From Anas platyrhynchos (lineage: Eukaryota > Chordata > Aves > Anseriformes > Anatidae): a stretch of DNA of 64,000 bases. The translations under genes and the position numbers were made by a program. The notes under the pieces were generated by a model that made no database searches, was not told where the DNA came from, and saw only the letters and a list, made by a program, of their open reading frames with translations. Each line of letters starts with the position of its first letter. Within the stretch, counting starts at the first letter, position 1. The DNA lies in NCBI RefSeq assembly GCF_047663525.1, contig NC_092617.1, positions 5,871,501-5,935,500 on the forward strand, written 5' to 3'. Positions 1-64,000 of the stretch are shown here, piece after piece.

Positions 1-880
1 ACATTCAACCCATTCTGCAATGGGTGCTGCAGGAAATTACCCTAAAATTCCAAAAGATGCATGTATTTTGTCAAAAAAGGTGTTCAAAGCAAAGATATCT
101 CCATATTTGCCCCCAAACTCAACACGTGGACCCAAACTCGCTGATATTTGGGTGAAAAAGTGGCCATCTAGGCAACGAGGGGAACCTGGCTTTGGGCTTG
201 GTGCAAGATGTTGGGCTCGGAGTAGGGAATTTGGGTTCGTTTAAGGGAATTTGGGGTCAGAGAAAGGAATTTGGGCTCGGAGAAAGGAATTTGGGCTCGG
301 AGAATGGAATTTGGGCTCAGGGAAGGGAATTTGGTCTTAAAGAATTTGCCAAAAATGGGAATCCTTTTGCCCCTTTGTCCATTTGGACCCCAAATACAGA
401 CATTTTTCTGCCTGTTTTGAGCATTCAGACTCCAAAAATAAAAGTATTTTCCCATTTCTGACCATCTTTCCTCCAAATACAGGCTCTCATCACCTCTTGA
501 CCTCAGTAGGGGCATTTTTTGCCCTTTCCTGGCTATTTTTGCCCCAAATGTGCTCGCGTTTGGCTCTATATGCCTTCTTTGCCCCAAAACATGAGTATTT
601 GACTCATTCTGGGGGGCATTGTGGCCCCATGATGAGGATTCTTTACCTTTTCTTGATAGTTTGGTGCAAATAATACACAATTCCTGCTTTTTAACACTAA
701 AATTCATCAAAATGGGATGTTGATTATTATTCTTGCCATTTAGACACCTATCAGATGGATTTTTTCCTCTTTTTCCCAATTTTTTCCAAAATACCAATAT
801 TTTTTTAAGATTTTTGGGCCAGCTGAGTCCAAAATGCGGGAATTCATCCCAATTCTAGGCTGGAAACCCCCAATTTGAGA
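1..880. repeat. Upstream spacer, degenerate minisatellite
   Basis: No gene seen. Short G-rich units built on GGGCTCGGAGAAAGGAATTT recur at about 205-345. The rest is T-rich text with the TTTTGCCCC / CCCCAAATA motifs that also fill the V-D-J interval at 5.4-11 kb, so this spacer belongs to the same repeat family. Open frames here are by-products of the repeats. No VH pseudogene framework (Cys-Trp-Cys spacing or YYC motif) was recognised. Confidence 0.6.
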
Positions 881-1135
881 AGTTTTTGCTGAGCCCTGCC
901 TCGGGTGCCCACCCAAGCGCAGCCAGCCAGGTGTCTGCGCGGGGGCTATTTCTGGGCAGAAAACGAGTTATTTTGGTACCGCCTGAAACCTCAGCAGCTG
1001 GAGCAGCCCCGAAACGTGGCTGTTTTCTGTTTTCTGGACCCATTTTTTGCCTCCACACCTGGGGCCGGGGGCGGGAAGGCGCCGTGGGCACAAAAGCTCC
1101 GTGCCGGGAAGGTTGTAGGGGAGGAGATTGCAATT
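881..1135. other. Unique GC-rich island, no gene recognised
   Basis: A non-repetitive, GC-rich segment between two AT-rich blocks. It contains CAGCTG and CACCTG E-box cores and a GGGGCCGGGGGCGGG run. The open frames across it show no known family. It could be a regulatory element about 2.2 kb upstream of the VH promoter or the remnant of an older insertion; the sequence does not decide between these. Confidence 0.35.
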
Positions 1136-1620
1136 AATTAATTACACGTCCACGAGTGCTAATTGCATGTGAGAGATTGCAATTAATTAATTACACATCC
1201 ATAAGTGATAATTGCAATTAAATGCAATTAAATCACTCAGTGCCCATAAGTGATAATTACATTGGAGGGATTGCAATTAATTCAATGTCCATAAGTGATA
1301 ATTGCATGTGAGAGATTGCAATTAATTAATTACACATCCACAAATGATAATTGCACGGGAGAGATCGCAATTAAGTAATTCAAGGCCCATAAATGATCAT
1401 TATATGGGAGAAATCATAATTAAATAATTCGTTCTCAATAAGTGATGATGACGTGGATTCAATTAAATAATTTATTAAAAAATAATCAATAAAATAATTA
1501 AATAATTAAATGATCGTTCAATTAAATAAATAATTGTATAAATAGATAGGCAGATAAATAGATAAATAATTAAATAAATAAATAAATAAATAGATAAATA
1601 GATAAATTAAAAAAAAACAA

Positions 1621-1659
<39 letters not shown>

Positions 1660-3060
1660 ATAGCGGGACGATTAAATAAATAAATAATTGGGTAATCGAA
1701 CGGTTGACTTATTAAATAAATAAATAAATAAATGGTTGAATAATTAAGCGATGAGCAGACCCCGGAGACTGCAATTAAATAATTCCAAGTCCTTGAGCAA
1801 TGATTACATGGAAAAAAAAAAAGGTAATTAAATAATTTGATCCCAATAATTGTTGATTACATAAAAGAGATTAAATTAAATGATTTATTGCCAATAAGTG
1901 TTAATTACATTAAAGAGTTTGCAATTGAATAATTGATTATCCATGAGTGATGAGGGAAATTGTAATTAAATAATTGATTCTCCATAATTTATGAGCAGGC
2001 TGCAGAGATTGCAATTAAATAATTAAAGGTCTGTAAGCGATGATTGCATGGAAGAGGTTGCAATTAAATAATTAATTCCACGTAGGTGGTGAGCTCGTGA
2101 TTGCAATTAAAACTCTCCCTGCACACCAGCAATTAGCTCAGACTGCAATTAAAAAACCCAAAATCTGAGACTTTGCAGTTTGACGTGTGCACAGCATGAG
2201 GGCGCTGATGAGGCTGCAATTAATTAACTCATCAGGCAGAGGGTGCAACGAAGTAATGCAGGCAAGCGACGAGCATGCGGAAACGATTCCAATTAATTAA
2301 TTAATCCAGTGCACAAAGGTAATGAGAAGATGGTGGGGATTGGAGTGAGATGACCCCGCGCACAAAAATGATGAGTTCACATCAAAAATAGCAAGGAAAT
2401 AATTTGATGAGCCCAATTAACAAACACACGGTGAAAATTACAACGACATAACGAGGAAAGTCATGAGTTCGTGTCAAAGACTGCAATTAAATAATTCTGA
2501 GCACTCAATTAGTGATTGTATAGCTGAAATCACAATGAAATTGCTGAAATTACGAGGAAATAAGTCAATGAAGGAACACAAGAGTTCGTCAACGATTACA
2601 ATGCAATTAGTCAATTATCCCAATTAATGGGTCAATTGTAGTTAATGCAATGAATTAACTCAGGGAGGAAACACGATAAATTCATGTCAAAGATTGCAAT
2701 TAAGGAATTAAATGCACCAAATTAATTAGGATATAATAGGGAATGCGATGAAATAACGAGGGAACACGATGAGTTTATGTTGAAGATTGCAACGAAATAA
2801 TTAAGTGGGCTCAATTAGAGTCATGATGGAGATTAAAATTAAATAAATCAATGATGAAATGTGATAAATTCATGTCAAAGATTGCAATTAAAGAATTTAA
2901 TCAACCAAATTAATTAGGATATTGTAGGGAATGTGATGAAATAATGAAGGATGACGATGAGTCCATGTCAAGGCCGGCAATTAAACAACTCAGCGCGCCC
3001 AATTAACGCATGGCAGAGAGCGCAACGAGACGAATCGCCGCGCTCAACCGTCGGGCGCCA
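1136..3060. repeat. AT-rich repeat block upstream of VH
   Basis: About 1.9 kb dominated by degenerate copies of a unit around ATTGCAATTAAATAATT, often with ATAAGTGATAATT, plus a TAAA-type microsatellite at about 1555-1735. There is no coding potential. Copies are more decayed toward the VH side (2300-3000). The composition resembles matrix-attachment-type DNA, but this is inference only. Confidence 0.65.
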
Positions 3061-3177
3061 ATCAAGGATGGCAATTAACCATCCCGATGCGCGCCGCTAA
3101 CGAGCGTGGCGCGAAACCCGCTCCAGGCCCCTCCCCATGAAACCCACCCCCCCCCCCCGCCTCGAAGCCCGCTCCCC

Positions 3178-3210
3178 ATGCAAATACCCCCCTCCGGGCG
3201 CCTTTAAATA
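3178..3210 (+). promoter_or_regulatory. VH promoter: octamer and TATA-like box
   Basis: A perfect octamer ATGCAAAT lies at 3178-3185 and a TATA-like TTTAAATA at 3203-3210, 52 bases before the leader ATG at 3262. An octamer a short distance upstream of a TATA element is the hallmark of immunoglobulin V promoters (Oct-1/Oct-2 with OCA-B). Transcription should start at about 3235. Confidence 0.88.
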
Positions 3211-3261
3211 CGGCCGTCAACAGAGTCCCAACAGCACCCAGCACCCCTTCCCTTCCCCACC

Positions 3262-3316
3262 ATGAGTCCTCGGCCTCACGCCTTCGCCCTCCTCCTCCTC
3301 CTGGCCGCCGTCCCAG
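3262..3316 (+). CDS. IGHV1: IGHV leader exon (L-part 1)
   Basis: Encodes the first 18 residues of the heavy-chain signal peptide, starting [18 protein letters not shown], with a hydrophobic Leu/Ala core for entry into the ER. The ATG at 3262 follows the promoter by about 50 bases in a CCACC context. The exon ends in phase 1 at 3316 before a GTAGGG donor; the remaining signal residues come from the V exon after an intron of about 106 bases with a CTTCCTCCCCAG acceptor. A split leader is universal in IGHV genes. The start and phase are well supported because the spliced frame runs unbroken into framework 1. Confidence 0.9.
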
Positions 3317-3422
3317 GTAGGGCCCGGTCCCGCGGAGGCTGCCGGCGGCCCCGGCTCCCCACGGCCGTGCGGGGGCCCGTGCCGTGCGGCTGAGCCCACC
3401 GCTCTCTGTCCTTCCTCCCCAG

Positions 3423-3736
3423 GGCTGCGGGCGGCTGCCACCTTGGATGAGTCCGGAGGGGGCCTCGTGAGTCCCGGGGGGTCCCTGACCCTGGTCTGCA
3501 AGGGCTCCGGATACACCTTCAGCAGCTACGGCATGGGATGGGTGCGACAGGCACCCGGGAAGGGGCTCGAGTACGTCGCGAGTATTAACAGCAGTGGTAG
3601 TAGCACTTACTACGCGCCGGCGGTGAAGGGACGCTTCACCATCTCCAGGAACAACGGGCAGAGCACGCTCACCCTGCAGATGAACAGCCTCAAGGCCGAA
3701 GACACCGCCACCTACTACTGCGCGAAAGCTGCTGGT
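3423..3736 (+). CDS. IGHV1: IGHV exon, intact and apparently functional
   Basis: Heavy-chain variable segment forming the antigen-binding domain up to the start of CDR3. After signal residues GLRA the mature chain begins near [10 protein letters not shown], a framework 1 typical of the single functional VH of galliform and anseriform birds. Conserved marks are the framework 1 Cys (LVCKGSG), the core Trp ([15 protein letters not shown]), RFTISR, and the framework 3 end [13 protein letters not shown]1 is near [11 protein letters not shown]2 is [11 protein letters not shown], coded largely by AGY serine codons that are AID hotspots. There is no stop or frameshift, and the coding end abuts a good RSS. 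It is the only VH in the window. Diversification by gene conversion from upstream pseudogenes is known in birds and inferred here. Confidence 0.93.
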
Positions 3737-3775
3737 CACGGTGGCTCAGAGCCCGTGCGCGGCTGTCACAAAACC
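3737..3775 (+). promoter_or_regulatory. VH recombination signal, 23-bp spacer
   Basis: Heptamer CACGGTG (3737-3743), a spacer of exactly 23 bases and nonamer CACAAAACC (3767-3775). The heptamer starts directly after the coding end. A 23-spacer signal on V pairs with the 12-spacer signals flanking every D. Confidence 0.9.
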
Positions 3776-3829
3776 CAACGCGGTGATAAATCGCCCGAGC
3801 GTGCCCAGAACCTTGCACCGTGCCCAAGT

Positions 3830-5450
3830 CTCTTGAACCGTGCCCAAATTTCCTTCACGGTCTTGGTTTGAGGTCGAATTTTTTGCAGAGTGTTCAGATG
3901 TACTGAACCGTGCCCAACTTACCTCAACAGCCCCCAAAATTACTGAACTGTGCCCAAATTTCTTCAACAGCACCCAAAATTACTGAATGGTGCCTGAGTT
4001 TCCTCAACAGTCCCTAAAATTTACTGAACCATGGCCAGGTTTCCTCAATATCACCCCAAAATTACTGAACTGTGCCCAAATTTCTTCAACAGCACCCAAA
4101 ATTACTGAACCGTGCCAGAGTTTCCTCAGCAGAACCCAAAATTACTGAGCCATGCACAGGTTTTCTCAGTATCAACCCAAATGTACTGAAATGTGCCCAA
4201 ATTTCTTCAACAGCACCCAAAATTACTGAACCATGCCTGAGCTTCCTCAACAGCACCCAAAATTACTGAACCGTGCCCAAATTTCTTCAACAGCCCCCAA
4301 AATTTACTGAACCATGGCCAGGTTTCCTCAACAGCCCCCAAAATTTACTGAACTGTGCCCGAATTTCCTCAGCAGAACCCAAAATTACTGAACCATGGTC
4401 AGGTTTTCTCAGTATCACCCCAAAATTACTGAACCGTGCCCAAATTTCTTCAACAGCACCCAAAATTACTGAACCATGCCCAAGTTTCCTCAATATCACC
4501 CCAATTTTACTGAACTGTGCCCAAATTTCTTCAACAGCACCCAAAATTACTGAACTGTGCCCAAATTTCCTCAGCAGAACCCAAAATTACTGAACCATGG
4601 CCAGGTTTCCTCAGTATCACCCCAAAATTACTGAACCGTGCCCAAATTTCTTCAACAGCACCCAAAATTACTGAACCATGCCCAAGTTTCCTCAATATCA
4701 CCCCAATTTTACTGAACTGTGCCCAAATTTCTTCAACAGCACCCAAAATTACTGAACTGTGCCCAAATTTCCTCAGCAGAACCCAAAATTACTGAACCAT
4801 GGCCAGGTTTCCTCAGTATCACCCCAAATTTACTAAACCGTGCCCAAATTTCCTCAGCAGTCCCCAGATTTTCTGCTCTGAGCCTGCGGTCTTGGTCTGA
4901 GTCCAAATTTCTCACAATTTGCCCACTTTTGACAAACTGAGACCAAATTTCCGGAACTGAACCCACAATCTTGGTCTGGGTTCAAATTTTTTGCAATGCA
5001 CTCAAATTTACTGAACCGTGCCCAAATTTACTGAACGAAACCCGCAGTCTTAGACTGAGTTTAAATTTCTCTCAATATGCTCAAATTTGCTGAACCAGGC
5101 CCAAATTTGCTGAACCGTGCCCAAACTTCCTGAACTGAACCCGTGGTTTTGGTCTGAGTTTAAATTTCTCTCAATATGCTGAAATTTGCTGAAGCAGGCC
5201 CAAATTTACTGAACCGTGCCCAAACTTCCTGAACCAAACCCACAGTTTTGGTCTCAGTTTAAATTTCTCTCAATATGCTGAAACTTGCTGAAGCAGGCCC
5301 AAATTTACTGAACCGTGCCCAAACTTCCTGAACTGAACCCACAGTTTTGGTCTGAGTTTAAATTTCTCTCAATATGCTCAAATTTGCTGAACCGTGCCCA
5401 AAATTCCTGAACCATGACCAGATCTTCTACACCAAATATCCAGTTTTGAT
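3830..5450. repeat. 40-bp tandem repeat array in V-D interval
   Basis: Tandem copies of a unit of about 40 bases built from ACTGAACCGTGCCCAAATTT and CTTCAACAGCACCCAAAATT. A higher-order block of about 202 bases is duplicated almost exactly (compare 4400-4600 with 4602-4800). Units become longer and more diverged toward 5.4 kb, where TTTTGGTCTGAGTTTAAATT variants dominate. Long open frames on both strands are produced by the repeat. Confidence 0.75.
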
Positions 5451-6160
5451 ATCTACCCAAATATCGACATATTTTGCCTCTTTTGGGTAGTTTTGCCTCA
5501 AGGATGGCGATGGTTTGTGGTTTAGAGACTTTTCTGCCCCCAAAATGGGAATGTTTTTGCCCTTTTGGCCATTTAGACCTCAAATACTGGCATTTTTCTG
5601 CCTTTTATGGGCATTCAGGTTCCAAAAACTGAAGTATTTTCCCATTTATTGCCATTTTTACCCCAAATATAGTGAGTTTTATCTCTTTATTGCCCTATTC
5701 TCAGCAGATAGAAGGATGTTTTTTATGATTTTTATGGAGGATGATTTTTATGATTTTATGGCCATTTTTCCCCAAACGTGGGTATGCATTGCCTCTTTTG
5801 GCCAGTTTTGCAGCAAATTTTGGGATGTTTTGTCTCCTATTGCCCATTTTACCCCAATATTGGGATGTTTTGCCACGTAGACTGGGTTTTCTCCCAAATT
5901 AGCATGCCATCGCCTTTCATGGCCAGTTTTGCCCATAATCTGGTGATTTTTACCTTTTCTGGCCATTTTAGTCCCAAACACAGGGATGCTTGACCCTTTA
6001 TGGGGATTCTTTGCCATTTATGACCATCTTCACCCCAAAATGAGGACGTTTTGGAATCTTATTGCGAACTTTTGCCCCAATTTGGAGAACTCTTCGCCTT
6101 TTGTTCTCATGCGAGCAACAAATGTCGAGATGACATTTTTAGAGGAAATCTGGTTTTTTT
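5450..6160. repeat. TTTTGCCCC-type degenerate repeats before D1
   Basis: Short degenerate units of the form ATTTTTGCCCC(A)AAATA with TTTATGGCCA. There is no gene. The same family fills the gaps between D segments up to about 10.98 kb (6330-7300, 7480-8280, 8455-9400, 9525-10300 and 10445-10980). Confidence 0.6.
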
Positions 6161-6274
6161 TCCCCATTTGGGGCCCGTTGGGAGGAAGGAAATCAGCTTG
6201 AGGCTGCTCAGGCGTGGAGCTTCGTGGCATTTGGGGACGCTTTGGGGGATTTTGGTCCCCTCTGTGTCACCGTG

Positions 6275-6296
6275 AGTGCTGGTGCTGGTTGGGTTA
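6275..6296 (+). CDS. IGHD1: IGHD segment 1 (22 bp)
   Basis: Diversity segment used in CDR3. The 5' RSS is nonamer GGATTTTGG (6247-6255), a 12-base spacer and heptamer CACCGTG (6268-6274). The 3' RSS is heptamer CACGGTG (6297-6303), a 12-base spacer and nonamer ACAAAAATG (6316-6324). One frame reads SAGAGWV, the Gly/Ala/Ser-rich style of avian D segments. It sits in a duplicated unit of about 1 kb whose upstream block (6165-6246, with CGTGGAGCTTCGTGG) and downstream block (CATCCCATGACAAAAATGG) recur around D3. The symbol reflects order only. Confidence 0.88.
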
Positions 6297-7420
6297 CACG
6301 GTGCTACATCCCATGACAAAAATGGTATTTTGCTCTACTTGAGCAAATCCGGGCATTTTTTGACCTCTATGGCCAGTTTTGCCCAAAATATAAGAATTTC
6401 CATGTCCTTTATGTCCATGGTGGCTCCAAATCTTGGGACATTTCACCCTTTATGCCCAAAATACAAGAATTTTTGTGTCTTTGATGGCCATGGTGGCTCC
6501 AAATCTGGAGATGTTTCACCCTTTATGGTCATTTTTGCCCCAAAGCCAAGAATTTCCATCTTGATGGGCATGGTGGCTCAAAACCTTGGGACATTTCACC
6601 TGAAATGGCCAATTTTGCCCCAAAAAAAAGAATTTCCATGTCCTTTATGGCCATGGTGGCTCAAAATCTTGGGACATTTCACCCTTTATGGCCATTTTTG
6701 CCCCAAATCCAAGAATTTCTGCGTCCTTGATGGGCATAGTGGCTCCAAACCTGGGGACATTTCACCTGATATGGCCAATTTTGCCCAAAATATAAGAATT
6801 TCCATGTCTGTAATGGGCATGCTGATTCCAAATTTGGGGAATTTTCACCCTTTATGGCCAGTTTGGCCCCAACCAGGAGCATTTTTCTGCCATTTATGAG
6901 TGTTTTGTACCCAAATAGATTTACCCCAAATAGATGAAAATTTCCCTTCTTCTACCAAATTTCATGCCAAATGTTGTGATATTTTGCCCTACATGGCCGA
7001 TTTTCCACCAAATATAGTCATTTCTTAGGATTTTTGTGGCTAGATTTGCCCAAAAACTGGGGATAATTTCCTTTTTTTTTTTTTTTCCATCATTGAAACA
7101 TTTTGTGATTTTTCTTATTTTTGACATGAATTTGTGAATGCTTTTCCTACATTTTTTTCTTGAATATTGCTCAAATCTCAAAATATCCAGGGACTTTTGC
7201 CCTCTTTAGCCCTTTTTGCAACAAAATGAGGATTTTTTAAATCAACTTCTGTAGAAAACCCGTGGACGTTTTGCCGTTTGTGGGCATTTTAGCTCTAAAT
7301 TTGGTATGTTTTTTCCTTTTTGGGGCCGTTTGGGACCATTTCAGAGGAAGGAAATGATCTCGCGGCCCTGTGGTTTTTGGGGTCACACCGGGGGATTTTG
7401 ATCCTTTTTGTGTCACCGTG

Positions 7421-7450
7421 GGTACTGGTAGTTGGGGTGCTCCTAATGCA
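7421..7450 (+). CDS. IGHD2: IGHD segment 2 (30 bp)
   Basis: Flanked by a 5' RSS (nonamer GGATTTTGA 7393-7401, 12-base spacer, heptamer CACCGTG 7414-7420) and a 3' RSS with the consensus heptamer CACAGTG (7451-7457), a 12-base spacer and nonamer ACAAAAATG (7470-7478). The frame that is Gly-rich in its neighbours reads GTGSWGAPNA. It is the most diverged D unit: its coding core and upstream block differ from D1 and D3, yet both signals are intact, so it should be usable. Confidence 0.87.
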
Positions 7451-8398
7451 CACAGTGCTTCATCCCATAACAAAAATGATTTTTGGTGGCCAACGAGCAA
7501 ATCTGGGGGCCTTTTGCCCTTTTTTGGCCAGTTTTGCCCCAAATACAATTTCCACACCCTTTATGGGGTAGGTGCCTTGAAATCTGGGGATGTTTCACCC
7601 TTTATGCCCAAAATACAAGAATTTTTATGTCTTTGAGGGGCATGGTGGCTCCAAATCTGGGGACATTTTGCCCTTTATGACCAGTTTTGCCCCAAATATT
7701 GGTTGCTTTTATACTTTATGGCCTGTTTTCCCCCAAATTTGGGGCTGTGTTGCCTCTTAAGGCCATTTTTACCCCATACACCAGGAACTTTTGGACCTTT
7801 ATTGCACTTTTTAGCCAAATATGGAATTGTCTTTGTCTTTCATGTTCATATTTGCAAAAAAGAAAAATGGGGATAATTTTGCCTTTTATTGTCAATTTGC
7901 CACCAAATATGTAAATATTTGGCCTTCATGGCCATTTTTTTTGCACTGAATGTGGGGATATTTTAGATCTGGGGCAATAATTGGATGTTTTGCCCTTTAT
8001 GGCCATTTCTGCTTCAAATAAGGACATTTATTTGCCTTTTATGGTGAATTTTACACTCCTTGGGGTCAAATTGTCCTTTTATGGACATTTTGGCACCTCA
8101 TATAATCATCCCTTGACTTTTTTTTTCTGTTTTGCCCCAAATTCATGAATATTTTACCTTTCATGTATATTTTTTACCTAAATACTGAGATTTTATGTTT
8201 TTTTTTTTTTTATCACTATTGCCCCAAAAGTTGCGATATTTTGCCCTTTCTGGCCACACTTTCCCCAAATCAGGGCTGGTTTTTCTCCTTTTTTGGGGCC
8301 ATTTGGGAGGAAATAACTCAGCCTGCGACCGCTCGGGCGTGGAGCTTCGTGGTTTTGGGGACGTTTTTAGGGATTTTGATGCTCTTTGTGTCACCGTG

Positions 8399-8424
8399 AG
8401 TACTGGTGCTTGTTGTGGTGGTTA
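8399..8424 (+). CDS. IGHD3: IGHD segment 3 (26 bp), encodes adjacent Cys pair
   Basis: 5' RSS: nonamer GGATTTTGA 8371-8379, 12-base spacer, heptamer CACCGTG 8392-8398. 3' RSS: heptamer CACGGTG 8425-8431, 12-base spacer, nonamer ACAAAAATG 8444-8452. One frame reads STGACCGG, with two neighbouring cysteines. Upstream and downstream flanks are nearly identical to D1, showing recent duplication. The downstream side runs directly into an array with units of about 82 bp. Confidence 0.88.
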
Positions 8425-8489
8425 CACGGTGTTACATCCCATGACAAAAATGGTATTTTGCTCTACTTGAGCAAATCTGGGCATTTTTT

Positions 8490-9040
8490 GACCCTTATGG
8501 CCAATTTTGTACCAAATACAAGGATTTCCATGCTCTTCATGGCCATGATAGCTCAAAATCTTGGGATTTTTCCCATTTATGGCCAATTTTGTCCCAAATA
8601 CAAGGGTTTCCATGCTCTTTATGGCCATGGTGGCTCAAAATCTTGGGATTTTTCCCATTTATGGCCAATTTTGTCCCAAATACAAGGGTTTCCATGCTCT
8701 TCATGGCCATGATAGGTCAAAATCTTGGGATTTTTCCCATTTATGGCCAATTTTGTCCCAAATACAAAGATTTCCATGCTCTTTATAGCCATGGTGGCTC
8801 AAAATCTTGGGATTTTTCCCATTTATGGCCAATTTTGTCCCAAATACAAGGATTTCCGTGCTCTTTATGGTCATGGTGGCTCAAAATCTTGGGATTTTTC
8901 CCATTTATGGCCAATTTTGTCCCAAATACAAGGGTTTCCATGCTCTTCATGGCCATGATAGGTCAAAATCTTGGGATTTTTCCCATTTATGGCCAATTTT
9001 GTCCCAAATACAAGGATTTCCATGTCCTCGATGGCCATGG
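8490..9040. repeat. 82-bp tandem repeat array between D3 and D4
   Basis: About seven copies of an 82-bp unit that starts near TTGGGATTTTTCCCATTTAT and includes ATGGCCAATTTTGTCCCAAA and CATGCTCTTCATGGCCATGA. Copies are nearly identical, so the array is young or homogenised. A looser form of the same unit occurs after D1 at about 6380-6880. Confidence 0.8.
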
Positions 9041-9466
9041 TGGCTCCAAATCTGGGAACATTTCACCCTTTATGACCAGTTTGGCCCCAAACACGAGCAT
9101 TTTGGGTTATTTTGGCCCAAAATACAGGAAAATGTTGCCCTTGATGGTCATTTAGTCAACACGTCTGGTGAGATTTCACGTTTTATGACTATTTTTACCC
9201 AAATACAGGTAAATTTGCCTCTTCCAGCCACTTCTTTGTCAAGAGTTGAAATATTTGAAATATTATGGGGATATTTTTCCTCCTTATCACCAGTTTTAGC
9301 AAAATTTGGGGCTGCTATCCCCTTTTAGGACCACATTTTTCCCAAATACGGGAAAAATTTTGCACTTTTTGGCTTTACTTTTTCCAATATGTGGGGCTGT
9401 CGTTTTTGCCGCAAAAATGGGATATTTTGGGGCACGGGGGATTTTGGTCCCTGCTGTGTCACCGTG

Positions 9467-9495
9467 GGTGCTGGTGGTGGTTACGGTGCTTATTA
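9467..9495 (+). CDS. IGHD4: IGHD segment 4 (29 bp)
   Basis: 5' RSS: nonamer GGATTTTGG 9439-9447, 12-base spacer, heptamer CACCGTG 9460-9466. 3' RSS: heptamer CACGGTG 9496-9502, 12-base spacer, nonamer ACAAAAACA 9515-9523. One frame reads GAGGGYGAY, a Gly/Tyr-rich core giving a flexible CDR3. Downstream it keeps the CATCCCATGACAAAAA and TACTTGAGCAAATCTGGGG blocks shared with D1 and D3. Confidence 0.88.
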
Positions 9496-10380
9496 CACGG
9501 TGCTACATCCCATGACAAAAACAGCAATTTTCGCTACTTGAGCAAATCTGGGGCTTTTTTGCCCATTATGCCCATTTTTACCCCAAATATGAAGACTCCC
9601 ATATCCTTTATGGTCATTTTTTCTCTACATTCTCTATATTTTTCCCTTTAAGTCCATTTTTTGGGATCACTTTCACTTTTTTTGGTAAGTTTTCCAGCAA
9701 ATCGTCTGAAGTTCTTCCTCTTCCAGCCCATTTTCCCCCAAATATAGTGAAATTTTACATTTTCTGGCCAATTTGGCCCTAATTATGGGGACACTTTTGC
9801 CTTTTATGGCTACTTTTGCAACACCGTTAGGGAAACTTTTGCCTTTTCCACCTTCTTTACCCCAAATATGCCCATGCCTTTTTATAGACAATTTAGCCCT
9901 AAATATGGGGGCATTTCGCTCTTTATAGCCATTTTTACCCCAAATATTGACATTTCTTCACATTTTGGGCAAGCTTTCCTCCAGATATGGACTTTTCTTT
10001 CCCCGTCGTGGTCGTTTCTCCAGCGAAAATGGGGCTGTTTTGCCTCTTTTTGCTTTTTTTTTTGCCTCAAATATTTTCCTTTTTTTGGACATATTTCCTC
10101 TACATATTTTGATCGTTTTGCCCTTTATGGCCAGTTTTGCACCAAAAATGGGGATGTTTTTCCTTTTAAGGTCATTTCCCCCCTATTATGGGAACATTTT
10201 TGCACTTTAGAGCCATTTTTGCCCATTTCTGCCTCTAACACCCTTGAACATTGGAGGCTTTTATGAGCCGTTTTACCCATTTTTGCCCATTTCAGCTCCC
10301 CATGAGAGGAAATTTGGGCCAAAAACCATCAATTTTGGCTCTTTTTGGGGGGGGATTTTGTTCCACCCTGTGTCACTGTG

Positions 10381-10416
10381 GGTTATACTGGTTGTGGTGG
10401 TTATGCTTGTACTTAT
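10381..10416 (+). CDS. IGHD5: IGHD segment 5 (36 bp), encodes two Cys
   Basis: 5' RSS: nonamer GGATTTTGT 10353-10361, 12-base spacer, consensus heptamer CACTGTG 10374-10380. 3' RSS: heptamer CACCGTG 10417-10423, 12-base spacer, nonamer ACAAAAAAC 10436-10444. It is the longest D. One frame reads GYTGCGGYACTY, with two cysteines four residues apart that could form a disulfide within CDR3, a known trait of bird heavy chains. It is the D nearest JH. Confidence 0.88.
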
Positions 10417-11144
10417 CACCGTGCTACATCCCATGACAAAAAACCATCCTCAACATTTTGGGGACATTTCACCCTTTATGGCCATTTTTCTCCCAATACT
10501 CCCATTTCTCTACTTTTTATGCCTCCAAATACCGTTTTTTTAACCCCATATGGCACGTTTTCAACCAAAACACGACAATTCTTACCCCAAATATAACAAA
10601 GTTTGCCCCTTTATGGACATTTTCCCCCAAAACATGGAGATATTTCCCATTTGTCCCCAATTTTTGCCCCAAATATGGACATTTCTGTGCCACCGTGACT
10701 CAAATATGGGGGCGTTTAATCTTTTAATCCCATTTTTGCCCCAAATATTGCCATTCCTCAACATTTCGTGGCCAGCCATTCCCGAAATACGTTGATGTCA
10801 TACCCTCAAAGTCCATTTTTGCCCCCAATTTGGTGTCGGCTTGCCTTTTCTCACAGTTTCTTCCCCAAATATGGGCTTTTTTTTTGCTCTTTATGTCCAT
10901 TTTTACCCCAAATATGTTGATTATTTTGCTTTTTGTTCCCATTTTACGTTTTTCAACCATTTCTACTTCATAAGTCAACACTCAAGAAGGAAAACCCAAA
11001 CTTTATAATTATAGAAAACACGCAAGAAGACAAAAAAAAAACACATTTTTACCCTCTAGGATGCCTCCAGGAGCCCAAATTGGGGTGAAAACGCCCGGAA
11101 TTGGTGAAAATATATATTTTTGGCTGCAGAAAAAAGGTGGGAGG

Positions 11145-11183
11145 GGTTTTTGAGTGGCGGGTCGATGACTTTGCCCCGCCGTG
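11145..11183 (+). promoter_or_regulatory. JH recombination signal, 23-bp spacer
   Basis: Nonamer GGTTTTTGA (11145-11153), a spacer of exactly 23 bases and a weak heptamer CGCCGTG (11177-11183). Relative to CACTGTG the heptamer differs at positions 2 and 4; an A at position 2 is normally important for RAG cleavage. The correct spacer and abutment to the J coding end make this the right signal. Confidence 0.75.
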
Positions 11184-11240
11184 GTACTGCTGGTAGCATT
11201 GATCTGTGGGGCCACGGGACCGAGGTCACCGTCTCCTCCG
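11184..11240 (+). CDS. IGHJ1: IGHJ segment (only one found)
   Basis: Joining segment coding TAGSIDLWGHGTEVTVSS followed by a phase-1 G before a GTAAGT donor at 11241. The Trp-Gly-X-Gly motif (WGHG) of framework 4 is intact. The sequence closely follows the single avian JH pattern (TAGSID-WGHGTEV). The terminal G completes the first codon of each isotype's CH1 (Ala for mu, Val for alpha, Gly for upsilon). No second J with an RSS was seen between here and Cmu1, so all heavy chains from this locus would share this framework 4. Confidence 0.93.
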
Positions 11241-13600
11241 GTAAGTCCTCCGGCCAAAAATCTCGCCACGGCGATTTTGGGCCAATTTTCTTCAATTTTG
11301 GGCCGGGTGGGGGGTCCGTGGGGCGGCCGGCCCCCATTTTGGGGGCCGAAAAGGGGGCAAAACGGCCGTCGATGGGTGGAAATGTCCGATTTGGGGTCGA
11401 TTTTGGGGGGGAATTTTCGTCTGGAGGGGGTTTTTGGGGCAGAATTGGGTGAAAATGTCGATTTTTGGGGTTGATTTTGATGGGGGGAAATTTGGTCATA
11501 GGGAGTTTGGTGTCAGGACTGGGTGAAAATGTCGATTTTCAGGTCTTTTCGGGGGGAAAAATTATTATGGCGGTGATTTGATGGCAGGGTCATGTCAAAA
11601 ATATGATTTTAGGGTGTTTTTAGGGGAAAAATGTTAACTGAAGGCAGTTTGATGTCAGGATTGGGTCAAAAACTCAATTTGGGGGTCTTTTAGAAAAAAA
11701 AATCACGCGGAGGTGATTTGCCGGCAGGATTAGGTCAAAAACTCTTTGTCAGCCCTAAAATGTCTATTTTTAGATATTTTTTTTTTTTGGGGGGGGAGGG
11801 GAAAATAGGACGTGTGAGGGCAAAAGGGACCCGAGGGAAGGTTTTGGGGCTTAATTTGGCATTTTTGTTGAGTTGAGTTTAGTAGAGGGTTTGTGTAGAG
11901 TGGAAATGTCGATTTTTTTCTCTCCCCAGTTTATATATTTTATATATTTTATATATTTTATATATTTTTAATATATATAATATATTTAATAGATATTTCT
12001 ATATGTTTATATATAATATATAATATATATATAAAATATATAATATATAGATTTTTAGATTTATAAATATATATTTTTTTTTCTGGGGGAGAAATTGCTT
12101 TGTTTGGGCAAAATATGGAGAAAAAAAGGACTTTTCAGGCAAAATTATGTCAGAAAATATATTTGGCAGATAAGGCTGAACAGGGGAAGACAGAAGACTT
12201 TGAATTTTGCAGTTTTTCAGGTTTTTTTTAGGTTTCGCAGTTGGGGCGTCTCTAGGGAGTTCGTTTTCTTGGTGACTTAGTCCCAAAGTTTGAGTTTCTA
12301 AGAAAAAAAAATAGAGATTTCTATTTAATAGGACAGTTTGATTATTGAGTCTTCGGGTCGAGCCCTAATTGAGGCTTTTTGAGAGCTTTTTGGGCAAAAG
12401 GACAGAAAAGTCCCTGTTTTTAACAAAAATGGCCAGGGAGGTTAGTTAATTGAAAAAATCATTGTGAATTGACCCAAAATAGTGGGTGAAGATTGAGGCT
12501 GAAGGATGAAATTTCAGGTAATGTCTTCCTTTTAATTTGGGCTGGTTTTGGGGTGGTTTGAGTTAAATTTGCCAGGCTGATGTCCCTAAGTCTAGGTCCC
12601 CGCAAATCTCCTGGAATTTGGCTTTTTTCATGGATTTTCTCTGAAATGAGGCATTTTGGGGGCTCTTGGGTGAATTTCAGGGGGTCTTGGTGGCTAAAAA
12701 TATCTTAATTTTATCGATAATCGCTTTTGAGGCGGTTTTAGGAGTTTTTAGAGTTGTTAAAATTTCACCAAAGTCGAAATCTAATCCCTTTTTTACCCAG
12801 AAAAGGTTTAATAGGACATTTTTGGGGCAGTTTTAGAGGAGTTTGACTTACTTAGGGCAAAGACCCACCCAAAAAATATTGCATTATAATCCTTATTTTT
12901 AATTAATTAATTAGTAGGGACTTCATTAATTGAGACAAAAAGCAGGAGTGGCTTGAGACTGTTAGTTATTTTTTTCTTCCCTTCCAAATTTGGCTATTTA
13001 ATGATAAATTTTGATACCATTAAATTTTAAATGAGGCTTAAGCATTGATTTTTGACCCATTATTGTCAATTTTTGGCATATTTTTGCTTTTATTCACCCA
13101 TAACTCCTCAAAACCTCCCCACAAGTCTCATTTTTAATTTAATATCCAAAAATTAGGGTTTTTGGCATGACGATTTCTAATGCTTTTACGCAGTAGGCAG
13201 GCTTGGAATGAGGCATTTTGTGCTCAAATAGTGATTTTTATGGTATTTATGGCAAAATAGTGATTTTTAGGCAATTTCTCATTATAGTCTTAGTCGTTCT
13301 TTATGAGGGAGGAAAAATTGGTTGAAAAGAGCCAGGAATTGGGTTTTTTAAGAGCAGAGATGAACATTTTTAGAGGGGGAACCCATTTTATTGCATTTCT
13401 TAATTAAGCCATAAAAAGATAATTAGACATTTTACCTCTCCGGCTGCAGATACAACAATTTTAGCTAAATTCACGCAATAATCTGCTTTCCCCCCAAAAA
13501 AGCAAACACCCAATTATAGCAGAAAAAAAAAAAAAGGGGGGCAATAATTTGTGATGTTTAAGGTTTTTAGGTCAAAAAAGGGGGGAATTTGAGGTTCCAG
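11241..13600. other. J-Cmu intron, 5' part
   Basis: 11241-11900 holds weak G-rich repeats around GGTGAAAATGTCGATTTTTG, each about 60-70 bases long, running straight on from JH. 11930-12070 is a run of TATAT dinucleotides. 12080-13600 is mostly unique A+T-biased intron sequence. No coding exon, RSS or second J was recognised. Confidence 0.55.
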
Positions 13601-13629
13601 GTTCAGTTTATTGCTTAAAATTATTTTAA

Positions 13630-13870
13630 ATTGGTAATTATAATAATATTAACAATATATATAATAATATAATATGTTATAAAATAATATAACAAAATAT
13701 ATAACATATATAACACATATATAATATATATAATATAATATAATATATATAATATATAGTATTTATTATATATGTGTTATATATAGTGTATAATAATTAT
13801 ATATAATGATATTATTATAATTATTATCATTTAAAATCATTTTAATTTATTTTAGCCTAAAATCGACTCC
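13630..13870. repeat. AT-rich block, upstream flank of candidate Emu
   Basis: Almost pure A/T, with many TATAATAT and ATATATAAT stretches. It lies just before the E-box cluster at 14.03-14.36 kb, where mammalian Emu has a matrix attachment region. The role is inferred from composition and position only. Confidence 0.5.
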
Positions 13871-14024
13871 AAGAGTTTAATTATTTGCCTGGAGTTGGTG
13901 ATAAAAAATATTATTAAAAAGTTGTTTTTTTTTTCACCACAAACTTCCAACAATATGGCCCAAAGCTTTAAAAATATAAAGAAATTAAATTAAAAGTCAC
14001 TTTTTTTTTCCTCTTTTCCACCTA

Positions 14025-14365
14025 AAATGGCTGATTTCAGCCCAGTTTGGTGGCCGGAAGTTGCAGCTGTGCTTGTTTTTCAGCTGGCTTTATTTTGAGG
14101 TTAGAATTGCCTGAAATAGCTCAGTTCTGGTTTCGAAAACAGCAAAAAAAGGGGAAGCGGGGGTTTTTCACCATTTTTGCATGTTAAATACGCGAAAAAA
14201 AAAAAGAAAAACAAAGAGGAGGCAAATCCTGTCTGAAAAACAGCACCTGGTTTTTGGGGAAAAATAACCCGCTTTGCAGGTGGTAAACAGCAGCTTTGGG
14301 CTAAAACCAGAGGGTTTCAGGCAAATTCAGTTGGGTCTGGCCGGGTTTCATTTCCCTGAAAATTG
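14025..14365. promoter_or_regulatory. Candidate intronic heavy-chain enhancer (Emu-like)
   Basis: A compact unique segment enclosed by AT-rich DNA, 2.8 kb after JH and about 2 kb before Smu. It has four E-box cores: CAGCTG (14064-14069 and 14081-14086), CACCTG (14244-14249) and CAGGTG (14277-14282). It also has CCGGAAG (14054-14060) and GGGGAAGCGG (14151-14160) as Ets/PU.1-like sites, a seven-base octamer match TTTGCAT (14176-14182) and an IRF-like TTTCATTTCC near 14346. This combination and place match what is known of Emu in mammals. Activity is inferred; a reporter test in B cells would decide. Confidence 0.5.
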
Positions 14366-14439
14366 AGGAATTTGGCTCAAAAGATGTTGATAATTTCTAA
14401 GCCTCGCTACGTGCTTTAATGCATTTATACACCACTCCA

Positions 14440-15800
14440 CCTCGTTTAACGTATATTCTATGTATAATATAGCATGTAATATATTAAATATAGGGAGATA
14501 ATGGGTAGAATTATTAGATTTAATTATTAGATGAAATATATAGGTAGAATTATTAGATTTTATATAAATATTTAGTGTAGCAGGCGTATAATAGAAATTA
14601 TATCCGATATATATAATATATCCGATATATATAATATATCCAATATATATAATATATCCAATATATACGCCAGGCTTCTAATATATATATCTATTAGCTA
14701 TATCTGTAATATTTCATATATATTATATAAATATATATATTATAAATATAAATTAGATAAATCTGCTATGTCTAATATCTAATAAACGAATATTTATATT
14801 TATTATATATATTATATCTAATACCTATCGTATATGTTAGATATATAGGTGTCTCTATATATGTTATATCTAATATATATCATATATATTAGATATATTT
14901 TTGTATATTTAAGAAATATACATTTTTTGCACAGAAATATAACATAAAATACACGTTTTATGTATATTTTTTGTATATCTAACATATAAGATGGATATTA
15001 GATATATATAACATATATATAATATATAATAGCTATAGATAATATATAATTGATATTAGATATATGTAACGGATATATCGAATATATAATAACTATAAAA
15101 TATATAATACATATTTAACGGATATATCTAAAATATTATATATTATATATATTATATATTATGTTTATATTATATATATTATATAGATGTGTGTAATATA
15201 ATATATATATAATATATATAGATATATTATATTTATAGATATATATTTTATATATATATATATGATGTATATATTATATATATTATATATATGTGTGTGT
15301 AATATAATATATATAATATATATATATTATACATATATATAACGGATATATCTAATATATAATATAAATATATAATACATAATCGATATATATAATGGAT
15401 ATATCTAATATATAATAGCTAGAGATAATATATATTGGATATAATCAATAGATATATCTACTGCGTGTAATATATCTAATATCTAATATGTATAGCATGT
15501 GTTATAACGAATATATTTATTTAATATTTAATTAATTAATATTTAATGAATGTGTTATACATAGAAGATATTGGATATATAACAGATATATCAAATATAT
15601 ATATATATAATATAATATAATATATATATAATATATACTATATAATATATAGTATATATATCATATATATCGTATATTATATATCGAATATATCGAATAT
15701 ATATTATATTTTATAGACCTACTATAGGCTATTTAATGATATATATCACGATACATAAATTAATTAAATTAAATTAATTAATTAAATTAATCAATTAAAT
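14440..15800. repeat. AT-rich TA-dinucleotide block, downstream flank of candidate Emu
   Basis: About 1.35 kb of nearly pure A/T, made of TATAATATAT-type units with interspersed GATATATCTAATAT motifs, ending in TTAATTAAATTAA repeats near 15.8 kb. It resembles base-unpairing or matrix-attachment DNA. 15800-16330 that follows is unique AT-biased intron with nothing recognised. Confidence 0.6.
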
Positions 15801-16339
15801 TAATTAGCTGAAGGCAAACCCATAAATTTTTATAGAGATATTTAAAAATCTAAGCATTAATTAATCGGCGGTAATTATTTCTATCGTAACGGGTTTAAAT
15901 CCCTAGAATATTAATTATGCCCCTTAGATTTACAGAAAATTAATTAATTAGCTCTATATTAATCGATAATTAAGACAGAACTTAGACTTTCTCGATCGAT
16001 AATCTAGACGCCCAAATTTAACCAAATTCACCCGCTTTTAGCTAAAATCGAAAGCCGTTCAAGTTGTTTTTTTTTTAATTTCAACCTTCCGGAGGGATTA
16101 ATTAGCACTAATTATCTTCATTAATTCTCCGATTTTGACTTTTAGCCACTGATTCCCCCCCCAGCCCTCAAACCAGATTAATTTGGTTTTTGCCTGAATT
16201 CGGGCTTTTTTAAAGAAATTAGTGCTTGGCACTTAACGAGGATGGTGAGGGGACTTAATGAGCCGGGTTAATTAGCGGTAGCTGGGGACTAATTGCACTA
16301 ATTGATGGTTGTAATTAGATGAGTTTAATTGCACTGGTT

Positions 16340-19300
16340 GATGGGACTGGCCCAGTATGGACCAGTATCAGGGCTCTGGGTACTGGTGGTACTGAACTGG
16401 ATGCACTGGGGCTATAGGGTGCTGGTACTGGACCAGTACAGGTGGTACTGGGACCAGTACGGGTGCCCTGGCACCAGTACTGCCCATACTGGGACCAGTA
16501 CGGGGGTTGCGGGACCAGTACTGCCCCTACTGAGACCAGTACATGGGCCCCGGCACTGGTACTGGTGGTACTGGCACCAGTACGGGTGCCCTGGCACCAG
16601 TACTGCCCCTACTGAGACCAGTACAGGTGGTACTGGGACCAGTACGGGGCCCCCGGCACCAGTACAGACCGTACTGGGACCAGTACGGGGGCTGTGGCAC
16701 CAGTACCGCCCTTACTGGGACCAGTACAGGGCACCCGGCACCTGTACTGGCCCTACTGGGACCAGTACGGGCGCTCCGGCACCAGTACTAGCAGTACTGG
16801 GACCAGTACGGGTGCCCTGGCACCAGTACTGCCCGTACTGGGACCAGTACGGGGGTTGCGGCACCAGTACTGCCCGTACTGGGACCAGTACAGGGGTTGC
16901 GGCACCAGTACTGCCCGTACTGGGACCAGTACGGGGGTTGCGGCACCAGTACTGCCCGTACTGGGACCAGTACGGGGCCCCCGGCACCAGTACTGGCCCT
17001 ACTGGGACCAGTACAGGGCCCCCGGCACCAGTACTGGCCCTACTGGGACCAGTACGGGGGCTCCGGCACCAGTACTGGCCATACTGGGACCAGTATGGGG
17101 GCTGTGGCACCAGTACTAGCAGTACTGGGACCAGTACGGGGCCCCCGGCACCAGTACTGGCCATACTGGGACCAGTACGGGCGCTCCGGCACCAGTACTA
17201 GCAGTACTGGGACCAGTACGGGCGCTCCGGCACCAGTACTAGCAGTACTGGGACCAGTACGGGCGCTCCGGCACCAGTACTAGCAGTACTGGGACCAGTA
17301 CGGGCGCCCCGGCACCAGTACTAGCAGTACTGGGACCAGTACGGGTGCCCCGGCACCAGTACTAGCAGTACTGGGACCAGTACGGGCGCTCCGGCACCAG
17401 TACTAGCAGTACTGGGACCAGTACGGGTGCCCCGGCACCCGTACTGCCCGTACTGGGACCAGTACGGCGCCCCCGGCACCCGTACTGCCCGTACTGGGAC
17501 CAGTACGGCGCCCCCGGCACCCGTTCTGCCCGTACTGGGACCAGTACGGGGGCTCTGGCTCCCGTACTGGGACCAGTACGGGGGCTCCGGCACCCGTACT
17601 GGCGGTACTGGGACCAGTACAGGGGCCCCGGCACCAGTACTGGCAGCACTGGGACCAGTTTGGGGGTCCCAGCACCAGTACTGCCCATACTGGGACCAGT
17701 ACGGGGGCTCCGGCACCAGTACTGCCCATACTGGGACCAGTACAGGTGGTATTGGGACCAGTATGGGAGCTCCAGCACCCGTACAGGTGGTACTGGGACC
17801 AGTTCAGGGGCTCTGGCACCAGTACTGGCCATACTGAGACCAGTACAGGGACTCCGGCACCAGTACTGGCAGTACTGGGACCAGTACGGGGGCTCCGGCA
17901 CCACTGCTGCCCGTACTGGGACCAGTACGGGGTCCCTGGCACCAGTACAGCCTGTACTGGGACCAGTAAAGGGGCTCCGGCAGCTGTACTGGTGGTACTG
18001 GGACCAGCAGGAGGCTCCAGCACCAGTACAGTCTTTACTGGGACCAGTATGGGGGCTCTGGCACCAGTGCTCACCCTACTGGGACCAGTTCGGGTGCTCC
18101 GGCACCAGTACTGGCCCTACTGGGACCAGTACAGGGGCTCCGGCACCAGTACAGCCAGTACTGGGACCAGTAAAGGGGCTCCAGCAGCTGTACTGGTGGT
18201 ACTGGGACCAGCAGGAGGCTCCAGCACCAGTACAGTCTTTACTGGGACCAGTATGGGGGCTCTGGCACCAGTGCTCCCCCTACTGGGACCAGTTCGGGTG
18301 CCCCGGCACCAGTACTGGCCCTACTGGGACCAGTACAGGGGCTCCGGCACCAGTACTGGTGGTACTGGGACCAGTATGGGAAGTGAGACACCTGTACTGC
18401 CTGTACTGGGACCAGTACAGGTGGTACTGGGACCAGTTCGGGGGTTGCAGCACCAGTACTGCCCATACGGGGACCAGTACGGGGGCTCCGGGACCAGTAC
18501 GGGGGCTCCGGCACCAGTACTGCCCATACTGGGACCAGTACAGGGGCTCCGGCACCCCTACTGGTGGTACTGGGATTAGTACGGGAGCTCCCACACTGGT
18601 ACTGGTGCTACTGGGACCAGTACAGGAGCTCCAGCACCAGTACTGGCCATACTGGGACCAATACAGGGGCTCTGGCACCAGTACAGCCCGTACTGGGACC
18701 AGTAAAGGGGCTCCGGCAGTTGTACTGGTGGTACTGGGACCAGCAGGGGGCTCCAGCACCAGTACAGGCTGTACTGGGACCAGTAGGGGAGTTCAGGCAC
18801 CTGTACTGGTGGTACTGGGACCAGTACAGGAGCTCCGGCACCAATATTGGCCATACTGGCACCAGTACAGGAGCTCCGGCACCTGTACTGGTTGTACTGG
18901 GACCAGTATGGTCTTTCTGGCACCAGTACTGCCCATACTGATAGCCACTAATACCAGTAAGGACCAGTACGGGGCGCTCTGGTACTGGTGGAGCTGAACC
19001 GGGTCTACTGGGGCTATTGGGTGCTGGTACTGGACCAGTAGGACCAGTATGGACCAGTATGGAACAATAAGGGCCAGTAAGGACCAGTATGAACCAGTAA
19101 GGACCAGTATGAACCAGTAAGGACCAGTATGGGGTTCTCTGGTACTGGCGATGCTGAACTGGGTGTACTGGGGCTATGGTGTGCTAGTACTTGACCAGTA
19201 TGAACCAGTAAGGGCCAATAGGAACCAATATGGACCAGTATGAACCAGTAAGGGCCAATAGGGACCAGTAGAAACCAGTAAGGACCAGTATGCGGGCTGT

Positions 19301-19440
19301 GGTGCCAAACTGGGTCTACTGAGGCTATGGGGTGCTCATACTGAACCAGTAAGGGCCAGTAAAGGCCAGTAGGGACCAGTATGAACCAGTAAGGGGATTT
19401 CTGAAACTGGTGGTACTGGACTGGGTCTACTGAGGCTATG
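16340..19440 (+). repeat. Switch mu region, 41-bp palindromic repeats
   Basis: About 3 kb of tandem repeats with a unit of about 41 bases, for example CTGGGACCAGTACGGGTGCC followed by CTGGCACCAGTACTGCCCATA. Each unit holds inverted-repeat cores such as GTACTGGGACCAGTAC. It lies between JH and Cmu1, the required position for Smu. AGTAC/GTACT gives TAC (a WRC AID target) on both strands. AGCT is scarce before about 17.75 kb but appears in GGAGCTCC and CAGCTGTACTGG copies up to 18.9 kb. From 19.0 to 19.4 kb the unit changes to GGACCAGTATGAACCAGTAA forms. The long open frames, rich in Trp-Tyr-Trp-Asp-Gln-Tyr, are repeat artefacts. Confidence 0.8.
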
Positions 19441-20435
19441 GGGTGCTCATACTGAACCAGTAAGGCCCAATACCTCCCAGTATGGCCCAATACCTCCCAG
19501 TACGGCCCAATACCACCCAGTATGACCTCCCAGTATAACCCAATACCCCCCAGTCTGACCCAATACCTCCCAGTATGACCTCCCAGTACAACCCAATACC
19601 TCCCAGTCTGACCCAATACCTCCTTATATGACCCAATACCACGCAGTATGACCTCCCAGTCTGACCCAATACCTCCCAGTACAACCCAATACCTCCTTAT
19701 ATGACCCAATACCTCCCAGTCTGACCTCCCAGTATGACCCAATACCTCCCAGTATGACCTCCCAGTACGGCCCAATACCACCCAGTATGACCTCCCAGTA
19801 TGACCCAATACCACCCAGTATGACCAATACCTCCCAGTACCTCCCAGTACAGCCCAACACCTCCCAGTACTCCCCAACACCTCCCAGTACACCCCAATAC
19901 CTCCCAGTATGACCCAATACCTCCCAGTATGACCTCCCAGTCTTCCCCAATACCTCCCAGTATGACCCAATACCTCCCAGTATGACCTCCCAGTACGACC
20001 CAATACCTCCCAGTACGCCCCAATACCCCCCAGTACACCCCAATACCCCCCAGTCTGACCCAATACCACCCAGTACAACCTCCCAGTACAACCCAACACC
20101 TCCCAGTACCACCCAGTCCACCCCAATACCTCCTTATACACCCCAATACCCCCCAGTACGGCCCAATACCACCCAGTACAACCTCCCAGTCCACCCCAAC
20201 ACCCCCCAATCCACCCCAATACCCCCCAATACCACCCAGTACGGCCCAATACCACCCAGTATGACCTCCCAGTATGACCCAATACCACCCATTATGCTCC
20301 AATACCTCCCAGTCCACCCCAATACCCCCCAGTACGGCCCAATACCTCCCAGTATGACCTCCCAGTCCACCCCAACACCCCCCAATCCACCCCAATACCC
20401 CCCAGTCCCCCCCAGTACCCCCCACTCTAACCCCC
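19440..20435 (+). repeat. Smu 3' sub-array, C-rich on the coding strand
   Basis: About 1 kb of CCCAATACCTCCCAGTATGA / CCTCCCAGTACGACC units, nearly free of G on the forward strand and ending directly before Cmu1. It shares the CCAGTAY core with the upstream Smu array but has the opposite strand asymmetry: C-rich on the non-template strand. That is the reverse of mammalian Smu. It is probably part of the switch region. Confidence 0.65.
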
Positions 20436-20460
20436 CACCCTCTTCCTCTCCCCTTTCCAG

Positions 20461-20772
20461 CCACCCCCCGCGGCCCCACCCTCTTCCCGCTGCTCTCCTG
20501 CTCTTCCTCCTCCTCCTCCTCCTCGCTCTACGCCGTGGGCTGCGTGGCCGTCGGCCACGTCCCCGCCGGGGTCACCTTCTCCTGGACCGATGTCACCAAC
20601 GCCACCGTGGCCACCACCATTGTCAACTTCCCGGAAGCCCGCGGCCCCGGGGGCAACTGGGCCGCCAGCCGCTTGGAGTTGCCCCTGCAGGAGGGGAAGG
20701 GGCGCCAGCCCTTCTACTGCCGCGCCGCCCACCCGCGGGGCAACCCCGTGGTGCTGGCTGTGAGTAACCCCG
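20461..20772 (+). CDS. IGHM: IGHM CH1 exon (Cmu1)
   Basis: First constant domain of IgM (IGHM spans 20461 to about 30.58 kb), which pairs with the light chain. The exon follows a CCCTTTCCAG acceptor and ends before GTGAGT at 20773, in phase 1 at both ends. 104 codons. Ig C1 marks are VGC, FSW and FYC. An early Cys in LLSC is the likely light-chain disulfide. It is followed by a run of eight serines (TCC repeats), unusual in this loop and suggestive of trinucleotide slippage. One N-glycosylation site (NAT). Codon use is strongly GC-biased, unlike the surrounding introns. Confidence 0.93.
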
Positions 20773-22309
20773 GTGAGTAGGTGGTGGTGGCAGCGTGGGG
20801 GGTGGGGGGGGTGGGGTGTGGGGCGGTGGGGGGGTGTTGCTCGGGGTTTACTACTCGTTGGGGTTCTCCTTGGGGTGTCCTGCTGGGGGTGGCCTACTTG
20901 TTGTGTGCTACTTGTTGGGTTCTCCTTGTTGTATCCGATTTGTTGGGTTCTCCTTGTTGTATCCTACTTGTTGGGTCCTCCTCTTTGGGGACTTCTTGTT
21001 GTATCTTACTCATTGGGTTCTCCTTGTTGTATCCTACTCGTTGGTGTCTTCCTCATTGGGTCTTCCTTGTAGTGTCCTCCTCGTAGTATCCTCCTTGTTG
21101 TATCCTACTCATTGGGTCCTTCTGGTTGGGTCCTCCTTGTTGTGTCCTACTTGTTGGGTTCTCCTTGTTGTATCCTACTCGTTGGTGTCTTCCTCATTGG
21201 GTCTTCCTTGTAGTGTCCTCCTCGTAGTATCCTCCTTGTTGTATCCTACTCATTGGGTCCTCCTCATTGGGTCCTTCTCATTGTATCTTCCTCGTGGGTC
21301 TCCTCGTTGGGTCCTCCTTGTTGTGTTCTCCTCATAGTATCCTTCTCGTAGTGTCCTCCTCATGGTGTCTTCCTTGTGGGTCTTCTTGTTGGCTGCCTCC
21401 TCATTGTATCTCAGTTGTAGTGCCCTCCTCATAGTGTCCTCCTCGTTGTATCTTCCTTGCGGATCTCCTTGTTGTGTCCTCCTTGTTGTGTTCTCCTCAT
21501 AGTATCCTCCTTGTTGGGTCCTCCTTGTTGGTGGCCTCCTTGTTGTATCTTCCTCGTTGTATCTTCCTCGTTGTATCCTCCTCATTGTATCCTCCTTGTT
21601 GTGTCCTCCTCCACCTCCTGAGCCTCCTCTTGGTCCTTTTTGGTCCTTTTTTTGTCCCTTTTTGTCCTTTTTTAGTCCTTTTTGGACCTTCTTGGTCCTT
21701 CTCCTCCTCTTGGTCCTCCATCTTCTCCTGAGCCTCCTCTTGGTCCTTTTTTGTCCTTTTTTGTCCTTTTTTGTCCTTTTTTGTCCTTTTTTGTCCTTCT
21801 TGCTCCTATTTGGCCCTTTTTTTTGTCCTTTTTTGTCCTTTTTTGGTCCTTTTTGGTCCATTTTGGTCCTTTTTGGTCCTTTTTGGTCCTTTTTGGTCCT
21901 TCTTGCTCCTATTTGGCCCTTTTTTTTGTCCTTTTTTGTCCTTCTTGGTCCTTTTTGGTCCTTTTTGGTCCTTTTTGGTCCTTCTTGCTCCTATTTGGCC
22001 CTTTTTTTGTCCTTTTTTGTCCTTTTTTGTCCTTCTTGGTCCTTCTTTGTCCTTTTTGGTCCTATTTGGTCCTATTTGGCCTTTTTTTTGTCCTTTTTTG
22101 TCTTTTTTTGTCCTTCTTGGTCCTTCTTGGTTCTTTTTGGTCCTATTTGGTCCTTTTTTGTCCTTTTTCTGTCCTTTTTTTTTTCTTTTTTTTTGTCCTT
22201 TTTTGTCTTTTTTTGTCCCTTTTTGTCCTTTTTTCTCCTTCTTTCTCCTCCTCACCCCCCCACCCCACCACCACCCCCTAACCCTCTCCCCACCCCCCCC
22301 ACCCCACAG
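20773..22309. repeat. Cmu intron 1: two minisatellites
   Basis: 20860-21610 holds TTGTTGTATCCTACTCGTTGG-like units. 21620-22240 holds TTTTTGGTCC / TTTTTTGTCC decamer-type repeats, pyrimidine-rich on the forward strand. The array ends just before the polypyrimidine tract of Cmu2. Uninterrupted frames here are artefacts. Confidence 0.75.
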
Positions 22310-22624
22310 GCTCGTCCCAACCCACCGCCCCGGTCCTCTCCATCCACCCCCCGTCCCGCGAGGACTTCGAGGGCCCCTACAGGAACTCCAGCCTCCTCTG
22401 CCGCGTCCGCGGCCCCCGCGGCCTCACCCCCGTCACCTGGCTGAAGAACGGGGCCCCCGTCACCGCCGGCGCCGTCACCGCCGGCTCAAGGACCGACGGC
22501 ACCGGCGCCTACGTCACCGACAGCTGGTTGAGCGTCACCGAGGCCGAGTGGGACGCCGGCACCGTCTACACCTGCCAGGCCGACGGCGAGATGAGGAACA
22601 GCAGCAAGTCGCTGGAGTGCGGGC
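22310..22624 (+). CDS. IGHM: IGHM CH2 exon (Cmu2)
   Basis: Second mu domain, occupying the place of the hinge in mammalian IgG. It starts after CCCCACAG with phase-1 entry (G from Cmu1 + GC = Gly) and ends in ECGGC before GTAAGT at 22625. 105 codons. Ig marks are LLC, VTW and YTC. Two Asn-Ser-Ser sites (YRNSS and MRNSS) are likely N-glycosylated. The Cys close to the end (LECG) fits an inter-heavy-chain disulfide, as known for Cmu2. The repeated GCCGTCACCGCCGG stretch is a short internal duplication. Confidence 0.93.
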
Positions 22625-22639
22625 GTAAGTGGTGGCCTC

Positions 22640-23560
22640 GTCTTTATTTTTGGGGGAAAAAGTGACATAAATTCAAATTTTGGGGGCACCAAAGCCAGCC
22701 CTGAATGTTAGATAAGACAGAAGTTATACCCTCGCCTTTATTTTTGGGGAGGAACCAGCCAAAATCCAAATTTTGGTTCCACCAAACCCATCCCTGAACC
22801 TTAGATAAGTCAGAAGTGAGGCCTTCATCTTTATTTTGGGGGAGGAACTGGCCAAAATCCAAATTTTGGTTCCACCAAACCCAGCTCTGAATCTTAGATA
22901 AGTCAGAAGTTGTACCCTCACCTTTATTTTTGGGGAGGAACCAGCCAAAATCCAAATTTTGGTTCCACCAAACCCATCCCTGAACCTTAGATAAGTCAGA
23001 AGTGAGGCCTTCATCTTTATTTTGGGGGAGGAACCGGGAAAAATCCAAATTTTTGTTCCACCAAACCCAGCTCTGAATCTTAGATAAGGCAGAAGTGATG
23101 CCCTCACCCTTATTTTTGGGGAAAAAACAGGCAAAATCCAGATTTTGGTGCCACCAAACCCAGCTCTGAATCTTAGATAAGTCAGAAGTGGTGACCTTAC
23201 CTTTAATTTTGGGGAAGAACCAGCCAAAATCCAAATTTTGGTTCCACCAAACCCATCCTTGAACCTTAGATCAGGTCAAAGCTGTAGCTTTACCCTTAGT
23301 TTTTGGGAAAAAACAGCCAGAATCCCAACTTTGGTGCCACCAAACCCATCCTTGAACCTTAAATAAGGTAAAAGCGATATCTTCACCCTTATTTTTGGGG
23401 AAAAAATGGGCAAAATCCCAACTTTGGTGCCACCAAACCCATCCCTGAACCCTAGATAAGGTAGTAATGGTGCCCTCACCCTTATTTTTTGGGGAAAAAA
23501 CAGCCAAAATCCCAACTTTAGTTCCTCCAACCCATTTTCCTTGTCCTTTGGGCCCACCTG
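22640..23560. repeat. Cmu intron 2: repeats of about 90 bp
   Basis: About ten tandem units of roughly 90 bases containing CCAAATTTTGGTTCCACCAA, ACCTTAGATAAGTCAGAAGT and CTTTATTTTTGGGGA. Copies next to Cmu2 are the most alike; those next to Cmu3 are more diverged. Confidence 0.75.
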
Positions 23561-23624
23561 CTTATTTTTTGGGGGGAAAAACACAACTAAATCCCAACTT
23601 CCCCCCCTCGCCCGCCTCTTCCAG

Positions 23625-23951
23625 TGGACAAACCCGACAGCAGCGACATCGCGGTGCGCGTCCTGCCCCCGTCCTTCGTGGACATCTTCAACGAGAAGGT
23701 GGCCAAGCTGACCTGCAAGGTGAGCAACCTGCCCACGGTGGAGGGCTTGGTCATCTCCTGGCTCAAGGAGGACGGGCAAAAATTGGAGACCAAGACCATG
23801 CCCCGAGTCCTCCAAGCCAACAGCCTCTACGGGGTGGAAGGGGTGGCCAGCGTCTGCGCCGACGAGTGGAACAAGGAGGAGGTCTACACCTGCAAGGTCA
23901 GCCACCCCGAGCTGCTCTTCCCCGTCGAGGAGAAGCTGCAGAAGGCCACCG
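23625..23951 (+). CDS. IGHM: IGHM CH3 exon (Cmu3)
   Basis: Third mu domain. Acceptor CGCCTCTTCCAG; the phase-1 join gives Leu, then DKPDSSDIAVRVLPPSF. Ends at 23951 before GTGAGT. 109 codons. Ig marks are LTC, ISW and YTC. Cmu3 is the domain in which IgM polymers and complement (C1q) contacts are known to lie. An extra Cys (SVCADEW), just before the conserved EWNKEEVYTC strand, is placed where IgM has its inter-subunit disulfide. No N-glycosylation sequon was seen in this exon. Confidence 0.93.
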
Positions 23952-25837
23952 GTGAGTCCTCTCGACGAATCGGGGGGGGGGTTAAAAATTAAGTTAAAAA
24001 AAGAAAAAAAAAGTTAAAAAGTTAAAAAAAAAATAAAAGTTAAAAAGTTAAAAAAAAAAAAGTTAAAAAGTTAAAAAAAGAAAAAGTTTAAAAGTTAATT
24101 AAGTTAAAAAAAAAGGTAAAAAGTTAAGTTAAAAAAAAAAGGTAAAAAGTTAATTAAGTTAAAAAAAAATAAAAAGTTAATTAAGTTAAAAAAAAAAGGT
24201 AAAAAGTGAATTAAGTTAAAAAAAAAAAGTTAAAAAGTTAAGTTTAAAAAAAAAAGTTAAAAAGTTAATTAAGTTTAAAAAAAAAAGTTAAAAAGTTAAT
24301 TAAGTTAAAAAAAAAGTTAGTTAATTAAGTTAAAAAAAAAGAAGTTAAAAAGTTAAGTTAAAAAAAAAGGTAAAAAGATAATTAAGTAAAAAAAAAGTTA
24401 AAAAGATAATTAAGTAAAAAAAAAAGTTGAAAAGTTAATTAAGTTTAAAAAAAAAAAGTTAAAAAGTTAATTAAGTTAAAAAAAAAGTTAAAAAGTTAAT
24501 TAAGTTAAAAAAAAAAGTTAAAAAGTTAAATAAGTTAAAAAAAAAGGTAAAAAGTTAATTAAGTTAAAAAAAAGTTAAAAAGTTAATTGTTAAAAAAAAA
24601 AGTTTAAAAGTTAATTAAGTTAAAAAAAAAAGTTTAAAAGTTAAGTTAAAAAAAAAAAGGTAAAAAGTTAATTAAGTTAAAAAAAAAAGTTAAAAAGTTA
24701 ATTAAGTTAAAAAAAAAGGTAAAAAGTGAATTAAGTTAAAAAAAAAGTTAAAAAGTTAAGTTAAAAAAAAAAAGGTAAAAAGTTAATTAAGTAAAAAGCG
24801 AAGAAAAATCAATGTAATTACATCACAAATTTGGAAAAATGAGGAAAAGGTGTTGCAATTCCATCACAAAATAGTAAAAAGCAAAGGAAAATCAATGTAA
24901 TTACATCGCAAATTTGCAAAAATTAAGAAAAGGTGTTGCAATTCCATCACAAATTAGTAAAAAACAGAGAAAAAGCATTGAAATTGCATCGCAAATTTGG
25001 AAAAATGAGGAAAAGGCGTTGCAATCGCATCTCAAATTTGGAAAAAGAACTAAAAGGTGTTGCAATTCCATCACAAATTAGTAAAAAAGAAAGAAAAATT
25101 AATGTAATCACATCACAAATTTGGAAAAATGAGGAAAAGGTGTTGCAATTCCATCAAAAAGTAGTAAAAAGCAAAGGAAAATCAATGTAATCACATCACA
25201 AATTTGGAAAAATGAGGAAAAGGTGTTGCAATTCCATCGCAAATTAGTAAAAATAAAAGAAAAATCAATGTAATTACATCACAAATTCGGAAAAATGAGG
25301 ACAAGGCGTTGCAATCGCATCTCAAATTTGGAAAAAGAACTAAAAGGTGTTGCAATTCCATCACAAATTAGTAAAAAGCAAAGAAAATCACAAATTAGTA
25401 AAAATAAAAGAAAAATCGATGTAATTACATCACAAATTTGGAAAAATGAGGAAAAGGCATTGCAATCACATCTCAAATTTGGAAAAAGAACTAAAAGGTG
25501 TTGCAATTCCATCACAAATTAGTAAAAAACAAAGGAAAAGCATTGAAATTGCATCGCAAATTTGCAAAAATGAGGAAAAGGCGTTGCAATTCCATCACAA
25601 ATTAGTAAAAAACAAAGGAAAAGCATTGAAATTACATCACAAATTTGGAAAAAAGAAATAAAAGGCGTTGCAATCGCATCTCCAATTTGCAAAAACGAAG
25701 AAAAGGGCATAGAAATTGTACCAAAAATTTAGAAAAACGAGGAAAAGGCTTTGCGATCCCATCTCAGATTGGGAAAAATAAGTAAAAAATGGAATAAAAA
25801 GCGCTTTGACCTCAACCTACCGCCCTCTCCCTTGCAG
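23952..25837. repeat. Cmu intron 3: AAGTTAAAAA array and second AT-rich array
   Basis: 23985-24790 is a purine-rich tandem of AAGTTAAAAAGTTAATTAAG units. 24790-25760 is a different tandem with GTGTTGCAATTCCATCACAA, ATTTGGAAAAATGAGGAAAA and ATTAGTAAAAA(A)CAAAG blocks. There is no gene. A short pyrimidine tract and CTTGCAG acceptor follow. Confidence 0.75.
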
Positions 25838-26232
25838 AGCGCGACGCCAAGCCCCCCGCCCTCTACGTCTTCCCCCCTCCTCCGGAGCAGCTCAACGCCC
25901 ACGAGACCGCCACCGTCACCTGCTTGGCCAAGGGTTTCAACCCCCCGGACCTCTTCATCCGTTGGCTCCGCAACGGCGAGCCCTTGCCGGCCTCCAGCTA
26001 CGTCACCATGCCCCCCGTGGCCGAATCGCAACTGGCGCGCTCTTACTTCACCTACAGCGCCTTGAGCGTGGCCACCGAGGACTGGGGGGCCGGCAACGTC
26101 TTCACCTGCTTGGTGGGCCACGAGAGGTTGCCCTTGCAAGTGGCCCAAAAATCGGTGGACAAGTCCTCGGGTAAACCCACCTCGGTCAACGTCTCCCTGG
26201 TGCTCTCCGACACCGCCAGCTCCTGCTATTAA
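25838..26232 (+). CDS. IGHM: IGHM CH4 exon with secretory tailpiece
   Basis: Fourth mu domain and the secreted C terminus. Entry is phase 1 (Glu, then [14 protein letters not shown]). Ig marks are VTC, IRW and FTC. The tail [20 protein letters not shown] ends in TAA at 26230-26232. It carries the conserved N-glycosylation site NVS and the penultimate Cys used for polymer and J-chain disulfides. An internal donor at 26170/26171 (CTCGG|GTAAAC) removes the tailpiece when the membrane exons are used, the standard mechanism for IgM. Confidence 0.95.
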
Positions 26233-27345
26233 AAAAAAAAATCATTTTTCCCCCCCCCATCCTCCTCCTCCTTCCGTCGGTTTTATCTCAACGTGTTCAA
26301 AAACCCCCCAAAAAATAGCTGTTTTGGTGAAAAATGTGTTCAACTCCTCCTCTCCCCCCCCAAAAATAATATTTTTGCAATGCAGAACGTCTCCCTATAA
26401 TCCATTAATTATAATCCTGCCCCCTATAATCCATTTTTTTATTTTTTCAACGTGGATTGTTATAATCCCCCCCAAAAAAATTCATTTTTCAGTGTGGATC
26501 TCCTCAAAACCTCCATTAAAATTGGTTTTTTCAACACCATTTTTTTTTTTCGATACGTATTGCTATGCGAAACGTATCAAAACATCCATCAAAACTCCTT
26601 TCCGCAATGCAAAACGCCTTCAACCACCCCCAAAATTTTTTTCAACATTGGGATGTGTTGAGATCCTCCCCAGATTTCATTCTGCGGTGTGAAATGCGTT
26701 AAATTTTCCAAAACTTTGCTTTTACAACACAAAATATGTTAAAACACCCATTAAATGTATTTTTTTGCAATCAGGAACACGTTCAAGTCTCCCCAAAATT
26801 TCATTTTGTGGTGCCAAATGCGTTAAAACATCCCCGAAAACGTGTTTCTGCAATGCAAAATGTGTTAAATTCCCCCCAAAAGCTGTTTTTTGCCATGCAA
26901 AATTTCATAAAGCCCCCTAAAAATGTGCTTTTGTGATGGGAAAAGTGGTAAAATATCCACCAAAACGTCTTTTTGTGATGTTAAACATTTTTAAATCCCC
27001 TCCAAGTTGGTTTTTGCAGTGGGAAAAGTGTCCAAATTCCACCCAAATGTGATTCTGCAGGGCAAAATGTGCCAAAAATCCCCTCAAAAAAAAAAATTTT
27101 TTTTGCAATGTCAAAAAAAACCTGTTTCTGCAATGCAAAATGTATAAAAGTCACCCAAAAAATGTTTCTGCAGTGCAAAAAAAATATATGAATTGTTTCT
27201 TCGATGCAAAATGTACCCCAAATCCCCCCCAAAAAAACTCTGTTTCTGCATCCCAAAACTTGTCAACCTCCCCCCTTCGGGATTTGTATCCGCGGTGCAA
27301 AACCTGTGACCCCCCCTCCCCTCTCCCCGAGGGAGAACCGACGGA
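26233..27345 (+). other. IgM secretory 3' untranslated region
   Basis: Follows the TAA at 26230-26232 and runs to the secretory poly(A) signal at 27346. It holds weak repeats of AATGCAAAATGTGTTAAA with CCCCCAAAA. An ATTAAA variant occurs near 26514 and another near 26751, so earlier cleavage is possible. No other gene seen. Confidence 0.55.
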
Positions 27346-27351
27346 AATAAA
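27346..27351 (+). terminator. Poly(A) signal for secreted IgM
   Basis: First canonical AATAAA downstream of the Cmu4 stop, about 1.1 kb after it, followed by TTTTTGTTGG and TTTTTTGTCC as U/GU-rich downstream elements. Its use retains the tailpiece and prevents splicing to the membrane exons. Confidence 0.6.
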
Positions 27352-27454
27352 GCAAAACGATGGATTTTTGTTGGAAAACTGACCAAAAGCTCATTTTTTG
27401 TCCGGGCTGGGCGGGGTGGGGGGCGCGCGGCGGTGCAGGCGGCGGCTGTGTGCA

Positions 27455-28830
27455 TCTTGGTCTTTGTAAATCCTTCGTTTCGTCCTTTTTGGATCATGTT
27501 TTTTGTAAATCTTTGCATTTTGGTCATTTCAAATCCTTGACTCTTGGTCTTTGCATCTTGGTCTTTGCAAATCCTTCATTTTATCCTCTTTGGATCATGT
27601 TTTTTGGAAATCTTTGTGTCGTGGTTTTTGCATCTTGGTCTTTGCAAATTTTTCCTTCATCCTCTTTGTATCTTGGTCTTTGTGTCTTGGTCTTTGTAAA
27701 TCCTTCGCTTCATCCTCTTTGGATCATGTTTTTTGGAAATCTTTGTGTCGTGGTCTTTGCAAATTTTTCCTTCGTCCTCTTTGTATCTTGGTCTTTGCAT
27801 CTTGGTTTTTGTAAATCCTTTGCTTCGTCCTCTTTGGATCATGTTTTTTTGTAAATCTTTGCATTTTGGTCATTTCAAATCCTTGACTCTTGGTCTTTGC
27901 TTCTTGGTTTTTGTAAATCCTTCGTTTCGTCCTCTTTGGATCATGTTTTTTGTAAATTTTTGTGTCGTGGTCTTTGCAAATTTTTCCTTCATCCTTTTTG
28001 TATCTTGGTCTTTGTGTCTTGGTCTTTGCAAATCCTTCGTTTCATCCTCTTTGGATCATGTTTTTTGGAAATCTTTGTGTCGTGGTTTTTGCATCTTGGT
28101 CTTTGCAAATTTTTCCTTTGTCCTCTTGGCGTCTTGGTCTTTGCATCTTGGTCTTTGTAAATCCTTCGTTTCGTCCTTTTTGGATCATGGTTTTTGTAAA
28201 TCTTTGCATTTTGGTCATTTCAAATCCTTGACTCTTGGTCTTTGTGTCTTGGTTTTTGTAAATCCTTCGTTTCATCCTCTTTGGATCATGTTTTTTGGAA
28301 ATCTTTGTGTCTTGGTCTTTGCAAATTTTTCCTTCATCCTCTTTGCTTCTTGGTCTTTGTGTCTTGGTCTTTGTAAATCCTTCGTTTTGTCCTCTTTGGA
28401 TCATGTTTTTTTGGAAATCTTTGCATTTTAGTCATTTCAAATCCTTGACTCTTGGTCTTTGCATCTTGATATTTGTAAATCCTTCGTTTCATCCTCTTTG
28501 GATCATGGTTTTTGGAAATCTTTGTGTCATGGTCTCTGCAAATTTTTCCTTCATTCTTTTTGCTTCTTGGTCTTTGTGTCTTGGTCTTTGTAAATCCTTT
28601 GCTTTGTCCTCTTTGGATCATATTTTTTGTAAATCTTTGCATTTTGGTCATTTCAAATCCTTGACTCTTGGTCTTTGCATCTTGGTCTTTGTAAATCCTT
28701 CGTTTCATCCTCTTGGGATCATGTTTTTTGGTAAATTTTTGTGTCTTGGTCTTTGTAAATTTTTCCTTCATCCTCTTTGTATCTTGGTCTTTGCATCTTG
28801 GTCTTGGCATTGTTCTCGTTCCAAATTCTT
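27455..28830. repeat. Minisatellite between mu secretory and membrane exons
   Basis: Tandem array of CTTGGTCTTTGCATCTTGG, CTTTGTAAATCCTTCGTTTC and ATCCTCTTTGGATCATGTTT modules arranged in higher-order units. It lies inside the Cmu4-M1 intron. 28830-29720 is non-repetitive, with a GC-rich stretch at 29500-29600, and holds no recognised gene. Confidence 0.75.
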
Positions 28831-29721
28831 CGCATTTCTTGCACATTTCTTTGCAAACCCTTTGCTTTTTGCTCTTTGCAAATCCCTTTTTTTTTTTTTA
28901 TTTTTCATGCTCTTTTTGCATCGTGCTCTTTGCAGACCCTTTGCTTCTCTTGCCTCGTGCTCCTCGTCCCTTTGTGTCCTCCTCATCCTCGTGTCCTCCT
29001 CATCTTCCTCATCCTCACGTCCTCACCTTGCACCACCCTCAGCCTCGCTTCCCCTTCTGCAACTTGCCCAAGATTTCGGCCCATTTTTCCCCCTAAAATC
29101 CCACAAAATCAGTTAATCGACCTCCCCCAGCAGACCTTTCGTTTATTTTGGGGGAGAAAAACGTGAAATTGGCTTTTTTTATGGAGGTCAGACACATGCT
29201 GCAGCAACTGACTGCAAAAAAAAAGGGGGGTGGCCTGCGTAAGGGAAACAAATTCAGTGGGGGGGGGGTTCCCAAAACCCAGCATTTTGGGTCTAAAAAA
29301 CCCAATTTAGGTAAAAACCATAAATAACCAGCAAGGAACAGGGCCACCCTGTGACGCACAACCCGGAAAAATCGGGGTGCGCAAGGGATTGGCGTGGCCC
29401 CGCCCACTTTGGGGTGAAATCATCCATTTTTGGGGCCCCCGCGTCTCGTTATTTTGAGCCCAAATTCCCATTTTGGAGGATTTTGGGGGGGTTATTTTCG
29501 GCCAGGCTTGCTCAGCACCCCGCGTTCCCCAGCCCGCGGATGCCGCGCCGCCGCGTTCACCGCTCGCAGCCCCCCAAAACCCCGGGGATTTTCCATCCCT
29601 GCTGACAGCCGGACCTAAAATCCCGCAAAATTGACCCAAAACCATCCCCATTTTATATTTTTTTTAATATTTTTCTGCCCCGTGGCGACGGCGCTAACTC
29701 GCTCTCGCCTCTTCTCCCAAG

Positions 29722-29849
29722 CCTTCCTGGACTCCTACACGGAGGTGGAGGAGGACGACGACCTCGACAACCTGTGGACCACGGCCTCGACCTTCATCGT
29801 CCTCTTCATCCTCAGCCTCTTCTACAGCGCCACCGTCACCTTGATCAAG
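29722..29849 (+). CDS. IGHM: IGHM membrane exon M1
   Basis: Encodes the extracellular linker and transmembrane helix of the B-cell-receptor form. Joined to the Cmu4 internal donor it gives Ala, then [18 protein letters not shown] (acidic linker), then [20 protein letters not shown] and TLIK. The Ser/Tyr/Thr face (SLFYSATVT) is the conserved polar motif that contacts Ig-alpha/Ig-beta. The CTCCCAAG acceptor precedes 29722 and the GTACGG donor follows at 29850. Confidence 0.93.
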
Positions 29850-30446
29850 GTACGGATTTTGGGGGGAAAACGCCCCAAAACGGGGCTGGTTGGGTGGCCA
29901 CTGGGAGACGTGGGGATGGGATCCACCATGTCCAAGAGCCGTTGAGTTGCAATAGAGCAAAGCCAACACCTCTCACACTCTTATATTCATTTTCCCCCCA
30001 AATTTTACTAAAATCTCAATGTTTTACCCCATTTCAAGACTTTTTAACATCAATCCCATCTCCTAATGACTTTTATTTAAGCAGAATTGGGTTAAAAGAT
30101 GAGGAATTGGATCCACCACATGCAAGAAGACATTGAGTTTCCAAGGTGCAACCTCCTACCACCTCTCACACTCATAATTTCTCTTTTTTCCCCAAAAACT
30201 TTGCAAAAATCTCAATTTTTTACCCCATTTCAAGACTTTTTAGCATCAATCCTATCTCCTAATGACTATTATTTAAGCAGAATTGGGTTAAAAGATGAAG
30301 AATTGCATCCAGCACATGCAAAAAAACACATTAAATTGCAGCAACCTCCTGTCTCTTCCTCGCACTCATAAATTCAGATTTTCCCCCAAATTTTGCAAAA
30401 ATCTGAAATTTTAATTAACCAAAACCCTCATTTTCCCCATCACCAG

Positions 30447-30455
30447 GTGAAATAA
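30447..30455 (+). CDS. IGHM: IGHM membrane exon M2 (Val-Lys-stop)
   Basis: Nine coding bases, GTGAAATAA, after the acceptor CATCACCAG. With the final Lys of M1 they give the cytoplasmic tail Lys-Val-Lys, invariant in membrane IgM of jawed vertebrates. The M1-M2 intron (about 600 bases) contains two or three copies of a block with CCATTTCAAGACTTTTTA and TAATGACTTTTATTTAAGC. Confidence 0.9.
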   Translation: MK

Positions 30456-30557
30456 CCCGGCTCCTGTCGGATTTTGCTGCCCACCGTCACCGGACGCCTT
30501 TTCCACATGGTGCAACCCCCTCCCTTTTCCCTTTTCCTTGTAAATAGTCATCGTGAA

Positions 30558-30563
30558 AATAAA
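30558..30563 (+). terminator. Poly(A) signal for membrane IgM
   Basis: AATAAA about 100 bases after the M2 stop, followed by a strongly GU-rich downstream element (GTGGTTTTGTGCGTGTGTCG). This marks the 3' end of IGHM. Confidence 0.85.
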
Positions 30564-30679
30564 CATTTTTTTTTCTCCGGATTCTGCGTGGTTTTGTGCG
30601 TGTGTCGTGCATCGTGCCAGGATTTGGGTTTGATTTTTTTTTTTTTTTTTGGAAAAAAAATGGATTTGCATGATCTTGC

Positions 30680-31073
30680 AATTTTATTTTATTTTATTTT
30701 ATTTTATTTTATTTTATTTTATTTTATTTTATTTTATTTTATTTTATTTTATTTATTTTATTTTATTATTTTATTTTATTTTATTTTATTTTATTTTATT
30801 TTATTTTATTTTATTTTATTTTATTTTATTTTTTGCAGTGGATTACATACTCTTGCAATTTATTTGTGTTTTTTGTTGTTGTTGTTATTTTGTTGTTTAT
30901 TTTATTATTTTTATTTTTTTTTGCAATAGATTGCATGCTTTTGCAATTCTTTTAATTATTATTATTATTATTTGCAATGCATTGCATGTTCTTGTAATTT
31001 TTTTATTTTTTTTTGCAGTGGATTGCATGTTTTTGTAATAATATTATTATTATTATTGTTATTATTATTATTA

Positions 31074-31110
<37 letters not shown>

Positions 31111-31480
31111 CATTATTATCATTATTATCATTATTATCATTATTATTATTATTTTGCATGGATTACTCGGTCTTGCCCTTTATTTGGAGTTTTTTAGTGG
31201 ATTGCATGCTTTTGCGATTTATTTTATTTTATTTTATTTTAATTTTATTTTATTTTATTTTATTTTATTTTATTTTATTTTAATTTTATTTTATTTTATT
31301 TTTTATTTTATTTTCCAATAGATCGCATGCTTTTGCAACTTATTGAATGTTGATTTTTTTCTTTTTTTGCTATAAACTGCATTTTCTTGCAATCTATTTT
31401 GGGGCTTTTGCGATGGATTGAGTGTCCTTATAATATTTTATTTTATATTTTATTTTGTTTTGGTTTATTTTATTTTATTT
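30680..31480. repeat. Microsatellites: (TTTTA)n and (ATT)n
   Basis: TTTTA pentamers at about 30683-30832 and 31222-31312, ATT trinucleotides at about 30955-31155, and a third short TTTTA run near 31440-31485. GATTGCATGCTTTTGCAA-type spacers separate them. Homopolymeric reading frames (poly-Asn, Phe-Ile-Leu) are artefacts. Confidence 0.85.
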
Positions 31481-31487
31481 TAAGATA

Positions 31488-31860
31488 AGATCGTGTTGGG
31501 TCTTCCAAGACCACGTTGGGTCTTCCAAGACTTTTTTGGGTCTTCCAAGACCAACTTGGGTCTTCCAAGACCGATTTGGGTCTTTCAAGACTTTTTTGGG
31601 TCTTCCAAGACAGATTTGGGTCTTCCAAGACCAACTTGGGTCTTCCAAGACCGATTTGGGTCTTCCAAGACTGAATTGGGTCTTCCAAGACCGATTTGGG
31701 TATTCCAAGACCGATTTGGGTCTTCCAACACCAAATTGGGTCTTCCAAGACAACGTTTGGTCTTCCAAGACTTTTTTGGGTCTTCCGAGACTTTTTTGGG
31801 TCTTCCAAGACTTTTTTGGGTCTTCCAAGCCCCTTTTGGGTCTTCCAAGTCCACAACCAG
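31488..31860. repeat. 20-bp minisatellite (TTGGGTCTTCCAAGACCRAT)
   Basis: About 18 head-to-tail copies of an almost exactly 20-bp unit. Each unit contains the imperfect hairpin GGTCTTCCAAGACC. It lies in the intergenic region between the convergent IgM and IgA genes. Confidence 0.85.
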
Positions 31861-31879
31861 GCAGCCAATTAGCATCGCG

Positions 31880-32140
31880 GAAGGGTCGTTAGGGGTTAAT
31901 TAGCTGGGTTAATGACGGCGTCCCCTGCCCCACGGATCTCTGGGATGGCGGTGGGCCGAGCGTCGCGAAATGGGGCGGAGGAGGAGCCTTCATCACCCTC
32001 TTCCTCCTCATCCTCTACGTCAGACCCCAGACCCTGCCCACTCCGTCCCCTCCTTCCCATTGGCCAACGGCCTCGGAGGGAGGACAAGCCAAAAAACGGG
32101 GTGAAAAACACCAGAAAATGCCCAAAAAACGTTAAAATCC
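31880..32140 (+). pseudogene. Possible decayed Ig membrane-exon remnant (weak)
   Basis: Bases 31986-32021 can be read as AFITLFLLILYV, similar to the hydrophobic core of Ig transmembrane exons (compare [11 protein letters not shown] of mu and FVILFLLSLCY of alpha in this window). A Glu-rich stretch (AEEE) lies just upstream but in another frame, and no acceptor or donor of quality is present. The stretch is CT-rich and may code hydrophobic residues by chance. If real, it could be a relic of a lost isotype such as IgD between mu and alpha. Confidence 0.15.
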
Positions 32141-32143
32141 CAC

Positions 32144-32149
32144 TTTATT
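32144..32149 (-). terminator. Alternative poly(A) signal for membrane IgA
   Basis: Reverse-strand AATAAA about 1.1 kb downstream of the alpha membrane exon. It is a second candidate behind the closer site at 33096. No choice can be made from sequence alone. Confidence 0.3.
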
Positions 32150-32199
32150 AACAAATTTCCACTATTTGTTTCTCCATTTCCATATTTTCAGCAAAAAAT

Positions 32200-32570
32200 C
32201 CGCCTTTCTCCTCGCTCCCGCCATGTTTTTCCCATCATGCACCGCGCCCGTCCGTGGGAAAGGCGCCGGGGGTGGTTTTGGGGCAGGAAATGGCTATTTT
32301 GGGTGCGGTGACTCAGACGGAGAGGCGCGGTTTGGGTAAACAGGACACATCTGGCCGGGGTGACGCCGAAATCCAGATGTTTGGCGCTGCTTTTTTTGGG
32401 GGGAAAACAACCAGTTTCGGCTCCCCGAATGACTCAGGCGGCAGCCCAAGAAACCACGGCGGGGAGGAAAGAGGAGAAATGAAAATGGCTTTTGTCGTAA
32501 ACAGGATTTTGGGGTTTTTGGTCAAAAAAATGAAATTTTGGCTCCCCGGCACGCAATCGAGCCACGGAGG
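32200..32570. promoter_or_regulatory. Unique mu-alpha intergenic segment with AP-1 and E-box motifs
   Basis: Non-repetitive, GC-richer sequence between repeat arrays. Two perfect AP-1 cores TGACTCA (32309-32315 and 32430-32436) flank a mirrored E-box pair CATCTG (32348-32353) and CAGATG (32374-32379). GGAA Ets-type sites and GTAAACAGGA lie nearby. It sits between the convergent 3' ends of IgM and IgA, where an enhancer could serve both. Function is inferred. Confidence 0.35.
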
Positions 32571-32639
32571 GGTGTAGGGCTGGGGAGGAAAATGGGGGGA
32601 AAAAGGTGGAAAATGGGGAAAAAAAAAAAGGGAAAAAAT

Positions 32640-33065
32640 GTTTTTTTTGAAGCTTTGTGATTAGGATAAGATCAACACAAAGTGGCTTCACTTTTTGGGG
32701 GGAAAAATGGGTTTTTGGCAACGTGATGGACATTGGGATGCGATAACACAACAGTGCTTTTTTTGGGGGAAAAAATGGATTTCTTGAGGCTCGATGAAGA
32801 TTAGGCTGAGATGAAGCAACACGATGAGGCTTCATTTGGGGGGAAAAATAGTCTTTTTTGTTAACCCGATGGAAACTGAATAGGAAGCACCAACACAACA
32901 GGGCTGTTTTTTGGGGGAAAAGGGGTTTTTGGAGATTTATGGAAGTTAGGGTGTGACGCACCAACACAACATGGCTTCATTTTGGGGGAAAAAAAGAGTC
33001 TCTCGAAGCCTCCTGGAGATCACTGAGGCAACGCGGCTCCATTTTGGGGTGGAAAAAGGGGTTCT
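32640..33065. repeat. Degenerate repeat of about 85 bp
   Basis: About five diverged units with the pattern GATGAAGATTAGGCTGAGAT, AACACAACAGGGCTTCATTT, TTGGGGGGAAAAA. No gene. Confidence 0.55.
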
Positions 33066-33095
33066 TGAAGCCCGTGGAAACAGTCTGAAAATCGT

Positions 33096-33101
33096 TTTAT
33101 T
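33096..33101 (-). terminator. Poly(A) signal for membrane IgA
   Basis: Reverse-strand AATAAA, about 160 bases beyond the alpha membrane exon and 77 bases beyond the candidate M2 stop. It is the nearest canonical signal. Confidence 0.5.
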
Positions 33102-33177
33102 CTGTGCATTTTCGGGAAAAGCACAAAAAATTTTGGTCCAACCCCTGGGACAACGGAGGGGTGAAGACCTCCAGCGA

Positions 33178-33186
33178 TCAGAGGAC
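33178..33186 (-). CDS. IGHA: Candidate IGHA membrane exon M2 (Val-Leu-stop)
   Basis: On the reverse strand TCTCCACAG is followed by GTCCTCTGA. Spliced to M1 this would give Lys-Val-Leu-stop, matching in form the mu tail Lys-Val-Lys, with a poly(A) signal 77 bases later. The intron would be only 76 bases and its pyrimidine tract is poor. The alternative is no splicing, with read-through from M1 to VPPHTPKR and a TGA at 33236-33238. Neither is proven. Confidence 0.3.
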   Translation of the reverse strand, partial: VL

Positions 33187-33262
33187 CTGTGGAGACACCA
33201 AAATTAAAATTTTTAGCTTTAATTAACGTTAATTATCAGCGTTTTGGGGTGTGGGGGGGTAC

Positions 33263-33399
33263 CTTGAAGAGGGTGACGCCGGTGCTGTAGCAGAGGCTGA
33301 GGAGGAAGAGGATGACGAAGGCCACGGCGGTCCAGAGGTCGGAGACGTCTTCGTCCGCCTCCAGCTCCGTCTCCTCGCCCAGGGCCACCATGATGCATT
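33263..33399 (-). CDS. IGHA: IGHA membrane exon M1 (inverted)
   Basis: Encodes the membrane anchor of IgA on the reverse strand. Joined in phase 1 to the CH4 internal donor it gives Glu-CIMVALGEETELEADEDVSD (acidic linker with a Cys next to the junction), then LWTAVAFVILFLLSLCYS and TGVTLFK. The LW start and S-CYS-T polar face match the mu M1 exon, so the receptor should use the same Ig-alpha/Ig-beta partner. Acceptor TTTCCCCAG; donor-like GTACCC at 33262. If that donor is not used, translation continues eight residues to a TGA. Confidence 0.9.
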
Positions 33400-33479
33400 C
33401 TGGGGAAACTGACCAAAAAAAGGGGACGGGGGTCAGCACCAAAAAGACGTGTTTTTACCCATTTTCCACCCAATTCATC

Positions 33480-35540
33480 CACAAAACCCTACAACGAGCA
33501 ATGGGATCGTGGGGATTTTTGGTACATGCATCAAAACCCCATGTTTTCACCTATTTTCCACCCAATCCTTGACCAAAACCCTTCAACAATCATCATGATC
33601 ATGAGGATTTGGGGTACATGCACCAAAAAGCCACATTTTCACCCATTTTCCACCCAATTCCTCCCAAAATTTGATGCATTTTTGATACATGCATCAAAAA
33701 TCCACATTTTCACCCATTTTCCACCCAATCCTTGACCAAAACCCTTCAACAAGCACCATGGTCATGAGGATTTTGGGTACATGTACCAAAAAGCCACATT
33801 TTCACCTGATTTCCACCCAATTCCTCCACAAAACCCTTCTGCAAGCAACAGGATCACAAGGATTTTTGGTGCATGTACCAAAAATCCACATTTTCACCCA
33901 TTTTTCCACCCAGTTCCTCCACAAAACCCTACAACGAGCAATGGGATCATGAGGATTTTTGGTACATGCATCAAAACCCCATGTTTTCACCTATTTTCCA
34001 CCCAATCCTTGACCAAAACCCTTCAACAATCATCATGATCATGAGGATTTGGGGTACATGCACCAAAAAGCCACATTTTCACTCATTTTCCACCCAATTC
34101 CTCCCAAAACCTCTTCTGTAATCAACAGGACCATGACAATTTTTGATACATGCATCAAAAATCCACATTTTCACCCATTTTCCACCCAATCCTTGACCAA
34201 AACCCTCTAACAAGCACCATGGTCATGAGGATTTTGGGTACATGCACCAAAAAGCCACATTTTCACCCATTTTCCACCCAATTCCTCCACAAAACCCTAC
34301 AACGAGCAATGGGATCATGAGGATTTTTGGTACATGCATCAAAACCCCATGTTTTCACCTATTTTCCACCCAATCCTTGACCAAAACCCTTCAACAATCA
34401 TCATGATCATGAGGATTTGGGGTACATGCACCAAAAAGCCACATTTTCACTCATTTTCCACCCAATTCCTCCCAAAACCTCTTCTGTAATCAACAGGACC
34501 ATGACAATTTTTGATACATGCATCAAAAATCCACATTTTCACCCATTTTCCACCCAATCCTTGACCAAAACCCTCTAACAAGCACCATGGTCATGAGGAT
34601 TTTGGGTACATGCACCAAAAAGCCACATTTTCACCCATTTTCCACCCAATTCCTCCACAAAACCCTTCTGCAAGCAACGGGATCACAAGGATCTTTGGTG
34701 CATGTACCAAAAAGCCACTTTTTCACCCATTTTTCCACCCAGTTCCTCTCCAGAACCCTTCAACAATCATCATGATCATGAGGATTTGGGGTACATGTAC
34801 CAAAAAGCCACATTTTCACCCATTTTCCACCCAATTCCTCTCCAAAACTCTTCCATAAGCAACGGGGCCATGAGGGTTTTTGGTGTATGTATCAAAAAGC
34901 CACTTTTTCACCCATTTTTCCACCCAATCCCTCTCCAAAACTCCTCAACAAGCAACGGGGCCACGAAGATTTTGGCGCATGCACCAAAAAAAGCCATATT
35001 TTCACCCAAATTCCACCTAGTTATTGGGCAAAACCCTGCTGCGAGCAAAAGAGCAGTGGGTTGATTTTTGGTGCATGAAAAATAATAATTATAATTTTTG
35101 CCCATTTTCTACCCAATTCACGTCCAAAACCCTGCCGCAAACAAAGTGGAAGTAGGATATTTTTTTTAGCTAAATGTCACATTTTCACCTATTTTCTACC
35201 CAAATCCCTCTCCAGAACGCTCCCAGCAAGGAGGGATTTTTGGTGCGTGCAGCAAAAACCCCATTTCCGCCTGTTTTCTCCTCAATTCGTGTCTAAAACC
35301 CTGCCGCGAGAAAAGGGGAAGTGAGATTTTATTATTATTTTTTTGGGTAAGTGCAGCAAAACACCGCATTTCCACCCATTTTTTCTCTCGTTTCTCTCTA
35401 AAACCTTGCTGCAAAAAAAGAGGATTTTTTTTAAATTTTGGTGCGTGCAGCAAAAACCCAATTTTCCCTGTTTTCTACCCAATTCTTGGCCAAAACCCTG
35501 CTGCGAGCAAAGTGGGAATCCCTAATTTCTGTAAATCCTG
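33480..35540. repeat. Tandem array in the alpha CH4-membrane intron
   Basis: Units of about 90 bases containing CCACATTTTCACCCATTTTC, CACCCAATTCCTCCACAAAA and ATGAGGATTTTGGGTACATG. A higher-order block of about 368 bases is repeated nearly exactly (compare 33961 onward with 34329 onward). Copies decay toward 35.5 kb. Confidence 0.75.
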
Positions 35541-35589
35541 CTCTTTTTCACCTCTCTTGATTAAAAAAAATAGGCAAAAAAGAGGGGAA

Positions 35590-35845
35590 AATGGAAAATT
35601 GATTAGCCCCTTCCTAATTGATTAGCCCTCTCCCTAATTGATTAGCCCAATTCCTAATTAATTTGCTATGTCCTTAATTAATTAGCCCAATTTCTAATTG
35701 ATTAGCCCAATTCCTAATTGATTTGCCCAATTCCTAATTAATTAGCCCCATTCCTAATTAATTTGCTCTGTCCTTAATTAATTAGCCCCATCCCTCATTG
35801 ATTAGCCCCGTCTCTCTTTAATTAGCCCCGTTGCTAATTGGGAGG
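35590..35845. repeat. CCTAATTGATTAGCCC short tandem repeat
   Basis: About fourteen copies of a unit of roughly 18 bases. No gene. Confidence 0.75.
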
Positions 35846-36248
35846 GTTTGGGAGGAGGTGGATGTGCTGGATGAAGGTACATTTCTGGGTGATTTCTCTG
35901 TTTTTTTAATATTATCTTTTTTTTTTTTTTTCATTTTTATTCTGATTTTCAAATTTATCATCATTAATTATTATTTTTTTAATTATTATCATTAATTTCC
36001 TTTTGGGAGGGGATTGGAAGGAGGTGGATGTGTTGGATGAAGACACCAGTGCTGGCACATTTCTGTGTGATTTCTCTGTTTTTTTGGTTTTTAACTATTT
36101 ATCCTTATTTTTTTCTTATTTTCATCATTATTATCATTTTTTTTGAATTATTATCTTTTTTTATCCTTTTTTTGGAAGGGGATTGGGAGGAGGTGGACAC
36201 ACTGGATGAAGACACCGGCACCCTCATATCTCTGTATGATTTCTGTGT

Positions 36249-36279
<31 letters not shown>

Positions 36280-38205
36280 TTATTATCCTTTTTTTTTTTT
36301 TTCCATTATTTTTTTTCATCATTATTATTATCTTTTTTTTTTTTTTTGAAAAATTCTTTTGATTTTTTTTTTTAATTTTTTTTGGAAGGGGACTGGGAGG
36401 AGGTGGACATGCCAGATGAAGACACCAGCACATTTCTGTGTGATTTCCTTGTTTCTTCTTATTATTATTTTTAATAATATTTTTTTTTATCTCTTCTTTT
36501 TATTATTTTTTCATCATCATCATTATTGTCATTTTTTATTTTTATTTTTTAATTAATATCAATATTTTTTCGGAAGGGGACTGGGAGGAGGTGGACATGC
36601 TGGATGAAGACACCAGTGCCAGCACATTTCTGTGTGATTTCCATGTTTCTTCTTATTATTTTTTTAATAATAATATTTTTATCCCTTATTATTTTTTCAT
36701 CATCATTATTATCTTTTTTGGGGATTTTTTTGTTTTTTTGTATTATCATCTTTTTTTTTTGGAAGGGGATTGGGAGGAGGTGGACGCACCGGATGAAGAC
36801 ACCAGTGCTGGAACTTTTGTGTGTGATTTCCATGTTTCTTCTTATTAATTATAATTTTTAATAATAATATTTTTATCTCTTATTATTTTTCATCATCATG
36901 TTTTTTTTTTTAATTTTTTTTGATTTTTTATCCTTTTTTTTCGGAAGGGGACTGGGAGGAGGTGGACGCACCGGACGAAGACACCAGTGCTGGAACTTTT
37001 GTGCGTGATTTCCATGTTTCTTCTTATTATTTTTAATAATATTTTTATCTCTTATTTTTCATCATTATTATCATTTTTTTTAATTTTTTTGATTTTTTTA
37101 TATTTTTTTGATTTTCTGTTTTGTTTTTTTGTTTTTTTGTTTTTTTTATTTTTTTCTTTTTTATTTTTGATTTTTTGATTTTTTGATTTTTTTGATTTTT
37201 TTGATTTTTTTATTTTTTATTTTTTTGATTTTTTTTGATTTTTTTATATTTTTTGATTTTTTTTGAATTTTTTTGATTTTTTTTTTATTTTATTTTATTT
37301 TTATTTTTTATCCTATTTTTCGGAAGGGGACTGGGAGGAGGTGGACACACCGGACGAAGACACCAGTGCTGGACCTTTTGTGTGTGATTTCCATGTTTCT
37401 TCTTATTATTTTTAATAATAATATTTTTATCTCTTATTTTTCATCATTATTATCATTTTTTTGATTTTTTTTATTTTTTTGGTTTTTTTGTTGTTTTTTT
37501 ATTTTTTTATTTTTTTTATTTTTTTTGATTTTTTGATTTTTTGATTTTTTGATTTTTTGATTTTTTGATTTTTGATTTTTTGATTTTTTGATTTTTTGAT
37601 TTTTTGATTTTTTGATTTTTTGATTTTTTGATTTTTTGATTTTTTGATTTTTTGATTTTTTGATTTTTTTGATTTTTATTTTTTTGATTTTTTGATTTTA
37701 TTTATTTATTTATTTATTTACTTCGATTTTTTTTGATTTTTTTTGATTTTTTATCCTTTTTTTCGGAAGGGGACTGCGAGGAGGTGGACGCACCGGACGA
37801 AGACACCAGTGCTGGACCTTTTGTGTGTGATTTCCATGTTTCTTCTTCTTATTTTTAATAATAATATTTTTATCTCTTATTTTTCATCATTATTATCATT
37901 TTTTTAATTTTTTTGATTTTTTTGTTTTTTTTTGTTGTTTTTTTATTTTTTATTTTTTTTATTTTTTTAAATTTTTTTTGATTTTTTGATTTTTTTTGAT
38001 TTTTTGATTTTTTGATTTTTTTGATTTTTTTATTTTTTTTATTTTTTTTATTTTTTTTTAATTTTTTTAATTTTTAATTTTTTCTTATTATTTTTAATTT
38101 TTTTAATTTTTTTTGATTTTTTATCCTTTTTTTCGGAAGGGGACTGGGAGGAGGTGGACGCACCGGACGAAGACACCAGCGCTGGAACTTTTTGTGCGTG
38201 ATTTC
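35845..38205. repeat. Nine or ten spaced copies of a GC-rich module in T-rich DNA
   Basis: A module of about 60 bases with GGAAGGGGACTGGGAGGAGG, TGGACGCACCGGACGAAGAC and ACCAGTGCTGGAACTTTTGT recurs near 35850, 36005, 36175, 36385, 36573, 36767, 36945, 37323, 37766 and 38136. The copies are separated by TTATTATTTTTAATAATA and TTTTTGAT-type low-complexity DNA. On the reverse (IgA) strand the module is GU-rich, and its last copy lies just past the secretory poly(A) signal. The forward-strand frame DWEEVDAPDEDTSAG looks acidic but has no exon signals. Confidence 0.75.
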
Positions 38206-38212
38206 CATCTTT

Positions 38213-38218
38213 TTTATT
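38213..38218 (-). terminator. Poly(A) signal for secreted IgA
   Basis: Reverse-strand AATAAA about 143 bases after the CH4 stop. It is followed by GCTGGTGTCTTCGTCCGGTG, a GU-rich downstream element that is part of the repeated module above. Confidence 0.75.
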
Positions 38219-38360
38219 CCCACACTTCAAATTTCCCCCCCCCACCACACTTAAATTTTTCCCGCCGAACTCATATTTTTTCTATTTTTTCCATCCTTAT
38301 TAACAATTTTTGGGTTTTTTTGGACGGATTTACAAGGACGGATTTTGGACGGCCCCGCGC

Positions 38361-38749
38361 TCAGTAGCAGGTGCTGTCGGCGTCGCTCAGGACCACCGAG
38401 ACGTTGACTTGGGTGGGTTTACCCGTGCTCTTATCCAGGCTTTTTTGGACAAAATTCAGCGGGATCCCGTCGTGCCCCACCACGCAGGCGAAAACGTCCC
38501 CGCGCTGCCACTCGGCCGCCGCCACGCTCAACTTGCTGTAGACGCTGAAGAGCCCGGCCTCCCCTTCTTGGGGTCCGAAGGTAGAGAAGCTTCCGGAAGC
38601 CACCGGTCGGTCCTGCTGGGTCCAAGTCACCAAAATGTCGCGGGGACGGAAGCCCGAGGCCAAGCAGGTCAAGGTGGCGGTCTCTTGGCGGGCCAGTTCC
38701 TCCGCCGGCGGGGGGAAGACGTAGACGGAGGGCGCCTGCACCGAGACGG
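38361..38749 (-). CDS. IGHA: IGHA CH4 exon with secretory tailpiece (inverted)
   Basis: Last domain of IgA, reverse strand. Acceptor CCACCCCGCAG; phase-1 entry gives Ala-VSVQAPSVYVFPPP. Ig marks are LTC, VTW and FAC. The secretory tail GKPTQVNVSVVLSDADSTCY has the NVS sequon and penultimate Cys needed for dimers and J chain, so secretory IgA can form; the TGA is at 38361-38363. An internal donor at 38423/38422 (ACGG|GTAAAC) serves the membrane exon, in the same place as in Cmu4. The tail parallels the mu tail in length and motif, showing common origin. Confidence 0.95.
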
Positions 38750-38769
38750 CTGCGGGGTGGGCGCAAGAG

Positions 38770-39900
38770 AAGGTCAGCGGGGGGGCTCCCAGTAAGAGCC
38801 TTCCCGTTGGCTGGGGCCTCCCAGTAAGACCTTTCCAGTTGGTTGGGGCCTTCCAGCTTGATAGACCTTCCCAGTAGGCTAGATCTTCCCAGTAAGGTAG
38901 ACCCTTCCAGTTGGCTAGGTCCTCCCAGTAAGACCTTCCCAGTTGGCTATGTCCTCCCAGTAGGACCCTTCCTGTTGGCTGGGGCCTCCCAGTAAGACCT
39001 TTCCAGTTGACTAGATCCTTCCAGCTTGATAGACCTTCCCAGTAGGCTAGATCTTCCCAGTAAGGTAGACCCTTCCAGTTGGCTAGGTCCTCCCAGTAAG
39101 ACCCTTCCAGTTGGCTAGGTCCTTCCAGTAGGCTAGATCCTTCCCAGTTGGCTAGGTCCTCCCAGTAAGACCTTCCCAGTTGGATAGACCCTTCCAGTAG
39201 ACAAGACCCTTCCAGTTGGCTAGGTCCTCCCAGTAAGACCCTTCCCAGTTGGCTAGGTCCTCCCAGTAAGACCTTCCCAGTAGGCTAGATCCTTCCAGTT
39301 GGCTAGACCCTAGTTGGCTAGGTCCTTCCAGTTGGATAGACCTTTCCAGTAGACAAGACCTTTCCAGTAGGCTAGGTCCTCCCAGTAAGACCTTCCCAGT
39401 TGGATAGACCTTTCCAGTAGACAAGACCCTTCCCAGTAGGCTAGGTCCTTCCAGTTGGATAGACCTTCCCAGTTGGCTAGGTCCTCCCAGTAAGACCTTT
39501 CCAGTTGGTTGGGGCCTTCCAGCTTGATAGACCTTCCCAGTAGGCTAGATCTTCCCAGTAAGGTAGACCCTTCCAGTTGGATACACCCTTCCAGTTGGCT
39601 AGGTCATCCCAGTAAGACCCTTCCAGTTGACTACATCCTTCCAGTAGGCTAGGTCCTCCCAGTAAGACCTTCCCAGTTGGATAGACCCTTCCAGTAGACA
39701 AGACCCTTCCAGTACGCTAGGTCCTCCCAGTAAGACCCTTCCAGTTGGCTAGGTCCTCCCAGTAAGACCTTTCCAGTAGGCTAGGTCCTTCCAGTTGGAT
39801 AGACCCTTCCAGTTGGCTAGGTCCTCCCAGTAAGACCTTCCCAGTTGGCTAGGTCCTCCCAGTAAGACCCTTCCAGTAGACCTCTTCCAGTTGGCCAACC
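38770..39900. repeat. Alpha intron 3, CTAGGTCCTCCCAGTAAGAC array
   Basis: Short units of about 25-30 bases combining CTTCCAGTTGGCTAGGTCC and TCCCAGTAAGACCTTCC. Extensive higher-order repetition (the block near 38820-39100 recurs near 39480-39700). Confidence 0.8.
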
Positions 39901-39939
39901 CAATCCACTCAACTCCTCCAGCCAACTGGTTCCACCTGG

Positions 39940-41150
39940 CCCCAAACTCCTCCACTCTTTCCCCAAAAACGTCTCCACTCATTCCCCAAAATTCTCCGCT
40001 CTTTCCTTCCCCAAAAACGCCTCCGCTCTTTTTTTCCCCAAACTTTTTTCTGCTCGTTCCCCAAAATTCTCCGCTCTTTCCCCAAAAAGTCTCCACTCTT
40101 TCCTTCCCCAAAAACGCCTCCGCTCTTTCTTTCCCCCAAATTTTCCGCTCGTCCCCCAAAAACGTCTCTGCTTGTCCCCCAAAAATGTCTCCACTCTTTC
40201 TTTCCCCAAATTTTCTCCGCTCTTCCCCAAAATTGTCTCCGCTCTTTCCCCAAAATTCTCTGCTCTTTCTTTCCCCAAACAACTTCTCCTCTCTTTCTCT
40301 CCCCAAAAACTTCTCCGCTCGTTCCCCAAAATTCTCCGCTCGTTCCCCAAAATTCTCCGCTCTTTCTTTCCCCCAAAAACACCTCCGTTCATTCCCCAAA
40401 AACGTCTCCGCTCTTTCTTTCCCCAAATTTTCTCCGCTCGTTCCCCAAACTCCTCCGCTCTTCCCCCAAAAACGTCTCCGCTCGTTTCCCAAATTTTCTC
40501 CGCTTGTTCCCCAAACTTTTCTCCGCTCTTTCCCCAAAAACTTCTCCGCTCGTTCCCCAAAATTCTCCGTTCTTTCCCCAAATTTTTCTCCGCTCGTCCC
40601 CCAAAAACTTTTCTCCGCTCTTTCTTCCCCAAAAAACGCCTCCGCTCTTTTTTTCCCCAAACTTTTTTCTGCTCGTTCCCCAAAATTCTCCGCTCTTTCC
40701 CCAAAAAGTCTCCACTCTTTCCTTCCCCAAAAATGCCTCCGCTCTTTCTTTCCCCAAATTTTCCGCTCGTTCCCCAAAAACGTCTCCGCTCTTTCTTTCC
40801 CCCAAATTTTCCGCTCGTCCCCCAAAAACGTCTCCGCTCTTTCTTTCCCCAAATTTTCTCCGCTCTTTCCCCAAAATTCTCTGCTCTTTCTTTCCCCAAA
40901 CAACTTCTCCTCTCTTTCTCTCCCCAAAAACTTCTCCGCTCGTTCCCCAAAATTCTCCACTCGTTCCCCAAAATTCTCCGCTCTTTCTTTCCCCCAAAAA
41001 CGCCTCCGTTCATTCCCCAAAAACGTCTCCGCTCTTTCTTTCCCCAAATTTTCTCCGCTCATTCCCCAAATTTTCTCCGCTCGTTCCCCAAATTTTCTCC
41101 ACTCGTTCCCCAAAATTCTCCGCTCTTCCCCCAAAAAAACTTCTCCTCCC
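39940..41150. repeat. Alpha intron 3, purine/pyrimidine-asymmetric array
   Basis: Units of TTCCCCAAAATTCTCCGCTC and TTTCTTTCCCCAAATTTTCT, pyrimidine-rich on the forward strand and purine-rich (GGGGAA-GAGCGGAGAA) on the IgA strand. The phase is such that frames stay open on both strands for over 400 codons, which is not coding. A block of about 620 bases is duplicated (40250-40480 resembles 40880-41100). Confidence 0.8.
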
Positions 41151-41174
41151 CCATCTTCGGGCGGGGTTTCCTAC

Positions 41175-41486
41175 CTAGGTCTTTCTGCACCGATTTGGTG
41201 ACGGATCCTTGGATTTCGGGGCCGGCCACGCCGCAGGTGAAGCTCTCGCCGCTGTTCCACTCCTCGGCGCAGATTTTAAGGACGCTGGTGAGGCGGTAGA
41301 GGCCGTTCTCCTGTTTTTGGGGTTCCCCGGTGACCACGTCCAAGGCGGTCCCCTCGCTGCGGGACCACGAGAACTTCAAGTCCTGGGGGGCGTTGGTGGC
41401 CACGCAGGTGACGCTGGCGTTTTGGCTGATGTAGAGGTCCTCCAAGGATGGGGGGAGGAGGGTGACCTCCAGTTTGGGTCCGGCAC
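41175..41486 (-). CDS. IGHA: IGHA CH3 exon (inverted)
   Basis: Third alpha domain. Acceptor CACCCCACCCAG; phase-1 entry gives Ser-AGPKLEVTLLPPSLEDL. Ends GACCTAG before GTAGGA at 41174. 104 codons. Ig marks are VTC, FSW and FTC. One sequon (QNAS). The ICAEEWNSGESFTC strand has an extra Cys in the same place as Cmu3 (SVCADEW), a likely inter-subunit disulfide and a sign of shared descent with mu CH3. Confidence 0.93.
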
Positions 41487-42482
41487 CTGGGTGGGGTGGG
41501 GTGGGGTGGGGAGCGGCGTTGAGCGGGGTACGGAGGGTGGGGACGCCAAAATCCGCAGCCAAACGCTCGCCCCGTCTTCTCGATCCCACCAAAAATGGAG
41601 ATTTTGGGGGCGTTTTGCAGCCAAACGCTCGCCCCGTCTTCTTGATCCCACCAAAAATGGAGATTTTGGGGGCGTTTTGCAGCCAAACACTCGCCCCATA
41701 TTCTCGAGCCCACCAAAAATGGAGATTTTGGGGGCGTTTTGCAGCCAAACGCTCACCCCGTGTTCTCGATCCCACCAAAAATGGAGGTTTTGGGGGCGTT
41801 TTGCAGCCAAACGCTCGCCCCGTGTTCTTGATCCCACCAAAAATGGAGATTTTGGGGGTGTTTTGCAGCCAAACACTCGCCCCGTGTTCTTGATCCCACC
41901 AAAAATGGAGATTTTGGGGGCGTTTTGCAGCCAAACACTCACCCCATATTCTTGATCCCACCAAAAATTGAGATTTTGGGGGTGTTTTCCCCAAATTGAG
42001 CATTTCGGGGCAAGTTTTGGGACCTCGCTCCTACCAAAAGTAGAGCTTTGGGGCGTGGCCCCCCCTCGGGAGCTCTTGGCCGAGCACCAGACCCTAAAAA
42101 CCTCCCCCAGAAGACAGGAATCGGGGCGTTTTCCAAGAAAATCGCAAAAAAAAAACATTTTTTCATTTTTTTTCCTAATTTTTTGGGGTCTTCATCCACC
42201 AATTTCCTTAATTCCTGCCTTTTAGCTCCGAAAGCCGCCGTCGCCGCGTTTTTGGGTGCCGCGACGTCACTCACCTGGCCGAGTGTCACCTCCTGGGTGC
42301 CCCCCCACCCCCAAGACCTCCACCCAACCGTCCTTCTTGACCTCCCACCCACCCCCCCACCCCAAGACCTCCACCCACCCCAAGACCTCCACCCACCCCA
42401 AGACCTCCACCCACCCCAAGACCTCCACCCACCCACCCCAAACCCCCCCGCCCCCAAAACCGCCCCCGAAACCGCCCCTCAC
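41487..42482. repeat. Alpha intron 2: 62-bp array and CCACCCCAAGACCT repeat
   Basis: 41570-42000 has about seven near-identical 62-bp units with GATCCCACCAAAAATGGAGA, TTTTGGGGGCGTTTTGCAGC and CAAACGCTCGCCCCGTCTTC. 42340-42440 is a short CAAGACCTCCACCCACCC run. 42000-42310 between them is unique with no gene. Confidence 0.8.
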
Positions 42483-42809
42483 TTGTGCAGTAGGTGCTGA
42501 TGGACTCGACGATGGGTTCCTTGAGCGAGGTGTGGGACACCCGGCAGGAGAACTCGGCCCCCTGGTCCCAGCTCTGCCGGCTGACGTTGACCTGGCTCCA
42601 CTGGGTGGCCTTCTTGTTGGAGCACTCGCTGCAGCTGTAGTTGTCCTCCTCCAGCTCCTGGACCTGCTGGTTGATCAGCCACTCCACCTGGGCGTTGCTG
42701 CCCTGCAGCCCCTCGATGAGGCACACCAGCAGGACGCGGTTCTCGGGGTCTTCTTGGGTTGGGTAGCTGAGGAGCTTCACCGTCGGGGGGATGTCCTCAC
42801 AACAGTGGC
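42483..42809 (-). CDS. IGHA: IGHA CH2 exon (inverted)
   Basis: Second alpha domain; birds keep four CH domains and no hinge in IgA. Acceptor TTCTTCTGTAG; phase-1 entry gives Gly-HCCEDIPPTVKLLSYPTQ. Ends YCTS before GTGAGG at 42482. 109 codons. Ig marks are LVC, VEW and FSC. It is notably Cys-rich: CC near the start, YSCSEC in the middle and TYC at the end, available for inter-chain bonds. Two sequons (NYS and NVS). Confidence 0.92.
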
Positions 42810-42839
42810 CTACAGAAGAAAAGGATCAGAACCCATCTA

Positions 42840-43790
42840 GGAGTTGACCAAGATGTCTTGGAAGACCAAGATCAAGGTCAAAACCACCCAAAACCCATCT
42901 AGGAGTTGACCAAGTCATCTTGGAAGACCAAGATCAAGGCCAACCCAACTAGGAGTTGACCAAAAACCATCCAAAACCCATCTAGGAGTTGACCAAGTCA
43001 TCTTGGAAGACCAAGACCAACGCCAACCCATCTAGGAGTTGACCAGGTCATCATGGAAGACCAAAATCAAGGCCAAACCCACCCAAAACCCATCTAGGAG
43101 TTGACCAAGCCATCATGGAAGACCAAGATCAAGGCCAACCCAAATAGGAGTTGACCAAAACCACCCAAAACCCATCTAGGAGTTGACCAAGTCATTGTGG
43201 AAGACCAAAATCAAGGCCAAAACCACCCAAAACCCATCTAGGAGTTGACCAAGTCAACATGGAAGACCAAGATCAAGGCCAAAACCATCCAAAACCTGTC
43301 TAGGAGTTGACCAAGTCATCATGGAAGACCAAAATCAAAGCCAAAACCACCCAAAACCCATCTAGGAGTTGACCAAATCATCATGGAAGACCAAAATCAA
43401 GGCCAAAACCATCCAAAACCCGTCTAGGAGTTGACCAAGTCATCTTGGAAGACCAAGACCAACGCCAACCCAATTAAGAGTTGACCAAGTCATCATGGAA
43501 GACCAAAATCAAGGCCGAAACTACCCAAAACCCATCTAGGACTTGACCAAGTCATCATGGAAGACCAAAATCAAGGCCAAAACCACCCAAAACCCAACTA
43601 GGACTTGACCAAGTCATAATTGAAGACCAAAACCACCCAAAACCCAACTAGGACTTGACCAAATCATCATGGAAGACCAAAATCAAGTCCAAAACCACCC
43701 AAAACCCAACTAGGCCTTGACCAAGTCATAATTGAAGACCAAAACCACCCAAAACCCATCTAGGACCCCACCAAACCCCCCCATGACACC
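42840..43790. repeat. Alpha intron 1: CATCTAGGAGTTGACCAAGT array
   Basis: Tandem units of about 60-75 bases made of AACCCATCTAGGAGTTGACC, AAGTCATCATGGAAGACCAA and AATCAAGGCCAAAACCACCC. It fills the whole intron between CH1 and CH2. Confidence 0.8.
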
Positions 43791-43815
43791 AGGCCCGGCC
43801 TTTTTTTGGTCTCAC

Positions 43816-44109
43816 CGGTGATGTCCTCGCTGAGGGAGGTGGAGGTGGGCGCGTGGGTGACCTTGCACTGGAAATTTTGGCCGTCGTAGCTGCTGGCCGG
43901 CACGGTGAGCTGGCTGCTGACGGTGTAGAAGCTGGCGCTATTTTGGACAGCCGGGAAGGTCAACTGGTCACCAGTGACACCAGAGACCCAAGTGACGGTG
44001 ACGGGCTCGGGGAAGAAGTCGGTGACGAGGCAGCCGATGGTGACGTTGCTCCCGTCCTTGCAGTCGGTGGCGGGGACCAAGGGGTAGGCGGTGGGACGGG
44101 TGGCGGAGA
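43816..44109 (-). CDS. IGHA: IGHA CH1 exon (inverted)
   Basis: First constant domain of IgA on the reverse strand (IGHA runs from 44109 down to about 33.1 kb). Acceptor CTCCTCCTCCAG; joining the JH G gives Val-SATRPTAYPLVPATDCKDGS. 98 codons. Ig marks are IGC, VTW and FQC. The Cys in ATDC is the likely light-chain disulfide. Sequon NVT. Ends ITG before GTGAGA at 43815. Because it is opposite to VDJ and Cmu, it can only be expressed after inversion of the segment between Smu and the alpha switch arrays. Confidence 0.94.
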
Positions 44110-44199
44110 CTGGAGGAGGAGGAGAAGACCCCCAAATTGGTGGTCACCCAAATTCTGGTCACCCCGAAGTTTGGAGGAGATCCCCCCCCAAAAAAAAGT

Positions 44200-44480
44200 G
44201 ATGTGAAAGCGCCCTCGAGACGCCGGGCGCCCCCGGGGGACCTCGTGGCCAGACAGGGGGGAAGTTCACGAATTTCCTCCCGACGCCGTTTCTCACCCCG
44301 AAAATAATTAAAAAAACCTCAACGCGGCGTTTCTCGCCCCAAAAAACCCACCCCCACGTCACGGCGTCGCACCGAGGTCTCCCACCCGCCCGCCCCGACC
44401 CCGAAATATTTCGGTGCGCGGCGTCGGCTGCGCCGCTCCGGCTGTCCCCCTCTAATTTGGGGGCTTTTCTGCGCTTTTTG
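44200..44480. promoter_or_regulatory. CpG-rich unique segment upstream of alpha CH1
   Basis: Dense CpG (GCGGCGTTTCTCG, GTCACGGCGTCGC, GCGCGGCGTCGGC) in an otherwise CpG-poor neighbourhood. It includes the 14-base palindrome CCGAAATATTTCGG and, on the IgA strand, TGACGTGG (44361-44354), an ATF/CRE-like half-site. It lies between the alpha switch arrays and CH1. A promoter or insulator role is only a suggestion. Confidence 0.3.
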
Positions 44481-44579
44481 GGACATTCTGATGGTAAGGA
44501 GAGGGGGGGGGGTTGGAGGGGACACGGGGCTGCTTTTGCTGAGCGGGGCTGGAGGAAAAAAGGGGCTGGATTGGCTAAA

Positions 44580-45780
44580 AAGTGAGGTTTTCTACCCAAA
44601 ATTGAGGCTGAGCGCGACAAAAATGGCAAAAATTTGGGGTTTCCTAGAGGAGGTCGAGCACAACCGAAATGGCTCAAAACTGCGATTTTTTTAAATAATT
44701 TTGCAGCTGAGCATCGGTCAAAGACCTCAAAATTGGCTTTTCTAGGGAAAATCGAGGGTGAATATTTTTGGCAGGGCTCAAAATCGGTTTTTCCTCGAAA
44801 AAACTGGGGTCGAACAGGGCAAGCGCAGCCCAAAATCGGAGTTTCCTAGAGAAGATCGAGGTCGAGCATCACTGCACAGCTGAAAAAGTGAGATTTCCTC
44901 TAAAAATATCAGAGCTGAGCGTCACCGCGCAGCTCAAAATTGAGATTTCCTCTAAAAATATCAAATCGGAGCGTCACTGCGCAGCTCAAAATTGAGATTT
45001 CCTCTAAAAATACCCATCTGGGCATCTCTGCGCAACCCAAAAATGAGATTTTTCTCTAAAAATATCAATTCTGAGCATCTCTGGGCAACCCAAAAATGAG
45101 ATTTCTTCTAAAAATATCAATTCTGAGCATCTCTGGGCAACCCAAAAATGAGATTTCTTCTAAAAATATCAATTCTGAGCGTCACTGAGCAGCTCAAAAT
45201 TGAGATTTCCTCTAAAAATACCAATCTGGGCATCTCTGCGCAACCCAAAAATGAGATTTTTCTCTAAAAATATCAAATCTGAGTGTCACGGAACAGCTCA
45301 AAGATGAGATTTTCTCTAAAAATATCAATTCTGAGCATCTCTGGGCAACCCAAAAATGAGATTTCTTCTAAAAATATCAAATCTCAGCATCACTGCGCAG
45401 CTCAAAGATGGGATTTTCTCCAAAAATATCAATTCTGAGCATCACTGAACGGCTCAAAAATGAGATTTTCTCCAAAAATATCAAATCTGCGCACCACTGA
45501 ACAGCCTAAAAATGGGATTTTCTCCAAAAATATCAAATCTGAGCATCTCTGCGCAGCTCAAAAATGGGATTTCCTCCAAAATTATCTAATCTGAGATAAT
45601 TTTGAGATAATATCGAGGCGGTGCACGGCTCAAACTCGCCTTTTCCTTGGAACACCAAACCTGAGCATCCCACAAAAACCTCAAAAATTGATTTTTTGGG
45701 AAGAAAATCGAGGTTGAGGACCTCCGGCACAGCTCCAGGCTGGATTTTTTCTAGAAAAATCTCCAGGTTGAGCACTGCTG
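44580..45780 (-). repeat. AGCT-containing array nearest alpha CH1
   Basis: Units of about 55-60 bases with GAGATTTCCTCTAAAAATAT, CAATTCTGAGCATCTCTGGG and GCGCAGCTCAAAATTGAGAT. AGCT recurs in many units (CAGCTCAAA). It is probably the CH1-proximal end of the alpha switch region, read on the reverse strand. Confidence 0.55.
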
Positions 45781-45839
45781 GTGGGATGGAACCTCATCGG
45801 GGTGGGTTTTTGGGGGGGTTCTTGGGTGGGCTTTGCTGG

Positions 45840-48800
45840 GACATCTAGGTGGGCTTCCCTAGCAGATCTAGGTGGGCTTCCATAGCACGTCTAGGGGAAT
45901 ATGGCTAGAAAAGCTAGGTGGGCATGGCCAGAACATCTAGGTGGGCTTCCGTAGCACGTCTAGGTCAGCATGGCCAGAAAATTTGGGGGGGCTTCCCTAG
46001 CAGATCTAGGTGGGCTTCTGTAGCACGTCTAGGGGAGTATGGCTAGAAAAGCTGGGTGGGCATGGCCAGCATGTCTGGGTGGGCTTCCCTAGCACATCTA
46101 GGTGGGCTTCCATAGCACGTCTGGGTGAGCATGGCTGGAAAATCCGGGTGGGCTTCCCTAGCATGTCTAGGTGGGCTTCCATAGCACATCTAGGAGAGTA
46201 TGGCCAGAAAAGCTAGGTGGGCATGGCCAGCACACCTAGGTGAGCTTCCCAAGCTTATCTAGGTGGGCTTCCATAGCTCATCTAGGAGAGCTCGGCCAGA
46301 AAAGCGAGGTGGGCTTCCCTAGCAGATCTAGGTGGGCTTCCATAGCACGTCTAGGTGGGCTTCCCTAGCATGTGTAGGTGGGCTTCCATAGCACGTCTAG
46401 GGGACTATGGCTAGAAAAGCTAGGTGGGCTTCCATAGCACATCTCGGTGGGCTTCCGTAGCACGTCTAGGGGAGTATGGCTGGAAAATCTGGGTGGGCTT
46501 CCCTAGCATGTCTAGGTGGGCTTCCCTAGAAGCTCATCTAGATGGGCATGGCCAGAAAAGCTAGGTGGGCTTCCATAGCACGTCTAGGTGGGCTTCCCTA
46601 GAAGCTCATCTAGGTGGGCATGGCCAGAAAAGCTAGGTGGGCTTCCATAGCACGTCTAGGGAAGCATGGCCAAAAAAGCTGGGTGGGCTTTGCTAGAACA
46701 GCTAGGTGGGCTTCCGTAGCACGTCTAGGTGGGCTTCCCTAGCAGATCTAGGTGGGCTTCCATAGCACACCTAGGGGAGTTTTCCTAGCTCATCTAGGGG
46801 AGCATGGATAGAAAAGCTAGGTGGGCTTCCATAGCACGTCTAGGTGGGCTTCCATAGCACGTCTAGGTGGGCTTCCATAGCTTATCTGGGTGGGCTTTGC
46901 TAGCACAGCTAGGTGGGCTTCCATAGCACATCTAGGGGAGCATGGCCAGAAAATTTGGGTGGGCTTCCCTAGCACATCTAGGTGGGCTTCCATAGCACGT
47001 CTAGGGGAATATGGCTAGAAAAGCTAGGTGGGCTTCCATAGCAGATCTAGGTGAGCATGGCCAGAAAATCCGGGTGGGCTTCTCTAGCACATCTAGGTGG
47101 GCTTCCCTAGCACATCTAGGGGAGTATGGCTAGAAAAGCTAGGTGGGCACGGCCAGAACATCTAGGTGGGCTTCCATGGCACGTCTAGGGGGGCTTCCCT
47201 AGCTCATCAAGGTGAGCATGGATAGAAAAGCTAGGGGAGCTTCCCTAGCATGTCTGGGTGGGCTTCTGTAGCTCATCTAGGTGGGCATGGCCAAAAAACC
47301 TAGGTGGGCTTCCATACCGTGTCTAGGTGACCATGGCCTGAAAAGCTGGGTGATATTTGCTAGCACATCTAGGTGGGCTTCCATAGCACGTCTGGGTGAG
47401 CATGGCTGGAAAATCTGGGTGGGCTTCCCTAGCATGTCTAGGTGGGCTTCCATAGCACATCTAGGAGAGTATGGCCAGAAAAGCTAGGTGGGCATGGCCA
47501 GCACACCTAGGTGAGCTTCCCAAGCTTATCTAGGTGGGCTTCCATAGCTCATCTAGGAGAGCTCGGCCAGAAAAGCGAGGTGGGCTTCCCTAGCACATCT
47601 AGGTGGGCTTCCATAGCACGTCTAGGGAAGCATGGCCAAAAAAGCTGGGTGGGCTTTGCTAGAACAGCTAGGTGGGCTTCCGTAGCATGTCTAGGTGGGC
47701 TTGCCTAGCAGATCTAGGTGAGGATGGCCAGAAAATTCGGGTGGGCATTGCTAGCACATCTAGGTGGGCTTCCCTAGCAGATCTAGGTGGGCTTCCATAG
47801 CACGTCTAGGTGGGCTTCCATAGCACGTCTAGGGGACTATGGCTAGAAAAGCTAGGTGGGCTTCCATAGCACATCTCGGTGGGCTTCCCTAGCACATCTA
47901 GGTGGGCTTCCGTAGCACGTCTAGGGGAGTATGGCTGGAAAATCTGGGTGAGCTTCCCTAGCATGTCTAGGTGGGCTTCCCTAGAAGCTCATCTAGATGG
48001 GCATGGCCAGAAAAGCTAGGTGGGCTTCCATAGCACGTCTAGGGCAGTATGGCCAGAAAATCTGGGTGGGCATTGCTAGCACTGCTTGGTGGGCTTCCAT
48101 AACATGTCTAGGTGGGCTTCCCTAGCAGGTCTAGATGAGCATGGCCAGAAAATTTGGGTGGGCATTGCTAGCACATCTAGGTGGGCTTCCCTAGCACATC
48201 TAGGTGGGCTTCCATAGCACGTCTAGGGGACTATGGCTAGAAAAGCTAGGTGGGCTTCCATAGCACATCTCGGTGGGCTTCCCTAGCACATCTAGGTGGG
48301 CTTCCGTAGCACGTCTAGGGGAGTATGGCTGGAAAATCTGGGTGGGCTTCCCTAGCATGTCTAGGTGGGCTTCCCTAGAAGCTCATCTAGATGGGCATGG
48401 CCAGAAAAGCTAGGTGGGCTTCCATAGCACGTCTAGGGCAGTATGGCCAGAAAATCTGGGTGGGCATTGCTAGCACTGCTTGGTGGGCTTCCATAACATG
48501 TCTAGGTGGACTTCCCTAGCAGGTCTAGATGAGCATGGCCAGAAAATTTGGGTGGGCATTGCTAGCACATCTAGGTGGGCTTCCCTAGCACATCTAGGTG
48601 GGCTTCCATAGCTCATCTAGGTGAGCATGGCCAAAAAATCTGGGTTGGGTTCCCTAGCACATCTAGGTGGGCTTCCATAACACGTCTAGGTGAGTATGGC
48701 CAGAAAATTTGGGTGGGCTTCCCTAGCACATCTAGGTGGGCTTCCATAGCTCATCTAGGGGAGCTTTCCTTGCTTATCTAGGTGAGCATGGCCATCAGAG

Positions 48801-49700
48801 CTTGGTGGGCTTCCCTAGCACGTCTAGGTCAGCATGGCCAGAAAATTTGGGTGGGCATTGCTAGCACTGCTTGGTGGGCTTCCATGGCACGTCTAGGTGG
48901 GCTTCTGTAGCTCATCTGGGTGAGCATGGCCAGAAAACCTGGGTGGGCTTTGCTAGCACTGCTTGGTGGGCTTCCCTAGCATATCTAGGTGGGCTTCCAT
49001 AGCACGTCTAGGGGAGTATGGCTAGAAAAGCTAGGTGGGAACGGCCAGCATGTCTGGGTGGGCTTCCGTAGCACGTCTAGGTGGGCTTCTGTAGCTCATC
49101 CAGGGGAGCATGGCCAAAAAATCTGGGTTGGGTTCCCTAGCACATCCTGGTGGGCTTCCGTGGCACGTCTAGGGGAGCTTCCCTGGTAGATCTAGGTGAT
49201 CATGGCCAGCAGAGCTTGGTGGGCTTCCCTAGCTCATCTGGGTGGGCTCTGCTAGGACATCTAGGTGGGCTTCCATAGCACGTCTAGGTGAGCATGGCCA
49301 GAAAACCGAGGTGGGCTTCTCCAGAACATCTAGGTGGGTTTCCGTAGCTCATCTAGTGGAGCATGGCCAAAAAATCTGGGTGGGCATTGCTAGAATATCT
49401 AGGTGGGCTTCCATAACACGTCTAGGGGGGCTTCCCAAGCTCATTTGGGTGAGCATGGCCAGAAAACCTAGGTGGGCTTCCATAGCACATCTCGGTGGGC
49501 TTCCATAATGCATCTAGGTGGGCTTCCATAGCACGTCTAGGGGAGCATGGCCAGAAAATCTGGGTGGGCTTCCCTAGGAGATCTGGGTGGGCTTCCCTAG
49601 CCCGTCTGGGTGGGCTTCCCTTGCTCCTTCAGGTGAGTATGGCCAAAAAATCTGGGTGGGCATGGCCAAAAAACCCAGGTGGGCTTCCATAGCACGTCTA
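45840..49700 (-). repeat. Switch alpha region, main AGCT-bearing array
   Basis: About 3.9 kb of units of roughly 25-27 bases: CTAGGTGGGCTTCCATAGCA with CGTCTAGG, mixed with GGGCATGGCCAGAAAAGCTA. AGCT occurs repeatedly (AAAAGCTAGG, TAGCTCATCTAGG). It lies upstream of Calpha1 in the IgA transcription sense and on the far side from Cmu, as required for inversional switching. A block of about 390 bases is duplicated almost exactly (47831 onward and 48225 onward), and a 200-base block at 46121 recurs at 47392. The Smu-like position and AGCT density make this the best Salpha candidate. Confidence 0.65.
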
Positions 49701-52700
49701 GGTGACCACCATCCCCTTGGTGGCCACCATGACCTCCTGGTGACCTCCACCATGACCCCTTGGTGGCCACCATGACCTCTTGGTGGCCACCACCATCACC
49801 TTCTAATGGCCACCATGAGCTCTTCTTGATGGCCACCATGACCCCTTGGTGACCTCCACCATGACCCCTTGGTGACCACCATCATGACCCCTTGGTGGCC
49901 ACCATGACCTCCTGGTGACCTCCACCATGACCTCTTGGTGGCCACCATGAGCTCTTCTTGGTGGCTACCATGACCTCTTGGTGGCCACCATGACCTCTTG
50001 GTGGCCACCACCGTCACCTCCTAGTGGCCACCATGATCTCCTGGTGACCTCCACCATGACCCCTTGGTGGCCACCGTGACCTCCTGGTGACCTCCAACAT
50101 GACCCCTTGGTGGCCACCATGACCTTTTGGTGGCCACCATGACCCCTTGGTGGCCACCATGACCTCCTTTTAGTGGCCACCACCATGACCTCCTGGTGGC
50201 CACCACCATGACCCCTTGGTGACCTCCACCATGACCCCTTGGTGGCCACCATGACCTCCTTTTAGTGGCCACCACCATGACCCCTTGGTGGCCACCATGA
50301 CCTCCTGGTGACCTCCACCATGACCTCCTGGTGGCCACCACCTTGACCCCTTGGTGGCCACCATGACCTTTTGGTGGCCACCATGACCCCTTGGTAGCCA
50401 CCACGAGCCCTTGGTGACCTCCACCATGACCCCTTGGTGGCCACCATGACCTCCTTTTAGTGGCCACCACCATGACCCCTTGGTGGCCACTATGACCTCC
50501 TGGTGACCTCCATCGTGACCCCTTGGTGGCCACCACCATGACCTCTTGGTAGCCACAATGACCCCTTGGTGGCCACCACCATGACCTCTTGGTGACCTCC
50601 ACCATGACCTCCTGGTGGCCACCACCATGACCTTTTGGTAGCCACAATGACCTTCTGGTGACCTCCACCATGACCTCCTGGTGGCCACCACCATGACCCC
50701 TTGGTGGCCACCATCATGACCTCTTGGTAGCCACCATGACCCCTTGATGGCCACCACCATGACCCCTTGGTAGCCACCGTGACCCCTTGGTGGCCACCAT
50801 GACCTCCTGGTGACCTCCACCATGACCCCTTGGTGGCCACCACCATGACCTCCTGGTGACCTCCACCATGACCTCTCGGTGGCCACCATGACCTCCTCGT
50901 GGCCTCCACCATGACCCCTTGGTGGCCACCGTGACCTCCTGGTGACCTCCACCATGACCCCTTGGTGACCTCCACCATGACCTCCAGGTGGCCACCATGA
51001 CCTCCTTTTAGTGGCCACCACCATGACCTCTTGGTGACCGCCACCATGACCCCTTGGTGACCTCCACCGTGACCCCTTGGTGGCCACCATGACCTCCTTT
51101 TAGTGGCCACCACCATCACCTCCTGGTGGCCACCACCATGACCCCTTGGTGGCCACTATGACCTCCTGGTGACCTCCACTTTGACCCCTTGGTGGCCACC
51201 ACCATGACCCCTTGGTGGCCACCACCGTCACCTCCTAGTGGCCACCATGATCTCCTGGTGACCTCCACCATGACCCCTTGGTGGCCACCATGACCTCCTG
51301 GTGACCTCCACCGTGACCCCTTGGTGGCCACCATGACCTCCTGGTGACCTCCACCATGACCTCTCGGTGGCCACCCTGACCTCCTCGTGGCCTCCACCAT
51401 GACCCCTTGGTGGCCACCGTGACCTTCTGGTGACCTCCACCATGACCCCTTGGTGGCCACTATGACCTCCTGGTGACCTCCACTTTGACCCCTTGGTGGC
51501 CACCCCCATGACCCCTTGGTGGCCACCACCATGACCCCTTGGTGGCCACCACCATGACCTCCTGGTGACCTCCACCATGACCCCTTGGTGGCCACCATGA
51601 CCTCCTGATGACCTCCACCATGACCCCTTGGTGGCCACCGTGACCTCCTGGTGACCTCCACCATGACCTCTTGGTAGCCACTTTGACCTCTTGGTGGCCA
51701 CCATGACCTCCTGGTGGCCACCACCGTGACCTCTTGGTGACCTCCACAATGACCCCTTGGTGGCCACCATCGTGACCTCCTGGTGACCTCCACTTTGACC
51801 CCTTGGTGGCCACCACCATGACCCTTTAGTGGCCACCACCATGACCTCCTGGTGGCCACCACCATGACCCCTTGGTGGTCACCATGGCCTCCTGGTGACC
51901 TCCACCATGACCCCTTGGTGGCCACCACCATGACCTCCTGGTGACCTCCACCATGACCTCTTGGTAGCCACCATGACCTCTCGGTGGCCACCCTGACCTC
52001 CTCGTGGCCTCCACCATGACCCCTTGGTGGCCACCGTGACCTTCTGGTGACCTCCACCATGACCTCCTGGTGGCCACCACCATGACCCCTTGATGGCCAC
52101 CACCATGACCCCTTGGTAGCCACCGTGACCCCTTGGTGGCCACCATGACCCCTTGGTGGCCACCACCATGACCTCCTGGTGACCTCCACCATGACCTCTT
52201 GGTAGCCACAATGACCCCTTGGTGGCCACCACCATGACCTCTTGGTGACCTCCACCATGACCCCTTGGTGGCCACCGTGACCTTCTGGTGACCTCCACCA
52301 TGACCTCTTGGTGACCTCCACCATGACCCCTTGGTGGCCGCCACCATGAGCTCTTCTTGGTGGCTACCATGACCTCTTGGTGGCCACCATGACCCCTTGG
52401 TGGCCACCACCGTCACCTCCTAGTGGCCACCATGATCTCCTGGTGACCTCCACCATGACCCCTTGGTGGCCACCGTGACCTCCTGATGACCTCCACCATG
52501 ACCTCTTGGTAGCCACCGTGACCCCTTGGTGACCTCCACCATGACCCCTTGGTGGCCACCATGACCTCCTGGTGACCTCCACTTTGACCCCTTGGTGGCC
52601 ACCACCATGACCCCTTGGTGGCTACCACCATGACCTCTAGGTGGCCACCATGACCTCCTGGTGACCTCCATCGTGACCCCTTGGTGGCCACCACCGTGAC

Positions 52701-52760
52701 CCCTTGGTGGCCACTTTGACCTCTTGGTGGCCACTGTGACCTCCTGGTGGCCCTCCCGCG
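49700..52760 (-). repeat. Second alpha-side array, G-rich on the IgA strand
   Basis: About 3 kb of CCACCATGACCCCTTGGTGG and CCACCATGACCTCCTGGTGA units of about 24-27 bases. On the reverse strand it is G-rich (GGTGGAGGTCACCAAGGGGT) and full of palindromic GGTGGCCACC. AGCT is rare (GAGCTCTTCTTGG copies near 49.8, 49.95 and 52.35 kb). Transcribed toward Calpha, its G-rich strand would be the non-template strand, favouring R-loops. It could be the 5' part of Salpha. Long Trp/Gly/His-rich frames are artefacts. Confidence 0.55.
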
Positions 52761-52799
52761 CCCACCTCTCCCCACGCGTCGTCTCCTTCGCCAGCACCA

Positions 52800-54880
52800 A
52801 CCTGGAGGGAAAGAGGAGAAAAATTGGGGTGAAAAACCTCGATTTTGGGTAAAGTACCCGGATTTGGGGTAAAATACACAGATTTGGGGTAAATTTCCTG
52901 GATTTGGGGTTAATTACCTCGATTTTGGGGTGAAGAATGCGGATTTTGGGGTGATGTGTTCTTGGGGGTGAATAAACTGGATTTTGGGGTGAATTACCTG
53001 AATTTGGGGTAAATTACATTGATTTTGTTCTGATTTGGGGTGAATTACCTGAATTTGGGGTAAGTTACATGGATTTTGTTCTGATTTGGGGTGAATTTCC
53101 TGGATTTGGGGTTAATTACATTGATTTTGGGGTGAATAATGCAGATTTGGGGGTGAATAAACTGGATTTTGGGGTGAATTACCTGAATTTGGGGTATGTT
53201 ACATGGATTTTGTTCTGATTTGGGGTGAATTACACAAATTTGGGGTAAAATACACGGATTTTGTTCTGATTTGGGGTGAATGACATGGATTTGGGGTGAA
53301 TTACCTCGATTTTGGGGTGAATAATGCAGATTTGGGGGTGAATAAACTGGATTTTGGGGTGAATTACCTGAATTTGGGGTAAGTTACATGGATTTTGTTC
53401 TGATTTGGGGTGAATTACATGGATTTGGGGTAAATTTCCTGGATTTGGGGTTAATTACCTCGATTTTGGGGTGAATAACGCGGATTTGGGGGTGACATGG
53501 GTTTGGGGGTGAATAAACTGAATTTTGGGGTGAATTACACGGATTTGGGGTAAATTACATGGATTTTGTTCTGATTTGGGGTAAATTTCCTGGATTTGGG
53601 GTTAATTACATCGATTTTGGGGTGAGTAACATGAATTTGGGGGTGACGTGGGTTTGGGGATGAATAAACTGGATTTTGGGGTGAATTACCCGAATTTTGG
53701 GTAAGTTACATGGATTTTGATCTGATTTGGGGTGAATTACACAAATTTGGGGTAAAATACACGGATTTTGTTCTGATTTGGGGTGAATGACATGGATTTG
53801 GGGTTAATTACCTCAATTTTGGGGTGAATAACATGGATTTGGGGGTGACGTGGGTTTGGGGGTGAATAAACTGGATTTTGGGGTGAATTACCCGAATTTT
53901 GGGTAAGTTACATGGATTTTGATCTGATTTGGGGTGAATTACATGGATTTGGGGTTAATTACCTCAATTTTGGGGTGAATAATGCGGATTTTGGGGCTGA
54001 AATGGGTTTGGGGGTGAATAAAGTGGATTTGGGGGTGAATTACCTGAATTTGGGGTAAGTTACATGGGTTTTGTTCTGATTTGGGGTGAATTACACAAAT
54101 TTGGGGTAAAATACATGGATTTTGTTCTGATTTGGGGTGAATTACATGGATTTGGTGTTAATTACATCGATTTTGGGGTGAATAACGCGGATTTGGGGGT
54201 GACGTTCTTGGGGGTGAATAAACTGGATTTTGGGGTGAATTACCTGAATTTGTGGTAAATTACATGAATTTTGATCTGATTTGGGGTGAATTACACAAAT
54301 TTGGGGTAAAATACACGGATTTTGTTCTGATTTGGGGTGAATGACATGGATTTGGGGTGAATTACCTCGATTTTGGGGTGAATAATGCAGATTTGGGGGT
54401 GAATAAACTGGATTTTGGGGTGAATTACCTGAATTTGGGGTAAGTTACATGGATTTTGTTCTGATTTGGGGTGAATTACATGGATTTGGGGTAAATTTCC
54501 TGGATTTGGGGTTAATTACCTCGATTTTGGGGTGAATAACGCAGATTTGGGGGTGACATGGGTTTGGGGGTGAATAAACTGGATTTTGGGGTGAATTACC
54601 TGAATTTGGGGTAAGTTACATGGATTTTGTTCTGATTTGGGGTGAATTACCTCGATTTTGGGGTGAAATTCCTGATTTGGGGGTCAATTACCTGAATTTC
54701 AGGGCGAATTGCCCCAATTTGGGGTGAATTACCCGAATTTTGGGGTGAATACCCCGTATTTTGGGGTAAAATACCTTGATTACGGGGTGAATGGCATGGA
54801 TTTGGGGCTAAATTGCCTGGATTTGGGGGTGACTTGGATTTTGGGGTGAATTATCTGGATTTAGGGATTAATTAGCTAAT
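52800..54880. repeat. GATTTGGGGTGAATTACCTG array
   Basis: About 2 kb of units of roughly 50-60 bases with GGATTTTGTTCTGATTTGGG, GTGAATAAACTGGATTTTGG and GGTGAATTACCTGAATTTGG. G/T-rich on the forward strand, no gene. The last part (54.65-54.88 kb) is degenerate. Confidence 0.75.
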
Positions 54881-54889
54881 TTTACGGGC

Positions 54890-55380
54890 CCTTTCAGTGC
54901 TTGATCCGATCGGTTATTGATCCTATTGATTATTGATCCTATCGATTATTGATCCGATTGGTTATTGATCCTATTGGTTACTGACCCTATTATTTATTGA
55001 CCCCATTGATTATTGGTCCTATGGGCCATATAGGTTATTGATCATATTGGTTATTGATCCTATCAATTATTGATCCTATTGGTCATCGATCTGATGGGTT
55101 ATTGACCCTATTGGTCATCAATCCTATCGGTTATTAACCCTATTGGTTATTGATCCTACCCATTATTGACCCTATGGGTTATTGACCCTATTGGTTATTG
55201 ATCCTACCCATTATTGGCCCTATCAGTTATTGACCCTATTGGTTATCAATCCTATGGGTTATTGACCCTATTATTGACCCTATTGGTTATCGATGCGAGG
55301 GGTTATCAATAACCCGATTGATTATCGATTGATTATTAATCGCTCCCATTGACTATCGATCCTACAGGTTACCGCCCCTC
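54890..55380. repeat. GGTTATTGATCCTATT tandem repeat
   Basis: About 480 bases of a 15-17-base unit GGTTATTGATCCTATT / GGGTTATTGACCCTATT. No gene. Confidence 0.8.
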
Positions 55381-55399
55381 CCCATAATCGATCCCATTG

Positions 55400-55700
55400 G
55401 TTATTGATCGCCCCACAGCGATCCCACAGCGACCCCCGGCGGCCGCCGCGCCAAAACACCCCAAACGGCACCAAAACGGGGCCAGAAACGGCAATTTTGG
55501 GCCTCTCCTGCCCCCCTGCTGCCACGGTGGCCGATTTCTGCAGAAATTCACCCAAATGCGTGGGAGTGGTGATGACGTCATCAGCCCGGATAGGATTTTT
55601 TTTTTTTCCACCCCGGGGGAAGCAGCCAATGGGGTTGTTTTGGGTAATTTTGGGTTATTTCTGTTATTGCAGGTTTTTTGCAGCTCTCGGCTCCGGGCAG
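55400..55700 (+). promoter_or_regulatory. Candidate germline-transcript (I-region) promoter
   Basis: The only clearly unique, GC-rich stretch between the alpha and upsilon switch arrays. It holds a perfect palindromic STAT-type N4 site TTCTGCAGAA (55536-55545), a perfect CRE TGACGTCA inside the 14-base palindrome TGATGACGTCATCA (55570-55583), a CCGGGGGAAGCAGC element with PU.1-like GGGGGAAG (55614-55621), and CCAAT (55626-55630). STAT6, PU.1 and ATF/CREB sites are the known control set of mammalian I-gamma/I-epsilon promoters. It lies about 1 kb upstream of Supsilon, so I-upsilon is the likeliest target; the symmetric sites would also allow reverse transcription toward Salpha. Confidence 0.55.
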
Positions 55701-56620
55701 AGCTCGGTGCCCAAAATCGCCAACGGGGACCCAAAATCGCCTCTCTTGACCCCAAAATCTCAGCGCGGGTCGAGGGGGATTTGAGGAGGACCCAAAAATC
55801 CCGCGCGGACCCCAAAATCTCCATTATGGACCTCAAAATTTGCATCCGGGCTCAAAAACCTCAATTATGGGCTCCAAAACTCTGCCACGGACCCCAAAAC
55901 TTCAATATTCACCCCAAAATTCCAGCAGGGCTCAAGATCATCAGCATGGACCCAAAATCTCCGTTTTTGACTCAAAAACCTCCGTCACGGACCCAAAATC
56001 TCTGCTTTTGACCGCAAAACCTCCACCATGGACCCAAAATCTACATTTTTGACCGCAAAGCCTCCATCGCAGACCCAAAAATCTCCATTATGGACCCAAA
56101 ATCTCCAGCACGGACCCCAAAATATCCCCGGAAGACACAAAAAAATCCAGGATGGACCAAAAATCTCCATTATGGACCCAAAAACTCCAATATAGACCCC
56201 AAAACTCCACCAAGTGTCAAGAAGCTTCAGCATGGACCCAAAAATCTCTGTTATGGACCCAAAAACTTCATCATGGACTCTTGATCTTCATCATGGACCC
56301 AAAATCTCCATTTTGGACCCCAAAATCTCCCATCTGATCCCAGAATCTCAAGAAAAGATCAAAGGGCTCCAAAAATCTCCGTTATGGACCCAAAATCTCC
56401 ATTATGGACCCAAAAATCTCCATTATGGACCCAAAATCTTATCACGGTCCCAAAATGTCCAGGATGGACCCCAAAATGCCAGCAGGATTGAAAGGACTCT
56501 GAGACGGACCCAAAAATCTCCTTTTTGGACCCAAAAACTCCTGAGCGATCCCAGGGGATCCTCCCCGGACCCAAAATCTCCAGAACTGAGCCCAAAGCTC
56601 CAGCACGGACCAAGAAATGG
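55700..56620. repeat. GACCCAAAATCTCCATTATG array
   Basis: Units of about 28-30 bases with CATGGACCCAAAATCTCC and CAAAACTCCA. It lies between the candidate promoter and Supsilon, where an I-upsilon exon should be; a clear donor was not identified. Confidence 0.7.
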
Positions 56621-58430
56621 GGGAGCCTGGGTATGGGGCAGGGGGGATCTGTGGGGCAGAGAGAGCTATGGGGCAGGAGCCAGCTGTGGGGTAGGGGAGA
56701 GCTATGGGGCAGGGGTAGCTATGGGGCAGGAGAGAGCTGTGGGGCTAAGCTAGTTGTGGGGCAGGGAGAGCTATGGGTCAGGGAAAGCTGTGGGTCAGAA
56801 CTAGCTATGGGGCAGAGCTAGCTATGGGGCAGAGCCAGCTGTGGGGCAGGGGTAGCTGTTTGCTATGGGGAGCTGTGGGTCAGGGAAGAGCTATGGGGCA
56901 GGAGAGAGCTGTGGGGCAGAGCTAGCTATAGGGCAGGGGAGAGCTATGGGGCAGGGGGAAGCTGTGGGGCAGAGCTAGTTGTGGGGCAGGGGTAGCTGCT
57001 TGCTAGGGAGAGCTGTGGGGCAGGGAAAGCTATGGGGCAGAGCCAGCTGTGGGGCAGAGCTAGCTATGGGGCAGGGGAGCTGTGGGGCAGAGCTAGCTAT
57101 GGGTCAAGGAGAGCTATGGGGCAGGGGAGCTGTGGGGCAGAGCTAGCTATGGGTCAGGGAGAGCTATGGGTTAGGGAGAGCAATGGGGCAGAGCTAGCTG
57201 TGGGGCAGGGGAGAGCTATGGGTCAGGGAGAGCTGTGGGGTGCAGCTAGCTGTGGGTCAGAACTAGCTATGGGGCAGGGGGAAGCTGTGGGGCTGAGCCA
57301 GCTATGGGGCAGGGGTAGCTATGGAAAGCTATGGGGCAGAGCCAGCTGTGGGTCAGGGGAGCTGTGGGGCAGGGGTAGCTGTTTGCTATGGGGAGCTATG
57401 GGGCAGGAGAGAGCTGTGGGGCAGAACTAGCTATAGGGCAGGGGAGAGCTGTGGGTCAGGGAGAGCTATGGGGCAGGGGGAAGCTGTGGGGCAGAGCTAG
57501 CTGTGGGGCAGAGCTAGCTATGGGTCAGGGAGAGCTGTGGGGCTGAGCTAGTTGTGGGGCAGGGGTAGCTGCTTGCTAGGGAGAGCTGTGGGGCAGGGAA
57601 AGCTATGGGGCAGGAGGCTAGCTGTGGGGCAGAGCCAGCTGTAGGGCAGGAGAGAGCTATGGGGCAGAGCTAGCTATGGGTCAAGGAGAGCTATGGGTTA
57701 GGGAGAGCTGTGGGGTACAGCTAGCTGTGGGTCAGAACTAGCTATGGGGCAGGGGGAAGCTGTGGGGCTGAGCTAGCTATGGGGCAGGGGTAGCTATGGA
57801 GAGCTATGGGGCAGAGCCAGCTGTGGGTCAGGGGAGCTGTGGGGCAGGGGTAGCTGTTTGCTATGGGGAGCTATGGGGCAGGAGAGAGCTGTGGGGCAGA
57901 GCTAGCTATAGGGCAGGGGAGAGCTGTGGGTCAGGGAGAGCTATGGGGCAGGGGCAAGCTGTGGGGCAGGGGTAGCTGTTTGCTAGGGAGAGCTATGGGG
58001 CAGGGAGAGCTATGGGGCAGGGAAAGCTATGGGGCAGGGAGAGCTGGGGGTCTGAGCTAGCTGTGGGTCAGAGCTAGCTATGGGTCAGGGAGAGCTGTGG
58101 GGTAAAGCTAGTTGTGGGTCAGGGGAGCTGTGGGGCAGGGAGAGCTGTGGGGCTGAGCTAGTTGTGGGGCAGGGATAGCTGTTTGCTAGGGAGAGCTGTG
58201 GGTCTGAGCTAGCTATGGGGCAGGGAGAGCTGTGGGTCAGGAGAGAGCTATGGGGCAGAGCTACTTGTGGGGCAGGGGTAGCTGTCTGCTAGGGAGAGCT
58301 GTGGGGCTGAGCCAGCTGTGGGTCAGAGCTAGCTATGGGTCAGGGAGATCTATGGGGCAGGGGAAAGCTGTGGGGCTAAGCTAGTTGTGGGTCAGGGGAG
58401 AGCTGTGGGGCTGGAGATCTCTCCGTGTCC
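56620..58430 (+). repeat. Switch upsilon region, GAGCT-rich core
   Basis: About 1.8 kb of GAGCTATGGGGCAGG, GAGCTGTGGGGCAG and GAGCTAGCTATGGG units. AGCT appears roughly every 15-20 bases and the forward strand is strongly G-rich. This closely resembles mammalian Smu (GAGCT/GGGGT) and lies upstream of Cupsilon1 in the same orientation. It should form R-loops when transcribed and is a dense AID target. The 57.00-57.35 kb block is repeated at about 57.55-57.85 kb. Confidence 0.85.
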
Positions 58431-59850
58431 TTAGAACCACTTGTGGGGCAGATCGCTATGGGGCAGGGGGGATAGATGTGGGGCAGGGAGATCTGGGGGG
58501 CTGGAGACAGTTGTGGGGCTGGAGATAGATGTGGGGCAGAGACAGATGTGGGGCTGGAGGTAGATGTGGGATAGAGGCAGTTGTGGGGCTGAAGATCTGT
58601 GGGTCTGGAGGTAGGTGTGGGGCAGAGATCTGTGGGGCTGGAGGTAAGTGTGGGGCAAGAATACTTGTGGGGCTGGAGATATGTGGGACAGATGTGGGTC
58701 TGGAGATACATGTGGGGCAGAGACAGGTGTGGGGCAGACATATCTGTGGGTCTGGAGGTAGATGTAGGGCAGGAATACTTGTGGGGCCGGATATATGTGG
58801 GGCAGAGACAGTTGTGGGGCTGGAACACTTGTGGGGCTGGAGATGAATGTGGAGAAGGGAGATCTGTGGGGCAGAGACATCTGTGGGTCTGGAGGTAGAT
58901 GTGGGGCTGGAGATAGATGTGGGGCAGGGAGATCTGTGGGGCTGGAGATATGTGGGGCAGAGACAGTTGTGGGTCTGGAGATAGATGTGGGGCAGAGACA
59001 TCTGTGGGTCTGGAGGTAGTTGTGGGGCAGAGACAGTTATGGGTCAGGAGACACATGTGGGGCAGGAATACTTGTGAGGCTGGAGATATGTGGGGCTGGA
59101 GATATGTGGGGCAGGAATACTTGTGGGGCAGGGAGATCTGTGGGTCTGGAGATATGTGGGGCAGAGACAGTTGTGGGGCTGGAGATAGATGTGGGGCAGA
59201 GACACATGTGGGGCTGGAGATATGTGGGGCAGAGACACATGTGGGGCTGGAGATATGTGGGGCAGGAATACTTGTGGGGCAGGGAGATCTGTGGGTCTGG
59301 AGGTAGTTGTGGGGCAGAGATATCTGCGGGTCTGGAGGTAGTTGTGGGGCAGAGACAGTTATGGGTCAGGAAACACATGTGGGGCTGGAGGTAGCTGTGG
59401 GGCAGAGACAGTTATGGGGCTGGAGATATGTGGGGCAGAGACATCTGTGGGTCTGGAGGTACTTGTGGGGCAGAGACAGTTATGGGTCAGGAAACACATG
59501 TGGGGCAGGAATACTTGTGAGGCTGGAGATATGTGGGGCAGGAATACTTGTGGGGCAGGGAGATCTGTGGGTCTGGAGATAGTTGTGGGGCAGAGACAGT
59601 TATGGGGCTGGAGACAGATGTGGGGCAGGGAGATCTGTGGGTCTGGAGATATGTGGGGCAGAGACAGTTGTGGGGCTGGAGATAGATGTGGGGCAGAGAC
59701 ACATGTGGGGCTGGAGATATGTGGGGCAGAGACACATGTGGGGCTGGAGATATGTGGGGCAGGAATACTTGTGGGGCAGGGAGATCTGTGGGTCTGGAGG
59801 TAGTTGTGGGGCAGAGACAGTTGTGGGGCAGGCAGATCTGTGGGGCAGGA
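58430..59850 (+). repeat. Switch upsilon region, 3' sub-array
   Basis: G-rich units such as GGAGATATGTGGGGCAGAGA, CAGTTGTGGGGCTGGAGATA and CACATGTGGGGCTGG, lacking AGCT but keeping the G-skew and TGGGGC core of the previous array. Blocks near 59160-59330 and 59655-59830 are nearly identical. Confidence 0.7.
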
Positions 59851-60096
59851 GCTCTCTACATCCCCACCTCCTCACCCCACATCACCCCACACCCTCCCTG
59901 CCCCACACCTCACCCCACAACCCCACCCCACACCCTGCCCCACATCACCCCACCTCACCCCACCCCACCCCACAACCTCCTCACCCCACAACCCCACCCC
60001 ACATCACCCCACACCCCTCCTGCCCCACCTCACCCCACATCACCCCACACCCTCTCTGCCCCACACCTCACCCCACACCCTCTCCCTGCCCCACAG
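59850..60096. repeat. CCCCACACCTCACCCCACAT spacer before upsilon CH1
   Basis: C-rich short repeats that run into the acceptor CTGCCCCACAG of Cupsilon1. They also supply its pyrimidine tract. Confidence 0.75.
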
Positions 60097-60381
60097 GCAG
60101 CCCCACGGCGCCCGCCGTCTTCCCCATCTCCTCCTGCTGCGGCTCCACCCAGCAGCAGCCGGTGGTGGGCTGCTTGGCCACCGGTTACATCCCCGGTCCC
60201 GTCACCTTCTCCTGGTCCGGGGCCAGCGGGGCCACCTCGGTCACCGTCCCCGAGACCCACGGCGTCGGGCCCCACAAGCGCGCCAGCTTCCTCCGCCCGC
60301 CCCACGCGGGCGCCGGGGACTTCTTCACCTGCAGCGTCAACCACCAGGCCACCAGGACCAGCCTGACCCAGAATGTGGAAG
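60097..60381 (+). CDS. IGHY: IGHY CH1 exon (Cupsilon1)
   Basis: First constant domain of IgY, the main serum antibody of birds and the relative of both IgG and IgE. Joining the JH G gives Gly-SPTAPAVFPISSCCGSTQQQ. 95 codons, both ends in phase 1, donor GTAGGG at 60382. Ig marks are VGC, FSW and FTC. The CC pair near the start offers the light-chain disulfide. There is no N-glycosylation sequon in this exon. Same orientation as VDJ and Cmu, so expression is by ordinary deletional switching, which removes mu and alpha. Confidence 0.93.
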
Positions 60382-62510
60382 GTAGGGGAGGTGATGGACC
60401 AAAATTGGGGGTTTTTGGGTTTTTTTGGGGGGTATTAAGGGGGTTGGGGGGCGGATATGGGGTTATGTGGGGCGGGAGGTCCTAGAGAACCCATAACTAC
60501 CTTTAGTTTCTCACCAGACCCCATAAGTCGTGTAATAGGGTAAAAGGTTCTTGAGAACATCTGGAGGTTCCACCAAGCCCCATAACCACCTTCAGGTCCC
60601 ACCAGGCCCCATAAGTGGTTATATGGGGTGGGAGGACACCAAGACCCCATAACTGCCTTCAGGTTCCCACCAGACCCCATAATTTGTCTAATGGGGTAGG
60701 AGGTCTTCAAGATCTGTTGGGTATCTGGAGGTTCCACCAGGCCCCATAACTACCTTCAGGTCCCACCAGCCCCATAAATGGTTATATGGGGTGGGAGGTC
60801 CCCAAGACCCCATAACTACCTCCAGGTCCCCACCAGACCCCATAAGTCGTCTAATAGGGTAAAAGGTTCTTGAGAACATCTGGAGGTCCACCAGCCCCAT
60901 AACTACCTTCAGGTCCCACCAGGCCTCATAAGTGGTTATATGGGGTGGGAGGTCCCCGAGACCCCATAACTACCTTCACGTTCCCACCCGACCCCATAAG
61001 TCGTCCAATGGGGTGGGAGGTCCCTGAAACTCCTCCCCTCACCCCATAGCTTGTGGGGTGGGACGGGACCTTCCCCCTGCCCCCATTGGACCACGCGGGG
61101 ACCTCCCGTCGCCCCACGATTGGGGTGGGAGGGCCCGTTTGGGGACTGCCCCCTCCCCTACCATTGGCCGAGGTGTCACCGGGTCCCCACCTCACCCCAT
61201 AAGTCACCCCATGGGGCGGGACCTCCAGAAGACCCCAAAAACCCCCTCCAAACCCCATAAAACCTCCAAGTTTTGGGGTGTTCCCAAGGTTCCTTGAGCC
61301 ATATTACGTCCCCACCACACCCTATAACCCACCCCATGGGGCAGGACCTCCAGAAGACCCCCAAAACCCCCTCTAGACCCCATAAAACCTCCAAGATTTG
61401 GGGTTCCTTGACCCATATTTCGTCCCCACCACACCCCACAAGACCCTCAGTTGGACGGGACCTCCAGAAGACCCCCAAAACCCCTCAGGACCCCCCCAGA
61501 CCCCATAAAACCTCCAAGATTTAAGGTTCCTTGGCCCATATTATGTCCCCACCTCACCCTACAACCCACCCCATGGGACGGGACCTCCAGAAGCCCCCCA
61601 GACCTTCAGAAGACCACCTCGAGACCCCATAAAACCTCCAAAATTTGAGGTTTTACACCCTACAACCCACCCCATGGGGCAGGACCTCCAGAAGACCCCC
61701 AAAACCCCCTCAAGACCCCATAAAACCTCCAAGATTTGAGGTTCCTTGGCCCACAGAAGGTCCCCACTCCACCCCACAAGACCCTCAGTTGGACGGGACC
61801 TCCAGAAGACCCCCAAAACCCCCTCCAGACCTCATAAACCCCCTCCAAGATTTAAGGTTCCTTGGCCCATTTTACGTCCCCACCACACCCTACAACCCAC
61901 CCCATGGGGCGGGACCTCCAGAAGACCCCCAGAATCCCTCAGGACCCCCCCCAGACCCCATAACACCTCCAAGATTTGAGGTGTCCCCAAGGTTCCTTGG
62001 CCCACAGAAGGTCCCACCTCACCCTACAACCCACCCCATGGGACGGGACCTCCAGAAGCCCCCCAGATCTTCAGAAGACCCCCTCGAGACCCCATAAAAC
62101 CTCCAAAATTTGAGGTTCCTTGGCCCATATTACGTCCCCACCTCACCCTACAACCCACCCCATGGGGCAGGACCCCTAGAAGACCACCAAACCCCCCCAA
62201 AATCCCCTCGAGACCCCATAAAACCTCCAAAATTTGAGGTTCCTCGGCCCATATTTCGTCCCCACCACACCCCACAAGCCCCTCAGTTGGTCGGGACCTC
62301 CAGAAGCCCCCCAGACCTTCAGAAGACCCCCTCGAGACCCCATAACACCTCCAAGATTTGAGGTGTCCCCAAGGTTCCTTGGCCCACAGAAGGTCCCACC
62401 TCACCCTACAACCCACCCCATGGGGCAGGACCTCCAGAAGCCCCCCAGACCTTCAGAAGACCCCCTCGAGACCCCATAACACCTCCCATCTCCCCCTCCC
62501 CGCCCCCCAG
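60382..62510. repeat. Upsilon intron 1: two arrays
   Basis: 60480-61030: units of about 120 bases with CCCATAACTACCTTCAGGTC, CCACCAGACCCCATAAGTCG and TATGGGGTGGGAGGTCC. 61190-62490: units with AAAACCTCCAAGATTTGAGG, TTCCTTGGCCCATATTACGT, CACCCCATGGGGCGGGACCT and CCAGAAGACCCCCAAAACCC. The two arrays share CCCATGGGGYGGGA cores. No gene. Confidence 0.75.
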
Positions 62511-62846
62511 GTTGCGTCGCCACAGATGGCCAAAGCCCCCCCGAGGTCCAGGTCCTCCACAGCTCCGTCTGCTCCACCTTGGGCGACGACTCGGTGGAGC
62601 TCCTCTGCGTCATCACCGGCTTCTCGCCGCCCCCCGTGGAGGTGGAGTGGCTGGTGGACGGTGCCCCGGGCCACCTGGTGGCCACCATGACCCGCCCGCA
62701 GCGCGAGGCCGGCTCCAAAACCTACATGGCCACCAGCCAGACCAACGTGTCGCGAGAAGACTGGAAGGCGGGCAAGGCCTTCACCTGCCAGGTCAAGCAC
62801 CCGGCCACCGGCGTCACGGCCCAGGGCCACGCCCGCTTCTGCCCAG
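62511..62846 (+). CDS. IGHY: IGHY CH2 exon (Cupsilon2)
   Basis: Second upsilon domain, the counterpart of the IgG hinge and of IgE CH2. Acceptor CCGCCCCCCAG; entry gives Gly-CVATDGQSPPEVQVLHSSVC. 112 codons; ends RFCPG in phase 1 before GTGAGG at 62847. Ig marks are LLC, VEW and FTC. One sequon (NVS in TNVSREDW). Additional Cys at the start (GCVA), in SSVC and at the end (RFC) fit inter-heavy-chain bonds. It can be spliced to CH3 (outside the window) or to the short terminal exon at 63711. Confidence 0.94.
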
Positions 62847-62869
62847 GTGAGGAGGAGGAGGGTGGGAGA

Positions 62870-63690
62870 GGTGGTGGGATCTCGGGGGGGTTCCACTTGG
62901 TAGAAGGTGCCAGGTTCTGGTTGGGTTCCACCAGGCCTAGAAGGTTCCGTGACCATGATGGGTTCTACCAGGAGTAGGAGAAGGTTGGATGACCATGTAG
63001 GGTTCTACCAGGTGTAGAAGGTTCCAGAACCTGGTTGGGTTCTACCAGGGGTAGAAGGTTCCAGATCCTGGTAGGGTTCCACCAGCCTAGAAGGTTCCGT
63101 GACCATGATGGGTTCTACCAGGAGTAGAAGGTTCCAGAACCTGGTTGAATTCCACCAGGTGTAGAAGGTTCCAGGTCCTGGTTGGGTTCCATGAAGGTAG
63201 AAGGTTGGATGACCATGATGGGTTCTACCAGGTGTAGAAGGTTCCAGAACCTGGTAGGGTTCCACCAACCTAGAAGGTTCCAGGTCCTGGTTGGGTTCTA
63301 CCAAGGTAGAAGGTTGGATGACCATGATGGGTCCTACCAGTCTAGAAGGTTCCATGACCATGACAGGTCCTACCGGCCTAGAAGGTTGGACCACCAGGAT
63401 GGGTTCCTCCAGGGGTAGAAGGTTCCAGAACCTGGTTGGGTCCTACCAGGGGTAGAAGGTTCCAGAACCTGGTTGGGTTCCATGAAGGTAGAAGGTTGGA
63501 TGACCATGATGGGTTCTACCAGGAGTAGAAGGTTCCAGATCCTGGTTGAATTCCACCAGGTGTAGAAGGTTCCAGGTCCTGGTTGGGTTCCACCAGTCTA
63601 GAAGGTTCCATGACCATGACGGGTCCTACCAGCCTAGAAGGTTGGACCCCCAGGATGGGTTCCTCCAGCCCAGGAACCGGAGAACATCTC
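62870..63690. repeat. Upsilon intron 2: AGAAGGTTCCAGAACCTGGT array
   Basis: Units of about 45-60 bases with GGGTTCTACCAGGAGTAGAA, GGTTCCAGAACCTGGTTGGG and TTGGATGACCATGATGG. Each unit contains the near-palindrome GGTTCCAGAACC. Confidence 0.8.
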
Positions 63691-63710
63691 CACCTCTTCC
63701 CCCCCCCCAG

Positions 63711-63718
63711 AGTTCTGA
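63711..63718 (+). CDS. IGHY: IGHY deltaFc terminal exon (Glu-Phe-stop)
   Basis: After the acceptor CTTCCCCCCCCCCAG the exon reads AGTTCTGA. Joined to the final G of CH2 it gives GAG TTC TGA, Glu-Phe-stop. This is the known structure of the truncated duck IgY heavy chain, which ends after CH2 with two extra residues from an exon in the CH2-CH3 intron. The 3' untranslated part continues to a poly(A) signal at 63969. The product lacks CH3 and CH4 and so the Fc effector functions. It is the strongest pointer to an anseriform species. Confidence 0.92.
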
Positions 63719-63968
63719 CCACCTTTGTTGTCCTCCTGACCCCCCTGCTGGCCATGACCACCGACCTGGAGACCCCCCCCCTCCAAAAATTTTTGGGGAG
63801 GGGGTGTGGACAACCCAGCAGGTCCTCCTCCCCCCCCTCCACCTCTTCCTTGGACCTCAGGACAACGTCGGCCACCCGCCCGTCGCCCTGGGACCTCTCC
63901 GGAACCCCGAGGAGCGGTGGGAAAAGAAAAAAATGGAAAAAATGGAGATTTTGGTGAAAAGCAACAAA

Positions 63969-63974
63969 AATAAA
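63969..63974 (+). terminator. Poly(A) signal for IgY(deltaFc)
   Basis: AATAAA about 250 bases after the Glu-Phe-stop codon, near the window end. Competition between this site and splicing on to CH3 should set the ratio of truncated to full-length IgY. The downstream element lies outside or at the very edge of the window. Confidence 0.8.
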
Positions 63975-64000
63975 AAAGAATCAGAATCACGTGGCTGCGG

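Follow-up and report, generated by a model that had tools for sequence, protein, structure and literature searches.

The exon that begins at position 63711 of the window (the whole 64-kb stretch of DNA that was analysed) is almost certainly an alternative last exon belonging to an IgY heavy-chain gene of the anseriform type, serving IgY(deltaFc) as opposed to full-length IgY. Its splice-site letters, its reading phase, its stop codon, its poly(A) signal with the accompanying GU-rich stretch and the intact exons downstream can all be read in the DNA. The mechanism has already been described in ducks and geese, and the gene found here constitutes a well-preserved example in which the rest of the gene could also be placed. 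The initial annotation had likewise read this exon as the terminal exon of IgY(deltaFc), a reading supported by the exon itself, by its reading phase, stop codon and poly(A) signal, by its position between CH2 and CH3, by the exons downstream, by the one upsilon CH2 found in the genome and by the inverted alpha gene.

According to this reading, the upsilon pre-mRNA would have two choices after CH2. In the first, CH2 would be spliced to the 63711 exon, adding Glu-Phe-stop, and the transcript would be cleaved after the AATAAA; the product would be a secreted heavy chain of two domains that lacks CH3-CH4, i.e. IgY(deltaFc). In the second, the 63711 exon would be skipped and CH2 spliced to CH3, leading to full-length IgY in secreted or membrane form. 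The ratio of both forms would then depend on how the acceptors of the deltaFc exon and of CH3 compete with each other and with the poly(A) signal. Now that the donor, the two acceptors, the two poly(A) sites and the membrane exons are located, the whole Fc-less switch is in genomic view, and this list of parts provides a basis for minigenes that ask how the proportion of full-length and truncated IgY is determined in the course of an immune response.

Splice sites, frame and poly(A) signal of the deltaFc exon

The window holds the constant region of an avian immunoglobulin heavy-chain locus, in which the upsilon CH1 exon (60097..60381, + strand) was assigned by its reading frame and splice borders. 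The CH2 exon (62511..62846, + strand) ends as ...TGC CCA G|GTGAGG at 62846/62847, its last base being the first of a codon, and carries a donor (CAG|GTGAGG) that is common to the IgY forms. The acceptor of the terminal exon, recognized by its pyrimidine content, is formed by a polypyrimidine tract plus AG (63688..63710, + strand) and reads CCCCCCCCCCAG|AGTTCTGA, with CTCCACCTCTTCCCCCCCCCCAG directly preceding the first exon base at 63711. When CH2 was joined to this exon in silico, the G of CH2 and the following AG TTC TGA produced ...ARFCP-E-F-stop in phase, with a coding part of the exon that spans 63711..63718 (+ strand). The 3' untranslated region was assigned to 63719..63990 (+ strand), with its end marking the predicted cleavage site. 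The poly(A) signal AATAAA (63969..63974, + strand) was the sole A[AT]TAAA on the plus strand of the window past position 58,000; it is followed by CGTGGCTGCGGTGTGTGG and by GAATCACGTGGCTGCGGTGTGTGG, the GU-rich part of which runs across the window end (L004:1491-1507, where L004 coordinates are window positions minus 62500). To the base, these are the acceptor, the AG TTC TGA in phase with the final G of CH2 and the AATAAA before CH3 that had been annotated at the outset, and the splice from 62846 to 63711 is probably used.

The quality of the splice sites was also compared. Regarding pyrimidine content, the deltaFc acceptor was the top of the 104 AG sites present in 62847-63990, and its value (0.95) was above those of the acceptors of CH3 (0.75) and CH4 (0.85). 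When a stricter rule was applied (at least 18/20 pyrimidines, YAG and no other AG within 18 bases), only six sites were selected on the plus strand of the 64-kb window, among them the deltaFc acceptor and those of mu CH1 (20461), mu CH3 (23625) and upsilon CH2 (62511). The sites at 3423 and 21676, also on the plus strand, match none of the assigned exons. As for the donors, that of CH2 has 8/9 consensus letters and those of CH1 and CH3 have 7/9, whereas no good 5' splice site was detected inside the deltaFc exon (best 5/9 consensus letters), so this exon looks terminal rather than a cassette exon. Its acceptor lies 864 bases from CH2, compared to 2582 bases for the acceptor of CH3. Thus, with an acceptor that is closer and richer in pyrimidines than that of CH3 and with no good donor in the exon, a transcript would either be spliced there and end, or skip the exon.

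As the intron is rich in repeats, the acceptor and the AATAAA could be chance look-alikes, with CH2 always being joined to CH3. Products of at most two residues would indeed be obtained from 5 of the 104 AGs in 62847-63990, and 57 out of 300 shuffled versions of 62847-64000 contained A[AT]TAAA. However, when these two frequencies were combined with that of the unassigned strict-rule sites (two per 64 kb), the joint probability was about 3e-4, an approximate figure that assumes independence of the three terms. Also against a coincidence are the fact that half of the six strict-rule sites are acceptors of CH exons, the GU-rich sequence that follows the poly(A) signal, the location of the exon as a non-repeat block inside an intron otherwise full of repeats, and the matching system reported in ducks and geese in the available excerpts of three papers (PMC3315531, PMC4457835, PMC3487963). 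Chance resemblance is consequently very improbable.

An even smaller probability, close to nil, is assigned to truncation by read-through of CH2 into a retained intron, instead of by splicing to the 63711 exon. The frame of CH2 is open into the intron until 62974, which would add about 43 residues, but the CH2 donor is strong by its consensus letters, A[AT]TAAA is absent between CH2 and 63969 and a long tail is not known for the truncated IgY of the duck. The alternative last exon at 63711 is thus the preferred reading.

No second genomic copy of the terminal exon was found at E up to 1 in a DNA search in which the best candidates were scored, the only other match being the near-palindrome of the exon itself. 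This element (63773-63803), within the deltaFc 3' untranslated region, is a near-perfect inverted repeat that consists of a C-run, A5T5 and a G-run. A structured 3' untranslated region was considered and rejected, as 52 of 200 shuffles folded as well as the region of the near-palindrome (about 63773-63803; z -0.55); for the whole deltaFc exon (z -1.13), 27 of 200 shuffles were as good.

The upsilon gene and its locus

The sequence was also followed past the window end, in a genome of 1.26 Gb and 42 contigs in which the window corresponds to C31:5871501-5935500. CH3 and CH4, which the initial annotation had expected to appear upon such an extension, were both located downstream of the window end, at L004:2929-3258 and L004:4971-5305, respectively. 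CH4 ends in PGK-stop and has its own secretory poly(A) signal AATAAA at L004:5390. Further downstream are the first membrane exon (LWATIAVFITLFLLSVCYSATVTFFK), at about L004:7986-8119, and the last one (VKWLFSTVLQLKSAGGPYRNVLKEAA-stop), at about L004:8608-8688. Therefore, a single upsilon gene keeps intact CH3, CH4 and membrane exons. Between L004:8100 and 8640, there is what looks like a tandem repeat (unit of 158 bp, 2.4 copies) of the final part of the first membrane exon and the initial part of the second, leaving copies of TTCTTCAAG|GTGGGC, some of them also with CAG|GTCAAGCC. Judged by eye, these TTCTTCAAG / GTCAAGCC copies could be candidate mini-exons of 26 bases, the inclusion of which would shift the frame.

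When compared with structures in the PDB, CH3-CH4 gave its best match with the chicken IgY heavy chain 9odb (360.1 bits), and the top matches of upsilon CH2 were 9wyt (149.7 bits), which bears only the name Ig-like domain-containing protein, and 9odb (148.6 bits). When the genome was searched at the protein level with CH2, seven matches were obtained, with 100% identity for upsilon CH2 itself and 29-36% for the other six, three of which fall in this locus. Upsilon CH2 was thus found once in the 1.26-Gb genome, although this search, like that made with the terminal exon, scores the best candidates only, so the absence of further copies is not proved by either.

Upstream of upsilon, open frames with an Ig signature allowed the assignment of mu CH1-CH4 (20.4-26.2 kb, + strand) and of alpha CH2, CH3 and CH4 (42.8-38.4 kb, - strand). 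The order of the locus is therefore mu, inverted alpha and upsilon, with alpha assigned for CH2-4.

The 3' untranslated regions of these genes were compared with the deltaFc exon by local alignment. Among 300 shuffles each, 3 of the exon and 31 of the 3' untranslated region scored as high as the alignment to alpha (29). The alignment to mu (30), through a C/T-rich stretch, was equalled in 6 of 300 either way, and that to the upsilon secretory 3' untranslated region (20) in 110 of 300. By at least one control, two of these comparisons were thus nominally unusual, but the sequence aligned was of low complexity, and an origin of the exon by duplication of a secretory 3' end was not supported. When the remainder of the window was searched with the exon by blastn, the 15 matches listed were of 51-66 bases and 68-73% identity, most of them in A-rich arrays. 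As a separate observation, the poly(A) signals of alpha (secretory; 38213-38218, - strand) and of the deltaFc exon (63969-63990) both have the sequence AATAAAAAAGA, soon followed by AATCACG; the alpha context ranked 18th, with ties, among 156 AATAAA sites.

The intron minisatellite

A minisatellite of 37 bp (62900..63643, + strand) lies in the intron that separates CH2 from the terminal exon and has five exact copies of the near-palindromic GGTTCCAGAACC; the unit is of about 37 bp and is present in around 20 copies with 74-79% matches. The initial annotation was right in placing this array upstream of the exon, but the array is not restricted to that side, as the same family resumes right after the exon (L004:1517-2487, 90% matches). 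The fraction of tandem repeat was 0.00 in 63711-64016, compared to 0.86 before and 0.92 after. With the array on both sides, the deltaFc exon is a non-repeat island (roughly 340-370 bp) in an intron filled with repeats. All 11 introns measured were repeat-rich, with tandem-repeat fractions of 0.53-0.98 (0.65 for the whole 82.4 kb, some borders being approximate), and the repeats beside the deltaFc exon are therefore no special mark of it.

The minisatellite could be a regulatory array whose palindromes, or dyads resembling heat-shock elements, steer the choice of antibody form. The palindrome of the minisatellite corresponds to a heat-shock-element dyad as well. The CH2-CH3 intron holds 54 of the 77 GAAnnTTC/TTCnnGAA dyads detected in the 82.4 kb examined, 19 of them before the exon and 35 after it (62847-63710 and L004:1517-2928), as well as eight of the nine three-unit sites. 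Among 3000 shuffled 110-bp units, none matched the dyad count of the consensus unit and one contained a three-unit site. The fold of the upstream intron (z -1.77) was equalled by none of 20 shuffles. Against this proposal, the GAA/TTC motif was picked after looking and, when the 32 inverted 3-mer patterns were ranked, it was only the fourth by three-unit sites and the fifth by local clustering, so clusters of this kind are to be expected in tandem arrays. In addition, the introns measured are generally made of tandem repeats, and two pieces of the array folded with z -0.96 and -1.59, values as good being found in 33 of 200 and 14 of 200 shuffles, respectively.

The 32-pattern control thus took away most of the surprise, leaving the heat-shock-element-like dyads as a weak lead. 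Neither the fold of the minisatellite nor its dyad content stands out clearly from the controls, and control of the choice by the array is highly unlikely. The suggestion that the minisatellite could influence splicing, made in the initial annotation, accordingly found no support in the controls of fold, intron repeats and 3-mer patterns. There is an equally slim chance that fever or cell stress could slow the polymerase at the array, favouring the Fc-less antibody; if heat-shock factors bind the array in plasma cells, a stress-driven push towards this form could follow. None of the matches listed in a literature search linked IgY with heat-shock terms, and a search for minisatellites of the duck IgH locus found no matching paper.

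Comparison with known IgY systems

The alternative last exon at 63711 was compared with the systems known to produce truncated IgY. The duck upsilon gene and its three IgY forms were reportedly described by Magor et al. in 1992 and 1994 and by Lundqvist et al. in 2001, whereas goose IgY(deltaFc) is said to have been described by Huang et al. in 2016 and that of the red-eared turtle by Li et al. in 2012. Duck IgY(deltaFc) ends in Glu-Phe, two residues that are added by its exon; no statement on this ending was found among the matches of a literature search for it. For the mu chain, the choice of poly(A) site versus splicing sets whether the secreted or the membrane form of the heavy chain is made. 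This resembles the arrangement proposed here, with the difference that the secretory end of mu extends the last CH exon, whereas for deltaFc the last exon is a distinct one that has an acceptor of its own.

The available excerpts of four papers report an IgY(deltaFc) system in ducks and geese (PMC3315531, PMC4457835, PMC3338771, PMC3487963). According to these excerpts, one duck gene gives rise to full-length and truncated IgY, the latter by use of a different termination site (PMC3315531, PMC3487963), ducks turn increasingly to truncated IgY once immunised (PMC4457835), hypervaccinated ducks make it via alternative splicing (PMC3338771), and an inverted alpha gene has been described for chicken and duck (PMC3487963). 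The gene analysed here is like that of the duck, as far as these excerpts describe it, in being a single gene with predicted two-way termination and an inverted alpha in the middle of the locus, no difference between the two being evident at that level. Three features of the anseriform system were found in it: an exon between CH2 and CH3 with an acceptor, an in-phase stop after two residues and its own poly(A) signal; intact CH3, CH4 and membrane exons in that one gene; and a locus with the known order of mu, inverted alpha and upsilon.

The initial annotation had also stated that this exon fixes the bird group. However, truncated IgY is also found in some reptiles, according to the excerpt available, where it mostly derives from a single gene by splicing, while separate IgY(deltaFc) genes are suggested for some turtles (PMC4279169). 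On its own, the exon is therefore not enough to identify the bird group. Reptilian IgY(deltaFc), as described in that same excerpt, is like the product predicted here in that the last two domains are missing. A separate gene, as suggested there for some turtles, was discarded for this genome, in which one upsilon CH2 was found among the best-scoring candidates of the search.

The order of the locus and the globin matches point, though not conclusively, to a duck-like bird, and two globin exons of this genome apparently fit, also without being conclusive, a bird that is nearer to the duck than to the genus Anser. For alpha globin exon 2, the top single-copy chains of the PDB were 3eok (140.3 bits), 1faw (136.7), 1a4f (135.2) and 3wr1 (134). 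The first is presumably from duck, and we take 1faw and 1a4f to be from geese and 3wr1 from cormorant, so the score is higher with the duck chain than with those of goose. In total score, these chains were surpassed by six twice-matching ones, which were assumed to be fused human globins; for the four listed, each copy scored 103-106 bits. Beta exon 2 was identical to 3eok and to 3a59, presumably from ostrich, and differed by one residue from 1faw and 1a4f.
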